The notes below the pieces were generated by a model that ran no database searches, was not told the DNA's origin, and saw nothing but the letters and a program-made list of their open reading frames with translations. A DNA stretch of 64,000 bases from Thiothrix fructosivorans (GTDB taxonomy: Bacteria > Pseudomonadota > Gammaproteobacteria > Thiotrichales > Thiotrichaceae). The DNA lies in contig NZ_JAFMPM010000008.1 in NCBI RefSeq assembly GCF_017349355.1, forward strand, positions 496,001 to 560,000, written 5' to 3'. Below, in pieces: positions 1 through 64,000 of the stretch. Each line of letters begins with the position of its first letter. The first letter of the stretch is position 1. Made by a program: the position numbers and the translations under genes.

Positions 1-492
1 CCACGCCACGGGCGCAATGATATTAACTACGGGAATCATGGTGATAATCAGCACTAAAATAAACCACTTACCCATGTACCACAGCTTGCCGAGTTCGCTG
101 CGGAAGGTGCGCACGATCAGCGCGGGCAGGCTTTTGTAACCTTCAAATTCAGGGACGGGCTGCCCGTTCAGACGTGCTTCCACCCGTTCCGCGAGTACCG
201 AATTGAAGGGTGCGGCAAGAATATTGGCGACGATGGAAAATACGTAAAACACCACGAAGAAAATCAGCACGGCGAAAATCGGCCACAGCAGCCATTCTAA
301 CCACGTCAACCAGTTGGGCAACAGGCGCGTCATCCAGTAGTCGAGTTGACTTTTTGCCAGCCAAATCCCACCAGAAAACAATACGATATTGATTAGCAGT
401 GGCACGACCACAAACGGGCGAATACCTTTTTGTGTGATGAGTGATAGCCCGCTAAACACGTAGCCGAAGCCTTTGAACAATCCCGTTATCAT
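1..492 (-). CDS. cysZ: CysZ-like sulfate permease (partial, 3' end outside window)
   Basis: The frame is open from an ATG at 492 (minus strand) to the window edge, giving 164 residues of N-terminal protein. It begins MITGLFKGFGYVFSGLSLIT and continues with a motif of the type GIRPFVVVPLLINIVLF, characteristic of the EI24/CysZ family. Two hydrophobic helices follow (about residues 25-45 and 65-95), then a soluble stretch and a third hydrophobic segment near the window edge. CysZ proteins are inner-membrane proteins that import sulfate for cysteine synthesis. The gene is divergent from the nitroreductase at 577, with 84 bases between them. The C-terminal third cannot be seen. Confidence 0.85.
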   Translation of the reverse strand, partial: MITGLFKGFGYVFSGLSLITQKGIRPFVVVPLLINIVLFSGGIWLAKSQLDYWMTRLLPNWLTWLEWLLWPIFAVLIFFVVFYVFSIVANILAAPFNSVLAERVEARLNGQPVPEFEGYKSLPALIVRTFRSELGKLWYMGKWFILVLIITMIPVVNIIAPVAW

Positions 493-576
493 TGTGTATT
501 CCCTGTTCCCGATAGTGATGGTGTGGCTATACTGTAGCGCATTTAGCGAACCGATTTAAGTTAAGGAGTTTTAACC

Positions 577-1200
577 ATGCAGCCATTCATGCAAGCGATG
601 ACGTTCCGCCATGCCTGTAAAAAGTTCGACCCAACTCGCCAGATTCCAGCGGATGATTTCCAGCAGATTTTGGAATTCGGACGTTTGTCGCCGTCGTCTT
701 TTGGGATGGAGCATTGGCATTTTGTGGTGGTGCAAACGCCGGAATTGCGCGAACAGTTGCGGGAGGCTTGCTGGGGGCAGCCGCAAATTACCGAGAGCAG
801 CCATGTGGTGGTGATTTTGGCGAAAACCGCAGCGGTCGAACCGTACAGTGCGTATGTGCAGCGTTTGTTCGGGCGACGTGGTTTGCCAACTGAGGCGGAA
901 CAGGCGTATTTGGCGCGGTATGCGGCGCACAATGACAGCGAAATCAAGCCGTATTTGAATACTTTCGCGTGGAGTTCCAAGCAGTGCTATATCGCACTGG
1001 CGAATATGATGACGGGTGCGGCGAGTATGGGGATTGATTCTTGCCCGATTGAAGGTTTCTCGAAGCCGGGGGTGGAAGAATTGTTGGCAGTGGATACCAG
1101 CCAATACGGCGCGGCAGTGGTGGTGACGTTTGGCTATCGTGCGGGCGAACAGCCAGCGAAATTGCGCCAGCCCTTGGCGGATTTGGTGGAATACCGTTGA
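577..1200 (+). CDS. Nitroreductase-family NAD(P)H-dependent oxidoreductase
   Basis: A 207-residue protein of usual size for the FMN-dependent nitroreductase superfamily. The N-terminal RHACKKFDPTRQIP stretch matches the family's FMN-contacting R-x-x-x-(R/K)-x-(F/Y) start, followed by LSPSSFGMEHWHFVVV, the typical 'APSS.N.QPW.FVVV' FMN-binding segment. The central region (ALANMMTGAASMGIDSCPIEGF) is the second conserved block, and the end GYRAGEQPAKLRQPLADLVEY is the usual C-terminus. A good ribosome site (AAGGAG) precedes ATG 577. Likely a cytoplasmic flavoprotein reducing quinones or nitro compounds; the natural substrate cannot be told from sequence. Confidence 0.88.
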   Translation: MQPFMQAMTFRHACKKFDPTRQIPADDFQQILEFGRLSPSSFGMEHWHFVVVQTPELREQLREACWGQPQITESSHVVVILAKTAAVEPYSAYVQRLFGRRGLPTEAEQAYLARYAAHNDSEIKPYLNTFAWSSKQCYIALANMMTGAASMGIDSCPIEGFSKPGVEELLAVDTSQYGAAVVVTFGYRAGEQPAKLRQPLADLVEYR

Positions 1201-1201
1201 A

Positions 1202-1215
1202 CACATAGTTATGTG
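1202..1215. promoter_or_regulatory. Palindrome upstream of toxin-antitoxin pair (possible operator)
   Basis: CACATA-GT-TATGTG is a perfect 6-bp-arm inverted repeat 39 bases before the antitoxin start and just after the nitroreductase stop. A TACACT -10-like hexamer follows closely. Type II antitoxins usually autorepress through such palindromes, so an operator role is plausible but inferred. Confidence 0.4.
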
Positions 1216-1254
1216 CTACACTCTATTCTGTGTTACTGACAAGCGAGCTTTCCC

Positions 1255-1620
1255 ATGTCTACTACCGTCAATTTCACGGGTTCTGTTGACCGCGATTTGT
1301 TGCGCCGTGCTAAGGTGATTGCGGCGAAATCCGATACTTCCATTAACGCACTGTTCAATGCTGAATTACGTTATCTGGTGGAAACTTTTGAAGCGGCGGA
1401 AGTTGTCAGTAACCAGAATTTCCGCACGCTATTGAATTTTTCATTGGGCAGAATCGACGATCTGCAAGCAATGGAAGCTTTGGGAATTGAGAGTGCTGAA
1501 GATTTATTTCTGTTGATGGTGCAGGCACACCTTCCCATGCCGCGCTTGCCGGATAGCGTGACCCAGGGGATGGTCGAGGTTCTGAATGCGTTGCCTCTGG
1601 CGGCGGTCGCACATGGCTGA
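1255..1620 (+). CDS. Antitoxin-like small protein preceding a PIN-type toxin
   Basis: A 121-residue protein. The first 45 residues (start MSTTVNFTGSVDRDLLRRAK) look like a ribbon-helix-helix type DNA-binding segment: a short beta strand, then 'DRDLLRRAKVIAAKSDTSIN', as in many antitoxins. The rest is an acidic helical region. Its stop overlaps the start of the next gene by 8 bases (ATGGCTGA), the usual translational coupling of antitoxin and toxin. A palindrome at 1202-1215 could be its operator. The assignment as antitoxin rests mainly on this context; I do not recognise a specific named family. Confidence 0.65.
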   Translation: MSTTVNFTGSVDRDLLRRAKVIAAKSDTSINALFNAELRYLVETFEAAEVVSNQNFRTLLNFSLGRIDDLQAMEALGIESAEDLFLLMVQAHLPMPRLPDSVTQGMVEVLNALPLAAVAHG

Positions 1621-2137
1621 TCGTTCCGTCATCCTGCTGGCAGATGCAGGCCCGTTGATCACTCTGGCTTACGCGAATGCGCTGGATGTACTGCTGTTAC
1701 CCGGTTGGTCAGTGCAAATGGTCGATATGGTGCTGTATGAAGTGACTCGTCATGCAACGCCTACCAGTCAAAAAATTGCCCAGTGGGTGGCACAACAGCC
1801 TTTAGTTGTGCGGGAAACTCGTGTTTTCCAACGTTACACGCAAGCCTTAGCGACGGGTGCATTACCTCGTAAAGCCAATCTCGGCGAACTGGCTGTGCAG
1901 GAAGTGATGACTGATTTTGCCCTGATTCCTGAGCCGCCGACGGGTATTTTTCTGTTTGAAGATCACAAAATTGCTCGTGCCAGTTTTTTGTTGCCGGAAC
2001 AGTGTCACAAGATCAGCACCCGTGCCTTTTTGCAATTTCTGGAACAAAAAGGCTTGGTGGAATCGGCGGCTGAGATTGAGCGTAGGGCAATACAGGCAGG
2101 TCGGGCGTTTTCGCAGCTACGGTTTCCGCCTGCGTAA
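1613..2137 (+). CDS. PIN-like nuclease toxin
   Basis: 174 residues from ATG 1613, inside the end of the upstream antitoxin-like gene; an earlier in-frame start at 1586 would lie deep inside that gene and is less likely. It begins ILLADAGPLITLAY, the first acidic residue block of PIN/DUF3368-like proteins. It then has VLYEVTRH, NLGELAVQ and FLFEDHKIAR, giving the expected scattered D/E residues of a metal-dependent ribonuclease. Together with the coupled gene upstream it looks like a type II toxin-antitoxin locus. The sequence is divergent from classical VapC, so the exact family is uncertain. Confidence 0.65.
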   Translation: MADRSVILLADAGPLITLAYANALDVLLLPGWSVQMVDMVLYEVTRHATPTSQKIAQWVAQQPLVVRETRVFQRYTQALATGALPRKANLGELAVQEVMTDFALIPEPPTGIFLFEDHKIARASFLLPEQCHKISTRAFLQFLEQKGLVESAAEIERRAIQAGRAFSQLRFPPA

Positions 2138-2160
2138 CACAATTGAGGAAGTCAAAATAC

Positions 2161-2427
2161 ATGAACCGACAAGGCAACGTCATTTTCTACACCACCTCTA
2201 AGCAACAAATCCGCGTTGAAGTGCATTTCGAGGATGAAACCTTCTGGCTCACTCAAAAGCGCATGGCGGAACTGTTTGGTGTTCAAGTACCAGCTATCAC
2301 TAAACACCTGAAAAATATTTTTGCGGAAGGTGAATTGCTGGAAAATTCAGTTATTTCCATTTTGGAAACGACTGCCGCTGACGGAAAACGATACCAAACC
2401 CAATTCTACAATCTCAGAGTGGGATGA
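2161..2427 (+). pseudogene. rhuM-family gene, truncated after the N-terminal domain
   Basis: 88 residues from ATG 2161 carrying the conserved start of RhuM-family proteins: (N)VIFYTTSKQQIRVEVHFED, then ETFWLTQKRMAELFGVQVPAITKHLKNIF and a helix-turn-helix-like KHLKNIF segment. Full-length family members are about 330 residues; here the frame ends just after the conserved QFYNL motif, with three unrelated residues and TGA. The stop overlaps the ATG of the next gene, so the break lies exactly at the start of the LTA-synthase-like gene. The C-terminal Fic/DOC-like portion is missing, and I read it as a deletion remnant. Confidence 0.75.
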
Positions 2428-3311
2428 ATACAATGATTGATTACCTCAAAGGTGCGTTTACTTATTTATTGGTGATGTTCCTGATAGTTACTTTGTATAC
2501 CGAGTTATCCCATTATTGGAGTACCATCGGTGGCGTTAGGGGAGATCTGGTCAAGTTTGAAATCCCATTGGTGTTGCTCCTGTTATTTATTTTTTATTTT
2601 CCAACCATAAATAATAGAATTATTCGATATTTATTTCCGGTAGTGCCTGTTCTTGTTTTATATCTGTCGGTAGATATTTTCTATGGATTTTTGGGGCGTT
2701 CTCCCAGACCCTCTGATTTTCAAAATATTAATATGGTTTCTGATTTCTCAGTTGGATTGATGTTTTTGATTTTTTTCTTGGGTTTTCTGATCTGCTTTCC
2801 TGTTGTGATGCTTTTTTATAAGGCATATCAAAATCGTTCATTTAAAGATATAATATATTCTGTATTATTCAGGGTGCTGTCGGTTTCTCTTGTACTATTT
2901 GTATTTTTATCTGATACGTTTGCTGACTATCGTGCTTCTAGTTATCAATATACGGAATGGTCACAAGAAAAGTCTATAAAAGAAAATGGTAGATTTTCCA
3001 GCTTTATTTTTTATGGTTATCAAGAAAAGAAAAATTTTTCTCTTCTTAATGAGTATGGCAAGAAAAATATAGATATAAAAGAAATCTTGTTTCCTAATAT
3101 AGTTCGGCATCCTCGTAATATTCATATTGTTGTCTTGGAAAGTTTTATTGATCCAAGACTCTTGCTCAATATTAACTTTAACCGTTCTCCTTTAGCGAAT
3201 GAGTTGATATCTTATTTATTGCCAGCTAGTTATAACTTCTCTCATGTCATCTCCCCTGTGTATGGTGGTAATACTGCTCAGGCAGAGTTTGAATTGCTGA
3301 CTGGCATGTAA
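2424..3311 (+). pseudogene. LTA-synthase-like sulfatase-superfamily membrane enzyme, 5' part (split by IS66-family element)
   Basis: Residues 1-295 of an interrupted gene. The N-terminal ~170 residues contain about five hydrophobic membrane helices. The periplasmic part starts with HIVVLESFIDPRLL, where Glu is the expected metal ligand, and SPVYGGNTAQAEFELLTG, where Thr is the expected catalytic nucleophile. This is the pattern of Gram-negative LTA-synthase/phosphoglycerol transferase relatives. The frame ends at ATG-TAA, where G-TAA is the first four bases of the insertion element. Removing the element and one 8-bp target copy joins this part in frame to 4956-5700 (542 residues in all). Natural substrate unknown; it could modify surface glycans or periplasmic glucans. 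Base composition is AT-richer than neighbouring core genes, suggesting transfer. Confidence 0.85.
3300..3307. repeat. Target site duplication of IS copy 1, left (ACTGGCAT)
   Basis: ACTGGCAT lies directly before the left end of the element and is repeated exactly at 4948-4955 after the right end. An 8-bp duplication is the rule for the IS66 family. Confidence 0.95.
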
Positions 3312-4947
3312 CTGAACAGTCCCCCCTTACCCAAACGCACTAAATTTGCGACACTCCCCCGATGACCCAACAACTGAAAGACCACAGCCTCAAACAGCTT
3401 AACAGCCAGTACCTTGCCAAGCTCACGCCGGAGGAACTGCTGCACCTGTCGACCAAGTTGTTGCATGACCTGAAAGAAGCGCGGGAACAGATCAACCAAA
3501 ACTCCAACAACTCCTCCAAACCACCCAGCAGCGGTTTCCCGTGGGAAACGTCACCCAAAACGGTGGCTTTGCCCGAAACAGAAGGGGTGGGTGCAGCCAG
3601 AGGAAAGCCAACCCCGGAACCAGAAGCTGTGGCGGGCACAAAGCCAGCCCAACCAGCCAAACGCAAAGCGGGTAAACAACCCGGCGCACCGGGTTATGGT
3701 CGGGTATGGCATCCGCCCATCAATGCAGACGAACACCATTACCCCAGCCGATGTGAAGCCTGTGGCAGGTCCCTGGATGCGGCTGTCTCCCGTATTTATA
3801 CCGCCTATGACAGTGTGGACATCCAGTTTGGCACGGATGGGAACCCCGGACTGACCGTCATCACCACCCGCCACCACCTTCACGATAGCGTATGCACCTG
3901 CGGTCATGTGAGCCGCCATATCCCGCATCGCCAAGCTCCCGACCCGTTATACCCGGAGGTTGATGTGGGCGAGTGGCGGCTGATTGGGGGCAATCTGGCG
4001 GCACTTATTGTCCACCTACGGCTGCGCTCACGCTTGTCACTGCGTGGCACACAAGAACTGTTGCGGGAGGTGTTGGGCATTCCCCTAAGTGTCGGGGTGT
4101 TGCAGCAATGTTTTGAGGAAGCAGCCGCGAGTGCTTCTCCATTGGAAGATGCCTTGGTGGAAGGGCTGTTGGCAGAAGCCACCGCTGACGGCGGGGTGCT
4201 GTATATTGATGAAACCTCTTGGAAAGAGCGTGGCGAAGCCCTGTGGCTATGGACATTCGTCACCACCCTCAGCGTTTGTTTCTACGTAGGGCAGCGCACC
4301 ATTGAAATGCTCGACAACGTGATTAGCCCCCACTTTGGGGGCTGGCTGATGAGTGATGGCTATGCCGCTTACCGCCACCACCCCAAACGCTTGCGTTGCT
4401 GGGCGCACCTGATCCGCAAAGCCCGTGGGCTGGCAGAATCACTGGACAAAGACGGGCGGACGTTTGGCAACTTCACCCTCGCTTGGCTGAGGGTATTACA
4501 GGACGACATTTACGCTTGGCGGGCAGCAGGCGGCACGGTGGGGACGCAAACCGACGTGATCCGTCAACGCCATCAGGCAAAACTCCTGGAATTCAGGGCA
4601 TTATGCTTGATCCATGCCGTATCTGCCCATGACAAGACGGCGGCACTGGCGAAAGAGTTCATCAATGATTGGGATGCCATTTTCCGAATCCTTGACCACC
4701 CGTGGCTTCCCTTGACCAATAATGAGGCTGAGCGGGCGTTGCGCCATTGGGTGATCCTGCGCAAAACCAACCATGGCACAAAGAGTGCTACGGGGAGCCG
4801 TGCGTTTGCCATGCTGGCCAGCATCATCGGTACTTGCCGCAAACGTGGACAGTCTGCCTTGGCTTATCTTGCCAGTGTTATTACCGCTGCCCGCGCTGGC
4901 TTTGCCCTGCCCGCTTTACCGCAAGGGGTGGGGATGTGATCAATTAC
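3308..4947 (+). mobile_element. IS66-family insertion sequence, copy 1 (1640 bp, ISBst12-like single-ORF type)
   Basis: The element begins GTAACTGAACAG and ends with the near-inverse of it (right end read inward: GTAATTGATCAC). The limits are fixed by comparing the two copies in this window and by the 8-bp duplication ACTGGCAT on each side. It encodes only a TnpC-type transposase, with no tnpA/tnpB accessory genes, as in the ISBst12 subgroup. It interrupts an LTA-synthase-like gene. The second copy at 11896-13535 has the same length and the same encoded protein, so transposition was recent. Confidence 0.95.
3362..4939 (+). CDS. tnpC: IS66-family transposase (copy 1)
   Basis: 525 residues. 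An N-terminal helical segment and the NSNNSSKPPSS motif (about 47-57), typical of IS66 transposases, are followed by a proline/alanine-rich linker. A zinc-binding domain has CEAC at 131-134 and a second CTC pair. The catalytic core has Asp283 (YIDETSWK), Asp332 (SDGYAAY) and Glu455 (NNEAERALR), consistent with an intact DDE triad. The end carries the usual RAFAMLASIIGTCRKRG block. No mutation of a key residue is visible, so the protein should be active. Confidence 0.95.
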   Translation: MTQQLKDHSLKQLNSQYLAKLTPEELLHLSTKLLHDLKEAREQINQNSNNSSKPPSSGFPWETSPKTVALPETEGVGAARGKPTPEPEAVAGTKPAQPAKRKAGKQPGAPGYGRVWHPPINADEHHYPSRCEACGRSLDAAVSRIYTAYDSVDIQFGTDGNPGLTVITTRHHLHDSVCTCGHVSRHIPHRQAPDPLYPEVDVGEWRLIGGNLAALIVHLRLRSRLSLRGTQELLREVLGIPLSVGVLQQCFEEAAASASPLEDALVEGLLAEATADGGVLYIDETSWKERGEALWLWTFVTTLSVCFYVGQRTIEMLDNVISPHFGGWLMSDGYAAYRHHPKRLRCWAHLIRKARGLAESLDKDGRTFGNFTLAWLRVLQDDIYAWRAAGGTVGTQTDVIRQRHQAKLLEFRALCLIHAVSAHDKTAALAKEFINDWDAIFRILDHPWLPLTNNEAERALRHWVILRKTNHGTKSATGSRAFAMLASIIGTCRKRGQSALAYLASVITAARAGFALPALPQGVGM

Positions 4948-4955
4948 ACTGGCAT
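4948..4955. repeat. Target site duplication of IS copy 1, right (ACTGGCAT)
   Basis: Exact repeat of 3300-3307 immediately after the right end of the element. Confidence 0.95.
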
Positions 4956-5700
4956 CCATGCTTTTGCAAAGATAGGTAGTGCAGAATTTAATATTCTACA
5001 AGGTGGAAAAGCGAATGGATTTGTTGGCGTATTGAACCAGCATGGGTATAAAAGCATTGCTACATTAGCAACTGGTTCAGGATACTATAATTCAGTTTTG
5101 GCTTATAAGAGTCTGGGTTTTGATGATGTCTTGTTTCTGGCAGAAAGCGGTATAATTACTGATAAGGAGAAAGAGCGAGGAGTTTCAGATGCGGGAGTGC
5201 TGAAACATAGCCTTTCCAGAATCAAGAATGCTTTAAATACTGCTACGCAACCTATAGTCAGTTACACTTTAGGCATGTATGGGCACTTTCCATATGAGCG
5301 TGATTTGAGTGATGAACCAGACATTATTAATTCTGATCATCAGGATGAGCGAGTCAAGAGAATATCAAACCAGTTTTATTACCGGACAAAGGCAGTAGCT
5401 GATTTTATCAAGCAACTGACGGCAATTGATTCAAGCTCCATTATTTATATTACCAGTGATCATATACCTCCATTGCTGGATGACAATATCCACTATGGTT
5501 TGGATAGGTATGAGAATATTTCTCTTTTTATCAATGATGGACATGCAGTTGATGTTTCCGGGAAAAGGTATTATGAGATTCCTTGGCTAATATGGGACGA
5601 ATTAACGGGTTTAAAGAATGCGAGAAGCTTGTCAGACAAGGATAGAGAAGAACTCTATTTCAAGCTTTTATTTGAAAGTATCCAGTCTAGGAATCATTGA
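4956..5700 (+). pseudogene. LTA-synthase-like enzyme, 3' part (split by IS66-family element)
   Basis: The continuation of the gene at 2424. After excision the codons read ...LLTG-IHAFAKIGSAEFNILQ without a break. It carries GFVGVLNQHGYKSIATLATG and a later YITSDHIPPLL, where Asp-His are the expected metal ligands of the alkaline phosphatase/sulfatase fold. The gene ends at TGA 5700. A different reading frame of the transposon stays open into this part (from 4747), but a translated chimera would lack the membrane domain and the catalytic Thr. Without precise excision the enzyme is inactive. Confidence 0.85.
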
Positions 5701-5775
5701 TTCTTGTAACAGGCTCTTCCTTTAGAATAACCCCTGAAAGGCTGATTCCAAAAAATCACCTCGAAACACTGGTAA

Positions 5776-5871
5776 CTGATCGAAAAATTGCAGGAAGCCG
5801 GAGCCTTCAGTACCAGCGAACTGGCACGGCTGCTGAAGCGTGATTTTACGCTCAAGACCAAGGCTGCCTGA
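5776..5871 (+). pseudogene. Possible 3' remnant of an unidentified gene
   Basis: In the 288-base gap before purL, a 31-codon open stretch reads LIEKLQEAGAFSTSELARL and then LLKRDFTLKTKAA before TGA. It looks like a genuine helical protein C-terminus (amphipathic, no codon oddities) but has no start and an in-frame stop just upstream. It may be the tail of a deleted gene. I do not recognise the family. The rest of the gap shows nothing clear. Confidence 0.3.
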
Positions 5872-5988
5872 TTTCCCCTGCCAAGCTGCGGACGCGCCCC
5901 GCCGCAGTTGGCACGGCAATCGCCTACAATCCCGCCCCACTTTCCGCTATCATACCCTCCTTGATGAACTGCCCATTGGTTTACCCCC

Positions 5989-8900
5989 ATGCTGATCTTC
6001 CCCGGTAGCGTTGCCCTCTCTGATTTCCGCCGCAACAAGCTGTTGAGCGCCTTGCAAGCCATCGTGCCCACGATCACTGCTGTGCAAGCCGAATACGTCC
6101 ATTTCGTGCGCAACAGCCGCGAATTGCACCCCGACGAACACGCCCAGTTGCAAGCGTTGCTGACCTACGAAGAAGTGCAAGGCAGCCACGCTTTCAGCGG
6201 CACATTGCTGCTCGTCACCCCGCGCAAAGGCACGATTTCGCCTTGGTCAAGCAAAGCCAGCGACATCGCCCACAACTGCGGCTTGACGATGGTGGAACGC
6301 ATCGAACGCGGCATTGCCTACGACATCCAAACCACTGCCGCGCTGTCTGAAGCCGAGCGCCTCGCCATTGCCGCGCTGTTGCACGACCGCATGACTGAAA
6401 TGGTGCTAACCGACCTGCAAGATGCCGTCGTCCTGTTCAGCGAAGCCGAACCCGCCGCCTTGCGCTACGTCGACATCAGCAATGACCCCAAAGCCGCACT
6501 CGCCAAAGCCAACACCGATTGGGGCTTGGCACTCTCTGCTGATGAAATCGACTACCTCGCGGAAAATTACGCCGAACTCCAGCGCAACCCCACCGACGTC
6601 GAATTGATGATGTTCGCACAAGCCAATTCCGAACATTGCCGCCACAAAATCTTCAACGCCGACTGGATTATCGACGGCAAAGAACAGCCCAAATCGCTGT
6701 TTGCCATGATCCGCAACACCCACGCGCACGCGCCCGAAGGCATCCTTTCCGCCTACCATGACAACGCCTCCGTCATCGAAGGCCCCTTGGCAACGCGCTT
6801 TCTGACCGACGTAAAAACCGGCGAATACCACTACACCAACGAACCCGTCCACATCCTCATGAAGGTGGAAACCCACAACCACCCCACCGCGATTTCCCCG
6901 TTTGCGGGTGCTGCGACCGGTTCGGGCGGCGAAATTCGTGACGAAGGCGCAACCGGCAACGGCTCGAAACCCAAGGCTGGCCTGAGCGGTTTCTCGGTAT
7001 CCAACTTACGCATCCCCGGCTACGCCCAGCCGTGGGAACACGATTTCGGCAAACCCGACCGCATCGTTTCCGCCCTCGACATTATGCTCGAAGGCCCTAT
7101 CGGTGCCGCCGCGTTCAATAACGAATTCGGACGCCCTAATATCACCGGCTATTTCCGCACCTTTGAAATGCAAGCCCCCGGTGCCAAAGGCATCGAACTG
7201 CGCGGCTACCACAAGCCGATCATGATTGCAGGCGGCATGGGCAATATCCGCGAAAACAACATCAACAAAAACCCACTGCCCGAAGGTACGCCAATCATCG
7301 TCCTCGGTGGCCCCGCCATGCTGATTGGTTTGGGCGGTGGCGCGGCTTCCTCAATGGCAAGCGGCACGAGTGCAGAAAACCTCGACTTTGCCTCCGTCCA
7401 ACGCGGCAACCCTGAAATGCAACGCCGTTGCCAAGAAGTCATCGACCGCTGCGTAGCCTTGGGTTCAGAAAACCCGATCCTCTCGATCCACGACGTAGGC
7501 GCTGGCGGCATTTCCAACGCCATTCCCGAAATCGTCAACGATGCCGGACGCGGCGGACGCTTTGAACTCCGTGCCGTTCCCAACGCCGAACTCGGCATGG
7601 CTCCGATGGAAATCTGGAGCAATGAAGCGCAAGAACGCTACGTCCTCGCCATTGCCGAAGACCGCCTCGACACTTTCCGCGCCCTGTGCGAACGCGAACG
7701 CGCCGTCTACGCTGTGGTCGGTAGTGCCACGATCGAACAACAATTGCTGGTCGGTGACTCGCTGTTTGACAACAATCCGGTGAATTTGCCAATGAACGTG
7801 CTGCTCGGCAAACCGCCGAAAATGCTGCGCGATGTGCATCACCAGACTTTCCACAAACCAGAAATCGACCTCAGCGGCATTGAACTGGGTGAGGCGATTG
7901 AGCGGGTGTTGCGTTTGCCAACCGTTGCGTCCAAATCCTTCCTGATCACCATCGGCGACCGCACGGTAACGGGCATGGTCACCCGCGACCAAATGGTGGG
8001 CGCATGGCAAGTGCCGGTGGCGGATGTGGCAGTCACCTCCAGCGATTACACCACCAATTTCGGCGAAGCGATGGCGATGGGCGAACGCACCCCGATTGCG
8101 CTGGTGAATCCGGCAGCGTCTGGGCGTATGGCGATTGGCGAAGCCCTCACCAATATCGCGGCGGCAGACATTGCCAATATTCGCAACATCCGTTTGTCGG
8201 CGAACTGGATGGCGGCAGCGGGTTATCACGGCGAAGACGCGGCATTGTTTGACACCGTGAAAGCGGTCGGCGAAGAGCTTTGCCCACGTTTGGGCTTGGC
8301 GATTCCGGTTGGCAAAGACTCTTTGTCGATGAAAACGGTATGGCAGCAAGACGGCGAAAACCGAGAAATGATCGCGCCGTTGTCACTGATCGTCACCGCG
8401 TTTTCACCCGTGCAGGACATCCGCAAAACCCTGACTCCGGCATTGTGTAGCGACGTTGGTGATACCGATCTGATTCTGGTGGATCTGGGCAAAGGGCGTA
8501 ACCGCTTGGCGGCTTCTGCACTGGCGCAAGTCTACGGACAAGTCGGGCATCACGCGCCGGACGTGGATAACCCTGCCGCCCTCAAAGCGTTCTTTGACAC
8601 CGTGCAGGATTTGCGTGGCGAAGATCTGATTCTGGCGTACCACGACCGTGCTGATGGCGGCTTGCTGGCAACACTGGCAGAAATGAGTTTTGCCGGGCAT
8701 GTGGGCGTGACCGCTTGCATCGGGCAAGTGAGTGAGCAATTGCTGCCTGCGCTGTTCAGCGAAGAACTCGGCGCGGTGCTGCAAATCCGCCATTGCGATA
8801 CCGACGCGGTGTTGGAAGCGTTCCGCGAGGCAGGGCTGGCGCATTGCACCCACGTCATTGGCGAATTGAACGACAGCGATGAGCTGGTGCTGACCTTTGC

Positions 8901-9879
8901 CAACAAGGAAGTGTACCGTGCGCCGCGTGCCACGTTGCAGAAGATCTGGGCGGAAACCAGCTACCGGATGCAGGCGTTGCGTGACAATGCCGATTGTGCC
9001 GCGCAAGAGTTTGAGCGACTGGATGATGCGCAAGACCCCGGTTTGCCCTTCGCCCCAACCTTTGAGTTGGATGAAGATGTGGCAGCGCCGTATATCCGCA
9101 CTGGAGTACGTCCCACAGTTGCGGTATTGCGTGAGCAAGGCGTGAACGGGCAGGTGGAAATGGCGGCGGCGTTCGACCGTGCTGGTTTCAAGGCGGTTGA
9201 CGTACACATGACCGATATTATCAGCGGGCGGGTGAAGTTGAAAGATTTCAAAGGCTTGGTGGCGTGTGGCGGCTTTTCCTACGGTGACGTGTTGGGGGCA
9301 GGCGGTGGCTGGGCGAAAACGATTTTGATGAATCCGCGTGCTAGTGATGAATTTGCAGCGTTTTTTGCGCGGCAAGATTCCTTCGGGTTGGGCGTGTGCA
9401 ATGGTTGCCAGATGTTCTCGCAATTGCGTGACATGATCCCCGGTGCTGCGCATTGGCCACGTTTCTACCGCAACCGTTCCGAACAGTTCGAGGCGCGTTA
9501 TTCAGCGGTGGAAGTGTTGGAATCGCCGTCGCTGTTCCTGCAAGGCATGGCTGGCTCGACACTGCCGATTGCAGTGGCGCATGGCGAAGGGCGGGCGGTG
9601 TTCGACACGGCGACGGCTGAAGGTATGTTGGCGGAAGGGCTGGTCGGCTTGCGTTACGTGGATAATCGCGGCAATGCCACTGAGCATTACCCCGAAAACC
9701 CGAACGGTTCGCCGTTGGGGATTACGGGTGTGACCACGGTGGATGGGCGTTTCACTATCATGATGCCGCACCCCGAACGCTTGTTCCGCGCCGTGCAGCA
9801 TTCGTGGAAGCCGGATGATACGGGTGACGATGGCGCGTGGTTGCGGATGTTCCGCAATGCGCGGGTTTGGGTAGGCTAA
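5989..9879 (+). CDS. purL: Phosphoribosylformylglycinamidine synthase (FGAR amidotransferase)
   Basis: 1296 residues, the size of the large single-chain PurL of gammaproteobacteria (E. coli 1295). It converts FGAR, glutamine and ATP to FGAM in purine synthesis, in the cytoplasm. The order is an N-terminal PurS-like part, a linker, two PurM-like ATP-binding halves (motifs [13 protein letters not shown] and [11 protein letters not shown] in the first) and a C-terminal glutaminase. The glutaminase nucleophile is Cys1137 in GLGVCNGCQ, with His1261 and Glu1263 in MPHPERLFR, matching the positions in the E. coli enzyme. It is a stand-alone gene. No strong ribosome site is visible before ATG 5989, but the start aligns with the family. 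Confidence 0.98.
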
Positions 9880-9933
9880 CGCGTTTGTGCTATGCTGATG
9901 CCATGTAATTCTTACGAATAGGAGATGATGGTT

Positions 9934-10284
9934 ATGTCAGCATCACCCGAAGTTATGCAATCCTTAATGGAAAAAATCCGCAACCTTCCTAGTGAACGTG
10001 TTGCGGAAATCGTCGATTTTGTTGAGCGTTTACGCGATAAGCTGGCAAAACAAGGCGATATTGGCGTTGTAAAACCCGCCTTCGAAATCCCCGTTTTGCC
10101 AGTTAAGAAACCCGTTTTGCCAGTTAAGAAAAATGTGACCAATCCTCTTCCTGTTGTAGGTGGAGTAGCCTTCGAAATAGCTTCGGTGGCGCTAACAGGG
10201 GTGGCATATGGTGTTTACAAGAGCTTCAATGAAACAGATTTAAGTTTTAGCCGTGAAGGAATGTATGACGATGATGGGCGGTAA
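9934..10284 (+). CDS. Antitoxin-like protein (DUF2281/VapB type) with PVLPVKK tandem repeat
   Basis: 116 residues from ATG 9934, chosen because GGAG at 9921-9924 is 9 bases away; the ATGs at 9925 and 9928 are too close to it. The start (PEVMQSLMEKIRNLPSERVAEIVDFVERLRDK) is the short helical module found in DUF2281-like antitoxins ('LP.E...EV.DFI.FL'). The middle contains an exact 21-base tandem duplication encoding PVLPVKK twice. A hydrophobic segment (GGVAFEIASVALTGVAYGVY) follows. The end overlaps the next gene, a PIN toxin, so the two form a coupled pair. The antitoxin role comes mainly from context. Confidence 0.65.
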   Translation: MSASPEVMQSLMEKIRNLPSERVAEIVDFVERLRDKLAKQGDIGVVKPAFEIPVLPVKKPVLPVKKNVTNPLPVVGGVAFEIASVALTGVAYGVYKSFNETDLSFSREGMYDDDGR

Positions 10285-10714
10285 GCTATTTGTTGATACC
10301 AATGTGTTGATTTATGCAAGCATTGCCGAGTCTCCTTTTCATCAGGCAGCGCGTCAAGCGTTAGCGGATGCTTATCAAACTTACGATAATCTGTGGATTA
10401 GTCCGCAGGTTATCCGTGAATTTTTGGTGGTATTGACCCGTCCACAGTCAGCGTTTGGTGAAGTATCGCGAGAGGCAGTGATGAGCCAGATTGCTTATTT
10501 TTATCAAAACTTTGCGATTGCTGAAGATTCTGTGTTGGTGAATCAGCATTTGTTACGACTAATCGAAGATTTTCAAGTATCGGGTAAACAAGTACACGAT
10601 ACCAATATTGTCGCTACTATGCAGGCTTATGGTATTAACACCTTGCTGACCCACAATACTAAAGATTTCAAACGATTTACGTCATTGATTCAGTTGCACG
10701 AATTGGTTTCGTGA
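10265..10714 (+). CDS. vapC: PIN-domain toxin (VapC family)
   Basis: About 149 residues; in-frame ATGs at 10265, 10271 and 10274 all lie in the end of the upstream antitoxin gene, so the exact start is open. The PIN motifs are complete: LFVDTNVLIYA (first Asp), VIREFLVVLTR (Glu), HDTNIVATM (Asp) and THNTKDFKRF (Asp). VapC proteins are Mg-dependent ribonucleases that cut tRNA or rRNA when freed from their antitoxin. Codon use resembles neighbours. Confidence 0.85.
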   Translation: MTMMGGKLFVDTNVLIYASIAESPFHQAARQALADAYQTYDNLWISPQVIREFLVVLTRPQSAFGEVSREAVMSQIAYFYQNFAIAEDSVLVNQHLLRLIEDFQVSGKQVHDTNIVATMQAYGINTLLTHNTKDFKRFTSLIQLHELVS

Positions 10715-10747
10715 ATTACCTGATCGTTGCTACAGCAGGAGTTCGTC

Positions 10748-11767
10748 GTGAGTCAGCACTTCATTGAAAATATAAAAATCGAAAATTTCAAATGCTTCGA
10801 AAATCTCGAAATCAACGATTTCAAGCGCGTGAATGTTTTCGGCGGCAAAAACAACGTCGGCAAAACCGCACTGCTCGAAGCGATTGAGCTGTTGGTAAAG
10901 TCGGTTGAACCTAATTCATTGATTTATAATTCTTATTTGTTATTGAAAAATAGGCAGCAGCGTTCAAAGAATATAACGTTGGATTTCTATAAAGATTTTC
11001 CTCATCGTTTCGAGATAAAATCTAATATACGAACTATCAATATTGCAGTTGATAATCTTGTTGAGTTTCATACGACAAATACATCCATAGCGAACATTGA
11101 GTTTTCAGTAAATCACGGAAAAAGCAATTTTTCTACAGAGAACTTTTCCAATGGTAATCTTTATGGCGCATTGCATGATTATTTTAAAAATATTATATTT
11201 AACAGTTATTTTATTAAATCTTCAAAGATTGATGATAAATTTTTGAGTGTATTGTACGGTTTTGTTTCCGAGCTTAATAAAGAGGATTTTGTAAATAATT
11301 CCATAAATAATTTTGACTCATCAATAATGACATTCAAAATCATTCAAACAGAAGATGAAGCGATTCCAAAATTAAAAATTCAAGGACGAGATAAGTTAGT
11401 TCCGTTGTCTGAAATGGGTGATGGGATTAGTCGTTATGTGACGATTCTCTGTGCGATTTGGGCAAGTCAGAACGGTTTTTTGTTCATTGATGAAATTGAA
11501 AATGGTATCCACTATTCAAACTATAAGAAATTGTGGGAATTGATTTTCATGGCAAGTGAGCAAGCGAATTGCCAAGTGTTCGTTACGACACACTCTAAAG
11601 AGTGTATCGAGGCGTTCAACAATGTGCAGCAAGAGCGTAATGATGATACGGGTCGTTACTTTGAGTTGTACCGAAGTGAGAAAAAACAACGAATCGTGGC
11701 GGCTGTTCGTGATGCCGAACAACTTCATTATTCTCTGACTCATGGGGCAGCTATTCGTGGCGAATAA
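10748..11767 (+). CDS. OLD-like AAA/ABC-type ATPase (first gene of an ATPase-TOPRIM defence-like unit)
   Basis: 339 residues from GTG 10748, with CAGGAG 7 bases upstream. It begins ENIKIENFKCFENLEINDF, the standard opening of SMC/RecF-like OLD ATPases. Walker A is GGKNNVGKT (32-40), the signature-like PLSEMGDGISRYV lies near residue 220, Walker B is FLFIDEIENG (Asp248, Glu249) and the switch His is in VFVTTHSKE. There is no TOPRIM domain in this chain; it is supplied by the next gene, which overlaps by 11 bases and is split by an IS element. Such ATPase/TOPRIM pairs are typical of anti-phage systems (OLD, AbiL, PARIS relatives). The middle third is AT-rich compared with the flanks. Confidence 0.85.
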   Translation: MSQHFIENIKIENFKCFENLEINDFKRVNVFGGKNNVGKTALLEAIELLVKSVEPNSLIYNSYLLLKNRQQRSKNITLDFYKDFPHRFEIKSNIRTINIAVDNLVEFHTTNTSIANIEFSVNHGKSNFSTENFSNGNLYGALHDYFKNIIFNSYFIKSSKIDDKFLSVLYGFVSELNKEDFVNNSINNFDSSIMTFKIIQTEDEAIPKLKIQGRDKLVPLSEMGDGISRYVTILCAIWASQNGFLFIDEIENGIHYSNYKKLWELIFMASEQANCQVFVTTHSKECIEAFNNVQQERNDDTGRYFELYRSEKKQRIVAAVRDAEQLHYSLTHGAAIRGE

Positions 11768-11903
11768 ACATATCTTGGTCGTAGAAAGTCATAATGACAA
11801 ACTGTTTATTGAGCAACTGATAGTTCATCTGAAAAATATCAATCTTGAGGTGTCGCCACCAATTTGTAATATTGACGAGTATGAGTGTCTGAGTGGTAAC
11901 TGA
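11757..11903 (+). pseudogene. DUF3226/TOPRIM-like gene, 5' part (split by IS66-family element)
   Basis: GTG 11757 opens a frame overlapping the ATPase end and reading VANKHILVVESHNDKLFIEQ, the typical start of DUF3226/TOPRIM-like proteins (Glu in VVES as the first metal ligand). The frame runs to CLSG and then into the IS left end, stopping at 11903. Joining it to 13544 after removing the element and one TCTGAGTG restores ...EYECLSGLSEKKLSDKL in frame, giving a 224-residue protein. Confidence 0.85.
11888..11895. repeat. Target site duplication of IS copy 2, left (TCTGAGTG)
   Basis: TCTGAGTG directly precedes the left end of the second element copy and is repeated exactly at 13536-13543. Confidence 0.95.
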
Positions 11904-13535
11904 ACAGTCCCCCCTTACCCAAACGCACTAAATTTGCGACACTCCCCCGATGACCCAACAACTGAAAGACCACAGCCTCAAACAGCTTAACAGCCAGTAC
12001 CTTGCCAAGCTCACGCCGGAGGAACTGCTGCACCTGTCGACCAAGTTGTTGCATGACCTGAAAGAAGCGCGGGAACAGATCAACCAAAACTCCAACAACT
12101 CCTCCAAACCACCCAGCAGCGGTTTCCCGTGGGAAACGTCACCCAAAACGGTGGCTTTGCCCGAAACAGAAGGGGTGGGTGCAGCCAGAGGAAAGCCAAC
12201 CCCGGAACCAGAAGCTGTGGCGGGCACAAAGCCAGCCCAACCAGCCAAACGCAAAGCGGGTAAACAACCCGGCGCACCGGGTTATGGTCGGGTATGGCAT
12301 CCGCCCATCAATGCAGACGAACACCATTACCCCAGCCGATGTGAAGCCTGTGGCAGGTCCCTGGATGCGGCTGTCTCCCGTATTTATACCGCCTATGACA
12401 GTGTGGACATCCAGTTTGGCACGGATGGGAACCCCGGACTGACCGTCATCACCACCCGCCACCACCTTCACGATAGCGTATGCACCTGCGGTCATGTGAG
12501 CCGCCATATCCCGCATCGCCAAGCTCCCGACCCGTTATACCCGGAGGTTGATGTGGGCGAGTGGCGGCTGATTGGGGGCAATCTGGCGGCACTTATTGTC
12601 CACCTACGGCTGCGCTCACGCTTGTCACTGCGTGGCACACAAGAACTGTTGCGGGAGGTGTTGGGCATTCCCCTAAGTGTCGGGGTGTTGCAGCAATGTT
12701 TTGAGGAAGCAGCCGCGAGTGCTTCTCCATTGGAAGATGCCTTGGTGGAAGGGCTGTTGGCAGAAGCCACCGCTGACGGCGGGGTGCTGTATATTGATGA
12801 AACCTCTTGGAAAGAGCGTGGCGAAGCCCTGTGGCTATGGACATTCGTCACCACCCTCAGCGTTTGTTTCTACGTAGGGCAGCGCACCATTGAAATGCTC
12901 GACAACGTGATTAGCCCCCACTTTGGGGGCTGGCTGATGAGTGATGGCTATGCCGCTTACCGCCACCACCCCAAACGCTTGCGTTGCTGGGCGCACCTGA
13001 TCCGCAAAGCCCGTGGGCTGGCAGAATCACTGGACAAAGACGGGCGGACGTTTGGCAACTTCACCCTCGCTTGGCTGAGGGTATTACAGGACGACATTTA
13101 CGCTTGGCGGGCAGCAGGCGGCACGGTGGGGACGCAAACCGACGTGATCCGTCAACGCCATCAGGCAAAACTCCTGGAATTCAGGGCATTATGCTTGATC
13201 CATGCCGTATCTGCCCATGACAAGACGGCGGCACTGGCGAAAGAGTTCATCAATGATTGGGATGCCATTTTCCGAATCCTTGACCACCCGTGGCTTCCCT
13301 TGACCAATAATGAGGCTGAGCGGGCGTTGCGCCATTGGGTGATCCTGCGCAAAACCAACCATGGCACAAAGAGTGCTACGGGGAGCCGTGCGTTTGCCAT
13401 GCTGGCCAGCATCATCGGTACTTGCCGCAAACGTGGACAGTCTGCCTTGGCTTATCTTGCCAGTGTTATTACCGCTGCCCGCGCTGGCTTTGCCCTGCCC
13501 GCTTTACCGCAAGGGGTGGGGATGTGATCAATTAC
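11896..13535 (+). mobile_element. IS66-family insertion sequence, copy 2 (1640 bp)
   Basis: Same ends (GTAACTGAACAG on the left; GTAATTGATCAC inward from the right), same length and same single transposase gene as the copy at 3308-4947. I found no base difference in the stretches compared by eye. It is flanked by the 8-bp duplication TCTGAGTG and interrupts the DUF3226/TOPRIM-like gene of a defence-like pair. Confidence 0.95.
11950..13527 (+). CDS. tnpC: IS66-family transposase (copy 2)
   Basis: 525 residues, identical in sequence to the copy at 3362-4939, with the same Asp/Asp/Glu residues (283, 332, 455) and zinc-binding cysteines intact. Identity between copies together with intact target duplications means both insertions are young and the element is probably still mobile. 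Confidence 0.95.
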   Translation: MTQQLKDHSLKQLNSQYLAKLTPEELLHLSTKLLHDLKEAREQINQNSNNSSKPPSSGFPWETSPKTVALPETEGVGAARGKPTPEPEAVAGTKPAQPAKRKAGKQPGAPGYGRVWHPPINADEHHYPSRCEACGRSLDAAVSRIYTAYDSVDIQFGTDGNPGLTVITTRHHLHDSVCTCGHVSRHIPHRQAPDPLYPEVDVGEWRLIGGNLAALIVHLRLRSRLSLRGTQELLREVLGIPLSVGVLQQCFEEAAASASPLEDALVEGLLAEATADGGVLYIDETSWKERGEALWLWTFVTTLSVCFYVGQRTIEMLDNVISPHFGGWLMSDGYAAYRHHPKRLRCWAHLIRKARGLAESLDKDGRTFGNFTLAWLRVLQDDIYAWRAAGGTVGTQTDVIRQRHQAKLLEFRALCLIHAVSAHDKTAALAKEFINDWDAIFRILDHPWLPLTNNEAERALRHWVILRKTNHGTKSATGSRAFAMLASIIGTCRKRGQSALAYLASVITAARAGFALPALPQGVGM

Positions 13536-13543
13536 TCTGAGTG
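13536..13543. repeat. Target site duplication of IS copy 2, right (TCTGAGTG)
   Basis: Exact repeat of 11888-11895 immediately after the right end of the element. Confidence 0.95.
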
Positions 13544-14079
13544 GACTTTCAGAGAAAAAACTGAGTGATAAATTGAACGATTTGCGTATAGCTAGCGATA
13601 AAGAAGGTATCAGTAAAATTGGCATTATGGTCGATGCCGATGCCAACGGAATTGATGCTCAACTAGCATTGGTCAATTCATCACTCAAAAAAGCAGGCTT
13701 CACTATCGCTATCCCATCAGTGAATACTTGGATTTATGATGAGAGTCATTCTTTGAATATTTCATGTCATGTGTTAAATGTTGGTGGATGTGGTGAATTA
13801 GAAACGATGTTGCGGGCTATAAAATCTAATGAATCAGTTGTAGCTGATTGTTTGGAGTCATGGCGCGAATGCCTTAATGATAAAAGTAAGACGATAAAGC
13901 AAAAAGATTTTGATAAATTTTGGGTGAGTGTTTATCAGCGTTTTGATTGTTGTTCAAGAAATGACAGAAAGCAAGCAGATCGAAAATGTTCTTTTGAAGC
14001 CAGCATGAAAAAGCCTATTTGGGACTTTGAGCACACTGCCTTGGCTGAACTCAAAGCCTATTTGGGGATGTTTACGTAA
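13544..14079 (+). pseudogene. DUF3226/TOPRIM-like gene, 3' part (split by IS66-family element)
   Basis: Carries the rest of the protein: SKIGIMVDADANGIDAQ (the paired Asp residues of a TOPRIM-like metal site), NVGGCGELETML (family-typical acidic motif) and the C-terminal KKPIWDFEHTALAELKAYL. These are the hallmarks of DUF3226. A TTG at 13573 could start a shortened product, but it would lack the N-terminal Glu. The gene is AT-rich like its ATPase partner. The next gene downstream (14101) is convergent. Confidence 0.82.
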
Positions 14080-14100
14080 AAAGTGTGGATATTTTCCGCC

Positions 14101-15777
14101 TTACCCCTTCCCAAACGCTGCTATCAACATCTCCACCATCGCTTTGCGTGATTTGTAACGGTTGCAAAAATCCTTGACCAAATTATGCGCCATGTTTGCT
14201 CCATCGGGCATTTTGGCGAGCACGTTCAGCTCGTCAATGACTCGCTCGTAGGCCGTCCTTCCGGTGTTGTCACGCAGGTAATCACAAATCTGGCTGGCGT
14301 AGGTTGCTTTAACTTCGTGTGGAAACGCTGTCGCCAGCAAGGGAGCATAGCGTTTGAAAAGGGATGCGCTTTGACCGGGGATCGAGGGCTGTTTGATGAG
14401 TTCATAGAGCGCGGGAATATCATTTTCTTCCTGCAATAGCATGGCTCTGGCGGAGTCGTAGCCGCGTGGAACAGGAATCATCCCATACAGCCGTTGCTGT
14501 GCACTTGCCCATTCTTCCGCTGGATAAGTCGCTTTGAGTTTGCGGTAATGCTCCAGCGAATACTGAGTGATTTGATACAAATGTTCCAGTTCGGTGCGAA
14601 TGGTGGGTATATCGTCCTGCAAATAGGCGATTTCTAATAAACGCTTGCGCCATCGGCTAATTGTTCCTGCATTTTTTTGTTGTTCTGCCAAGCGGATACC
14701 CGCTTGCAACAGGCTGCGGGCTTTGTCGTAGTCTTTAGCGTCGATGGCTTTCTGTATGAAGGTGTCGCGGAAGTCAGGAATTTCCATGTGTGTGGTCGCA
14801 ACCGCTTCCATTTCGTCCAGCCTGTTCCACGTTTTGAGTAACGCCATTTTTTGACGCAACAAGGCATCACGTCGCCAATCATTGGGGCTGGACTGTACGT
14901 GTTTGTCTAACGCTTGCAGATAAATGTTCTGATCGGTTTCACTGTGTTGCGCCCATTCTTCCAGCAGTTTGGTAAAAGTATCTTCTAGCCCGTATTCGCT
15001 GTAGCGGGAGTCAAATTGGGTGGCGAGTACGCGTTTGAACAAGGCGGCTTGTTCAGAGGTGGGAAGTTGTGGATAGGCGGTGGCGAGTTCATCCTTGATG
15101 CTGTACATCAGGCTGTTGAGTTCGCCGTTGGAATCGTCAACGTCGTTTGCAATACCTGCGATGCCTTGGGCAATGGTGAAGCAGATTTCTACTTTGGCAG
15201 CAGAAGCAAGGTTAGAGGCTGATAAGGTGTCCAGCAGTTCCTGCACTTCATCCGCGAACGCGCTGGCAGCGTCTTCGTCGATGTAATCATAGCTGGAATA
15301 TTGACGGGCGATTTTATCAAACAATTGCTGGTATTGTTTGGTGGGCGCTTCTGTAGTGGGGGTAACGACTTGGAAACGCAGCAAGAATTTATCCAGCAGC
15401 TTGCGGTCGTCGTGCAGCAGTTGGCGGATATAGGTGGCTAAGTCTTCCCGTTTGAGGGTGTTTAGTACCTGATCCAGTTGTTGGCGTTTGGTGGGTGGCG
15501 CTGGGAAAGTTGGTTTTACCCGCAACTGCTGGCGTATATTGAGCAAGCTGGCAGCGACGTGCTTGCAAATGTAGCCATCATAAGGGCAGGTGCATGACCA
15601 ATCGCTGATTTCCTTGCCATCCAATTGGATTTCTACATCGTAAGTGCGCGTCCCCTGTACATCCGCTTGCCAGAATTCAGGTTCAGTTTCTTCCAAATTG
15701 TGGACGTATTGCGTGTAGCTTCTGCCGCGTTGCATGATGACCGCATTAATGTGTTGCTCAAAATTATCCAGATTCAT
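14101..15777 (-). CDS. SWIM zinc-finger protein
   Basis: 558 residues on the minus strand. The N-terminal 85 residues hold a SWIM finger, CxC(6)CxH, visible as SCTCPYDGYICKH, preceded by a beta-rich region (DVEIQLDGKEISDW). The remaining ~470 residues are helical with TPR-like repetition (for example KAIDAKDYDKARSLLQAGIRLAE). SWIM domains bind nucleic acid or protein and occur in bacteria beside SNF2 ATPases; no SNF2 gene is visible here. Function unknown. It is convergent with the split TOPRIM gene. Confidence 0.8.
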   Translation of the reverse strand: MNLDNFEQHINAVIMQRGRSYTQYVHNLEETEPEFWQADVQGTRTYDVEIQLDGKEISDWSCTCPYDGYICKHVAASLLNIRQQLRVKPTFPAPPTKRQQLDQVLNTLKREDLATYIRQLLHDDRKLLDKFLLRFQVVTPTTEAPTKQYQQLFDKIARQYSSYDYIDEDAASAFADEVQELLDTLSASNLASAAKVEICFTIAQGIAGIANDVDDSNGELNSLMYSIKDELATAYPQLPTSEQAALFKRVLATQFDSRYSEYGLEDTFTKLLEEWAQHSETDQNIYLQALDKHVQSSPNDWRRDALLRQKMALLKTWNRLDEMEAVATTHMEIPDFRDTFIQKAIDAKDYDKARSLLQAGIRLAEQQKNAGTISRWRKRLLEIAYLQDDIPTIRTELEHLYQITQYSLEHYRKLKATYPAEEWASAQQRLYGMIPVPRGYDSARAMLLQEENDIPALYELIKQPSIPGQSASLFKRYAPLLATAFPHEVKATYASQICDYLRDNTGRTAYERVIDELNVLAKMPDGANMAHNLVKDFCNRYKSRKAMVEMLIAAFGKG

Positions 15778-15837
15778 GGTGTGTCAGTGTGGTGTCGATG
15801 CCTGAATTATAGTGAAGTTTACGGTGCTTTTGCGGTA

Positions 15838-16362
15838 TCAATTCTGTCTGCGCATCACGTAAACCGGTTGTGCAGCCAGCCAGCTACGTAATACTACCAA
15901 TGTCAATGCGCCGATAAAACACGCACCTTCGGTGAGCGTGCGGATGAGGTTGCCATTTGCCCAACCATCCCGCGTGCTTTGCCAGTCTGAGGGTAGTGCT
16001 GCTGGATTCCAGCCCAATATTTCTTGATGCAGCGGAATGTTGATGACGATGCTGACCCAATAGACCCCGATGAAATGCACCAGTGCCACGATCAGCCAAT
16101 ACAGCGCCACGCGGCGTTGGCTTTTCCACGCTGCCATGCCTGCCGAGACAAAGGGAAAGAGGGTTGCGCCGAAAAACAGTAAGGCAAAACCGAGGTTGCG
16201 CGGGGTTTGGTTGAGGTGTTGCTGCATTTGGGTGTACGTGGTGGCATCCACTTGTTGAAGGGCGGGGGCAACATCCAGCGTGAAGGCTGTAAATACGCCA
16301 CAGAGGATGCCTAGCAAAATGGTGGCGAGGAGTTGCGGGATGAGGAGGATTTTTGGGTTCAT
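15838..16362 (-). CDS. DUF1772 (anthrone oxygenase-like) membrane protein
   Basis: 174 residues, about four hydrophobic helices: residues 5-28, ~55-78, ~85-108 and ~142-160. The layout, with QQHLNQTPRNLGFALLFFGATLFPF in the second helix region, matches the DUF1772 family of small integral membrane proteins. The chemical activity of bacterial members is not established. It is separated from the SWIM gene by 60 bases, same strand, and is divergent from the GNAT at 16419. Confidence 0.7.
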   Translation of the reverse strand: MNPKILLIPQLLATILLGILCGVFTAFTLDVAPALQQVDATTYTQMQQHLNQTPRNLGFALLFFGATLFPFVSAGMAAWKSQRRVALYWLIVALVHFIGVYWVSIVINIPLHQEILGWNPAALPSDWQSTRDGWANGNLIRTLTEGACFIGALTLVVLRSWLAAQPVYVMRRQN

Positions 16363-16418
16363 GGTTTTGGGCTAAAAAGGGGTAGAGTATACGCGTCTGG
16401 ATTTTTGGAGTCAGTCTA

Positions 16419-17156
16419 ATGAAGCATCAACGTATTCCCATGACTGTCGAGGAGTACCATCTGATGGAGCAGCCGTTCGGTTACAAGGTGGAATATTGGG
16501 ATGATCATGCGGTTATTACGCCGCGTGAAAATCATGTTGTTACCCAGTTAAGGGTGGTGGCACGGGTAGTGTCGCCTGTTTGCCGTTTGGTTGCGCTTGA
16601 CCCTAGCCGACAGCAAGAAATGGCTGAAACCTTCTTTGACGCTTTTCATGACACGGTTGAATTCTGTGACTGGAACGAGAGCCATGTTCGGGAGTTCGCT
16701 GCCCATAGTATTAGCGGTTATTTTGCTGGGAAGCGCGGCGTACCATATCCTGCTTCTGTGATGGCATTGGCTGAGGATGGTAGCATTATTGGGCTGACGT
16801 TATTGCTGACAGACGAGGCGGGGGAGGTGTGCTTGGATTTGTTGTGTGTTGTGCCTGCTTATCAACGTCAGAAAATTGCCACCAGTATGGTTGCCTCGGT
16901 GGTTAATCATCTCGCTGTGATGGGTGTCGAGACATTGAGTAGTGCTTACCACATTTGTAACGACAGTAGTCGTCATTGGCATCATCTGTTTGGTTTTGTG
17001 GATGTTTATGACCAGATGTATATCCGCTTGAAATATGCTTGGTATCGGAATGAAGTTTGGCGGCGTGACAAGTTGGGGCTAGTCGATGGGTTGGATGCGC
17101 TGAAGGCGGAACGGGATTTTTGGTTGGCGCAACTTGATGAGTCTGCCCGATATTAG
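16419..17156 (+). CDS. GNAT-family N-acetyltransferase
   Basis: 245 residues. A short N-terminal segment (MTVEEYHLMEQPFGYKVEYW) resembles the substrate-side extension seen in a subset of GNAT proteins. The acetyl-CoA fold is recognisable in VCLDLLCVVPAYQRQKIATSM, the 'V.P.yRrkGig..L' pyrophosphate-binding loop in slightly altered form (QRQKIA instead of RGxGIG/A). The C-terminal ~50 residues form a charged helical tail. Substrate unknown. TGGAG precedes ATG 16419. Confidence 0.75.
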   Translation: MKHQRIPMTVEEYHLMEQPFGYKVEYWDDHAVITPRENHVVTQLRVVARVVSPVCRLVALDPSRQQEMAETFFDAFHDTVEFCDWNESHVREFAAHSISGYFAGKRGVPYPASVMALAEDGSIIGLTLLLTDEAGEVCLDLLCVVPAYQRQKIATSMVASVVNHLAVMGVETLSSAYHICNDSSRHWHHLFGFVDVYDQMYIRLKYAWYRNEVWRRDKLGLVDGLDALKAERDFWLAQLDESARY

Positions 17157-17203
17157 CTGAATATCGGAGGGCATCCACGATCTTTACTCAATTTTGCCTG
17201 TGT

Positions 17204-17422
17204 TTACACACCTAAAGCATCCAGTTCATCCAGCAGTTGTAATGCCCGCTTGGGGTTGCCGCGTAACTTTGCCGCTATAAAGCGTTGTTTGGCTTCTTCC
17301 TCAGCTAATACTTGCACCGATAATTCAAACATGAGCTTGTTCAGGCTGATGTCGCGGAATTTGGCGATACGCTTGAGCTTTTCCGCCATGTCTTCGGGTA
17401 AACGGATGGATAACGTTGTCAT
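17204..17422 (-). CDS. Ribbon-helix-helix antitoxin (orphan)
   Basis: 72 residues beginning TLSIRLPEDMAEKLKRIAKF, a standard ribbon-helix-helix start (TLSIRLP strand, then two helices), followed by an acidic tail. It resembles CopG/HicB-type antitoxins. No intact toxin accompanies it: the sequence just upstream on the same strand retains only a C-terminal toxin-like remnant (17424-17510). Confidence 0.75.
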   Translation of the reverse strand: MTTLSIRLPEDMAEKLKRIAKFRDISLNKLMFELSVQVLAEEEAKQRFIAAKLRGNPKRALQLLDELDALGV

Positions 17423-17423
17423 G

Positions 17424-17510
17424 CTCTTAATAACCTCAGTATCTGTTCCGGTGTGATGACTTCATAGCCCAAACGCTTGAGTTCCGCACGGGAAATTACA
17501 AGGAAATCGG
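17424..17510 (-). pseudogene. C-terminal remnant of a PIN-family toxin
   Basis: On the minus strand, in a frame overlapping the antitoxin start, the sequence reads PDFLVISRAELKRLGYEVIT and then PEQILRLLRA before TGA. The ending 'EV(I/V)TPEQ(F/I)L' is typical of PIN-family toxin C-termini. Everything upstream is replaced by the terminator of the next gene. About 29 codons survive. Confidence 0.5.
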
Positions 17511-17529
17511 GATATATTCCCCGATTTCC
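17502..17529 (-). terminator. Intrinsic-type hairpin after the exported coiled-coil gene
   Basis: GGAAATCGGG and its complement flank a 7-8 base AT loop just after the stop at 17541. The minus-strand continuation (TTGTAATTT) is moderately T-rich. Confidence 0.6.
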
Positions 17530-17540
17530 TATCTTGATCG

Positions 17541-18386
17541 TTATTCCATCAGTTGAACACTTAAACACGATGAGTTACTTAACTCTCCACTATAAGTATC
17601 ACGAAGTGTTATTTGCTGACTAGCGGGGTCTAAACCTACAATAGTATAAGTGTGCAAGTTCGTGTTAGAAGCACTCATGCCAAAGAGGCTTATTGTGTTC
17701 CTAGTTCTACGCTCAACTTTTTTGTTGATGTATAGTCCTGAACAGCCTTTGGCGCTTGCTGCTGATCGTCGTTGGCTTTCAGCCTGTGCCTTTCTTGTTT
17801 CTTGCTCTCTAGATTCTGCTGCCTCGTGAGCTTCATCCACTTTTTTCTTGGCTTCCGCTTGTGCGTGGCGTGTTTTCAAGCTCCAAGGATCGCCAGCTTG
17901 CTCGCTCATGGATTTTTTTCTGGAATCGTAGGTTTTGTTGCAATTTTCGCTTTTCATGCTGACATTGCCATCTTCTACTTCAGCCGTGCCATTCACGAGC
18001 TTACTGGTTACGCTGTATTGCTTTGCTGGGGTGCAGCTTTCAACGTATTCGATGACAGGTGAAGTGTCGTTGCTGCCATTCGACCAAAGATAAGTGTACC
18101 CCGGTTTGAGTTCCAAGGTTTTGGTTGCCTGTTGCGTGGCGGTTTCTTCCGCTTTAATTGCTTGTTGTGTGGCGCTTTCTTCCGCTTTAGCAACGCTTTG
18201 GCTGTGCAGGCTCATGATTCCACCTAACAAGAGAAGTCCACCCACCACAGCGGCGGCTTGCCCATCTGACATTTCACTTGTACTAGAAGATGATGAGCCA
18301 CCAGTAATAGTTTGGTCTGCGAAAACGTATGAACTGTTGGCAATAAGCGAGATTGCCAAGCATGTGCTGAGGATATGCTTTTGCAT
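17541..18386 (-). CDS. Exported protein with coiled coil, unknown function
   Basis: 281 residues from ATG 18386, preceded by AGGAG; a longer frame from 18512 is rejected because a clear signal peptide starts here (MQKHILSTCLAISLIANSSYVFA). After cleavage come a Ser-rich stretch, a Gly/Ala hydrophobic segment (AAAVVGGLLLLGGIM), a short internal repeat (EESATQQAIKA / EETATQQATKT), a Cys-containing middle domain, and a charged coiled coil (about 170-225, KTRHAQAEAKKKVDEAHEA). A C-terminal beta-rich domain follows with conserved-looking ITLRDTYSGEL. I do not recognise the family. It is divergent from an XRE regulator. Confidence 0.7.
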   Translation of the reverse strand: MQKHILSTCLAISLIANSSYVFADQTITGGSSSSSTSEMSDGQAAAVVGGLLLLGGIMSLHSQSVAKAEESATQQAIKAEETATQQATKTLELKPGYTYLWSNGSNDTSPVIEYVESCTPAKQYSVTSKLVNGTAEVEDGNVSMKSENCNKTYDSRKKSMSEQAGDPWSLKTRHAQAEAKKKVDEAHEAAESREQETRKAQAESQRRSAASAKGCSGLYINKKVERRTRNTISLFGMSASNTNLHTYTIVGLDPASQQITLRDTYSGELSNSSCLSVQLME

Positions 18387-18441
18387 AGGATGATGCTCCT
18401 GATGATTATTAAGGAAGTAAATGCCCGGTACATCATCAATT

Positions 18442-18456
18442 CTACGAATTACGTAG
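18442..18456. promoter_or_regulatory. Operator-like palindrome 1 upstream of XRE gene
   Basis: CTACG-AATTA-CGTAG, a perfect 5-bp-arm inverted repeat between the exported protein gene and the XRE gene. It matches the site at 18475-18489 in 12 of 15 bases, with the centres 33 bp (three helical turns) apart. Confidence 0.65.
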
Positions 18457-18474
18457 AGAATGCTCAAGTAGAAT

Positions 18475-18489
18475 TTACGAATATCGTAG
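18475..18489. promoter_or_regulatory. Operator-like palindrome 2 overlapping the XRE ribosome site
   Basis: TTACGAATATCGTAG contains TACGA-ATA-TCGTA and ends one base before ATG 18491. Binding here would block expression of the regulator directly. Confidence 0.65.
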
Positions 18490-18490
18490 G

Positions 18491-18823
18491 ATGTCAAAGC
18501 ATCCTCAATCATTATTCGGTTCTCGTTTGCGTACAGCGCGAATACGTGCCGGTTTACCGCAGGATCGTTTGGGTGTGTTGATTGGGTTGGATGAGGGATG
18601 CAGCAGCGCCCGAATCAGTCGTTACGAAACTGGGACGCATGAACCGCCTTTCGAGACAGCTAAAAGTTTGGCAGCAGCATTGGGTATTCCGGCAGCATAT
18701 TTCTACTGCGTATCAGACGAACTGGCGGACATCATTCTGGAGAGTCACGACTTATCCGTTGATGAATTAATCAATGTTCTGGAATGGTTGCGTCATCTGA
18801 AGCAAGCACATGTAAGTCAATAA
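18491..18823 (+). CDS. XRE-family helix-turn-helix regulator
   Basis: 110 residues. The N-terminal 70 are a Cro/C1-type HTH: FGSRLRTARIRAGLPQDRLG, then ARISRYETGTHEPP and AAALGIPAAYFYCV, the usual five-helix layout. A short acidic helical tail may dimerise. Two related palindromes lie upstream, the nearer abutting the start codon, so autorepression is likely, and control of the divergent exported protein gene is possible. Confidence 0.88.
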   Translation: MSKHPQSLFGSRLRTARIRAGLPQDRLGVLIGLDEGCSSARISRYETGTHEPPFETAKSLAAALGIPAAYFYCVSDELADIILESHDLSVDELINVLEWLRHLKQAHVSQ

Positions 18824-18844
18824 ACATGATTTATATAAGATTTT

Positions 18845-19261
18845 TCATTGCGGTACAATCACTCGTGGCACTAACCCCAGTCGCTTGGCACGGCGGGCAA
18901 ACTTCCGATCATCAAAAGAAGCCATCGCTTCACAATCCCGATAACTGGCATGATGCAGAGCATCGGCAAAATCCAACCCCTGTTCAAAACTGGCAATCGC
19001 TTGTTCAACCACATTTCGCTCTTCCAGTGTGATCTGCGGCAATGTGAGCAAATGTTTGAAGACGGTCACAATCTCAGCAGCTTCAAAATGGTAATAACCG
19101 CGCATTACCCATTCAAATTCCAGCATGACAGTTTTGGCTACCATCAACGGCTTGCCTGACTCGATGAGTCGTTGGGCGGCTAAACGCTGATGCGTGGCTT
19201 CCTTATCGTCCTCATCCTCAATGTAATAGCGGGCAAGAATATTGGTATCTAGTCCAATCAT
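18845..19261 (-). CDS. vapC: PIN-domain toxin (VapC family)
   Basis: 138 residues with all PIN acidic positions: MIGLDTNILARYY (Asp5), VMLEFEWVM (Glu), LDFADALHHA (Asp) and ASFDDRKFARRAK (Asp). The start codon overlaps the antitoxin stop by 4 bases (ATGA). As a VapC ribonuclease it should be held inactive by the AbrB-type partner upstream. Confidence 0.9.
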   Translation of the reverse strand: MIGLDTNILARYYIEDEDDKEATHQRLAAQRLIESGKPLMVAKTVMLEFEWVMRGYYHFEAAEIVTVFKHLLTLPQITLEERNVVEQAIASFEQGLDFADALHHASYRDCEAMASFDDRKFARRAKRLGLVPRVIVPQ

Positions 19262-19494
19262 TTTTGCAACAAACTGGCAGGGTCAAAGTCAGCAGGCACA
19301 GCTTTACGCTTGCTTTTTAGCAAACCAAATCCGCTAGAGGGAACATCAACAGGCGTGCTTTTTACCTTGATTTCCAGATGATCACGCACCCACTCAAACA
19401 CCACTTTGCTGCCTGCACGAATGCCCAGTTGCTGGCGGAGTTTCAAGGGGATAGTGACTTGTCCCTTACTGGTGACGGAGGTAACGATTGCCAT
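19258..19494 (-). CDS. vapB: AbrB/MazE-type antitoxin (VapB)
   Basis: 78 residues from ATG 19494; the longer frame upstream is not supported by a ribosome site and the family starts here. MAIVTSVTSKGQVTIPLKLR and LGIRAGSKVVFEW form the swapped-hairpin AbrB DNA-binding fold. The C-terminal tail (FDPASLLQK) would wrap the toxin. It is translationally coupled to vapC. Confidence 0.9.
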   Translation of the reverse strand: MAIVTSVTSKGQVTIPLKLRQQLGIRAGSKVVFEWVRDHLEIKVKSTPVDVPSSGFGLLKSKRKAVPADFDPASLLQK

Positions 19495-19589
19495 GAGAAT
19501 ACCTTCAAAAGTAATACCCAGTAAGAATAGCATCGTGTTTTGATTTGGACAACAAACCTGACCTACATCAAACTTATCCACAACCTCAC

Positions 19590-19616
19590 CTTGAATTCCC
19601 CCACTTCCCACCCCAG
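19590..19616 (+). promoter_or_regulatory. Candidate heat-shock (sigma-32) promoter of clpB
   Basis: CTTGAA at 19590-19595 and CCCCAG at 19611-19616, 15 bases apart, fit the sigma-32 consensus (CTTGAAA, 11-16 bases, CCCCATNT). The first of these bases lies about 80 bases before the clpB start. clpB is a classic sigma-32 target. Confidence 0.6.
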
Positions 19617-19668
19617 ATTTGTCTCATCCGACGCACTCGCGTCCAACCCACATAAACAGGTAGCCCAC

Positions 19669-22278
19669 ATGAGAATGGACAAACTCACCAGCAAGTTCCA
19701 ACTCGCCCTGCAAGACGCGCAATCGCTCGCGTTAGGGCGTGATCACCAATTCATCGAACCCATCCACCTGATGATTGCCCTGCTTGATCAGGAAGGCGGT
19801 TCTACTCGCGGTCTGCTGACCAAAGCTGATGTCAACGTCAACCAATTGCGCTCGAAACTCGGCGAAGCGGTTGAGCGTCTTGCCAGCGTTTCCGGCGGCG
19901 ATGCGGGTAGCGTGCATGTGTCCAACGACCTCAGCAAGCTGCTGAACGTTACCGACAAAATCGCTCAGCAACGCAAAGACCAATACATTTCCTCCGAACT
20001 CTTTATCCTCGCCGGACTGGAAGACAAAGGCACGCTCGGCAATCTGTTGCGTGAAACTGGTGCAACCAAAGGCGCGGTGGAAAAAGCCATCGAAGGGATG
20101 CGCGGCGGACAAACGGTCAACGACCCCAATGCCGAAGACCAACGCCAAGCCTTGGATAAATACACCATCGACCTCACCGAACGCGCCGAACAGGGCAAGA
20201 TCGACCCGATCATCGGGCGTGACGAAGAAATCCGCCGCATGGTGCAAATCCTGCAACGCCGCACCAAAAATAACCCCGTGCTGATCGGCGAACCGGGCGT
20301 GGGTAAAACCGCGCTGGTCGAAGGCTTGGCGCAACGCATCGTTAACGGCGAAGTGTCCGAAGGCATGAAAGGCAAACGCCTGCTCTCGCTCGACCTTGGC
20401 GCATTGCTGGCTGGCACAAAATACCGTGGCGACTTTGAAGAACGCCTCAAAGCCGTGCTCAACGACATCGCCAAAGCCGAAGGCAATATCATCCTGTTCA
20501 TCGACGAATTGCACACCATGGTCGGCGCAGGCAAAGCCGACGGCGCAATGGACGCAGGCAATATGCTTAAGCCTGCCCTCGCACGCGGTGAATTGCATTG
20601 CTTGGGTGCTACCACGCTCGACGAATACCGCCAGTACATCGAAAAAGATGCCGCACTCGAACGCCGCTTCCAGAAAGTGCTGGTCGATGAACCGACGGTG
20701 GAAGACACCATCGCCATCCTGCGCGGCTTGCAGGAAAAATACGAAGTGCATCATGGCGTAGAAATCACCGACCCTGCGCTGGTTGCAGCAGCCACGTTAT
20801 CGCACCGTTACATTACCGATCGCCAGTTGCCGGACAAAGCCATCGACCTGATCGACGAAGCTGCATCCCGCATCCGTGTCGAAATCGACTCCAAACCAGA
20901 AGTGATCGACAAGCTCGACCGCCGCCTGATCCAGCTCAAGATCGAACGCGAAGCCTTGAAAAAGGAATCCGACGACGCTTCCAAAAAACGTCTCGCCGAC
21001 TTGCAGGCTGAAATCGACCGTCTGGAAATCGAATCTGCCGATCTGGAAGAAATCTGGAAAAGCGAAAAAGCCGACGTGCAAGGCACATCCCACATCAAGG
21101 AAGCCCTCGACCAAGCGCGGCTCGAATTTGAAACCGCCCGACGTGCGGGCAATTTGCAACGCATGGCGGAACTGCAATACGGGCGTATTCCTGAACTCGA
21201 AAGCCAGTTGGCGCAAGCCGACGATGCCGCCGCCCACACCGAATCCAAAGCGCCCAAATTGCTGAAAACCAAGGTGACGGAAGACGAAATTGCCGACATC
21301 GTGTCACGCTGGACAGGCATCCCCGTCAGCAAAATGCTCGAAGGCGAAAAGGACAAGCTGCTGAAAATGGAAGAAGTGCTTGCCAAGCGCGTGATCGGGC
21401 AAACCGAAGCGGTGGTCGCGGTATCCAACGCCATCCGCCGTGCGCGTGCTGGGCTTTCCGACCCTAATCGCCCCAGTGGTTCGTTCCTGTTCTTGGGGCC
21501 TACGGGCGTGGGTAAAACCGAACTCACCAAGGCGTTGGCGACTTTCCTGTTCGACACCGACGACGCGATGGTACGGATTGATATGTCCGAATTCATGGAA
21601 AAACATTCCGTTGCCCGCCTGATCGGTGCGCCTCCGGGTTACGTCGGCTATGAAGAAGGCGGCTATTTGACCGAAGCGGTGCGCCGCCGCCCGTACTCCG
21701 TGATCTTGCTGGACGAGGTGGAAAAAGCCCATCCCGACGTATTCAACGTGCTGCTGCAAGTGCTGGACGACGGGCGTTTGACCGACGGGCAAGGGCGCAC
21801 CGTGGATTTCCGCAACACCGTGATCATCATGACCTCCAACCTTGGTTCGCACCTCATTCAAGAGATGTCGGGCGAAGCCAACTACGAGCGCATGAAAGCA
21901 GCGGTGATGGAGGTGGTCGGCACGCATTTCCGCCCTGAATTCATCAACCGCATTGACGAAACAGTGGTATTCCATCCGCTGGATCAGGCAGAAATCCGCA
22001 AGATTGCGGATATTCAGCTTAATAACCTTCGTAAGCGGTTGGCGGCGCGGGATTTGGGGATTCAGATTACCGATGCGGCGTTGGATTTGTTGGCGGAAGC
22101 GGGCTTTGATCCTGTGTATGGTGCTCGTCCGCTCAAACGCGCTATTCAGCAGCAAGTGGAAAATCCGCTGGCACAGCAAATCCTCAGCAGCAAGTTTATG
22201 CCGGGGGATACGATTGCGGTGAATGTGGCAGATGGCAGGCTGACGTTTACGGCGTTGGTGGAGCCTGACCAAGCCTAA
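19669..22278 (+). CDS. clpB: ATP-dependent disaggregase ClpB
   Basis: 869 residues from ATG 19669; the start [18 protein letters not shown] aligns with E. coli ClpB (MRLDRLTNKFQ), so the longer frame from 19540 is not used. The N-terminal Clp repeat domain is followed by AAA1 with Walker A GEPGVGKT, the coiled-coil middle domain (about 400-525, rich in E/K/L), AAA2 with Walker A GPTGVGKT, and the ClpB-type C-terminal domain with [11 protein letters not shown]. It works with DnaK to rescue aggregated proteins in the cytoplasm. Confidence 0.97.
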
Positions 22279-22329
22279 TCTTCTTGCGGCGGGTGGTGCT
22301 TGAAGAGCTTCACCCGCCGGATCGTGGTT

Positions 22330-22782
22330 TTAGGCAGGTTCTGCCGTTGTCAGTAGCGGATAGCATGGTGAAAGCTGATCATCAACATGTAGTAACTGAA
22401 ACGCTGCGGGTATACCCCTCACAAAACTAAACCTGATTTCATCAGCGGATGACATTTCGCAGTACAACGCCACTTCACCCGGTGGAAGTTCCACTACTGC
22501 ACTGTCCTCAATGCTGGCAATTTCCACTTGCCCGGACGCTGGTATACGAAAAGGAACTTGAATGCTACGGATACTGTTTGGTGACGGAGAAAATGTTGTG
22601 GCATCGGATACCACAATATTGCAGCGCATAACATCCCTGAGTGTTCTGAAAGATACGCTGCCATCCCGCCACGCAAAGCCTTGTGCTGTATGTGCTGGAG
22701 ACCAGTTATTAAAAGGTTGAGACAACGCTGGGTCAAAAACAGCGATTTGTGCGTAACTGATATTCACAGTGATTTTCTTCAT
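22330..22782 (-). CDS. ComJ-like protein, probable inhibitor/immunity partner of NucA-like nuclease
   Basis: 150 residues. The order of motifs ISYAQIAVFDP, WSPAHTAQGFAWRDGSVSF, TVPF-type IQVPFRIPASGQVEIASI and VELPPGEVALYCE matches Bacillus ComJ, the inhibitor of the NucA nuclease. It starts 6 bases after the nuclease stop, on the same strand, the usual nuclease-immunity arrangement. No signal peptide is evident, as expected for a cytoplasmic immunity protein. The assignment is from remembered family pattern and context. Confidence 0.75.
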   Translation of the reverse strand: MKKITVNISYAQIAVFDPALSQPFNNWSPAHTAQGFAWRDGSVSFRTLRDVMRCNIVVSDATTFSPSPNSIRSIQVPFRIPASGQVEIASIEDSAVVELPPGEVALYCEMSSADEIRFSFVRGIPAAFQLLHVDDQLSPCYPLLTTAEPA

Positions 22783-22788
22783 ACTGGA

Positions 22789-23511
22789 TTACTCAGCTGT
22801 TATTTTAATCTTAGAACCATCGACAAGTCCTCTGCACTGGTTGCCTATGCACGCTCCCGCGCCCATGTTATCACTAGGGTTAACAGCTTTTACACTAGCT
22901 CCTTGACCACCTTCCTTAAACATTGCGGGTGGATATTCATCCAATTGTTTGTTCGGTACTTTTTTATATCCTTCAAGTGCTGCTGCACGTCTTGCCGATG
23001 CTTGACTTCGATCAATGGTCAGCACATCGGGATGACCGGCTTGAATAGCCTCTCGGATATGTTGAGATGTTTCTGGATATTTTGAACTTGAAACAACAAC
23101 ATCCTTTGCAACAGTAAGGCTATCAGCTTTGCTTGCTATTTTTGCAACTTTTCCGGCCGGAATGTTCTCCACTGTTCCAGCCAAAACAGCCCCTGTCGCT
23201 GATAAATATTCTCCTTCATTCCACGACTGCTGGGCTTTAATCACATTTTCCCCGATGCCCTGAATGTCTGGAAAGAGCGCTTCCACTAAGGGGCGGATAA
23301 ACTCCATTCGTGCTTTCGCAGATTCCAATGATTGCCCTTCAGACCACGACAAGGCTTCCTGATATTCTTCATGTGTTGGAGATCTGGGATTTGTACGTTC
23401 AGACAATGCTTGTTCAAAATTACCATTGCTTTGAGGGGATTGTAATGGCCAATGCTGTGTGTAATTAGTAGAGGGTGAAGGTGATGATGAGCCTGTTATT
23501 GTGTCTGCCAT
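22789..23511 (-). CDS. NucA/NucB-type DNase domain protein, toxin/effector candidate
   Basis: 240 residues. The C-terminal ~90 residues carry the NucA/NucB core: PPAMFKEGGQGASVKAVNPS, then SDNMGAGACIGNQCRGLVDG. The Glu in KEGG and the Asn in SDN are the expected catalytic positions. The N-terminal ~130 residues are Ser/Pro-rich, then helical with a small hydrophobic stretch, and look like a delivery or pre-toxin region; no classical signal peptide is seen. It is followed by a ComJ-like gene, so it reads as a DNase toxin with its own immunity. Route of export (contact-dependent, type VI or other) cannot be told. Confidence 0.75.
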   Translation of the reverse strand: MADTITGSSSPSPSTNYTQHWPLQSPQSNGNFEQALSERTNPRSPTHEEYQEALSWSEGQSLESAKARMEFIRPLVEALFPDIQGIGENVIKAQQSWNEGEYLSATGAVLAGTVENIPAGKVAKIASKADSLTVAKDVVVSSSKYPETSQHIREAIQAGHPDVLTIDRSQASARRAAALEGYKKVPNKQLDEYPPAMFKEGGQGASVKAVNPSDNMGAGACIGNQCRGLVDGSKIKITAE

Positions 23512-23662
23512 ATTGCTTCCTGCAAAAAAAGTCTTTAATCACGGTGGGGCCTATGTCATAAAGTTACAAAATATTGGCGTCTATATGATTGGTGGTGTTT
23601 TTCTTATGATAAAAGGTTGTTTATCTATTATTGATGATTATTTCTTTCAAATAGTGTAATTG

Positions 23663-23697
23663 CGTAGAATGGGGTGAGGGACGACACCCATCCTACG
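23663..23697. repeat. Imperfect intergenic hairpin element (REP-like)
   Basis: CGTAGAATGGG and CACCCATCCTACG face each other around a short loop, with one or two mismatches, directly after the mrr stop. TTTT follows on the plus strand but the minus side is not T-rich. It resembles short intergenic palindromes that are repeated in many genomes. Confidence 0.45.
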
Positions 23698-23699
23698 TT

Positions 23700-24623
23700 T
23701 TATCCCCCCTCAAAATAATCCGTATCCACCTTCTTCACCTCGTAATGCTCAACCACCGATACGCCCACATTGTATTCCACCATCAACGCCGCGAGCTTTT
23801 CGCCGTCAATCAAAATAATCCGCGTCTCAATCGAGCGAGCATATTCCTTAGCCTCACGGGAAAAGTTGGAGGTCGTCATGAATATCCCTTTCTTGGCACG
23901 TTGCCCTTGCAACGCCCCTGCAAACTTCTGAATTTCAGGGCGACCCACCGTCGCTTCCCAGCGTTTGGCCTGCATGTACAGCACATCTACGCCCAAGCGG
24001 TCTTCGTTGATGATACCGTCAATGCCGCCGTCGCCGCTTTTGCCAATGGCGCGACCGGCATCCTGACGATTGCCGCCGTAACCCATTTTGATCAGCAAAT
24101 CGACCACCAGTTTTTCAAAGAAAGTCGGCGAGGCTTCTTTTACGGTTTCCAGCACTTCTTGTTCAAGGTTGCGGCATAACAAACGGTGGGCGGAGGCGAG
24201 GATGTCTTCGGGGGTATCGTCGAAAATCACCTCGGAATCCATGTTCAGTGTTTGCCCGTGGTCGGTTTTACTGGAGTGGCGGCGGTTTTTGAAGTCCTGA
24301 AATTCGGGGAAGGCTGCTAGAGTGGCAATGCGGATGCTGACTGGGTTAGCGTTGAGTAATTGCTGCCCGCGTGTGGTAATCACGAAATAACCACGTCGGG
24401 GTGAACGTAATGCCCCCGCTTGTTTGAGATAGGAACGTGCCCAACCTACGCGATTGCCAAACACCGATTGCGTGCCACTGGGGAGAATTTCGGTGCGTTC
24501 GGCTTCCGTCAAGCGGTATTGGTTGGCAAGCGTGGCGACGGCATCGCGCAGTTTATGTTCTTGTCCATCTGCCGCGAGTTGCAACAGGGGGCGCATCAAG
24601 GTTTGGTAGTCAGGTATGGGCAT
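23700..24623 (-). CDS. mrr: Mrr-type restriction endonuclease
   Basis: 307 residues. An N-terminal winged-helix Mrr_N domain (start MPIPDYQTLMRPLLQLAADG, with GWARSYLKQAGALRSPRRG) is followed by the Mrr catalytic domain. The PD-(D/E)XK motif is visible as GDGGIDGIINED ... MQAKRW (Asp, then Gln-x-Lys). Mrr cuts DNA with methylated bases, acting on foreign DNA. It sits in a block rich in toxin and nuclease genes. No methylase partner is present, as expected for a type IV-like enzyme. Confidence 0.9.
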   Translation of the reverse strand: MPIPDYQTLMRPLLQLAADGQEHKLRDAVATLANQYRLTEAERTEILPSGTQSVFGNRVGWARSYLKQAGALRSPRRGYFVITTRGQQLLNANPVSIRIATLAAFPEFQDFKNRRHSSKTDHGQTLNMDSEVIFDDTPEDILASAHRLLCRNLEQEVLETVKEASPTFFEKLVVDLLIKMGYGGNRQDAGRAIGKSGDGGIDGIINEDRLGVDVLYMQAKRWEATVGRPEIQKFAGALQGQRAKKGIFMTTSNFSREAKEYARSIETRIILIDGEKLAALMVEYNVGVSVVEHYEVKKVDTDYFEGG

Positions 24624-24639
24624 ATTTCTCTATCACACA

Positions 24640-24665
24640 AAAAGCGCGACCAAGGTCGCGCTTTT
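24640..24665 (-). terminator. Intrinsic terminator (bidirectional) of the GlsB/YeaQ gene
   Basis: AAAAGCGCGACC and GGTCGCGCTTTT form a 12-bp stem with a 2-base gap, with T-tracts on both strands. It lies between the stop of the small membrane protein gene (24693) and mrr. Confidence 0.85.
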
Positions 24666-24692
24666 GTTGGTATGTGGGGAAGATCTAAGCGT

Positions 24693-24959
24693 TTAAGCGG
24701 CTCGCTTGACCAACCCAATAATGAACAATAGGATAACCGCACCTATTACAGCCCAGATCAGCGTGCCAAGCAATGGGCCAACGCCTAAATTAACCGACAA
24801 GATGCCACCCACGAATGTACCGATGACTGAGCCAACGATACCGACAACGATGTTACCAATCAGGCCAAAACCTGCGCCTTTCATGATGATCCCAGCTAAC
24901 CAGCCAGCAACTGCGCCGATGCCCAACATGATTAGAATTTGAGTAATCTCCGCACTCAT
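24693..24959 (-). CDS. GlsB/YeaQ/YmgE-family small membrane protein
   Basis: 88 residues from ATG 24959, preceded by AGGAG. Three glycine-rich helices (MLGIGAVAGWLAGIIMKG, NIVVGIVGSVIGTFVGG, TLIWAVIGAVILLFIIGL) match the transglycosylase-associated/YeaQ family, often induced by stress or stationary phase. The longer frame (from 25013) adds residues with no family match. A strong terminator follows. Confidence 0.9.
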   Translation of the reverse strand: MSAEITQILIMLGIGAVAGWLAGIIMKGAGFGLIGNIVVGIVGSVIGTFVGGILSVNLGVGPLLGTLIWAVIGAVILLFIIGLVKRAA

Positions 24960-25090
24960 AAGTAGACTCCTTTGAACTGTGGTAAATTTATGTGTTTCGG
25001 CAACTGCCAACAAAGAGTATAGGCATTAATTTTGGCGATTTTATGTAATTGTATTTATTAGGACTATTAACGGTCGTGTTCAGGTGATGA

Positions 25091-26047
25091 ATGACAGAAA
25101 TAAATAAAAAAGGGTGGCGATTAATCTTGCTGTGGTTATTACCGTTCATGGGAATATCGGACAGCATGGCAGCCACGCGACCGCTGTTGGAAGTGCAGAG
25201 TAGCGTCACGATACCGCCTGAGACCATCAATGGCATCACCATTGCTGAATTGTCAGGGCTGGCATGGGATAGCGATGAACAGTTGCTCTACGCCATTTCC
25301 GACAAAGGGCGTGTGTTCCATTTCCGGCTGACGTTGGATGGCAATCGCATCAAGGCGGTTGACCCCGTGTATGCGGCTAATCTGAGCGATGCCGAGGGGG
25401 ACCAGGTGAAAAAAGGGCGGCGCGATTCGGAAGGTTTAACCCTGTTAAATGCTGCCAATGGGAAGCGGGGTGATTCCCAATTGGTGATTGCGCTGGAAGG
25501 CGTGCCGCGCATTATTCGTTTCACCCCGCAAGGTCAGGCGCTTAATAATGTCGAATTACCGACAGCGTTGCGTGATAAACGGGCGTACCAGCACGGCAAT
25601 GATTCGTTGGAGTCGGTTACTTTTCACCCGCGTTACGGCTTTATTACCTCGCCCGAACAGCCATTGCGTGGGCAAGCAGCGGATGTACACACGCTCTATT
25701 CCACCAAAGGGCAACGTTGGTCATTCAAAGCCTATCCGACCGACAATAGCGGGATTAGTGCGTTGGAAGCCTTGCCTGACGGCAATATGCTCATCATAGA
25801 ACGGGCATGGTCGGGCATTCTTAGCCCATTGGTGGTGAGCTTGCGTTATTTGGATTTGCAGCACTGTGCTAAAGCGGGCATTTGCGCGGCACAGGATTTG
25901 AAGGTATTTTCCAACTATGTGCTGGTTGATAATTTTGAAGGGCTAACCCATATTCAGGGCAATCAATATTTGATGGTTAGCGATGACGGCGGCGAGGATT
26001 TCTTGTCAACAACCTTGACCTTGTTCACCCTTGATGTAGGTACTTAA
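25091..26047 (+). CDS. Esterase-like activity of phytase family protein (PF13449-like)
   Basis: 318 residues with a signal peptide (LILLWLLPFMGISDSMAA), so probably periplasmic. It has the beta-propeller pattern of the phytase-like family: ELSGLAWDSDEQLLYAISDKG, RRDSEGLTLL, then NDSLESVTFHP and the closing NFEGLTHIQGNQYLMVSDDG. Substrate not defined by sequence; known relatives are predicted phosphoesterases. The DegS-like protease gene begins 4 bases after its stop, so the two are probably co-transcribed. Confidence 0.85.
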   Translation: MTEINKKGWRLILLWLLPFMGISDSMAATRPLLEVQSSVTIPPETINGITIAELSGLAWDSDEQLLYAISDKGRVFHFRLTLDGNRIKAVDPVYAANLSDAEGDQVKKGRRDSEGLTLLNAANGKRGDSQLVIALEGVPRIIRFTPQGQALNNVELPTALRDKRAYQHGNDSLESVTFHPRYGFITSPEQPLRGQAADVHTLYSTKGQRWSFKAYPTDNSGISALEALPDGNMLIIERAWSGILSPLVVSLRYLDLQHCAKAGICAAQDLKVFSNYVLVDNFEGLTHIQGNQYLMVSDDGGEDFLSTTLTLFTLDVGT

Positions 26048-26051
26048 GTGT

Positions 26052-27173
26052 ATGCGTGATAACCGTTCCGTGTCAGTGTTTCTGTGGGTTTTGTTGGCGG
26101 TATTGCTGCTGTGGGTGGCGCAACCGGTGTGGGTGGCGTGGTTTAATGGCGATAGCAGGGGCACACCGCGTACTGTGACCGCACGGGGTGATTTGGCGGA
26201 AGCTGAGCAAGCGACCATTGAGATTTTTGAGCGTAATAGCCCTTCGGTGGTGTTTATTACCACGGTGGAGCGCGTCTTAAATCTGTGGAGTCGTGATGTA
26301 CGCGAAATTCCACAAGGCACAGGGACGGGCTTTGTGTGGGATAAATCGGGGCATGTCGTGACCAATTACCACGTTGTGAAAGGGCAGGATACGGCGAAGA
26401 TTCGCCTTGCTGATCAGCGTGTGTTTGATGCGGATGTGGTGGGTGCAAGCCCTGAACATGATTTGGCGGTATTGCGTTTGCGTTCATTAGCGGATATGCC
26501 ACCACCCGTGCAAGTTGGCAGCAGCAGCGATTTGCGCGTTGGGCAGCATGTGTTGGCGATTGGCAATCCCTTCGGCTTGGATCACACCTTAACGGCGGGG
26601 GTGATTTCTGCCTTGCGGCGCAGTATTGATGCGGAAGAGGGTGGTAGCATGGAGGGTTTAATTCAAACCGATGCAGCTATTAATCCCGGCAATTCTGGGG
26701 GACCATTGTTGGACAGTGCAGGGCGCTTGATTGGGGTGAATGTGGCGATTTATAGCCCATCCGGTGCATCGGCGGGAATTGGATTTGCGATTCCGGTGGA
26801 TGTGGTAAACCGTGTCGTGCCGCGTTTGGTGAAAGATGGGCGTTACACGCGCCCTGTGCTGGGTGTGGCGATGGATGACACGATCAGCGAAAAAATTAAC
26901 GCCAAACTGAATACTCAAGGGGTGTTAGTGCTGCGCGTACAACCGAATTCACCTGCTGCACAAGTAGGGTTGCGCGGGACGCAGATTACCGCAAATGACG
27001 ACTTAATACTGGGCGACATTATCCAAACGATTGACGGTAAGCCTGTGAGTAATACCAATGATTTAAATAGTCTTTTGGATAATTACACCCAGAACAGCAC
27101 GGTGCGGGTAGGTTTGTTGCGCGAGGGTAAACAAGTGCTGGAAGTGGATGTGGTGCTGTCGTTATTGCGTTAG
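26052..27173 (+). CDS. DegS-like trypsin-fold periplasmic serine protease with PDZ domain
   Basis: 373 residues. One N-terminal membrane anchor (VSVFLWVLLAVLLLWVAQPV) points to a periplasmic, membrane-tethered DegS-type protein with a single PDZ. The catalytic triad is His in VTNYHVV, Asp in EHDLAVLRL and Ser in GNSGGPLL. The PDZ follows (about 285-370, VLRVQPNSPAAQVGLRG). DegS relatives start the envelope-stress cascade by cutting RseA. No rse genes are nearby, so this role is inferred; it could equally be a general quality-control protease. Confidence 0.9.
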   Translation: MRDNRSVSVFLWVLLAVLLLWVAQPVWVAWFNGDSRGTPRTVTARGDLAEAEQATIEIFERNSPSVVFITTVERVLNLWSRDVREIPQGTGTGFVWDKSGHVVTNYHVVKGQDTAKIRLADQRVFDADVVGASPEHDLAVLRLRSLADMPPPVQVGSSSDLRVGQHVLAIGNPFGLDHTLTAGVISALRRSIDAEEGGSMEGLIQTDAAINPGNSGGPLLDSAGRLIGVNVAIYSPSGASAGIGFAIPVDVVNRVVPRLVKDGRYTRPVLGVAMDDTISEKINAKLNTQGVLVLRVQPNSPAAQVGLRGTQITANDDLILGDIIQTIDGKPVSNTNDLNSLLDNYTQNSTVRVGLLREGKQVLEVDVVLSLLR

Positions 27174-27271
27174 CCGCTGAGAACAGTTTATCACTTTTGT
27201 TCAGTTATCATTAAGATTAATGAGTTGTTTTATATAGAAATAAATCATGACCAATTTTTCTAATCAGCTTG

Positions 27272-27368
27272 TATAATCCAAGCCACTGAATCTCCTTATC
27301 TAGTGACTTGGTTGAGAAGCTTTCAGAACTTTACGCCCATCGATTCCCCCTGTTTCGATGGGCGTTTT
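27272..27368 (+). ncRNA. Candidate small RNA between DegS-like gene and thiC (about 85 nt)
   Basis: A perfect TATAAT at 27272-27277 (weak -35, ATGACC) predicts a start near 27284. The RNA would have a small 5' hairpin with CACT and AGTG arms around a loop containing CUCCUU, which can pair with ribosome binding sites. It would end at a strong 11-bp GC stem (27333-27365) with four U. No protein-coding frame fits. A longer inverted repeat (CCAAGCCACT at 27278, AGTGACTTGG at 27302) overlaps the start point and could instead be an operator. Confidence 0.5.
27333..27368 (+). terminator. Intrinsic terminator, plus strand
   Basis: ACGCCCATCGA and TCGATGGGCGT pair over 11 bases around an 11-base loop, followed by TTTT. 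It lies 4 bases from the thiC stop. The plus-strand T-tract indicates it mainly ends transcription from the left (the DegS-like gene or the small RNA). Confidence 0.8.
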
Positions 27369-27371
27369 CCG

Positions 27372-29240
<1,869 letters not shown>

Positions 29241-29312
29241 TTATGCTCCATGACACATAGGTGGTGGACTGTAACAGATTCATCACCAATCAGGTATAAC
29301 CCGCAGGTTGTC

Positions 29313-29771
29313 CTAGGAATCGGTAGCCTTAGTGCGAATCACCAGCACATCGCAGTGCGCTGATTTGACCACTGCATCTGCCGTTGAGCCAAGAAACCCC
29401 AAAAACCCTTTCTTGCCACTGTGCGCGAGCACAATCAGATCAACCTGCTTATGCTCAGCGAAGGCTAGAATACTGCTGGTGGTAAAGCCTTCTGTGACAG
29501 CCTGCTCCACATGCAGAGGTAAGTTAAATTGCAGGGCTAACAACTGCAAGTCATCTTTGGCGGCGGTGAGTTGTTGCTGATGCAGCTCTTCCGTCAGTAA
29601 CAGGCTGGAGGTGTCGCCGAACGGTTCTGCGCCGAGGGGGATTTCCTCCACCACATGCAGTAGGCTGAGGCGGGCATCGTAATGTTCGGTCAATTCGCGG
29701 GCGCGTTGTACAACTGTGTGGCTGGTGTCAGCAAAGTCAATTGCGGCAAGGATGTGTTGATAGCGGTACAT
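29313..29771 (-). CDS. Universal stress protein (UspA family)
   Basis: 152 residues. It starts YRYQHILAAIDFADTS, the typical UspA strand with the Asp that contacts nucleotide. The ending VDLIVLAHSGKKGFLGFLGS with ADAVVKSAHCDVLVIR is the G-2x-G-9x-G(S/T) type ATP-binding loop in slightly altered form. Cytoplasmic stress protein; probably its own transcription unit. Confidence 0.9.
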   Translation of the reverse strand: MYRYQHILAAIDFADTSHTVVQRARELTEHYDARLSLLHVVEEIPLGAEPFGDTSSLLLTEELHQQQLTAAKDDLQLLALQFNLPLHVEQAVTEGFTTSSILAFAEHKQVDLIVLAHSGKKGFLGFLGSTADAVVKSAHCDVLVIRTKATDS

Positions 29772-29894
29772 AGTCGTCTTCTCCTCAGTAGATTTTTGTC
29801 TGGGATCACAACAATTTTAGTGTAGCGCAAAGCAGATAGACTTGGTTTGAGCTATATCTGTACTTCTCATGATTCAACGGTAGAAGGAGTGTCT

Positions 29895-30095
29895 GTGTGT
29901 AAGTGGTTCGTTAGTCGCGTCACCGATGTGTTGATTGCTTTTGCGTTAGCAACTTTATTGCTGTTGTATGGTGCGTTTAGTCATCCTGACATTTTTCCGC
30001 AGCGTTTTTTCGATTATTGGACGGTTGCTGCCCCGAATGCAGTGCCAGCAGCCACTTCTCAGCAAGTTTCTGCGGTCATGCAGGTGCAACGTTGA
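29895..30095 (+). CDS. Small single-span membrane protein, hypothetical
   Basis: About 66 residues from GTG 29895, which has AGGAG 6 bases upstream; GTG 29889 is also possible. One long hydrophobic helix (VTDVLIAFALATLLLLYGAF) and a short outside tail rich in Ala/Pro/Val. I do not recognise it. It ends just before rnpB; the predicted rnpB -10 (TATGTT, 30107-30112) follows its stop. Confidence 0.45.
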   Translation: MCKWFVSRVTDVLIAFALATLLLLYGAFSHPDIFPQRFFDYWTVAAPNAVPAATSQQVSAVMQVQR

Positions 30096-30118
30096 GCATT
30101 ATCTGGTATGTTGCGCCC

Positions 30119-30478
<360 letters not shown>

Positions 30479-30671
30479 TCTACATCTTTTCTCTATTTGC
30501 CTTATCTATAATCTTTAAAAAGCGATAATGGCAATTCAGAGCTTAAACTAGTTTCTCATGATTTTTTTTTAACTTATTGATTTTTAATGGCCTTTATTAA
30601 AGCATTTCTAGGGTATTTGTTTTATTTTTGGCCTTCATTATTTTATTTAAAATGATTTTTCTCTGATTTTA
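30479..30671 (+). other. AT-rich upstream region of the dcw promoter
   Basis: Between the rnpB terminator and the -35 of the dcw promoter lie about 190 bases with long A/T tracts and no open frame. I see no gene. The A/T tracts close to the -35 could act as an UP element. Confidence 0.4.
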
Positions 30672-30700
30672 TTGACAGAGTGGGGATGTCTGCCTATATT
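30672..30700 (+). promoter_or_regulatory. Promoter of the dcw cluster
   Basis: TTGACA (30672-30677) and TATATT (30695-30700) are separated by exactly 17 bases, a near-consensus sigma-70 promoter. Predicted start is about 30707, 60 bases before mraZ. Confidence 0.85.
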
Positions 30701-30708
30701 TCCTCACA

Positions 30709-30735
30709 AGTGGAAAAAAGTGGAAGAAAGTGGGG
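30709..30735 (+). promoter_or_regulatory. Three MraZ boxes
   Basis: GTGGAA, GTGGAA and GTGGGG recur with exact 10-bp spacing (TGG at 30711, 30721, 30731), just downstream of the -10. This is the arrangement bound by MraZ in other bacteria, giving autorepression of the cluster. Two further similar GTGG words are at about 30680 and 30751. Confidence 0.85.
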
Positions 30736-30766
30736 GGATTTCCCATTTTGAGTGGAATTAAGCCGT

Positions 30767-31222
30767 ATGTTTCGTGGTATTTCTAGTCTCTCGATTGATC
30801 CTAAAGGCAGGCTTGCCATGCCAGCGAAATACCGGGAAGCCATGATGGATAAGGCTGCTGGGCAGATCGTTATCACCGTTGATCACACCGATAAATGCTT
30901 GTTGGTGTACCCCTTGGATGAGTGGCTGGCGGTAGAAAAAACCCTCATGTCACTGCCTAATGTGAACAGACGGGTGCGTAATATGCAGCGTCTGATTTTG
31001 GGTCACGCCGCTGAATTAGAACTTGATGCACAAGGGCGGCTCTTATTGCCCGCGCCGTTGCGTGAGTATGCGGGGCTAGATAAAAAAGCAGTATTGGTGG
31101 GGCAGGCTAACAAATTGGAATTGTGGGATGCTGATAATTGGGAGGCAGCCCGTGCTGCTTGGTTGCAAGAAGCGCAGGACGATGCTGAAGTGAACGATAT
31201 TTTGAATCAAGTTTCCATGTAA
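30767..31222 (+). CDS. mraZ: Transcriptional regulator MraZ
   Basis: 151 residues from ATG 30767, aligning with MFRGATLVNLDSKGRL of the E. coli protein (here MFRGISSLSIDPKGRLAMPA). A GTG at 30752 would add five residues and is not needed. It has two AbrB-like halves (the second with LDAQGRLLLPAPLREYAGL). MraZ binds the direct repeats upstream and sets expression of the division cluster. First gene of the operon. Confidence 0.97.
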   Translation: MFRGISSLSIDPKGRLAMPAKYREAMMDKAAGQIVITVDHTDKCLLVYPLDEWLAVEKTLMSLPNVNRRVRNMQRLILGHAAELELDAQGRLLLPAPLREYAGLDKKAVLVGQANKLELWDADNWEAARAAWLQEAQDDAEVNDILNQVSM

Positions 31223-31235
31223 GGACGCTAAACAA

Positions 31236-32174
31236 GTGATTGATCCCAAGTGGAAACACGACACGGTATTATTGCAGGAAGCCGTGTCAGCCTTGGATGT
31301 GCTGGCCGAGGGCATTTATGTCGACGGCACGTATGGTCGTGGCGGTCATTCTGCGCTGATTTTGGAACAGCTCAGTGTAAACGGACGTTTAATCGTCATT
31401 GATAAAGATCCGGTTGCCATTGAACACGCTCGCGCCCGTCATGCGGATGATCCGCGTGTGTTTGTCTGGCATGGTTCGTTCCGTGATTTTCCCGAAGCAC
31501 TCAGTGCAGCGGGGGTGACGGATAAAGTCGACGGTATTTTGCTTGATTTGGGGGTGTCTTCCCCACAGTTGGATGACGCAGAACGTGGTTTCAGTTTTAT
31601 GCGTGAAGGACAATTGGATATGCGCATGGATACGTCACGCGGTGACAGCGCTGCACAGTGGTTAAATCGCGCCGATGAGGCGGAGATTACCGATGTGCTG
31701 TGGCGTTACGGTGAAGAGCGCTTCTCACGCCAAATTGCCAAAGAAATTGTGCGCTCGCGTGTACAGCACCCCTTGGAAACCACAACACAACTGGCGGAGC
31801 TAATCGCTAGTGTGATTCGCAAGCGTGAGCCGGGTAAAAATCCCGCTACCCGCAGCTTTCAGGCGATACGTATCAAGGTAAATCAGGAACTGGATGATGT
31901 TGAAGCGTGCTTGCAACAAACGGTTGATTCTCTTGCCCCCGGCGGACGCTTGGTGGTCATCAGTTTCCATTCGTTGGAAGACCGCATTGTTAAACACTTC
32001 CTGCGTGATGTTTCCTCCCCGCCTCGGCTACCAAAAGGGTTGCCAATAATGCCTGAATTTGCCCAACCCCCTATGAAAATCCTTGGCAAAGCCAGCCGCG
32101 CTTCAGATGCTGAAGTTGATGCTAACGTGCGTTCTCGCAGCGCGATTATGCGAGTAGGAGAGCGTACTGCATGA
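31236..32174 (+). CDS. rsmH: 16S rRNA (cytosine(1402)-N4)-methyltransferase RsmH
   Basis: 312 residues from GTG 31236. SAM-binding site DGTYGRGGHSALIL and the family motif LDLGVSSPQLDDAERGFSF; the end NPATRSFQAIRIKVNQEL and VISFHSLEDRIVKHF are diagnostic. Methylates N4 of C1402 in the ribosomal P site. Overlaps ftsL by 4 bases (ATGA). Confidence 0.97.
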   Translation: MIDPKWKHDTVLLQEAVSALDVLAEGIYVDGTYGRGGHSALILEQLSVNGRLIVIDKDPVAIEHARARHADDPRVFVWHGSFRDFPEALSAAGVTDKVDGILLDLGVSSPQLDDAERGFSFMREGQLDMRMDTSRGDSAAQWLNRADEAEITDVLWRYGEERFSRQIAKEIVRSRVQHPLETTTQLAELIASVIRKREPGKNPATRSFQAIRIKVNQELDDVEACLQQTVDSLAPGGRLVVISFHSLEDRIVKHFLRDVSSPPRLPKGLPIMPEFAQPPMKILGKASRASDAEVDANVRSRSAIMRVGERTA

Positions 32175-32443
32175 GTCGTGGCGGCTTGTTAGGCTTATTA
32201 CTGCTGTATGTGCTAGTGATTGGCATGGCATTGCTGGTGGTGGTTAATCGCCATCATTCGCGGGAATTGTTCGCTGAGTTACAACGCCTCGAAAAAGAGC
32301 GCGATGAACTCAGTGCCGATTGGAGCCGTTTAAAATTGGAACAAAGTACCTTACTCAATCAAGTGCATGTGGAAACGCGTTCCAAAGAGGTGCTGAAGAT
32401 GCAAAAACCGTCTGCTGGTAATATTAAGGTGATACGCGAGTGA
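32171..32443 (+). CDS. ftsL: Cell division protein FtsL
   Basis: 90 residues: short cytoplasmic start, one transmembrane helix (LLGLLLLYVLVIGMALLVVV) and a periplasmic coiled coil (about 30-75, RELFAELQRLEKERDELSAD). This is the FtsL layout; it pairs with FtsB in the divisome. Overlaps both neighbours by 4 bases. Confidence 0.93.
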   Translation: MSRGGLLGLLLLYVLVIGMALLVVVNRHHSRELFAELQRLEKERDELSADWSRLKLEQSTLLNQVHVETRSKEVLKMQKPSAGNIKVIRE

Positions 32444-34344
32444 AGCGTAAACAATTGAAATCACCCGTTTTTCAAGGCAGACGGCTGTTCTTGATGCTGG
32501 CATTATTAGTGGTCATTGGTGGCTTGATGTTGCGTGCGGCATGGTTGGAAATTTTCCAGCAGGAATGGTTGCAGCAGCAAGCGGATAAGCGGCAGATGCG
32601 CGTGGTTACTGTGCCTGCTTACCGTGGCATGATTACCGATCGTAACGGTGATCCGATGGCGATCAGCTCCCCTGTTTCTTCCTTGTGGTGCAATCCACAA
32701 GATTTTTTGCGGGCGCGTGAGGACTTGCGGCATCAAGCGGCGCAAGTGCTGGGTGAGCCGCCACCTGCGGCTGCCAAGCCCGCATTGCTTGATGCTTACA
32801 ATGCTGCACGCGGCGGGCGCGAAGTCGCCGCTGAAAAGCTTGCTAAACTTGAGGCGGGTTTGCAGCATATTGAACAAGAACTAGAACTGAAGCCAGGTGA
32901 ATTATCCACCAAATTAGCGCAAGCCAGCGACAAGCAGTTTTTTTATTTAGGGCGGCAATTGTCACTGGAAACCGCGCAGTCGATTCTCGATCTAGATTTA
33001 CCCGGTGTGGCGGCGACGCGTGAATACCGGCGTTATTATCCGCTGGCAGAAACGGCGGGGCACGTCGTTGGCATGACTAACATTGATGGCACGGGGATTG
33101 AAGGCATTGAAAAAGCCCAGAATGACTTGCTGGCGGGTAAAAACGGCAAAACCCGTGTGGTGCGTGATGCCAAAGGCAAATTAGTTGAGAGCGTCATCAG
33201 CGTGGAAGAAATGCAGCCGGGGCAAAACCTCCAACTGAGCATTGACCGCCGTATCCAATACCTCGCCTATAAAGAGCTGAAAACGCAAGTATCCCTGCTG
33301 AATGCTAAAGCAGGCTCGCTGGTGGTGCTGGATGCGCATAACGGTGAAATTTTAGCGATGGCGAATGTACCATCGTTCAATCCGAATAATCGCAAAGAAC
33401 TCGAACCTTATTTGTACCGTAACCGTGCGGTGACGGATAAATCTGAACCGGGCTCAACCATTAAACCGCTGACCATTGCTGCGGCATTGGAGGCGCGTGC
33501 TATTGGCGCTGAAGTCGAAATCAATACCTCACCGGGGCAAATTAATTTTGGGAAATACAGCGTCAAAGACCCGAAAGATTACGGTTCAATTACCCTGCCG
33601 ACCTTGCTAGCGAAGTCGAGTAACGTGGGGGCGAGTCGTGTGGCGTTGCTCATGAATGCGCGAGATCAGTGGATGTTCCTGAGTCGTGTCGGATTTGGCA
33701 GTGTGCCTAATGCGGGTTTTTCCGGTGAAACGGCGGGGCTGCTGACCAACTATACACAGTGGGGCAAGGTGGATCGTGCCTCCCACGGTTACGGTTATGG
33801 GCTGTCGTCGAGCTTATTGCAAATTGCTCATGCTTATGCGCCGTTTGCGGCGAATGGCGTGTTTATGCCGACCTCTATTTATAAGCTGAATAAACTCGAT
33901 GTCGGGCAACAAGTCATGAGTCCCGATACGGTGCGTGCCGTGTTACGCATGATGGAAGCGGTAGTGCAAGACGGCGGTACGGGTGAAAAAGCGATGGTTG
34001 ATGGCTACCGTGTAGCGGGTAAAACGGGTACGGCGTACAAGTATATCGATGGTCAATACCGTAACGATCGTTACCTGACCAGCTTTATTGGGGTTGCCCC
34101 CGCGAGTCGTCCACGTTTAGTGGTGGCGGTACAAATCGACGAACCGAAGACTGATGACAGCGGTGGTCGTGCTGCTGCCCCTGTATTCTCAAAGGTGATG
34201 GCGGAAGCACTGCGCTTGCTGGATGTGCCACCGGATAATTTACCCAGTGTAGCGCAACAGCCTACTGCACCCGCGCCAGCACCTGCGCAACCACCCCTAC
34301 CCGCAATACCGTCTACTACGCCTACGGCAGGAGGGGCAACATGA
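32440..34344 (+). CDS. ftsI: Septal peptidoglycan transpeptidase FtsI (PBP3)
   Basis: 634 residues from GTG 32440, somewhat longer than E. coli FtsI (588). One N-terminal membrane helix, the dimerisation domain with RGMITDRNGDPMAISSPV, then the transpeptidase with SxxK (EPGSTIKPL), SxN (KSSN) and KTG (AGKTGTA). An insertion of about 60 residues, rich in Ala/Glu (about 110-165), sits in the N-terminal domain, and a Pro/Ala tail (last 35 residues) ends the protein. It cross-links septal peptidoglycan with FtsW. Overlaps murE by 4 bases. Confidence 0.96.
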   Translation: MKRKQLKSPVFQGRRLFLMLALLVVIGGLMLRAAWLEIFQQEWLQQQADKRQMRVVTVPAYRGMITDRNGDPMAISSPVSSLWCNPQDFLRAREDLRHQAAQVLGEPPPAAAKPALLDAYNAARGGREVAAEKLAKLEAGLQHIEQELELKPGELSTKLAQASDKQFFYLGRQLSLETAQSILDLDLPGVAATREYRRYYPLAETAGHVVGMTNIDGTGIEGIEKAQNDLLAGKNGKTRVVRDAKGKLVESVISVEEMQPGQNLQLSIDRRIQYLAYKELKTQVSLLNAKAGSLVVLDAHNGEILAMANVPSFNPNNRKELEPYLYRNRAVTDKSEPGSTIKPLTIAAALEARAIGAEVEINTSPGQINFGKYSVKDPKDYGSITLPTLLAKSSNVGASRVALLMNARDQWMFLSRVGFGSVPNAGFSGETAGLLTNYTQWGKVDRASHGYGYGLSSSLLQIAHAYAPFAANGVFMPTSIYKLNKLDVGQQVMSPDTVRAVLRMMEAVVQDGGTGEKAMVDGYRVAGKTGTAYKYIDGQYRNDRYLTSFIGVAPASRPRLVVAVQIDEPKTDDSGGRAAAPVFSKVMAEALRLLDVPPDNLPSVAQQPTAPAPAPAQPPLPAIPSTTPTAGGAT

Positions 34345-35843
34345 AACATTCGCTCTCCCTACGTACTTTACTGGCAGGTATCGTAACGGAGGCTCCCGAT
34401 ATTCAGATCACCGGTTTGACGCTGGATAATCGCCACATTCAAGCGGGTATGGCATTTGTGGCATTGCGTGGTACGCGCCAGCATGGCTTGGCGTATGCGG
34501 AAGCGGCAGTGCAAGCGGGTGCTGCCGTGGTGCTGTACGAGCCAGAAGACGGTTTACAACAGCCACCCTTGTCGGTTGAATCAGTGCCTGTGCCTGCTTT
34601 GCGGGAACAGTTAGGCATACTCGCCGACCGTTTTAATGCTAGCCCTAGCGCCGAACTGTTCATGGTGGGTGTGACGGGTACAGATGGTAAAACCTCGGTC
34701 AGCCATTTCGTTGCCGAAGCCTTGAACGCTGCGGGGGCGGATGCGTCACGCACGGCGGTCATTGGTACGTTGGGTATCGGTTTGCCAGGGGCGTTACAGC
34801 CTGCGACGCATACCACGCCGGATGCGCTAACCGTGCATACGTTGCTACGTGACTTGCAAGCAAGCGGCTTTGGCACGGTAGCGATGGAAGTATCATCGCA
34901 CGCGCTGGATCAAGGGCGTGTCAACGGCATTCGCTTTGATGTCGCGGTATTGACGAATTTGACCCGTGACCATTTGGATTACCACGGCACGGTCGAAGCC
35001 TATGCGGAAGCCAAGCGCAAATTATTCCATTGGTCTGATCTAAAGGCGGTGGTGCTGAATGTGGACGATGCGTTCGGGCGGCGTTTGGCGGCGGAAGTAG
35101 CTACACAGTCGCTCGCGATCATCGGTTACGGTGTTGGTGCAGTTGAGGACTATCCTGCGGGTACATTAGTAGCAACCGATCCGATATTTGACCACAGCGG
35201 TATTTGCGCCACAGTGGTGTACGGTCAAGAGACGGGGCTTTTGCAAGCGCCGGTATTGGGGCAATTCAATCTGCATAATTTGCTGGCAGCACTCGGCGTA
35301 TTGTTGGCGAAAGGTGTGCCGTTCCACGCCGCTTTGCAGCGATTACAGGCGGTGTGGGTTGTGCCGGGGCGTATGGAACGGGTCATTGTAACGCCGCTCA
35401 GTGACCGTTTGGTGGTGGTGGATTACGCGCATACCCCCGGTGCGTTGCAGCAAGTCTTGAAGGCAGTGCGGGTGCATACGCGTGGACGTTTGCTGTGTGT
35501 GTTTGGCTGTGGCGGCGACCGTGATCGCGGTAAACGCCCGTTAATGGCAAAAATAGCTGAATCGGATGCTGACGTGGTGGTCATAACCGACGATAATCCG
35601 CGCTCTGAAAATCCGCAGCAGATATTTGAGGACATTATGCAAGGCATTCACAACAAAGCGAGCGTGACCTTAGAACACGACCGCGCACAAGCCATTCGCC
35701 TCGCCATTCGGCAAGCACAACCCGGCGACACCGTGTTAATCGCAGGCAAGGGTCATGAAACCGTACAAATTTTAGCGCATGGCACCGTGCCGTTTGATGA
35801 CCGCCTCCAAGCAGCGCAAGCGTTGCAGGCGTGTGGCGCATGA
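34341..35843 (+). CDS. murE: UDP-MurNAc-tripeptide synthetase MurE (meso-diaminopimelate-adding)
   Basis: 500 residues. ATP site GVTGTDGKTSVSHF; the motif DDNPRSENP near the C-terminus is the DNPR signature for meso-DAP specificity, so the cell wall is the Gram-negative type. Adds meso-DAP to UDP-MurNAc-Ala-Glu in the cytoplasm. Overlaps murF by 4 bases. Confidence 0.97.
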   Translation: MKHSLSLRTLLAGIVTEAPDIQITGLTLDNRHIQAGMAFVALRGTRQHGLAYAEAAVQAGAAVVLYEPEDGLQQPPLSVESVPVPALREQLGILADRFNASPSAELFMVGVTGTDGKTSVSHFVAEALNAAGADASRTAVIGTLGIGLPGALQPATHTTPDALTVHTLLRDLQASGFGTVAMEVSSHALDQGRVNGIRFDVAVLTNLTRDHLDYHGTVEAYAEAKRKLFHWSDLKAVVLNVDDAFGRRLAAEVATQSLAIIGYGVGAVEDYPAGTLVATDPIFDHSGICATVVYGQETGLLQAPVLGQFNLHNLLAALGVLLAKGVPFHAALQRLQAVWVVPGRMERVIVTPLSDRLVVVDYAHTPGALQQVLKAVRVHTRGRLLCVFGCGGDRDRGKRPLMAKIAESDADVVVITDDNPRSENPQQIFEDIMQGIHNKASVTLEHDRAQAIRLAIRQAQPGDTVLIAGKGHETVQILAHGTVPFDDRLQAAQALQACGA

Positions 35844-37201
35844 CGTGGCTAACGCTGGCGGACATCGCGCAGATGACAGGTGGCACGTTGACTGTTCCCT
35901 TCGACTTCGCTCAGGAAACGCCGATTGAACGGGTTGAACGTGATTCTCGCACTGTACAGGCGGGCGATTTATTCCTTGCGTTGCAGGGTGAACGTTTTGA
36001 TGCACACGATTTTGTACCGCAAGTGGTAGGCAAAGCCAGTGCTGCGTTGGTATCCCGCGTCGTCGATGCCGCCATTCCTCAAGTCGTGGTCGATGATGTG
36101 CGCTTAGCGTTAGGGCGTTTAGCCGCAGCCTGGCGCAAGCATTTCTACCAACCACTGGTCGGTCTGACGGGCAGCAATGGCAAAACCACCCTGAAAGAAA
36201 TGCTGGCAGCGATTCTCGCCAAACAAGGGCAAACCTTGGCAACGCTTGGCAATCTGAACAATGACATCGGTATGCCGTTAACGTTGCTGCGCTTGCGTGA
36301 CAGCGATGCGTTTGCGGTGATCGAAATGGGTTCAAACCATTTCGGTGAAATTGATTACTTAACCCGTATTGCATGTCCGGATGTGGCGATTATTAATAAT
36401 GCGGGTGCATCGCATTTGGAAGGCTTTGGTGACATTGCGGGGGTGGCGCGTGAAAAGGGCGACATCTGCAACGGTCTGAGCGCGAAGGGCGTGGCTATTT
36501 TGAATGCCGATGATACTTACGCGGATTATTGGCGTGGCTTAAATCCGCAGCGTACCGTATTGAGTTTTGGCATGAAAAATGCGGCGGATGTGCAGGGTAT
36601 CAGTACTGTCGAGATACCTTTTGCTGTACAGGTACAAGGGCAAACCGTGCCAGTGAATTTGAAATTGCTGGGGCATCACAATCAGATGAATGCCTTGGCG
36701 GCGAGTGCTGCCGCTTTAGCTCTGGGGGTGAACCTCGCTACCATTTGTCAGGGACTGGAATCCTTACAGCCGGTGAAAGGGCGTTTAAACCCCAAAACAG
36801 GTCAGCATGGCGGTACAGTGATTGATGATACTTATAATGCAAACCCCAGTTCGACCGCCGCAGCGGTGGATGTTTTGGCGCGTTTGCCGGGCAGAAAAAT
36901 CTTGGTATTGGGTGATATGGGCGAATTAGGTGATAACGGCGAGCAACTTCATGCCGCGATTGGTCAACAAGCAGCCGCAGCAGGGATTGATGCACTGTTT
37001 ACCTTGGGGCAATTGAGTGCGAATGCCAGTGCAGCATTTGGTCAGTCTGCCGTGGCGTGTACTGACTTGGAAAGTTTGTTGACTGCGTTGCAACCTACCT
37101 TGCAGCCCGGTGATACCGTGTTGGTGAAAGGTTCGCGTTCCGCACGGATGGAACGCGTAGTAGATGCACTGACAGCCGTGGCTGTGAAGGAGGCTGCGTA
37201 A
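35840..37201 (+). CDS. murF: UDP-MurNAc-pentapeptide synthetase MurF
   Basis: 453 residues from ATG 35840 (overlapping the murE stop as ATGA; the GTG at 35831 is less likely). ATP site [15 protein letters not shown]; Mur ligase middle motif [16 protein letters not shown] and C-terminal [10 protein letters not shown]. It adds D-Ala-D-Ala to finish the pentapeptide precursor. Its TAA overlaps the mraY ATG by one base. Confidence 0.97.
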
Positions 37202-38283
37202 TGTTGGTGTGGCTATTTGATTACCTAAGCGATTTTTACCGTGGTTTCGGCGTCTTCCAATACCTGACATTGCGCTCTATTTTGGGCTTGTTAACCGCGC
37301 TGTTCATTGCGTTGTGGACGGGTCCTGGCATGATTCGCGCCTTAACCCGTTTGAAGATTGGGCAATACATCCGTGAAGATGGCCCGCAGCACCAAATGAA
37401 GGCGGGTACGCCGACGATGGGTGGGGTGATGATTATTCTGGCGATTGCCGTGGCAACGTTGTTGTGGGCAGATTTGGATAATCACTACGTGTGGGTGGTG
37501 CTGTTTGTCACTGTCGGGTTTGGTTTGGTCGGTGGCTTAGATGATTACATCAAGCTCAAAATGCGTCGTAATATGGGTCTGACGGCACGGCAAAAATACG
37601 TGGGGCTGAGTTTGATCGGCTTTGCGGCGGCGGTGTATCTGTTTATGGCGGCAGAAACCACCACCGAAACCACGTTTTTCTTGCCCGTTTTTAAAGATGC
37701 GCATTGGCAAATGGGTTGGTTGTTTATTCCGTGGGTGTATTTGGTCATCGTCGGTTCGAGCAATGCGGTGAATTTAACCGATGGCTTGGATGGTTTGGCG
37801 ATTATGCCGACAATTTTGGTCGCGGGTGGTTTGGGTATTTTTGCTTACGTCAGTGGACACGCCACCATTTCCAGTTATTTGGGTGTGCCGCGTGTGGCGG
37901 GCGCAGGTGAGTTGTTGGTGTTCTGCACGGCTATTTTTGGCGCAGGCTTGGGATTCTTGTGGTTTAACACCTACCCTGCGCAAGTGTTCATGGGTGATGT
38001 CGGCGCATTGGCGTTGGGTGCAGCACTTGGCATTGTGGCAGTGATTGTCCGGCAAGAAATCGTCTTAGCAATCATGGGTGGGATTTTCGTATTGGAAACC
38101 CTTTCGGTGATCTTGCAAGTCGGGTATTTCAAAGCCACGGACGGCAAGCGCATTTTTCGCATGGCACCGCTGCACCATCACTACGAGAAAAAAGGTTGGC
38201 CTGAACCACGGGTCATTGTGCGCTTCTGGATCATTACCGTGATTTTGGTAATGGTCGGTTTGGCAACGTTGAAGATTCGGTAA
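37201..38283 (+). CDS. mraY: Phospho-MurNAc-pentapeptide translocase MraY
   Basis: 360 residues with about ten membrane helices. It carries the conserved [10 protein letters not shown], the Asp-rich [18 protein letters not shown] and the C-terminal [15 protein letters not shown]. It makes lipid I at the inner membrane. All motifs intact. Confidence 0.98.
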
Positions 38284-38286
38284 CGC

Positions 38287-39651
38287 ATGGGTAACGCAAG
38301 TATGACAACGCAAGCGCATCACTGGCAAACGCTGGTCGTCGGTCTCGGTCAAACCGGGTTGTCAGTCGCACGGCATTTACAAGCGCGTGGCGTGGCGTTT
38401 GCGGTGGTGGATAGCCGTGCGAATCCACCGGGCAAGGACGAGTTGCTGGCAGAGTTTCCTAATACGCCGTATCACTTCGGGGCGTTTGCCGAAGCAGCCG
38501 ACTGGTTTGCAAGTGCTGCCACGTTGGTGGTTAGCCCCGGTATTGCGATTGCGACCCCCGAAATTGCGTCAGCAGGCAAGCGCGGCGCGGCACTCATCGG
38601 CGACATCGAGTTGTTCGTGCGTGAAGCCAAAGCACCCGTGATTGCGATTACCGGCTCTAACGGCAAAAGCAGCGTGACCACTTTGGTCGATCTGATGGCG
38701 CAAAAAGCGGGGATGAAGTCTTACGCAGGCGGTAATCTAGGCTATGCCGCGCTGGATTTGCTAGCGCAACCAACCCCAGATTTGTACGTGATGGAGCTTT
38801 CCAGCTTCCAGTTGGAAACCACGCATTCCTTGAAAGCAGTGTCGGCGGTGGTTTTAAACGTTAGTGAAGACCACATGGATAGATACCCCAGCTTTGCAGA
38901 TTATGCGGCCACCAAGCAAATTGCGTACCAACATTGCGGATGTGCGGTAGTAAACCGTGACGATGCGGTGGTCATAGCGATGCTTGATAGCGTGAAACCT
39001 AGCTGTAGCGTCAGTTTTGGCTTAAACATTCCGACGGACGGTCAATATGGTATTCGTGAATTTAATGGTAAACGCTGGCTAGCGCAAGGTGAAACCTTGT
39101 TACTGGCAGTGGATGAGATGAAATTGCCTGGTGAACATAACGACGCAAATGCACTGGCAGCATTGGCATTGGGTGCAGCGGCGGGGATTCCATTGGCAGG
39201 TATGTTAGCTGCTTTGCGCGAATTCACAGGATTGTCGCACCGTACTCAGTGGGTGCGCGAACGTGCGGGTGTGAACTGGTACAACGATTCCAAGGGTACG
39301 AATGTGGGGGCAACGCTGGCGGCATTGGCGGGTTTGCCTGGTAAAACCGTATTGATTGCGGGTGGGCAGGGCAAGGGTGCGGATTTTGCGCCGTTGCGTC
39401 CGGTGGCGGCGGAAAAAGCACGTGCACTGGTATTGATCGGCGAAGATCGCGCCAAGCTGGCGGCGGTGGTGGAAGGCTACGCACCGTATGTGTTTGCAAG
39501 CGATATGGCGGAAGCGGTGACAGTAGCGGCTGATTTGGCGCAAGCAGGGGACAATGTATTGCTGTCTCCGGCGTGTGCCAGCTTCGATATGTTTAAAGGC
39601 TATGCGCATCGCGGTGATGTGTTTAGCGCTGCGGTGAGGAGCTTACCATGA
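38287..39651 (+). CDS. murD: UDP-MurNAc-L-alanine:D-glutamate ligase MurD
   Basis: 454 residues; an internal ATG at 38302 (MTTQAHH) is an alternative start, neither having a strong ribosome site. N-terminal Rossmann motif VVGLGQTGLSVARHL; ATP site AITGSNGKSSVTTL; WYNDSKGTN and LLSPACASFDMFKGYAHRG at the C-terminus. Adds D-Glu. Overlaps ftsW by 4 bases. Confidence 0.97.
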   Translation: MGNASMTTQAHHWQTLVVGLGQTGLSVARHLQARGVAFAVVDSRANPPGKDELLAEFPNTPYHFGAFAEAADWFASAATLVVSPGIAIATPEIASAGKRGAALIGDIELFVREAKAPVIAITGSNGKSSVTTLVDLMAQKAGMKSYAGGNLGYAALDLLAQPTPDLYVMELSSFQLETTHSLKAVSAVVLNVSEDHMDRYPSFADYAATKQIAYQHCGCAVVNRDDAVVIAMLDSVKPSCSVSFGLNIPTDGQYGIREFNGKRWLAQGETLLLAVDEMKLPGEHNDANALAALALGAAAGIPLAGMLAALREFTGLSHRTQWVRERAGVNWYNDSKGTNVGATLAALAGLPGKTVLIAGGQGKGADFAPLRPVAAEKARALVLIGEDRAKLAAVVEGYAPYVFASDMAEAVTVAADLAQAGDNVLLSPACASFDMFKGYAHRGDVFSAAVRSLP

Positions 39652-40877
39652 GCGCGATACCTGCTAGTCCGCTGGAAACGGTTGATACGAACCCTTGGGT
39701 GCGTTACGTGGATCGTGACTTGCTGATTGCGTTGCTCGCCATTATTGGTATTGGCATTGTTATGCTGGCTTCCGCGTCGATGTGGGTTGCACAAAAGCAA
39801 TATGACGACCCGTATTTTTACCTGCAACGTCAGTTGTTTTACCTGATGCTGGGGTTGTGTATGGCGATTGCTATGTACCAGATTCGCGTGGATTTCTGGC
39901 AGCAACTCGGTGTGAAGCTGTTACCGCTGGTGCTGGCATTGTTGGTGCTGGTACTGATTCCGGGCATTGGTAAGGAAGTGAACGGCAGCCGTCGCTGGTT
40001 GAACTTTGGTTTTATGGCGGTGCAAGTGTCCGAAATGGCGAAACTGATTATGTTGCTGTATTTGTCAGGCTATTTGATTCGACATGGTAAAGATTTATCG
40101 ACGTCACCCTCGCATCAGCCTTTGCTGATTCCGTTGTTGGTACTGGGTTTGACGGGCGGGTTGCTGTTGTTAGAACCGGATTTCGGTTCAACCATTGTTA
40201 TCTTTGTGACGGGTTTGGCGTTGTTGTTTCTCGGTGGTGTGCCGTTGAAGCGTTTAGGCATTTTGCTCGGCGGGGCTATTCTGGTGATGATTCCGGTATC
40301 CATGATGGGGTATCGCGGTGATCGTTGGGATGCATTGATGAATCCGTGGGCGCATGAAGCCGACAAGGGTTATCAGACCGTACATTCCTTGATGGCGATT
40401 GGTGATGGCGGTTGGTTTGGCAATGGGCTGGGTGGCAGTATCCAGAAGTTGTTCTACCTGCCGGAAGCGCACAATGACTTTATTTTCTCGATTTTGGCGG
40501 AAGAATTCGGCTTTATCGGGATGCTAGTGGTGCTGTGTTTGTATGGCTGGCTGGTGATGCGTGCCTTTGTGATTGGTTTTCAAGCCGACAAGGTGGGCAA
40601 ACATTTCGGCGCTTATGTCGCTTACGGCATCGGTTTTTGGATTGGTTTTCAAGTCATTCTGCACATTGGGGTCAACTTGGCAGTGTTGCCACCGAAAGGT
40701 TTGACCTTGCCGCTGATGAGTTACGGCGGCAGTAGTTTGATGATTACGTTGGCGGCATTGGCGTTGCTGATGCGCGTACACCGTGAAACCCAGCTTGCGC
40801 AGTTTGGTTTGCCGGAGCGCCGTGTGCTCAAGCCAACCAAAGTGCGTCCTGTAAAGAGGACAGCCCGTGGCGAATAA
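39648..40877 (+). CDS. ftsW: Septal peptidoglycan polymerase FtsW
   Basis: 409 residues, SEDS family, about ten membrane helices. Conserved GIGKEVNGSRRWLNFGFM, LLEPDFGSTIVIF and the end VLPPKGLTLPLMSYGGSS. Works with FtsI to build the septum. murG begins 11 bases before its end. Confidence 0.97.
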   Translation: MSAIPASPLETVDTNPWVRYVDRDLLIALLAIIGIGIVMLASASMWVAQKQYDDPYFYLQRQLFYLMLGLCMAIAMYQIRVDFWQQLGVKLLPLVLALLVLVLIPGIGKEVNGSRRWLNFGFMAVQVSEMAKLIMLLYLSGYLIRHGKDLSTSPSHQPLLIPLLVLGLTGGLLLLEPDFGSTIVIFVTGLALLFLGGVPLKRLGILLGGAILVMIPVSMMGYRGDRWDALMNPWAHEADKGYQTVHSLMAIGDGGWFGNGLGGSIQKLFYLPEAHNDFIFSILAEEFGFIGMLVVLCLYGWLVMRAFVIGFQADKVGKHFGAYVAYGIGFWIGFQVILHIGVNLAVLPPKGLTLPLMSYGGSSLMITLAALALLMRVHRETQLAQFGLPERRVLKPTKVRPVKRTARGE

Positions 40878-41991
40878 AATACAACGCCCTATTATGATTA
40901 CCGCTGGTGGCACGGGTGGACACGTTTACCCCGGACTAGCGGTGGCGCGTGCATTAATTGCGCAAGGTATCCCCGTGGTGTGGATGGGAACGCGTAAAGG
41001 TTTGGAAGCACGCGTGATTCCTGAAGCAGGTATTGAAATGGCGTGGCTGGATGTGAACGGTTTGCGTGGCAAAGGCTGGCAAACCTTGCTGCTCGCACCC
41101 GTGAATCTAATGCGTGCGTTGTGGCAATCGGTACAGATCATGCGCACGTACAAGCCTGCGGCGGTATTGGGCATGGGCGGTTTTGTCGCGGGTCCTGGCG
41201 GTTTGATGGCGGCGTTGCTGGGTACACCAGTCGTGATCCATGAACAGAATGCGGTGGCAGGTTTAACCAATAAATTGCTGTCGCGCTTTTGCCGTCGCGT
41301 ATTGGAAGGTTTTCCGGGGACGTTTGCCAGCAGCCAGAAAGTCATGGCAACGGGCAACCCCGTGCGTTTGGATATTGCCAGCTTGTCCGCTCCGCTGGAA
41401 CGTTTGGCAGATCGCGACGACCAACCCGTCCACATTCTGGTCGTCGGCGGTAGCCTCGGCGCACAAGCCTTAAACCAAATTGTGCCGCAAGCCTTGGCGC
41501 AATTCGCTACCGCTAGCCGCCCTGTAGTGCGTCATCAAGCCGGTGTGAAAAACATTGATGCGGCACGTAGCGCATACGCCGCCGCTGCTGTGGATGCGGA
41601 GGTGATGCCGTTCATCGAAGACATGGCGGAAGCCTACGCGTGGGCAGATTTGGTGATTTGTCGCTCCGGTGCGCTGACGATTGCGGAATTAGCCGCAACG
41701 GGTGTTGCTGCGTTACTTGTGCCGTACCCTTATGCCGTGGATGATCACCAGACGGCTAATGCGAAATATCTGGCGGATAATGGCGCGGCGTTGCTGCTGC
41801 AACAACGTGATTTAACGGCCGATACATTGGCGGGTGTCTTGAAAGCTTTATGTGCTGACCGTGCACAGTTGCGGCAGATGAGCGTGGCGTCGCGTGCGCT
41901 AGCAAAGCCTCATGCGACTGCACAAGTTGCTGCCATTTGCGCGGCGTATGCCGGTTACGACTTCAATAACAATGCAGGAAAACAACAATGA
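40867..41991 (+). CDS. murG: UDP-GlcNAc:lipid I GlcNAc transferase MurG
   Basis: 374 residues from GTG 40867 with AGAGGA upstream. Glycine-rich start [17 protein letters not shown], then [16 protein letters not shown] and the UDP-binding [17 protein letters not shown] with the pocket sequence [17 protein letters not shown]. Peripheral inner-membrane enzyme making lipid II. Overlaps murC by 4 bases. Confidence 0.97.
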
Positions 41992-43421
41992 AAATTGGGA
42001 ATGACGATCTGGCTCGCAAACGCATCAACCGCTTACATTTCATCGGTATCGGTGGTGCGGGTATGGGCGGGATTGCCGAGGTCGTGGCTAATTTGGGCTA
42101 CAACGTATCCGGTTCGGATGTGGCAGAAGGGGCAATGACGCGCCGCCTGCAATCGCTGGGTATCACTGTTTACAAAGGTCATGCGGCGGAAAACGTCGAG
42201 GGCGCGGACGTAATTGTGGTGTCTACCGCGATTGATAACGCTAACCCTGAAATCGTCGCAGCGCGTGAAAAACGTTTACCGATTGTGCGCCGTGCGGAAA
42301 TGTTGGCAGAGCTGATGCGTTTTCGTCAGGGCATTGCGGTTGCTGGGACACACGGTAAAACCACCACGACTAGCTTAACCACGAGCTTGCTGGTAGAAGG
42401 TGGTATGGATCCGACTTACGTGATCGGTGGCAAACTAAATAGTTCCGCCAGCAATTCCAAGCTAGGCACAGGTGAATATCTGGTGGCGGAGGCGGATGAA
42501 AGCGATGCGTCATTCCTGCACCTGCAACCGATGATTGCGGTGGTCACGAATATCGACGAAGACCATATGTCAACCTATGGCAACGATTTCAATAAGTTGA
42601 AGCAAACCTTCGTGGAGTTTTTGCATCACTTGCCGTTCTACGGGTTGGCGGTATTGTGCGTGGATGACGAGTATGTGCGCGAAATTATGCCGGATGTGGG
42701 GCGTCCTATTGTCACTTACGGCATTGATCAGGAGGCGGATGTACGTGCCACGAATGTGCGTTTTGTGGGGACACAAAGTCATTTCAGCGTACAGTGTGTG
42801 AAAGGCAACCGCACGTTGGAGATCGTGCTGAACTTGCCGGGGCGTCATAACGTCTTGAATGCGTTGGCGGCGATTGCGATTGCGGCGGAATTGGATGTGT
42901 CTGACCAAGCGATTATGGACGGTTTACGCAAGTTTGATGGTGTCGGTCGTCGTTTCCAGCAATACGGTGATATTACCTTTGCGCTGGGCAAATCCGCGAC
43001 GTTAGTGGATGACTACGGGCATCACCCGCGTGAAATGAAAGCGACTTTGGATGCAGTGCGTAACGCATGGCCGACGCGTCGTTTGGTGCAAGTCTTCCAA
43101 CCGCACCGTTACACACGTACCCGTGACTTGTTTGAAGATTTTGCACAAGTCTTGTCAGAAACGGACGTGCTGGTGCTGATGGATGTGTATCCGGCTAGCG
43201 AACAGCCGATTCCGGGCGCTGACGGGCGTGCCTTGGCGCGTGCGATTCGTATCCGTGGCAAGGTAGACCCTATTTTTGTGACCGACGTGGAAGACGTACC
43301 GGGTGTGTTGAAGCATGTGTTGCAAGACGGTGACATTATTTTGACGCAAGGCGCAGGCAGCGTGGGCGCATTAGCCGCCGGTTTGCCTGAAAAATTGAGC
43401 CTGAAGGCAGGTGACGTATGA
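41988..43421 (+). CDS. murC: UDP-MurNAc:L-alanine ligase MurC
   Basis: 477 residues. N-terminal [21 protein letters not shown] site [13 protein letters not shown]; middle [15 protein letters not shown]-terminal [14 protein letters not shown] and [13 protein letters not shown]. First ligase of the stem peptide. In many relatives murB follows; here ddlB starts directly (4-base overlap). Confidence 0.97.
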
Positions 43422-44338
43422 ATGCAACGTTACACCAAAAATTCGGCAAGGTAGCAGTCCTGTACGGTGGTTGGGCGGCGGAACGCCCCGTTTCCTTGAA
43501 AAGTGGCGCGGCGGTGCTGGCGGCATTGCAAGCTAGCGGTGTGGATGCGCACGGTATTGATGTTGACCGTAACATTATTAAGATACTTCAAGAAGGGGGT
43601 TTTGATCGTGTATTTAACATCCTGCATGGCGCAGGCGGTGAAGATGGAGTATTGCAAGGCGCATTAGAAATCCTTGGTATTCCGTACACGGGCTGCGGCG
43701 TGATGGCATCGGCGATCAGCATGGATAAGCTTATGACCAAACGGGTCTGGGCGGGGGCAGGTTTGCCAACGCCTGCTTACCGTGTGCTGACAGCCACGAC
43801 GGATTTTGATGCCGTGGTGGCGGAGTTGGGTTTGCCGCTGATGGTGAAGCCAGCGACCGAAGGTTCGAGCATTGGCATGAGTAAGGTAAAAGCGGCGGCT
43901 GAGCTGGCAGGTGCTTATCACAAAGCAGCGGAATGCAGCACGGTAGTCATTGCTGAGCAATGGATTAGCGGTGCGGAATACACTGCTGGTATCGTTGCAG
44001 GTGAATCATTGCCCCTGATTCGCTTGGAAGTGCCGGGTGAATTTTACGATTACCAAGCCAAATATATTTCGGATGATACCCGTTATTTCTGCCCGTGTGG
44101 CTTGGAGAGTGTCGAAGAACAAGCCATGCAAACACTGGCACAGCAAGCATTCGCTGCTGTAGGTGGACGTGGTTGGGGGCGCGTGGATTTGATGCGTGAT
44201 GCCCAAGGTAAAGCATGGTTGATTGAGGTCAATACCAATCCTGGTATGACCGATCACAGTTTAGTGCCGATGGGTGCTCGTGCCATTGGAATGGATTTTA
44301 ACGCGTTAGTCGTGCGCATCTTGGAGACAACCCTGTAA
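43418..44338 (+). CDS. ddlB: D-alanine:D-alanine ligase DdlB
   Basis: 306 residues of ATP-grasp fold. Start [19 protein letters not shown], then [23 protein letters not shown], and the metal site [17 protein letters not shown]. Makes D-Ala-D-Ala for MurF. Stop overlaps ftsQ ATG by one base. Confidence 0.97.
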
Positions 44339-45171
44339 TGGTAACCCCACGCCGTCAAACAATTAACAAACGTACCGTGCCTTCTTCAGGTTTTCATCTG
44401 ACGGATGTACCGCCACGTTTGTTGAAATTGATTGCGGCGTTTGTGGTGTTATTGATGTTGCTGGCGGGCGTACTGGGAGTACGCGCTATGCTGAATAACC
44501 CAGAAAACCTACCTATTAGCAAGATTGATCTTCAAGGCGACCGTAAATTTATTAAAGATACTGATTTACGTGCGGTTATTGATAAATACAAGCAAACCAA
44601 TTTGCACCTGCTGGATGCGGATGCGTTGAAAGCGGATTTGGAAACCTTGCCTTGGGTACGTTCGATTACATTGCGTAAGGCCTGGCCTGATCAGTTGATT
44701 GTCATGGTTGAAGAACAATCGCCGGTGGCTTTCTGGGGGCGTGAGCGGTTGATGAATAAATACGGTGAGTTGTTTGTTGCCGAATTACCCTCCATGCGCG
44801 GTGTATTTCCGACACTTTATAGCCCGGAAGATAATGGACGTAAAATGGGTGAACGTTATTTGAGCGTCAAGGAATGGCTGAAAGGGCTACCGTTGGAGTT
44901 ATCCGAACTGACTGAGGATGAAGGTGGCTCGTGGCGGGTTAAAATAAAAGAAGGGCCAGAGGTGATGATCGGCAGTGAAAACCAAGCACTGCGGATGCAG
45001 CGGTTCAGGGTTGGTTTTCAGCAAGAACTAGCCAAAAAACTCAATAATATACGGCGGGTTGATTTGCGTTATACCAACGGTTTTGCAGTGGAATGGAAAA
45101 AATCCCCAGTCGGCTCGCGGGATTCAACGGACGGAGTCGCAGGAGTGAGTGATGTCAAAGAAAGAACATAA
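44338..45171 (+). CDS. ftsQ: Cell division protein FtsQ
   Basis: 277 residues: cytoplasmic tail of about 30, one membrane helix (LIAAFVVLLMLLAGVLGV), then the POTRA domain (ISKIDLQGDRKFIKDTDLRA) and the beta domain with LPWVRSITLRKAWPDQLIV and the ending VDLRYTNGFAVEWK. Links early and late divisome proteins. ftsA begins inside its 3' end. Confidence 0.95.
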   Translation: MVTPRRQTINKRTVPSSGFHLTDVPPRLLKLIAAFVVLLMLLAGVLGVRAMLNNPENLPISKIDLQGDRKFIKDTDLRAVIDKYKQTNLHLLDADALKADLETLPWVRSITLRKAWPDQLIVMVEEQSPVAFWGRERLMNKYGELFVAELPSMRGVFPTLYSPEDNGRKMGERYLSVKEWLKGLPLELSELTEDEGGSWRVKIKEGPEVMIGSENQALRMQRFRVGFQQELAKKLNNIRRVDLRYTNGFAVEWKKSPVGSRDSTDGVAGVSDVKERT

Positions 45172-46405
45172 CGTGATTGTAGCGCTGGATCTGGGTACAT
45201 CGAAAGTGGTGGCGTTGGTCGGCGAAATCAATGACGCCGGACGCTTGGAAATCATTGGTCTGGGGTCATATCCGTCACGCGGCATGAAAAAAGGTGTGGT
45301 GGTGAATATTGAATCCACTATTCAGTCGATTCAACGCGCCGTAGAAGAAGCCGAATTGATGGCGGGCATCCAGATTCGCACCGTGTACGTGGGGATTGCA
45401 GGGAGTCATGTGCGTAGCCTCAATTCCAATGGGATCGTGGCGATTAAAGATAAAGAAGTGACTATTGGTGATGTGGAGCGGGTCATGGATGCGGCGCGTG
45501 CTGTGGCAGTGCCTGCTGATCAGCGTATTCTGCATGTCTTGCCGCAAGAGTATATCATTGATCAGCAAGAAGGTATTCGTGAACCAATTGGCATGTCGGG
45601 GGTACGTATGGAAGCCCGCGTGCATCTCGTCACTGCTGCGCACAGTGCCGCGCAAAATCTGGTTAAATGTGTAGAACGTTGCGGTCTACACGTTGAAGAC
45701 ATCATTCTGGAGCAAGTTGCGTCCAGTTACGCGGTGTTGGAAGAAGATGAGAAAGAGCTAGGCGTGTGCCTAGTCGATATTGGTGGTGGTACGAGTGACA
45801 TTGCGGTGTTCATGAATGGTTCAATCCATCACACGGCGGTGATTCCGATTGCGGGTGATCAAGTCACCAATGATATTGCGATGGCGGTGCGTACACCGAC
45901 ACAGCACGCCGAAGAGATTAAGATTAAATACGGTCGGGCGTTACGTCAGCTTGTCGAGGAAGATGAGTTGATCGAAGTACCCGGTGTTGGGGAGCGTGAA
46001 CCACGTAGCTTGTCAGTGCAAACACTGTCATCCGTGATCGAACCCCGCTACGAAGAATTGTTTTCACTCGTGCTTCAGGAACTGCGTCGCAGCGGTTACG
46101 AAGAACGCATTGGTGCTGGCATTGTGTTGACAGGCGGCTCTTCCAAAATGCGCGGTGTGCGTGAGTTGGCAGAAGAAGTCTTTCATATGCCCGTGCGGAT
46201 CGGTATGCCCCGCAATATCGGCGGCTTACGCGGTGAAGTTGAAAACCCTATCCATTCCACTGGGGTAGGACTACTGCTGTACGGGATGGCGCAGCAGGCA
46301 TATGGGACCAAGCGGAACGGCTCTACCACGGTGAGTGTCATGTCATCATCAACGGATGATGGTTGGTGGGATCGCTTGAAAAGCTGGTTTAACGGTAATT
46401 TTTAA
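45152..46405 (+). CDS. ftsA: Cell division protein FtsA
   Basis: 417 residues from ATG 45152 (AGGAG 6 bases upstream; the GTG three bases before is also in frame). Actin-fold motifs [33 protein letters not shown] and [14 protein letters not shown]. The C-terminal [13 protein letters not shown] is the amphipathic membrane-targeting helix that anchors FtsZ. Confidence 0.98.
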
Positions 46406-46422
46406 CAGTCGGAGATACGGGC

Positions 46423-47652
46423 ATGTTTGAATTAATGGATAGTGCAGCCAAAGGTGCTGCAATCAAAGTTATTGGTGTCGGCGGTGGCGGTGGCAATGCT
46501 GTCAAGCACATGCTGGCATCCGGTATCGAAGGTGTCGAATATATCTGTGCCAATACCGATTCCCAAGCCCTGTCAGGCATTGGAGTCAAAAGCGTCCTGC
46601 AATTGGGCACATCGTTGACCAAAGGTCTGGGTGCGGGTGCAAACCCTGAAATCGGGCGGGAAGCCGCCATTGAAGACCGTGAGCGCATCAAAGAACTGGT
46701 TAGCGGCACGGATATGTTGTTCATTACTGCCGGTATGGGTGGTGGTACAGGTACGGGTGCTGCGCCAGTCATCGCTGAAATTGCGCGTGACATGGGTATT
46801 CTGACCGTGGCAGTAGTAACACGTCCGTTCCTGATGGAAGGTTCACGCCGCAAGAAGTCTGCCGATGCGGGGATTGCGGAGTTGCACAAGCATGTTGATT
46901 CCCTGATTACTATTCCGAACCAGAAGTTGCTGACTTCGTTGGGTAAGAATGTGTCGTTGATGTCAGCGTTTGAAGCGGCTAACGATGTATTACTCAAAGC
47001 GGTACAGGGCATTGCGGAATTGATCACCAACCCCGGTCTGATCAACGTGGACTTTGCTGACGTGCGTGCAGTCATGTGCAACGGTGGTGTGACCATGATG
47101 GGGTCTGGTGAAGCGCAAGGCGAAGACCGCGCTTCTAAAGCTGCCCAAATGGCAATTTCCAGCCCACTGTTGGAAGACATCCGTTTGGATGGTTCACACG
47201 GTATTCTGGTGAGCATCAGCGGTGGCATGGATATGACCATGCACGAGTTTGAGGAAGTTGGCTCTGTCGTAGGGCAGTTTGCTGCCGATGATGCGAATGT
47301 GATCATTGGTACAACCTTGAACCCTGAGCTGGGCGATAAAATCCGTGTCACGATTGTGGCGACAGGCTTGGAAGAAGCGGGTTTAACGACAGCGACACGT
47401 CCTGCGTTGTCCGTGGTGAGCCAGCAGCAACCCACCCGTGGGATGGATCGTCATGATCGCGGAATGGATCGTCATGCCCAGCAGCAAGCCGTGCTGAATG
47501 AGCAACGCAATCGGGTACGTGATTTACCGCCCGTTGAATTGGCGCGTGATATTCCCGGCGTGAAATCTTATGGACGCGATACGGCTTATAGCTCGCGTGG
47601 TATTGAAAGCAGCTTGGATATTCCCGCGTTCCTGCGTAAGCAGGCTGACTAA
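46423..47652 (+). CDS. ftsZ: Cell division GTPase FtsZ
   Basis: 409 residues. [16 protein letters not shown] at the start and the tubulin signature [16 protein letters not shown]; synergy loop [12 protein letters not shown] Gln/Arg-rich linker contains a short repeat ([14 protein letters not shown]; about 345-358). The C-terminal peptide [12 protein letters not shown] is the FtsA/ZipA-binding tail. Last gene of the dcw operon; a strong nested terminator follows. Confidence 0.98.
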
Positions 47653-47684
47653 GGTTTAGTACTTGTTTCGTTGATAAATCGACA

Positions 47685-47746
47685 TGCCCGTCGCGGCATT
47701 GGGGGAACGCCCCAATGCCAACGGAGTACCTGTCGGGCAGTTTTTT
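47685..47746 (+). terminator. Nested hairpin terminator after ftsZ
   Basis: An inner 10-bp stem (GGCATTGGGG at 47695 with CCCCAATGCC at 47710) is enclosed by TGCCCG/CGGGCA (47685, 47734) and followed by TTTTTT (47741-47746). Confidence 0.85.
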
Positions 47747-47760
47747 AGAAAATGTTGAAA

Positions 47761-47780
47761 CTTGTTCAGACTGTAACAAG
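47761..47780. promoter_or_regulatory. Inverted repeat upstream of lpxC
   Basis: CTTGTT, eight bases, AACAAG: a perfect 6-bp-arm palindrome 64 bases before the lpxC start, just after the ftsZ terminator. It may be an operator in the lpxC promoter region; no clear -35/-10 pair could be fixed. Confidence 0.35.
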
Positions 47781-47843
47781 TCATATCGACTAGACTTCAC
47801 CTATTCTAAAAAGTAACGCGCCAACAACGAAAGGGAGTATACC

Positions 47844-48761
47844 TTGTTAAGGCAACGGACATTAAAAGCAACGGTATCAACGCTTGGTATCGGTTTGCAC
47901 TCTGGCAAAAAAGTCTCGATGACTTTACGCCCCGCACCGTCTAATACCGGCATTGTGTTTCGCCGGATTGATATGAATCCCCCCGCGTTGATCGAGCTTC
48001 ACCCTGAACGGGTAGGCGAGACCATGCTTTGTACCGCTTTAATTGACAAAGACGCAAGGGTTTCGACCATTGAACACTTGCTGTCGGCATTAGCCGGTTT
48101 AGGTATCGACAATCTGTACGTGGATTTGGATGCCGCTGAAATTCCCATTATGGATGGCAGTGCCGCTCCCTTCCTTTACTTGTTATTGTCGACAGGTATT
48201 GAAGAATTGAAAGCACCTAAGCGCTTCATTCGTATCAAAAAAACGTTAGAAGTGAGTCGTGGTACGGGTTGGGCAAAGTTGTTGCCGTATGCTGGTTTCA
48301 AAGCCAGTTTCGAGATCGAATTTGATCATCCAGCGGTGAGTGCCACCGGACAATCTTTGGAAATCGACTTTTCGCGCCAAGCGTATGCGAGCGAAATTGC
48401 GCGGGCGCGGACGTTCGGTTTCATGCGTGATGTTGAAATGCTGCGTTCCCGTAATCTGGGCTTAGGCGGTAGTTTGGAAAACGCCATTGTGCTGGATGAA
48501 TTTCGTGTATTAAATCAGGATGGTTTACGTTATAGCGACGAGTTTATTCGCCATAAAATTTTGGATGCGATTGGTGATTTATATACCTTAGGTCACGGTA
48601 TTATTGGTGCTTATGTTGGTTATAAATCGGGTCATGCCATTAATAATTTGCTGGCGCGTGAATTGCTGCAACAACAAGATGCGTGGGAAATGGTCACGCT
48701 CGACAATAAACAAAAAGAACAAGCGATCTTTGCGGACAGTTACGTGTATGCGAGCATTTAA
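47844..48761 (+). CDS. lpxC: UDP-3-O-acyl-N-acetylglucosamine deacetylase LpxC
   Basis: 305 residues from an unusual TTG start with GGGAG well placed upstream; the start [20 protein letters not shown] aligns with E. coli ([20 protein letters not shown]). Zinc ligands lie in [10 protein letters not shown] and HKILDAIGD. First committed step of lipid A synthesis. The TTG start may lower translation of this dose-sensitive enzyme. Its TAA shares bases with the stop of the convergent dciA-like gene. Confidence 0.97.
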
Positions 48762-49177
48762 ACGCGTGGTCGACTGAGTGTCTTGGCAAGTCGCGTTACG
48801 GCATCACTAAGTTCTTTATCTTCAATGCCTTGGGCGATACTTTGCATAATGTGTGCAGCATGGTTAGAGGTGCGGAAATCGCCCATTTTTTGCTCGGTAC
48901 TTGCAAGATGTAAGCCGATGACCTTAATATCAATGCCGCGAATGTTAATGTTTAAGCATTTGCTTAAATATTTGCATAACAAGTGCTGCTGAAAGCGGGC
49001 TTGCGTAGCAAAATGAGGGTCGTCGGTGAGGAGTGTTATGCGTTGGTTTTTCAACAAAGGCCAAAAGCGATTTTCAACAGAAATGGAAAAGAAGTGAGCA
49101 ATGATTTCTGCAAGTGTGTCCATTTGGTGAAGTTTTTGATCAACACTTCGGTTAATCAGTTGATTGATTTTTTTCAT
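48758..49177 (-). CDS. DUF721 protein, DciA-like helicase loader candidate
   Basis: 139 residues on the minus strand, stop codon overlapping that of lpxC (TTAA). The central region ([39 protein letters not shown]) fits the DUF721/DciA fold, in which DciA loads the replicative helicase DnaB. Gammaproteobacteria often have a DUF721 gene between lpxC and secA, which supports the call; the C-terminal half is less conserved. Confidence 0.7.
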
Positions 49178-49271
49178 CGTATTTGTTTCTCCCCCGAAAC
49201 CAGTAATCTTCTATTATAAACGCTATGGTCGCATTTTGTGAGTTAGTGAGAAATCCAAGAGATTTACTATC

Positions 49272-50231
49272 ATGCAGGTAATCTGTCTTAGTGATGATGG
49301 CTCGCGCCGTTCATCGTTTATGCTCCACCCGTGGAAGCACCTTATTATCCCCGCTGGCATTGTCGCCTTGCTGTTGGTGGGGCTTTCTGTCAACCAAATG
49401 TTTGGGCTGTATCGACTCGATGCAACACCTCAACATAGCGCCCTTTCCGGTAATGATGCGGGAAAATTGTTGTCAGCGTTAGAGCAACAAATTTCCACGG
49501 TTGACCAAATTAAGAAAACCTATGCCAACTATACGGTTGATGTGGATACCTTGTCCGTGCGGCTGGGAAATTTGGAAGCGGAAATAGCGCGTTTGAATGC
49601 GTTGGCTAAACGCGTCGCCGACAAGGCTAAGCTCGACCCGCAAGAGTTTGCTTTGGATACCAAGCCGGGGCGCGGCGGTGTTGACCAAGAGGTATTATCG
49701 GGTCAACACAAAACGTCTTCCAATGAATTATTGTCTGCTTTTCAAGATGCTGAGAATAGCGTAGATCGCCAGAAAGGCATGTTGTCGACGCTAGAACAGA
49801 TCCTTGAAGGTGTTACTTTGCAACAAGAGGTCTTGCCGTCTGGTCGTCCGGTACACAGTGGCTATATTTCTTCCGAATTTGGTTTCCGGCGTGACCCTTT
49901 CAATGGTCGTCAGAAAATGCACAAAGGGGTCGATTATGCAGGGCCACAGGGTACGGATATTTTCGCGGTTGGCGGTGGAGTTGTTTCCTTTGCAGGCAAC
50001 CGTAATGACGGTTACGGCAATGTGGTGGAAGTTGACCACGGTGATGCCTTGATTAGCCGTTATGCGCACTTAAGTACGACGAAAGTGGTTGAAGGCGAAG
50101 TCGTGAAAAAAGGTGATAACGTGGCATGGATGGGGAGCACCGGGCGTTCGACCGGCTCGCACTTGCATCTGGAAGTGTTAAAGAATGGTGCACCCGTCAA
50201 CCCGCGTGAATACTTGGGACACGAAGAATAA
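49272..50231 (+). CDS. M23-family peptidoglycan endopeptidase
   Basis: 319 residues. An N-terminal membrane anchor (IIPAGIVALLLVGLSVNQMF) and a coiled coil (about 65-115) precede the LytM domain. Zinc residues are seen in MHKGVDYAG (HxxxD) and SHLHLEV (HxH). Such proteins next to secA cleave peptidoglycan cross-links in the periplasm, probably during growth or division. Confidence 0.92.
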   Translation: MQVICLSDDGSRRSSFMLHPWKHLIIPAGIVALLLVGLSVNQMFGLYRLDATPQHSALSGNDAGKLLSALEQQISTVDQIKKTYANYTVDVDTLSVRLGNLEAEIARLNALAKRVADKAKLDPQEFALDTKPGRGGVDQEVLSGQHKTSSNELLSAFQDAENSVDRQKGMLSTLEQILEGVTLQQEVLPSGRPVHSGYISSEFGFRRDPFNGRQKMHKGVDYAGPQGTDIFAVGGGVVSFAGNRNDGYGNVVEVDHGDALISRYAHLSTTKVVEGEVVKKGDNVAWMGSTGRSTGSHLHLEVLKNGAPVNPREYLGHEE

Positions 50232-50257
50232 TTCACCGTATAGCCAGTTAAACTGTA

Positions 50258-50263
50258 TATAAT
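50258..50263 (+). promoter_or_regulatory. Candidate -10 element of secA
   Basis: TATAAT, 34 bases before the secA start. No good -35 is visible (TTCACC at 50232 is 20 bases away). The element lies within a larger inverted repeat (CACCGTAT at 50234 and ATACGGTG at 50262). Confidence 0.4.
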
Positions 50264-50297
50264 ACGGTGCAAACCGTCACACAAGAGAGAAAAACGT

Positions 50298-53006
50298 ATG
50301 TTGGGTTCTGTAGCCAAAAAGATTTTTGGCAGCCGTAATGACCGTTTGGTCAAGTCTTATTCTAAAGCCGTTAAGAAAATCAATGCATTTGAAGAGCAGT
50401 ACAAAGGCTTATCTGACGCGCAATTAGCGGCTAAAACCACCGAGTTCCGTCAGCGATTGCAGAAGGATGAAACCTTAGCAAGCCTGTTGCCCGAAGCGTT
50501 TGCGGTGGTGCGTGAAGCCAGTCATCGTGTCTTAGGGTTGCGTCATTACGACGTACAGATGATCGGTGGCATGGTGTTGGATGACGGCAAAATTGCTGAA
50601 ATGAAAACGGGCGAAGGTAAAACCTTGGTCGCTACGGTGGCAGCTTACCTGAATGCTTTGCCCGGTAAGGGGATGCACGTTATCACGGTCAACGACTATC
50701 TGGCGCAACGCGACGCGGCGCAGATGGCGAAGTTGTACGGCTTTTTGGGCTTAACCACTGGCGTGATCATCAACGGGTTGAGTTCCGAAGAACGCCGTGC
50801 AGCGTATGGTTCGGACATCACTTACGGCACGAACAACGAATTCGGTTTCGACTATTTGCGTGACAATATGGCGTTCCGTAAGGAAGACCGTGTGCAGCGC
50901 GATTTGTACTACGCGATTGTGGATGAGGTCGACTCGATCTTAATCGACGAAGCGCGTACTCCGCTGATTATTTCGGGGCCTAGCCACGATGCGTCCCAGC
51001 TTTACATGGCTATCGACCAGCTCATCCCGATGTTGGTAAAGCAGCCGGAAGAAAATGCACCCGGCGATTATTTGGTCGATGAAAAAGCCCGTCAGGTCTA
51101 CATGAGCGAAGCAGGGCAGGAACGTGCTGAGCAGTTGCTGTGGTCAGCGGGTGTGCTGCCGGAAGGTCAAGGCTTGTACGATACGGTCAGTATCAGCGTC
51201 TTGCATCACTTAGGCGCGGCACTGCGTGCTCATGCGCTGTTCCAACGTAACGTCGATTACATTGTGCGTGATGGAAAAATCGTCATTGTTGATGAGTTTA
51301 CTGGGCGTACCATGCCGGGACGGCGCTGGTCAGAAGGTTTGCATCAAGCTATTGAAGCTAAAGAGCATGTTGAGATTCAAGCGGAAAACCAAACGCTGGC
51401 TTCGATCACCTTCCAGAACTATTTCCGTCTGTATGAAAAACTTTCTGGTATGACGGGGACGGCGGATACGGAAGCGTTTGAATTGCAACAAATTTACGGG
51501 CTGGAAGTCGTGGTTATTCCTACGCACCGTCCGATGAAGCGTATTGACTCTAACGACTTGATTTACCTGACAGCGGAAGAGAAATACGACGCTATCATCA
51601 AAGAAATCGAAGAGCAGGTGGCAAAAGGTCGCCCTGTGTTGGTCGGTACAGCGTCGATTGATACGTCGGAATTGGTTTCCAATAAGCTCAAAGAGTTACG
51701 GATTCCGCACGAAGTCCTCAACGCCAAACAACACGAACGTGAAGCGCACATTGTTGCTAATGCGGGTCGCCCTGCGGCGGTGACGATTGCGACTAACATG
51801 GCCGGTCGTGGTACGGACATCGTGCTCGGCGGTAGTATGGATGAAGAGCTGAAGCAACTCGGCGAAACCCCCAATCCTGAAGCCGTGAGCCAAATTAAAG
51901 CCCTGTGGCAGAAGCGTCACGATGCAGTGGTGGCTTCGGGTGGTCTGCATATCCTCGGTACAGAACGCCATGAATCGCGGCGTATTGACAACCAGTTGCG
52001 CGGTCGTGCAGGTCGTCAAGGCGACCCCGGTTCTTCCCGTTTCTTCCTGTCATTGGAAGATAATTTGATGCGTATTTTTGCCTCTGATCGGGTGAAAAGT
52101 ATGATGCAGCGCTTGGGGATGGAAAAAGGTCAGGCGATTGAAGCCGGTCTGGTATCCAAATCCATTGAAAATGCGCAGCGCAAAGTTGAAGCGCACAACT
52201 ACGACATCCGCAAACATTTGCTGGAATACGACGATGTTGCCAACGATCAGCGTAAGGTGATTTATTCCCAGCGTAACGATTTGCTGGAAGTGGATGACAT
52301 TAAAGACACCATCGACGCGATTCGCGAAGACGTGGTAGATGTGATGTTTGCGTCGCACATTCCGCCCGGTAGCCTTGCTGAACAGTGGGATGTGGACGGT
52401 CTTTATAAGCAGCTTTACACTGAGTTTGGCGTGGATTTGCCGCTCAAAGAATGGTTGGCAACAGAGAAAAACTTGCCCGAAGAAAGTTTGCGTGACCGTG
52501 TGCAGGAACAAGTTGCTGCTGTCCTCCAAAATAAAGAAGAGATGATTGGCGACCCGAACATGCGCCGTTTGGAACGCGATGTGATGCTGCATGTGCTGGA
52601 TGGCGAGTGGAAAGAGCATCTGGCGGCGATGGATTACTTGCGTCAAAGCGTTGGTTTGCGCGGTTATGCGCAGAAAAACCCGAAGCAGGAATACAAGCGC
52701 GAAGCCTTCGAGATGTTCGAGCAATTGCTGGAACGTATCAAGCATGACGTTGTGGCGTTTCTGATGCGCATCCAATTGCAAGAGCCGCAACAGGCAATGG
52801 CAGAGTTGGAAGAGCATGAGCCGCAAGCGATGGCGTTTACGCATCCCGATGCAGGTAACGCGTTTGAGGACGAGGAAGTCGTGGATGCCGTCGTTGGTGA
52901 TAGCAGCAATCCTTACGAGCGTGATGGCGTAAAAGTTGGGCGTAATGACCCATGCCCGTGTGGCTCTGGCAAGAAATTTAAGAGTTGCCACGGTCAATTG
53001 GTCTGA
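50298..53006 (+). CDS. secA: Preprotein translocase ATPase SecA
   Basis: 902 residues, close to the E. coli length. Walker [14 protein letters not shown], Walker B region [21 protein letters not shown], the second helicase motif [14 protein letters not shown] and [13 protein letters not shown]. The C-terminal zinc-binding tail [14 protein letters not shown] binds SecB. Motor for protein export at the inner membrane. Confidence 0.98.
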
Positions 53007-53037
53007 GTTCGTTTGGTTTTATAAGGAAGTAGGTAAC

Positions 53038-54246
53038 ATGGCAGTCAACTTACACGCACCCGACACCTTATTGCCGATTGCTGGCGTGCGCTTGGCATCG
53101 GTAAACGCGGAAATTCGTTACAAGAATCGTAACGATTTACTGCTGATTGAGTTAGAGCAGGGCAGCCACACCGCTGCCGTGTTTACCCGCAATGCGTTTT
53201 GTGCCGCACCTGTGCATGTGTGCCGCGCTAACTTGCTGCATTCCAATACGCGTTACTTGCTGATCAATGCCGGTAACGCGAATGCGGGTACGGGTGAGCC
53301 GGGTATGGCGGCAGCACGGGAAAGCTGCGAACAGGTGGCAGAGCTGGGTGAGTGTTGGGCAGAGCAAGTGTTGCCCTTTTCAACCGGTGTGATTGGGCAG
53401 CAATTGCCTGTTGAAAAAATCACGGCTGCATTACCTGAAGTCTTTGCCAAGCTCGATGCTGATGCTTGGATGGAAGCCTCGCGCACGATTATGACGACGG
53501 ATACGATTGCCAAAGCGATTAGCCGTCAGGTGGAAATCTTCGGCGAAACTGTGACGATCACGGGAATTGCCAAAGGTGCGGGCATGATTCACCCCAATAT
53601 GGCAACCATGTTGGCGTATGTGGCCACCGATGCCTTGGTTGAAAAAGAGACGCTGCAAACCTTGTTGAATGAAGTGGTGGAAGAAACCTTCAACTGCATC
53701 ACGGTGGATGGTGATACGTCTACCAACGACTCACTGATCGTGATGGCAACGGGCAGTTCAGGCGTTTACGTGGGCGGCGATGGTTTGCCTGCGTTCCGAG
53801 CCGCTTTGCTGGATGTGTGTTTGTATCTGGCGCAAGCGATTGTGCGGGATGGCGAAGGCGCAACCAAATTCATCAGCATTGATGTGCAAGGCGCGGCAAC
53901 GCGTGCGGAAGCGCGTATTGTCGGCAACACGGTGGCACTGTCGCCGTTGGTAAAAACGGCTTTGTTTGCCAGTGACCCGAATTGGGGGCGCATCCTTGCC
54001 GCAGTCGGGCGCAGTCATGTGGATGCGTTGGACGTGAGTCGTATCAGTATTTGGTTGGGTGAAACTTTGCTGATCGAAAACGGTGAACCTGCGCCGACTT
54101 ATCGCGAAGAATTAGGCGCGGCAGAAACCAAACGCGAAGAAATCGACATTCGCATCCATTTAGGGCGTGGCGAAGCCAGTGCGACGACGTGGACATGCGA
54201 TTTTTCCTACGATTACGTCAAAATCAATGCCGAATACCGCAGTTGA
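53038..54246 (+). CDS. argJ: Glutamate N-acetyltransferase/amino-acid acetyltransferase ArgJ
   Basis: 402 residues from ATG 53038, with AAGGAAGT upstream; the longer frame reaching into secA is not used. The autocleavage site is GMIHPNMATML, where Thr becomes the catalytic nucleophile of the beta chain; TSTNDS and GRSHVDALD are also family blocks. Cyclic route of arginine synthesis. The next gene overlaps its end by 20 bases. Confidence 0.97.
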   Translation: MAVNLHAPDTLLPIAGVRLASVNAEIRYKNRNDLLLIELEQGSHTAAVFTRNAFCAAPVHVCRANLLHSNTRYLLINAGNANAGTGEPGMAAARESCEQVAELGECWAEQVLPFSTGVIGQQLPVEKITAALPEVFAKLDADAWMEASRTIMTTDTIAKAISRQVEIFGETVTITGIAKGAGMIHPNMATMLAYVATDALVEKETLQTLLNEVVEETFNCITVDGDTSTNDSLIVMATGSSGVYVGGDGLPAFRAALLDVCLYLAQAIVRDGEGATKFISIDVQGAATRAEARIVGNTVALSPLVKTALFASDPNWGRILAAVGRSHVDALDVSRISIWLGETLLIENGEPAPTYREELGAAETKREEIDIRIHLGRGEASATTWTCDFSYDYVKINAEYRS

Positions 54247-55168
54247 GTATTTGCATGTCGTTGCGGCGGTTATCCGTGGCAACGATGGTCGGATACTGTT
54301 AGCGCAACGCCCTACCCACCAACATCAGGGTGGTAAATGGGAATTCCCCGGCGGTAAAGTCGAATCCGGTGAAACACCTTTGCAGGGTTTGAGCCGCGAA
54401 CTTCACGAAGAACTCGGCATTAACGTGCAACAAGCGCACCCGCTTATCAAAGTTCGCTACGTGTATCCAGAACGGGCGGTGTTGCTGGATGTGTGGGAAG
54501 TCATCGCTTTCAGTGGTGTTGCACATGGGCGCGAAGGTCAGCTAGTGGCGTGGTATACCGCCGAACAATTGCCTACTCTCGAATTTCCTCCCGCGAATTA
54601 CCCGATTATTACTGCTGCTCGCCTGCCTGAGCGTTGCCTGATTACACCTGAACCGCACAATACTGCTGAGTTTTTACACCAGTTGGAGCAGCGGTTGCAC
54701 GCGGGAATTCGTTTGGTGGTGTTTAGGGCGAAGTCGCTCGCGGCTGATGATTACGTGGCGCTGGCGCGGGAAGTTATCGCGTTGGCACATGAATTTGAGG
54801 CGAAGGTTGTGTTGAATTCACCGCCTATCCCGATAGCGGAAGCGGATGGTTTGCATTTGACCAGTTCCCAACTATGGCATACGCCCCGACGGGCAGGGCA
54901 ATGGTTGTCGGCTTCTTGCCATGATGGGCGGGAATTGCAGCGGGCGGCAGAGATTGGGGTGGATTTTGCTTTGCTGTCGCCGGTCTTGCCGACGCTATCG
55001 CATCCGGGGGCGGCGCATTTGGGGTGGGCGGCGTTTGCGGCAGCGGTGGAGGACGTGAATTTTCCGGTATATGCCCTCGGCGGTATGGAGAACAGCCACG
55101 TTGCAACGGCGCGGCTGAATGGTGGGCAAGGCATCGCCGCCATCCGCAGTGTGTGGGATGGCGTTTAG
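54227..55168 (+). CDS. Nudix hydrolase fused to TMP-synthase-like domain
   Basis: 313 residues from ATG 54227, inside the end of argJ. Residues 1-130 are a MutT-like Nudix domain with box GGKVESGETPLQGLSRELHE and a HEELGI end (GX5EX7REUXEEXGU). Residues 135-310 resemble ThiE/thiamine-phosphate-synthase barrels (LRLVVFRAK-type strand, PPIPIAEADGLHLTSS, FALLSPVLPT, VYALGGM). This two-domain form is known in gammaproteobacteria; it probably cleans oxidised nucleotides, while the second domain's reaction is unknown. Confidence 0.92.
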   Translation: MPNTAVEYLHVVAAVIRGNDGRILLAQRPTHQHQGGKWEFPGGKVESGETPLQGLSRELHEELGINVQQAHPLIKVRYVYPERAVLLDVWEVIAFSGVAHGREGQLVAWYTAEQLPTLEFPPANYPIITAARLPERCLITPEPHNTAEFLHQLEQRLHAGIRLVVFRAKSLAADDYVALAREVIALAHEFEAKVVLNSPPIPIAEADGLHLTSSQLWHTPRRAGQWLSASCHDGRELQRAAEIGVDFALLSPVLPTLSHPGAAHLGWAAFAAAVEDVNFPVYALGGMENSHVATARLNGGQGIAAIRSVWDGV

Positions 55169-55177
55169 CGCACGGTG

Positions 55178-55381
55178 TTAAGCGTTTAAGTCGGGAATCA
55201 ACTGGCTGTTGAGTCGTGCAATCATATCTTTCAACAATAATTTGCGTTTCTTTAAGCGCGATGCCTTGAGCTGATCGTAAGGAGGCTCTTGCGTGACTTG
55301 CGCAATCGCCTCATCCAGTTCCCGGTGTTCTTGGGTTAATTCCGCGAGTTTGCGGTGCAGTTCTTCCGTGTCTTGCAGCAT
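55178..55381 (-). CDS. YdcH-family (DUF465) small protein
   Basis: 67 residues, all helical and charged (HRKLAELTQEHRELDEAIAQ, then LKKRKLLLKDMIARL), the two-helix hairpin of DUF465/YdcH proteins. Function unknown. It lies 10 bases after the helicase-like gene on the same strand and is probably co-transcribed. Confidence 0.85.
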   Translation of the reverse strand: MLQDTEELHRKLAELTQEHRELDEAIAQVTQEPPYDQLKASRLKKRKLLLKDMIARLNSQLIPDLNA

Positions 55382-55391
55382 ATTGATGTAT

Positions 55392-57068
55392 TTACTTGGT
55401 CACGATACGGCGTTTTTCCTTGTAACGGATAACGACTTGTTTATCTGTTTTAGGTTTTTCACCCTGTTGCGTATAGTCAGGTTTTTCCCAACTGCCAATT
55501 TCGTAAGAGCCGCCTTGGTCACGACGTGGTGCAGGATTGCTGCTGCCGGTGTAAGAGCCGCCTTCGCGTTTGCGTTGTGCGCCCCCGTTGAGACGACCGT
55601 AAGGACCTTTGCGCTGTTGGCGATCCGCAGGCATATTGGCGTTGGTTTGTGGTTGCTGGTCTTGCCCTTGCCCTTGCCCTTGTGCGGGGCGGTTGTCAGG
55701 ACGGCTATCGCGGCGACCACCTTGACCTTGCTGTTGATTTGGATAGCTGCGTCCGCCGCCACCATTACCGCCTTGCCCTTGATGGGGTGGGCGTTGTTGG
55801 TTTGCACCGCCGCCGGAACGACCTTGTTGGGGGCGAGCACCACGGTCACGTTCGCCGCCTTGTCTGCCGCCATTGCCGTTGCTGAAGCGTTGTCCTTCGT
55901 GGTTGTTGCGAGGTGCTCGCGGTGAACGCACGGCGGGGGTGAAGCCGGAGGTATGTTCCAGTGGCGCAAGACCCGGTAGGGTGCATTGTTCGATGGAATC
56001 CCCCAGAAACGTTTCTATCAGTTTCAAGTTGTCACGTTCACGCGGCAAGACCACGGCGATAACCGCTTCTTCGCGGGAATCGGGGTTAATATCGTGCAAG
56101 CGTTTTTCGTAATCTTCAACTTTTTGGGGCAATTCAAAGTTGATAATGTGTTCATCACCGTGCAGATTCGGCGGCAAAGCGTCTTGGTCTGCGTAGATGA
56201 GAATCGGTGATGCGCTGCCGTTGCGTTCGGATTCGGGCAGGTCTGCCGCCACTTCAGCCATGTGTCCGTGGTTAGCGAGGCTTTCTGCCAACGCCTTGGC
56301 GACTTTGCTGGTAATGGTAAAAATGACGGTCGGTTCGCCGGAAAATTCATCCAGCAAGTGATCCATTAGCGCAATTTTGTGGGTGTAATCGTCGGCGAGG
56401 TGCACCACTTGCGGAATCAAGCGCAGTGGGTTGCGGTCATCGTCAACTTCGATTTCTTCAGCACCCGCCAATACTGCACGGGCGTAACCGGCAATGTCAT
56501 TTTCGGGGCGTACAAACGCGATAACCGGACAAGCGGTGGTACGTTCAGCAAGAATTTTGTTGATCAGCCCATGCAAACCTTTGTGGTAGATAGCGCTTAG
56601 GTCGTCAATTACCAGCATTTCCAGCTTGGAAAAGTCGGCTTTGTTGTTGTCTACCAAGTCGTTTAATCGCCCGGGGGTGGCTATCATTAAGTCCAAGGGG
56701 CGGCGTAACAAGCGCATCTGTGGCTGATAAGGGCGACCGCTCACAATGAAGCCGGAGCGAATTTGCTGCTCATCTCCCATGAGACGTTTAATCGTGTAGT
56801 TGATCTGGTTCACGCGATCACGGCGTGAGGTCAAGATCAAGATACGGGTATGCCGTTGCTCTTCGATGGGATGCGCCAACACATGGTTGATGGCGGGTAT
56901 CAAAAATGCCCCGGTTTTGCCGGAAGCCGATTGTGTCCAGATGATGACACTCTTGTTTTGCGCCACGAGCGGAATCAACTGTTTCTGTAAGTCAGTCGGA
57001 TTCTCGTAACCAGCAGCCTCAATTTTCGCCGCAAAATCTGGATTTAAGCCTAATTCTGAAAAAGACAA
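55392..57068 (-). CDS. Degenerate DEAD-box helicase-like protein with disordered RNA-binding tail
   Basis: 558 residues. The Q motif (GYENPTDLQKQLIP, 20-33) and a Walker A (TQSASGKTG, 45-53) are near normal, and TPGRLNDLV is kept. However, motif Ia is LTSRRDRVN instead of PTRELA, motif II is VIDDLSAIY instead of DEAD, and motif VI (HRxGRxxR) reads KRLHDINP with no arginine finger. So the fold is DEAD-box but ATP hydrolysis and unwinding look lost. From about 375 the tail is disordered, rich in Gly/Gln/Arg/Asn (RGARPQQGRSGGGANQQRPP), of the RNA-binding, condensate-forming kind. Upstream 200 bases hold no gene. Confidence 0.85.
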   Translation of the reverse strand: MSFSELGLNPDFAAKIEAAGYENPTDLQKQLIPLVAQNKSVIIWTQSASGKTGAFLIPAINHVLAHPIEEQRHTRILILTSRRDRVNQINYTIKRLMGDEQQIRSGFIVSGRPYQPQMRLLRRPLDLMIATPGRLNDLVDNNKADFSKLEMLVIDDLSAIYHKGLHGLINKILAERTTACPVIAFVRPENDIAGYARAVLAGAEEIEVDDDRNPLRLIPQVVHLADDYTHKIALMDHLLDEFSGEPTVIFTITSKVAKALAESLANHGHMAEVAADLPESERNGSASPILIYADQDALPPNLHGDEHIINFELPQKVEDYEKRLHDINPDSREEAVIAVVLPRERDNLKLIETFLGDSIEQCTLPGLAPLEHTSGFTPAVRSPRAPRNNHEGQRFSNGNGGRQGGERDRGARPQQGRSGGGANQQRPPHQGQGGNGGGGRSYPNQQQGQGGRRDSRPDNRPAQGQGQGQDQQPQTNANMPADRQQRKGPYGRLNGGAQRKREGGSYTGSSNPAPRRDQGGSYEIGSWEKPDYTQQGEKPKTDKQVVIRYKEKRRIVTK

Positions 57069-57266
57069 GATGAGTACTCCCCGTCTGTGAATGTGGGTGA
57101 GAGTAATGAATAAGTACTATCAAACTGGAGAGAGAAAGTTAGCAACAAGATGCCCTCAACGACTGCCCGTACCTGTGTTTGTAACGTTTATGCGGCCCGA
57201 ACCTAATAATAAAATTATTATATCTGTTGTTGAGAGTCAACAATTATGCACGTTATTGTTGCGAAT

Positions 57267-58631
57267 TTACATCACAATTTCTATCGCTTTCTCCAATCTG
57301 GCAACGGCGACCACCTTCATTCCCTCAATGGGGTGACGTGGTTTGTTTCCTTTCGCTACGATAGCCTGTTTAAAACCGTGTTTGGCAGCCTCACGCAAAC
57401 GCTCCTCACCGTTTGGAACTGGGCGAATTTCGCCAGCCAGCCCAACTTCTCCAAAAACCACTAGATCAGCAGGCAGAGGACGGTTGCGAAAACTCGAAAG
57501 TGCCGCTAACAACAATGATAAATCAGCAGCGGTTTCTGAAATCTTAACACCACCGACAACATTAATGAATACGTCTTGGTCAAACATTGAAATTCCGGCA
57601 TGACGATGTAGCACTGCTAAGAGCATGGAAAGGCGATTTTGTTCCAAACCCAAGGTAACGCGACGTGGTGCTGCCCCGTGACTTTGGTCGACGAGAGCTT
57701 GTACTTCGACCATCAGTGGGCGTGTGCCTTCGCGTGTCACCATAATGACGCTGCCGGAAACGGGTTCTTCGTGGCGCGAGAGGAAAATGGCGGAAGGATT
57801 GCTGACCCCTTTCAAGCCTTGCTCGGTCATGGCAAATACGCCGAGTTCGTTGACTGCGCCGAAACGGTTTTTGACAGCGCGAATAATCCGATAACGTCCA
57901 CCGGGGTCGCCTTCAAAATACAGCACGGTATCGACCATGTGTTCGAGGACGCGGGGGCCTGCGAGTGTGCCTTCTTTGGTGACGTGACCAACAAGAAACA
58001 TAGCGGTATTGGTTTGCTTGGCGAAGCGTACTAGCTTGGCAGCGGCTTCACGGATTTGGCTGACTGAGCCAGGAGCGGCTTGCAAGCTGTCAGTGAACAC
58101 GGTTTGAATCGAGTCGATCACCATCAGATGCGGCTTTTCCTGCGATACCAGCGAGAGGATGCTTTCCACGCAGGTTTCGGTGAGCAGGCGTAAGTTATCG
58201 GTCGGTAGCCCTAAACGGCGGGCGCGTAGACCGACTTGTTGCAAGGATTCTTCGCCGGTGACATACAAGCTTTTTAGTTCGGTCAACGTAGCGAGCGTTT
58301 GTAGCAAAATGGTGGATTTGCCGATGCCGGGGTCGCCACCGATCAACACTACTGAACCTGCGACTAATCCGCCACCCAAGACGCGATCCAGTTCGGGTTG
58401 GTGGGTGAGGATGCGGGGGGTTTCGGTCAGGCTGACTTCGTGTAGGGAGCGAATGACGGGTTGTTCGCCTGCGTAGCCCCCTGCACGGGTATTGACGGGG
58501 TTTTTGCTGGCGGGAAGGCTGAGGGCTTCTTCCAGCGTATTCCATGCGCCGCAATCGCCGCATTGTCCGCCCCATTTGGTGTGTACGCTGCCGCAGGCGG
58601 TGCAGTAATACTGGAGTTTGGCTTTACTCAT
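57267..58631 (-). CDS. radA: DNA repair protein RadA
   Basis: 454 residues. N-terminal C4 zinc finger (YYCTACGSVHTKWGGQCGDC), RecA-like core with Walker A GGDPGIGKSTILLQ, the RadA motif VKNRFGAVNELGVFAM and a Lon-like C-terminal domain (VFINVVGGVKISETAADLSL). A branch-migration helicase in homologous recombination. Its ATG (58629-58631) overlaps the stop of the CorB-like gene by 8 bases. Confidence 0.97.
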   Translation of the reverse strand: MSKAKLQYYCTACGSVHTKWGGQCGDCGAWNTLEEALSLPASKNPVNTRAGGYAGEQPVIRSLHEVSLTETPRILTHQPELDRVLGGGLVAGSVVLIGGDPGIGKSTILLQTLATLTELKSLYVTGEESLQQVGLRARRLGLPTDNLRLLTETCVESILSLVSQEKPHLMVIDSIQTVFTDSLQAAPGSVSQIREAAAKLVRFAKQTNTAMFLVGHVTKEGTLAGPRVLEHMVDTVLYFEGDPGGRYRIIRAVKNRFGAVNELGVFAMTEQGLKGVSNPSAIFLSRHEEPVSGSVIMVTREGTRPLMVEVQALVDQSHGAAPRRVTLGLEQNRLSMLLAVLHRHAGISMFDQDVFINVVGGVKISETAADLSLLLAALSSFRNRPLPADLVVFGEVGLAGEIRPVPNGEERLREAAKHGFKQAIVAKGNKPRHPIEGMKVVAVARLEKAIEIVM

Positions 58632-59424
58632 TGTTGTTTATCCGTAAACGCTGGATTTTGGGGTGGATGATCAGGGTCTTGACCGCATTATTGCGCGTTT
58701 TGCGGATTTCCAGCGGGTAATCGTCAATGAGAACGGTCATGCCGGGGACGGGGATGGATTCGAGGTATTCTAAAATCAAGCCGTTGAGCGTGTTGGCTTC
58801 TTCGGCAGCAAAGCGGCTACCGAGTTCGCGGTTGATGTCGCGAATACTGGCAGCACCGTCTACCCAGTAACTGCCATCGTTGAGTGGGCGGATTTCATGG
58901 GTTTGGGTGGCGGGTGTTGTCGAAAATTCGCCAACAATTTCTTCGAGGATGTCTTCCAGTGTAATCAGACCGAGGATTTCACCGTATTCATCCACGACTA
59001 GCGCGATGCGGCGATTTTCTTGCTGAAAGTTTAACAATTGCTGGGTCAGTGAGGTGCTTTCTGGGATGAAATAGGCGGGGCGGATACTGGCTTCAAAGCG
59101 TGTTCGATCCAGATGTCCATCGCGAAACAGCGGTAGAAGTTTGCGCAAGTGGACAAAGCCAATCACATTGTCGAGGTTTTCACGGTAAACCAGTAGGCGG
59201 GTGAAATGGCTGTTAATGAGTTGTTCTTCCAGCTCATTCCAGTCATCGTCTAGGGCTAGGCCTACCAGTTGATTGCGCGGAATCATGATGTCGCTGACAG
59301 TCGTGGTTTCCAAATCCATGATACGTTGCAGCATCTCGACGTGGTTTGGGGCAATACGCGGCGGCTTGTTGCGGCAGCAATCTAACCAGCGTCGCAGCCA
59401 TTGCAAGGAAGCAGCAACATTCAC
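58624..59424 (-). CDS. CorB/CorC-like CBS-pair protein lacking the DUF21 membrane domain
   Basis: 266 residues from GTG 59424, whose last two bases are the first bases of the ypjD stop (GTGA). It has a CBS pair (about 45-170: VSDIMIPRNQLVGLALDDDW, then VVDEYGEILGLITLEDILEE) and a C-terminal CorC_HlyC domain (GSYWVDGAASIRDINREL). It aligns to the back half of YfjD/CorB, usual partner of ypjD, but the ~180-residue N-terminal membrane domain is absent. A longer frame upstream only reads ypjD in another frame. Metal efflux role inferred. Confidence 0.8.
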   Translation of the reverse strand: MNVAASLQWLRRWLDCCRNKPPRIAPNHVEMLQRIMDLETTTVSDIMIPRNQLVGLALDDDWNELEEQLINSHFTRLLVYRENLDNVIGFVHLRKLLPLFRDGHLDRTRFEASIRPAYFIPESTSLTQQLLNFQQENRRIALVVDEYGEILGLITLEDILEEIVGEFSTTPATQTHEIRPLNDGSYWVDGAASIRDINRELGSRFAAEEANTLNGLILEYLESIPVPGMTVLIDDYPLEIRKTRNNAVKTLIIHPKIQRLRINNNE

Positions 59425-60236
59425 AAGGGCTTCACCAGAAATTCCAGCACAAATTTGCTGCCGAAGAACGCGAGCATTAGGATGAAAAAGCCGCTCAATG
59501 TCCAACGAATGGCGATACGTCCACGCCAGCCATACTGCCAATGCCCGACTAGCAAGACCGTAAAGACAATCCACGCGATAATCGACAAGATGGTTTTGTG
59601 GACGAGGTGTTGGGCAAAGAGGTTGTCGATGTACAGCACGCCGCTGAGTAACCCGAAGGACAGCAAAATAATGCCCAGCAATATTAGTTTGAATAGCAAG
59701 GCTTCCATATCCAGCAAGGGCGGCAGGGTGCGAATCAATCCCCCCGGATGGTGGTTATGTAAATGCCGATTTTGCAGCGCTAGTAACAAGGCTTGCAGCG
59801 CCGCTAAGGTCAACATGCTGTACGCCAGCAGTGAGGTGAAAATATGTACGCCTAAGCCGTTATTGAGATTAATGGTGGGCGTTTGCGCGGGACTCAGTAG
59901 CGGTAGCAGCATCGCGCTCAAGGTAATCGGTACGACAAAAATACCCAAGGTTTCTAACGGACGGCTCAACATGGTGATAAACAGCAAGAGATTGCATAGC
60001 CACATAACAATGGAGCTGGCTGCCGCAAAACTGATGGATATGCTGCCCGCTTGCCAAACCTGATGCAGGATAGTGCCACCGTGCAGCCCTAAGGCGACTA
60101 CCCACAGGACGATGAGGGCATGACGGTGTTTGGGGGAACGGGTTTGTAGGCGGTCACGCAATCGCCCGCCAATCAGCAACCATGTTGCCAACCAAGCCAG
60201 TGTGGCGCACAAATTAAGTGTTATTGTCATTGTCAA
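59421..60236 (-). CDS. ypjD: YpjD/CcsA-like inner membrane protein
   Basis: 271 residues, about eight membrane helices. The pattern LGLHGGTILHQVWQAGSIS, GVHIFTSLLAYSMLTLAALQ and HLVHKTILSIIAWIVFTVLL is the CcsA/YpjD family (cytochrome c assembly-like), with conserved His in the LGVH, VHK and HGG sites. E. coli YpjD lies beside YfjD and Ffh, as here. Its stop overlaps the CBS protein start. Divergent from ffh. Confidence 0.9.
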   Translation of the reverse strand: MTMTITLNLCATLAWLATWLLIGGRLRDRLQTRSPKHRHALIVLWVVALGLHGGTILHQVWQAGSISISFAAASSIVMWLCNLLLFITMLSRPLETLGIFVVPITLSAMLLPLLSPAQTPTINLNNGLGVHIFTSLLAYSMLTLAALQALLLALQNRHLHNHHPGGLIRTLPPLLDMEALLFKLILLGIILLSFGLLSGVLYIDNLFAQHLVHKTILSIIAWIVFTVLLVGHWQYGWRGRIAIRWTLSGFFILMLAFFGSKFVLEFLVKPL

Positions 60237-60321
60237 ACGGGTTTCACCGGTTAGCTACAAAATTCAGTTAAGTGTTATGATAGCAACTTGTGCCTGAATC
60301 GGACTAGCAAGAAGTCAAATC

Positions 60322-61704
60322 ATGTTTGAGAATTTAAGTGAACGTCTTTCGCAGACGGTAAAAAAACTGCGCGGTCAGGCACGTCTGACCGACGATAATA
60401 TTAAAGATGCCTTGCGTGATGTGCGGATGGCGTTATTGGAAGCGGACGTGGCGTTGCCGGTGGTGCGTGAGTTCACCAACAGGGTGCGTGAGCGTGCGAT
60501 TGGTCAGGAGGTGTTGGAAAGCCTTAGCCCCGGTCAAGCTTTAATCAAAGTTGTGAACGACGAGTTAGTTGAGCTGATGGGCAAAGCCAACGAAAATTTG
60601 TCATTGAATGCCCAGCCGCCAGCGGTCATTTTGATGGCAGGTTTGCAAGGTGCAGGTAAAACCACCACGGTGGGCAAGCTAACCCGTTTTCTGAAAGAGC
60701 GCCAGAATAAGTCGGTGATGGTAGCGAGTTGCGACGTTTACCGTCCTGCGGCGATCAAGCAGCTTGAAACCATTGCGGGGCAAACGGGGGGAGTATTCTT
60801 CCCCAGTGATGCGGGGCAAAAGCCTGTAGACATTGCTAAAGCGGCTGTCGCGCAAGCCAAGCTCAAGTACATGGATGTGCTGATCATCGACACGGCAGGG
60901 CGTTTGCACGTCGATGCGGAGATGATGGCAGAAATTCAGGCTATCCATGCCGCTGCAAATCCCATCGAAACGCTATTCGTGGTGGATAGCATGACAGGGC
61001 AAGATGCAGCGAATACCGCGAAAGCCTTTGGGGATGCCTTGCCGCTGACGGGCGTGATCTTGACCAAGGCGGATGGTGATGCGCGGGGTGGTGCGGCACT
61101 GTCCGTGCGTTACATTACTGGTAAGCCGATCAAATTCATCGGGATGGGCGAAAAGCTGGATGCGCTTGAGCCATTCCACCCTGATCGGATGGCATCGCGC
61201 ATTCTGGGTATGGGCGACGTATTGAGTCTGATTGAAGAGGCGCAGCGTCAAGTCGACCACAAAAAAGCCGCGCAACTGGCGAAAAAACTCAATAAGGGTA
61301 AATCGTTCGATTTCGAGGATTTGCGTGACCAGATGCAACAAATGCTGAAAATGGGCGGCATGGCGGGCTTGATGGATAAATTGCCGGGGATGGGTAATCT
61401 ACCTGCCAATGTCAAAGATCAGGCAAATGACAAAGAAGTGCGTCGCATGATTGCCATTATCAACTCGATGACGTTGGAAGAGCGGCGCAACCCCGATTTG
61501 ATTAAGTCCTCCCGCAAGCGCCGTATTGCCGCTGGATGTGGCTTGCAAGTGCAGGATGTGAACCGCTTGTTAAAACAGCAATTGCAGATGAGCCGGATGA
61601 TGAAGCAGTTTTCCAAAGGTGGCTTACGCAAACTGATGAGCGGTATGACAGGAAAATTACCGACGGGCGGTGGATTTCCACCTATGGGTGGCTTTCCGGG
61701 GTAG
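60322..61704 (+). CDS. ffh: Signal recognition particle protein Ffh
   Basis: 460 residues. N domain, GTPase with GLQGAGKTTTVGKL, DTAGRLHVDAEMM and TKADGDARGGAALSV, then a Met-rich M domain (LRDQMQQMLKMGGMAGLMDKLPGMG ... MSRMMKQFSKGG) that binds signal peptides and 4.5S RNA. Targets membrane proteins for insertion. A TATGAT -10-like sequence lies about 50 bases upstream of ATG 60322. Confidence 0.98.
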   Translation: MFENLSERLSQTVKKLRGQARLTDDNIKDALRDVRMALLEADVALPVVREFTNRVRERAIGQEVLESLSPGQALIKVVNDELVELMGKANENLSLNAQPPAVILMAGLQGAGKTTTVGKLTRFLKERQNKSVMVASCDVYRPAAIKQLETIAGQTGGVFFPSDAGQKPVDIAKAAVAQAKLKYMDVLIIDTAGRLHVDAEMMAEIQAIHAAANPIETLFVVDSMTGQDAANTAKAFGDALPLTGVILTKADGDARGGAALSVRYITGKPIKFIGMGEKLDALEPFHPDRMASRILGMGDVLSLIEEAQRQVDHKKAAQLAKKLNKGKSFDFEDLRDQMQQMLKMGGMAGLMDKLPGMGNLPANVKDQANDKEVRRMIAIINSMTLEERRNPDLIKSSRKRRIAAGCGLQVQDVNRLLKQQLQMSRMMKQFSKGGLRKLMSGMTGKLPTGGGFPPMGGFPG

Positions 61705-61902
61705 CTATATTAGGCTTTTTCGATATTTCTAGCGACCATTAAGGAATTTTGCGCTAAGATGGGTTTGCCTAGTGGATTGTCTGGTTGTATGATGCGCATC
61801 ATCCAGAAAATTCATGGTCTGGATTATAACTTATGTCCATGCCAATTCTGGTTAGACAAAGTTTTCCCTTTCCAAATCAATTGTTTAGAGAGTTTTACTA
61901 TT

Positions 61903-62178
61903 ATGAAAATCAAATCTCAAGTGGCTATCGCTGGTATTTTGTTCGCTGGTCTGTTGACAACAGGTTGCCAACAAATGGGTGCTCAACAGTCTACTGGTCA
62001 ACAAGTAACTGAAACGCCAAAAGTTGATGTTCCAGCTGTTGTTACTCCTCCACCAGTTGCTCCTCCTGTTCGTCAAATTCAGCCACGCGTTCCGCAAGTG
62101 AAAGCGAAAGGCAACTACAAAGGCCCAGTCGCACAAGATGCAGCTTCTGCAGCAGCAATGAAGCAATACCAGAAGTAA
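61903..62178 (+). CDS. Small lipoprotein (paralogue 1)
   Basis: 91 residues from ATG 61903, weak ribosome site (GAGAG). Signal peptide with lipobox LLTTGCQQ (Cys24 region), so lipid-anchored; an upstream start at 61759 would hide the signal peptide and is rejected. The mature part is Gln/Pro/Val-rich and ends with PQVKAKGNYKGPVAQDAASA and MKQYQK. Those ending motifs recur in the paralogue at 62498. Function unknown; no known family recognised. Confidence 0.8.
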   Translation: MKIKSQVAIAGILFAGLLTTGCQQMGAQQSTGQQVTETPKVDVPAVVTPPPVAPPVRQIQPRVPQVKAKGNYKGPVAQDAASAAAMKQYQK

Positions 62179-62191
62179 TCTGGTTTGCCTA

Positions 62192-62224
62192 AAAACACAG
62201 TTCTCGTTACGAGCGCTGTGTTTT
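62192..62224 (+). terminator. Hairpin after lipoprotein 1
   Basis: AAAACACAG and CTGTGTTTT pair over nine bases with an inner CTCG/CGAG stem, 14 bases after the stop at 62178. It is followed after 3 bases by a second, stronger terminator. Confidence 0.6.
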
Positions 62225-62227
62225 GCA

Positions 62228-62259
62228 AAGCCTCTTGACTCGTCAAGAGGCTTTTTTTT
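62228..62259 (+). terminator. Strong intrinsic terminator
   Basis: AAGCCTCTTGAC and its complement form a stem of about 11 bp with a short loop, followed by eight T. Confidence 0.9.
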
Positions 62260-62497
62260 GTCATAAGTTTTTATTTTGGTATAAATATATTTTTGTTTGA
62301 AGACTGGTGGTATTTGATGCAACCTATTTTCCGGTTTTGAATGGGGTATATCTGAATCTATAGGTGGGATAACTCACGTTTTTCATAGGTTTTTTGTGCG
62401 CATTCGTGCTAAATTTGCGCGGAGTAGTGCGCAAGAACATCCGAATTCTTTGCTACACTTCGTATGTTTTCCTTAAACAATGAAAGAGACTAAGACG
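62260..62497 (+). other. Intergenic region before lipoprotein 2
   Basis: About 240 bases without a gene. A palindrome TTGCGC-N8-GCGCAA lies at 62415-62434, roughly 60 bases before the start codon, in the likely promoter area of lipoprotein 2. It might be an operator. Confidence 0.4.
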
Positions 62498-62866
62498 ATG
62501 AAAATCAAATCTCAATTGACACTCGCAACCCTGTTGGTTGCCGCTATGTTTGCTACTGGTTGCCAACAAATGGGTGGCATGAGCCAACAAACGGCTCAAC
62601 AAGCAGCACCTGTTACTGATACAGCAAAACCTGCTGATAAAGCAGCAAAACCTGCTGGTCAGCATTGCCATGACGAAGCACCTGATTGCGCTCAAAAATG
62701 CCACAGCCACCCCGGTGATGTTGCTGGTCATAAGCACGTTTACGGTTGTGTTGCTGGTCAAGGCAATCGCCCAGTTGTACCTAAAGTGAAAGCCAAAGGT
62801 AACTACAAAGGCGCAGTTTCTATGGATCAGTCTTCTAAGTCGGTCATGCAGCAATATCAGAAGTAA
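62498..62866 (+). CDS. Small lipoprotein with His/Cys-rich insert (paralogue 2)
   Basis: 122 residues from ATG 62498 (GAGAC region upstream; ATG 62480 is possible but hides the signal peptide). Lipobox MFATGCQQMGG, nearly identical signal region to the lipoprotein at 61903 (MKIKSQ... TGCQQMG). Unlike it, the mature chain has a dense insert with GQHCHDEAPDCAQKCHSHPG and DVAGHKHVYGC: four Cys and five His in about 35 residues, a likely metal-binding site. The end KVKAKGNYKGAVSMDQSS ... QQYQK matches paralogue 1. A third of the insert is unique. No named family is recognised. Confidence 0.8.
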   Translation: MKIKSQLTLATLLVAAMFATGCQQMGGMSQQTAQQAAPVTDTAKPADKAAKPAGQHCHDEAPDCAQKCHSHPGDVAGHKHVYGCVAGQGNRPVVPKVKAKGNYKGAVSMDQSSKSVMQQYQK

Positions 62867-62925
62867 TTATTTCTGGTTAACGTTATCGGTGGTTGATGCG
62901 CAAGTTTTTACCACCAATCTCGCAT

Positions 62926-62962
62926 AAAACTGCTCGGTTACGGCGTGACTGGGCAGTTTTTT
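62926..62962 (+). terminator. Intrinsic terminator after lipoprotein 2
   Basis: AAAACTGCTC and GGGCAGTTTT pair over eight bases plus one after a mismatch, followed by six T. Confidence 0.7.
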
Positions 62963-63104
62963 ATTGAAATTATCCATAAGTCAATCTACGCTAGCGGTCT
63001 TTGGGAACTTATGGGCTTTTCTCCGGTCATTTAGGCATGGGTGAGCCTGTTGGCGTCTGTTTATTTAATGTTCTTCTGATGAACCGTATCAAGTTGTAAA
63101 CTTC

Positions 63105-64000
63105 ATGAAAAAAATGTTTGCTTTGGCATTTTTGTTTGCCGTCATTTCGTCGATGTCTTCGATGGCATCCGCTGCCGTGTGGCCCAATGAGAACGAGTGG
63201 GATAGTTCGTGGGAAGATCGTTACCGCCAGTGGGTACGTACTGAGTGGAAAGACGATATTTTCATGGATCCTGCTAAGCCGATTTATTACAAATTCGAGA
63301 ATGATTGCGCGGATGCGGTGTACGCCATGCGTCTCATCTTTGCCTTTGAACACCGCCTGCCTTTTGTGATCAATAATCGTGATAAAGCGGGTAAGTTGGT
63401 CAACAACAGCATGTCGACGTGGGATAATTTGTCCCCTGATCAGCGTGTCAGACAGTTCATGAATCACGTAGCTGATATGACCAGCAGTGAGTCCTTGCGA
63501 AATGATACTTATCCAGTTGCGTTGAATGATATTAAACCGGGTGACGTGTATGTTGCGCCGGGTGTGCATTCTTATCAAATTGCGGATGTAACGGAAGCGG
63601 GTATCGCCGAAGTGATGGCTTCTACGACACCTAAGCAAGCCCGTTATTTGTTACGTACCCCGTCTTTCCCGTTCTATGTGCCGGAAGATAAGCGTTTGGG
63701 GGATGGCTACCGTCGTTTCAAGCAGCCGCAAAACATTATGCGTGCAGCCATTGAGCAACCGGGTTACAGCGAAGAGCAGTTTCAACTGGCGGCAGAGCTT
63801 CAATACGACTATGTAAAATTCACGGATGTTATTTCCGGTAAGTTAGCGAAACGCCCTGAAACGGCAGATGAAAAGACGCAACGTTTGTTATTGGCGTTGT
63901 GCATGTATGCGAATGACCGCGCTGTTTATGTCTATGATGCGCAGTGGTATTTGCAGCAAATCCGTGGTCAAGGTCGTCAGTGCATGAATGCAAAAGAATA
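63105..64000 (+). CDS. Exported protein, possible NlpC/P60-like cysteine peptidase fold (partial)
   Basis: 298 residues visible, cut by the window edge. Signal peptide MKKMFALAFLFAVISSMSSM with cleavage after ASA. Residues about 60-75 read KFENDCADAVYAMRLIFAFE and later DIKPGDVYVAPGVHSYQIAD. A Cys at a helix start, then PGD and a downstream His, resemble the papain-like NlpC/P60 core, but similarity is faint. Function not assigned. Confidence 0.5.
   Translation, partial: MKKMFALAFLFAVISSMSSMASAAVWPNENEWDSSWEDRYRQWVRTEWKDDIFMDPAKPIYYKFENDCADAVYAMRLIFAFEHRLPFVINNRDKAGKLVNNSMSTWDNLSPDQRVRQFMNHVADMTSSESLRNDTYPVALNDIKPGDVYVAPGVHSYQIADVTEAGIAEVMASTTPKQARYLLRTPSFPFYVPEDKRLGDGYRRFKQPQNIMRAAIEQPGYSEEQFQLAAELQYDYVKFTDVISGKLAKRPETADEKTQRLLLALCMYANDRAVYVYDAQWYLQQIRGQGRQCMNAKE

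What the first reader, a model, noticed from the sequence alone, without database searches (positions are those of the whole stretch)
10748..14079. Two-gene ATPase plus TOPRIM-like (DUF3226) unit, disarmed by the IS
The OLD-like ATPase is intact, and its GTG-started partner overlaps it by 11 bases and carries Glu and Asp-x-Asp of a TOPRIM-like site. Architecture resembles OLD/AbiL/PARIS anti-phage systems but with a DUF3226 partner. The insertion may have relieved autoimmunity from the nuclease part. The restored pair is the best candidate for an under-described defence system in the window.
Basis: partly seen in the sequence, partly recalled or inferred. Interest (0 to 1): 0.75.

Follow-up and report, generated by a model that had tools for sequence, protein, structure and literature searches.

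The report
IS-broken ATPase–TOPRIM phage-defence pair
A bacterial gene pair that looks like an anti-virus suicide system (an ATPase sensor plus a nuclease) has been switched off here by a jumping gene, while intact relatives in sister species appear to swap the sensor part and the nuclease part independently.

Summary
A GTG-started AAA_15 ATPase (10748-11767) overlaps by 11 bases a DUF3226 gene (GTG 11757) split by a 1,640-bp IS66 element (11896-13535, 8-bp target duplication). Intact relatives exist, one at the same purL site in a sister species. DUF3226 is probably an OLD-type TOPRIM nuclease: conserved E, D, DxD, E, K match the published OLD site in order, and the intact relative's model (pLDDT 92) finds OLD first in the PDB, though weakly. 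The pair is near-obligate, accessory, and found on small plasmids; one Thiomargarita contig has four pairs beside PARIS and HEC-01. PADLOC already lists it as candidate PDC-M38; no paper naming it was found. 'Relief of autoimmunity' is not needed: at least 40 identical full copies of the IS sit in this genome. New: at a second locus (upstream of rep, 12 of 16 genus genomes) the ATPase's middle part, and its tail plus DUF3226, are exchanged independently between sharp breakpoints, like a swappable sensor and a swappable effector. Likely function: PARIS-like abortive infection. Defence is untested; neighbour enrichment was inconclusive.

The parts
9925..10714 (+). Antitoxin-like (DUF2281-like, sub-cut-off) gene and PIN-domain toxin-like gene (VapBC type, my label) directly upstream
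   Evidence: Pfam: DUF2281 0.0076 (below cut-off), PIN 3.6e-12. PIN gene identical at the nucleotide level in G426 while purL has dS 0.31.
10748..11767 (+). ATPase (GTG start, 339 aa), OLD/RecF/Rad50-like ABC-type; best PADLOC models PDC-M38A and AbiLi
   Evidence: AAA_15 4e-25; PDC-M38A 1e-58, AbiLi 1.8e-56; AF2 pLDDT 90.3; Foldseek top matches PtuA, retron complexes, Rad50
10841..10867 (+). Walker A / P-loop GGKNNVGKT
   Evidence: Invariant G33, N35, G38, K39 in alignments A7 and A9
10895..11392 (+). Central variable cassette of the ATPase (about residues 50-215), proposed sensor
   Evidence: Window vs G426: residues 50-181 dS 2.6, dN 0.82, against residues 1-49 dN 0 and residues 240-339 dN 0.008; 5 of 63 order genomes match this segment, own included
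11477..11506 (+). Walker B FLFIDEIENG; H282 of the TTHS motif at 11591-11593
   Evidence: D248, E249, H255, H282 invariant
11615..11764 (+). ATPase C-terminal tail, proposed docking surface for the partner; holds invariant Arg337
   Evidence: At the rep-linked locus tail identity tracks DUF3226 identity (r 0.78, 0 of 5000 permutations as high), sensor identity does not (r 0.12)
11757..11903 (+). N-terminal piece of the DUF3226 gene (GTG start; native up to 11895, stop TGA lies in the IS); carries TOPRIM Glu (11784-11786) and second acidic residue Asp (11796-11798)
   Evidence: DUF3226 2-39 at E 0.0042, sub-cut-off; 51% identity to the intact relative L006; E14 and D18 invariant in A6 and A8
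11888..11895 (+). 8-bp target-site duplication, left copy TCTGAGTG
11896..13535 (+). IS66-family element, 1,640 bp; transposase 11950-13527; imperfect terminal repeats GTAACTGA / GTAATTGA
   Evidence: NF033517 1.3e-64 over cut-off; ends; 40 full-length identical copies listed in own genome, this one included
13536..13543 (+). 8-bp target-site duplication, right copy TCTGAGTG
13573..14079 (+). C-terminal piece of the DUF3226 gene (listed ORF, TTG); carries Asp-x-Asp (13633-13641), GELE with the catalytic-type Glu (13792-13803) and the Lys (13915-13917)
   Evidence: DUF3226 48-203 at 4.4e-13, over cut-off; 54% identity to L006; D81, D83, G134, L136, E137, K175 invariant or nearly so

Best explanation
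A two-gene abortive-infection type anti-phage module (PADLOC candidate PDC-M38) whose effector gene was inactivated by a recent IS66 insertion. Shown: an ABC-type ATPase gene overlaps a gene whose product family (DUF3226) has the OLD-type TOPRIM active-site residues, and the second gene is interrupted. Inferred: the ATPase assembles as a scaffold that holds the TOPRIM nuclease inactive through its C-terminal tail. The variable central part of the ATPase senses a phage product, and sensing frees or activates the nuclease, which then cuts host (and phage) nucleic acid and stops the infection, as AriA/AriB do in PARIS. In relatives the sensor cassette and the tail-plus-effector cassette are replaced independently, most simply by recombination, which would change the trigger or the killing activity while the ATP motor stays. 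In the window only the ATPase can be made whole, so this copy should be inert. A second intact pair stands upstream of rep in the same genome, and a third, more divergent pair lies about 25 kb from that one.
For: Domain and PADLOC hits. Invariant E14, D18, D81, G134, K175 and near-invariant D83, L136, E137 in 50 sequences (K175 falls to near-invariant in the 46-sequence realignment) match E400/E404/D455/D457/E508/K562 of Class 2 OLD (passages of PMC6755086) in order; E14 to D18 keeps the +4 spacing. AF2 of an intact relative pLDDT 92.2; Foldseek rank 1 XccOLD 6njv (prob 0.99), rank 6 BpOLD 6nk8. The sequence profile ranks AriB first in the PDB, at E 0.07. The ATPase profile hits PtuA, OLD, GajA, AriA. 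Near-obligate pairing. Pair-less sites in sister species at both loci. The pair is on 4-14-kb plasmids and follows the tail genes of a prophage-like region. Four pairs beside PARIS and HEC-01 in L031. Independent cassette exchange with sharp breakpoints; no such dip in RecF of the same genomes.
Against: No defence, toxicity or nuclease assay. Two other PADLOC candidates (PDC-M63AB, PDC-S04) tested in their native host showed no activity (passages of PMC12409345), so candidate status is weak evidence. Defence genes are not clearly enriched within 4.5 kb. Foldseek counts no PDB match with E <= 0.001, TM-scores are low (0.36/0.39), and an unrelated receptor and KaiC entries rank between the OLD hits. 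hhalign finds no link to one AriB homologue (prob 0.3). No relative in phage records (two queries), E. coli genomes (two DNA queries) or viral contigs (two scans). The rep-linked pair is in 12 of 16 genus genomes, which could also suit a domesticated role. Tail and DUF3226 are not always coupled: window vs G426 and two Acinetobacter plasmid alleles keep the tail while DUF3226 differs.
Confidence: 0.7

Rival explanations
1. An addiction (toxin-antitoxin) module: DUF3226 is a toxin nuclease, the ATPase its antitoxin, and the main selected role is maintenance of the carrying element rather than phage defence.
For: The pair is carried by small plasmids of mobilizable or ColE-type. It sits beside PIN, BrnTA and RelE-type genes. 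DUF3226-only breaks outnumber ATPase-only breaks 6 to 1 among 85 loci, the window left out.
Against: A variable, swapped middle domain in the ATPase is not expected of a plain antitoxin. At the two loci studied in the genus the pair is in large contigs beside purL or rep, with pair-less sites in sisters.
Confidence: 0.15
2. A housekeeping or domesticated DNA-repair pair of RecF/Rad50 type that works with the Rep helicase.
For: RecF, Rad50 and SMC similarity. The pair stands immediately upstream of rep in 12 of 16 genus genomes.
Against: Four of 16 genomes lack the pair but keep rep; in two of them the flanking homologous stretches are 14 and 28 bp apart instead. Alleles are swapped and divergent. 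The pair is patchy elsewhere, 9 of 369 class genomes, and the window-type pair is not by rep.
Confidence: 0.07
3. Anti-plasmid or anti-conjugation nuclease (Wadjet-like outcome) rather than an anti-phage system.
For: ABC-type ATPase plus TOPRIM is also the logic of Wadjet JetABC/JetD (passage of PMC10568477).
Against: The pair is itself carried by small plasmids. Whether further subunits accompany it was not tested.
Confidence: 0.08

Closest known systems
PDC-M38 (PADLOC phage-defence candidate)
   Same: Best PADLOC models for the ATPase (PDC-M38A 1e-58); intact relatives of the partner hit PDC-M38B (6.4e-13 for Thiofilum, 1.6e-63 for the rep-linked copy).
   Different: Only a bioinformatic candidate; 0 papers found under that name. 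The window's own partner pieces score weakly (1.8e-4 and 7e-3); the gene is split, and even the whole Thiofilum relative scores far lower than the rep-linked copy, so its subfamily is divergent.
PARIS (AriA ATPase + AriB DUF4435 TOPRIM)
   Same: Separate, adjacent AAA_15-type ATPase and TOPRIM genes; AriB is the best, sub-significant PDB sequence hit of the partner profile. In L031 a PARIS pair stands next to DUF3226 pairs.
   Different: The partner is DUF3226, not DUF4435; hhalign to one AriB homologue fails. Trigger and target unknown.
OLD nucleases (Class 1/2), Gabija GajA
   Same: OLD-like ATPase and OLD-type TOPRIM residues E, E/D, DxD, E, K; OLD C-terminal regions among the top PDB folds.
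   Different: Domains on two genes. No GajB-type helicase follows the window pair. Rep follows the other locus, but rep is also present without the pair.
AbiL (AbiLi + AbiLii)
   Same: The ATPase scores almost as well on AbiLi (1.8e-56) as on PDC-M38A.
   Different: No AbiLii hit for the partner pieces or the intact relatives scanned.

Membership tests
PDC-M38 | PDC-M38A-type ATPase | tested here: met
   1e-58, best PADLOC hit
PDC-M38 | PDC-M38B-type partner directly downstream | tested here: met
   Met through relatives: window pieces weak (1.8e-4, 7e-3); intact relatives 6.4e-13 and 1.6e-63; ATPase sequence directly upstream in 45 of 47 loci
PDC-M38 | Protects against phage | not testable with these tools
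   No assay; no paper found
PARIS (OLD class 4) | ATPase and TOPRIM on separate adjacent genes | tested here: met
PARIS (OLD class 4) | DUF4435 (AriB) partner | tested here: not met
   DUF3226, no DUF4435 hit; AriB model only 0.0058 for an intact relative; hhalign prob 0.3
OLD class 1/2 and Gabija | TOPRIM active site E, E/D, DxD, E, K | tested here: met
   against passages; sequence level only, geometry not measured
OLD class 1/2 and Gabija | ATPase and TOPRIM fused in one chain | tested here: not met
   Two genes in the window and in the relatives listed
Gabija | Dedicated UvrD-like helicase GajB downstream | tested here: not met
   Window: the next gene is the convergent 14101-15777 gene. 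rep at the other locus exists without the pair in 4 of 4 pair-less genomes
AbiL | AbiLii partner | tested here: not met
   No AbiLii hit at E 1 (pieces) or 0.01 (intact relatives)
IS66 element | IS66 transposase and 8-bp target duplication | tested here: met
   over cut-off; 19 of 20 other copies examined also show an 8-bp duplication

The most novel reading that the evidence does not exclude
PDC-M38 loci act as fixed chromosomal receptor-effector sockets. Within one genus the ATPase keeps its P-loop end and its Walker B core, while two cassettes, the central sensor and the C-terminal tail plus DUF3226 nuclease, are exchanged independently by homologous recombination through the conserved stretches. 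This gives a mix-and-match arsenal (10 sensor types and 7 effector types in 12 genomes), comparable in logic to specificity-domain shuffling in restriction systems but in an ATPase-TOPRIM abortive-infection system.
Probability: 0.6. Interest if true: 0.78.

Novelty: new variant of a known kind. Interest (0 to 1): 0.62.

Why it matters
It gives an unstudied PADLOC candidate a concrete, testable anatomy: an OLD-type TOPRIM nuclease effector (DUF3226), an ATPase whose hypervariable middle probably reads the phage signal, and an ATPase tail that mostly follows the effector. The natural swaps (same sensor with different effector in G417/G418; same effector type with different sensor in G425/G426) form a ready-made experiment to find which part of an OLD/PARIS-type ATPase senses phage, without engineering anything. 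It also cautions against reading the IS hit as selected: the IS is in a burst.

Tried and rejected
Led nowhere: phage records, E. coli genomes and two viral-contig scans gave no relative. The viral fold library gave no match with E <= 0.001. Profile comparison of DUF3226 with single AriB and HEC-01B homologues failed (prob 0.3 and 2.3); an unrelated control, the transposase, gave 0.2. Two literature searches on hypervariable or modular exchange gave nothing on these genes in their listings (3 papers; 0). A third, on PARIS sensor and effector modules, gave 2 papers, seen in the listing only. A search on PDC-M candidates listed 14 papers, of which one was looked at in passages: it tested two other candidates and saw no activity. 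Two PARIS structure papers were not held.

Rejected or weakened. (1) Selection for disarming as the cause of this insertion: the IS is in a burst. (2) Defence-island enrichment: I compared 96 neighbour genes of 16 pair loci with 101 genes of control windows; 16 windows were fetched for these genomes and 15 yielded genes, L112 none. The four further windows (L122-L125) were not used. PADLOC hits at 1e-15 named 24 families against 12. Near the pairs: PDC-S01 (3 genes), mad3 (2), mad2 (2), PDC-M08B (2), and one gene each for type II or orphan methyltransferase, PD-DExK, dCTPase, AriA and mad8 models. In the controls: mad3 (4), PDC-M72A (2), and one each for DinG, mad8, PsyrT, BrxHI, DpdF, LeoBC, LeoA and SngC models. 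The tool counts per family, not per gene, and such models can hit ordinary ATPases and helicases, so I call it inconclusive. (3) Gabija-like operon with rep: rep is there without the pair. (4) PARIS, AbiL or OLD membership: see the membership table. (5) The sensor exchange is strongest in the window's genus. In a Planktothrix/Oscillatoriales group the middle part is conserved (0.88-0.95 identity), and a locus in another genus shows a milder form. (6) In one search the rep comparison contained a mis-framed extraction (minimum identity 0.07); one search repeats it correctly.
Full report
WHAT IS THERE. The ATPase is whole. The partner gene starts inside the ATPase's last codons and is cut by an IS66 element after 46 codons and one base. 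The IS is 1,640 bp with an 8-bp target duplication. The N piece keeps the TOPRIM Glu and a second acidic residue four positions on. The C piece keeps Asp-x-Asp, the Glu of GELE and the Lys. So no single product of the locus can hold the whole site.

THE PARTNER LOOKS LIKE AN OLD-TYPE TOPRIM. In 50 aligned DUF3226 proteins E14, D18, D81, G134 and K175 are invariant and V13, G77, D83, R90, L136, E137 and L224 nearly so; in the 46-sequence realignment K175 is nearly invariant. Class 2 OLD uses E400, E404, D455, D457, E508 and K562 (PMC6755086, passages). The order is the same, and the +4 spacing of the first two is the same. AlphaFold2 of the intact Thiofilum relative with 46 sequences gives pLDDT 92.2 and pTM 0.88. 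E14 follows the first strand, D81 ends a central strand, E137 is near the start of the next helix and K175 lies in a later helix, in keeping with the OLD passages. Foldseek ranks the Xanthomonas OLD C-terminal region first (E printed as 1.0e-3, probability 0.99, TM 0.36/0.39) and the Burkholderia one sixth; a receptor complex and KaiC entries stand between, and the tool counts no match with E <= 0.001. By sequence profile AriB of PARIS is the best PDB hit, but at E 0.07. This supports the fold but does not prove it.

THE ATPASE. The profile hits PtuA (1.4e-13), TsOLD, GajA, RecF, Rad50 and AriA. The window protein's own model has pLDDT 90.3, and its nearest folds are PtuA, retron complexes and Rad50. 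P-loop, Walker B and H-loop residues are invariant, and so is a C-terminal Arg337.

THE PAIR IS A UNIT. In the class search 9 of 369 genomes hold DUF3226, in 11 places. Of the 10 places outside the window, 9 are intact and have the ATPase directly upstream, and the tenth is a degraded pair. In the genome-contig search 47 loci were found, from Gammaproteobacteria, Campylobacterota, Cyanobacteria, Bacteroidota and Brachyspira among others; 45 show ATPase sequence, in a few only fragments. Of 85 loci judged (L006/L017, L007/L022 and L008/L051 are the same places seen twice, all intact; the window's own locus left out) 66 have both genes whole. In 6 only DUF3226 is broken, in 1 only the ATPase, and in 4 both are broken or degraded. 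Five are cut by record ends, and in 3 the partner is too divergent or fragmentary to judge. Draft-assembly frameshifts are not excluded.

THE WINDOW SITE IN SISTERS. The genus is probably Thiothrix, which is my inference. Between purL and a SWIM-like gene (my label), G425 has 31 bp and no pair. G427 has Uma2 and three unknown genes. G422 has a Uma2-like gene. G426 has the PIN gene, an intact pair and the Uma2 gene. Thiofilum also has its pair directly after purL (first member: purL domains). So the site is variable and the pair is accessory.

MOSAIC ALLELES AT THE WINDOW SITE. Against G426, ATPase residues 1-49 are identical in protein (dS 0.03). Residues 50-181 have dS 2.6 and dN 0.82, residues 182-239 dS 2.1 and dN 0.29, and residues 240-339 dS 0.36 and dN 0.008. 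The DUF3226 pieces have dS 1.6-2.2 and dN about 0.25. purL has dS 0.31 and the PIN gene is identical (my own Nei-Gojobori-type script). Recombination with a distant allele is the simplest explanation of such steps within one kilobase.

A SECOND LOCUS REPEATS IT. The same genome has an intact pair immediately upstream of rep (L001, L104), as do 11 of 15 genus relatives. In G421 and G420 the flanking homologous stretches are 14 and 28 bp apart, without the pair; G416 and G422 have rep but no DUF3226 and other DNA upstream. Over 66 genome pairs the median amino-acid identity is 0.97 for ATPase 1-40, 0.22 for 41-180, 0.74 for 181-258, 0.56 for the tail and 0.45 for DUF3226; rep gives 0.92, range 0.89-1.00 (which corrects a mis-framed extraction). 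RecF from the same genomes, a P-loop ATPase whose model these ATPases also match in part, gives 0.69, 0.75 and 0.80 for its three parts, with no central dip. Single-linkage clustering at 60% (sensor), 85% (tail) and 75% (DUF3226) identity gives 10 sensor types and 7 tail/DUF3226 types in 12 genomes. Tail and DUF3226 identity correlate (r 0.78, 0 of 5000 permutations as high); sensor and DUF3226 do not (r 0.12, p 0.22). G417 and G418 are 92-100% identical per 60 bases from base 60 up to codon ~254, then 40-70% through the tail and DUF3226, then 92-100% in rep. G425 and G426 agree at 87-98% from base 60 to codon ~43, fall to 52% or less in most windows of the middle (rising to 0.78 near its end), and agree at 93-100% through the tail and most of DUF3226, with a further drop (0.48-0.80) near its end. 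So the middle and the tail-plus-effector are exchanged separately. The coupling of tail to DUF3226 is not absolute. A pair locus in another genus shows a milder version. In a Planktothrix/Oscillatoriales group the middle is conserved.

DEFENCE LINKS. On a Thiomargarita MAG contig (L031) six ATPase-TOPRIM pairs follow each other in about 11 kb: PARIS (AriA 9e-60, AriB 1.1e-41, DUF4435 2.6e-31), three DUF3226 pairs, HEC-01 (A 1.4e-115, B 6.1e-75), and a fourth DUF3226 pair. The pair is on a 6.4-kb ColE10-type Citrobacter plasmid and a 4.1-kb Klebsiella plasmid, where little else is annotated, on 9.7-14.3-kb Acinetobacter plasmids, and after tail genes of a prophage-like region in Plesiomonas (the plasmid gene tables are incomplete). 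But a controlled look at neighbours of 16 pair loci was inconclusive, two other PADLOC candidates failed a native-host test in print (PMC12409345, passages), and the phage and viral searches made here found no carrier.

WHY THE INSERTION NEED NOT BE ADAPTIVE. Forty full-length 100% identical copies of the IS, the window's included, are listed in the genome, plus a near-full one; 40 of 65 candidates were scored, so this is a lower bound. Of 20 other copies examined (of the 39 other full-length ones listed), 19 have the 8-bp duplication and 10 lie in stop-free frames of 196 codons or more, which need not all be genes. A chance hit is enough. The skew towards broken DUF3226 keeps the cost of the effector as a possibility.

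MECHANISM. PARIS is the best template: AriA sequesters AriB, a phage protein frees it, and AriB cuts tRNA (PMC11455837, whole text; PMC12409363, passages). By analogy the DUF3226 nuclease is held by the ATPase tail and released when the variable middle meets its trigger. Shown here: gene pairing, active-site residues, cassette exchange. Inferred: holding, sensing, release, cell arrest. Unknown: trigger, and RNA or DNA as target.

NOVELTY. PADLOC already names the pair as a candidate, so it is not a new system. The OLD-type site assignment for DUF3226 and the two-cassette exchange were not found in the library searched; preprints and most subscription papers are not held.

Noticed in passing
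L031 (Thiomargarita contig) 6852-18277: Six consecutive ATPase-TOPRIM pairs: PARIS, three DUF3226 pairs, HEC-01, a fourth DUF3226 pair; a PD-T4-4_A-like ATPase stands nearby.
   Followed up: partly
L105 14985-16564 (own genome, contig C7): Third ATPase pair in the same genome; partner of 196 aa is only a sub-cut-off DUF3226 (0.0065) but matches the DUF3226 profile by hhalign (prob 90.8).
   Followed up: partly
window 11896-13535, also window 3308-4947: One IS66 element is listed in 40 identical full-length copies in this genome: a very recent burst, with 10 of 20 examined other copies in stop-free frames of 196 codons or more.
   Followed up: partly
window 10253-10714: PIN (VapC-like) gene is nucleotide-identical in sister species G426 although purL next to it has dS 0.31: suggests very recent exchange together with the start of the ATPase gene.
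   Followed up: partly
L100 4507-6584: In G427 the purL/SWIM site holds a Uma2 gene and three small genes instead of the pair; the two of the three checked against Pfam had no hit.
   Followed up: no
L017 4799-10687: In Thiofilum flexile the related pair also stands directly downstream of purL, as in the window genome.
   Followed up: no
L147 and L149 (Acinetobacter plasmids): ATPases 98-100% identical in all four parts while the DUF3226 partners are only 78% identical: another hint of separate effector exchange.
   Followed up: no
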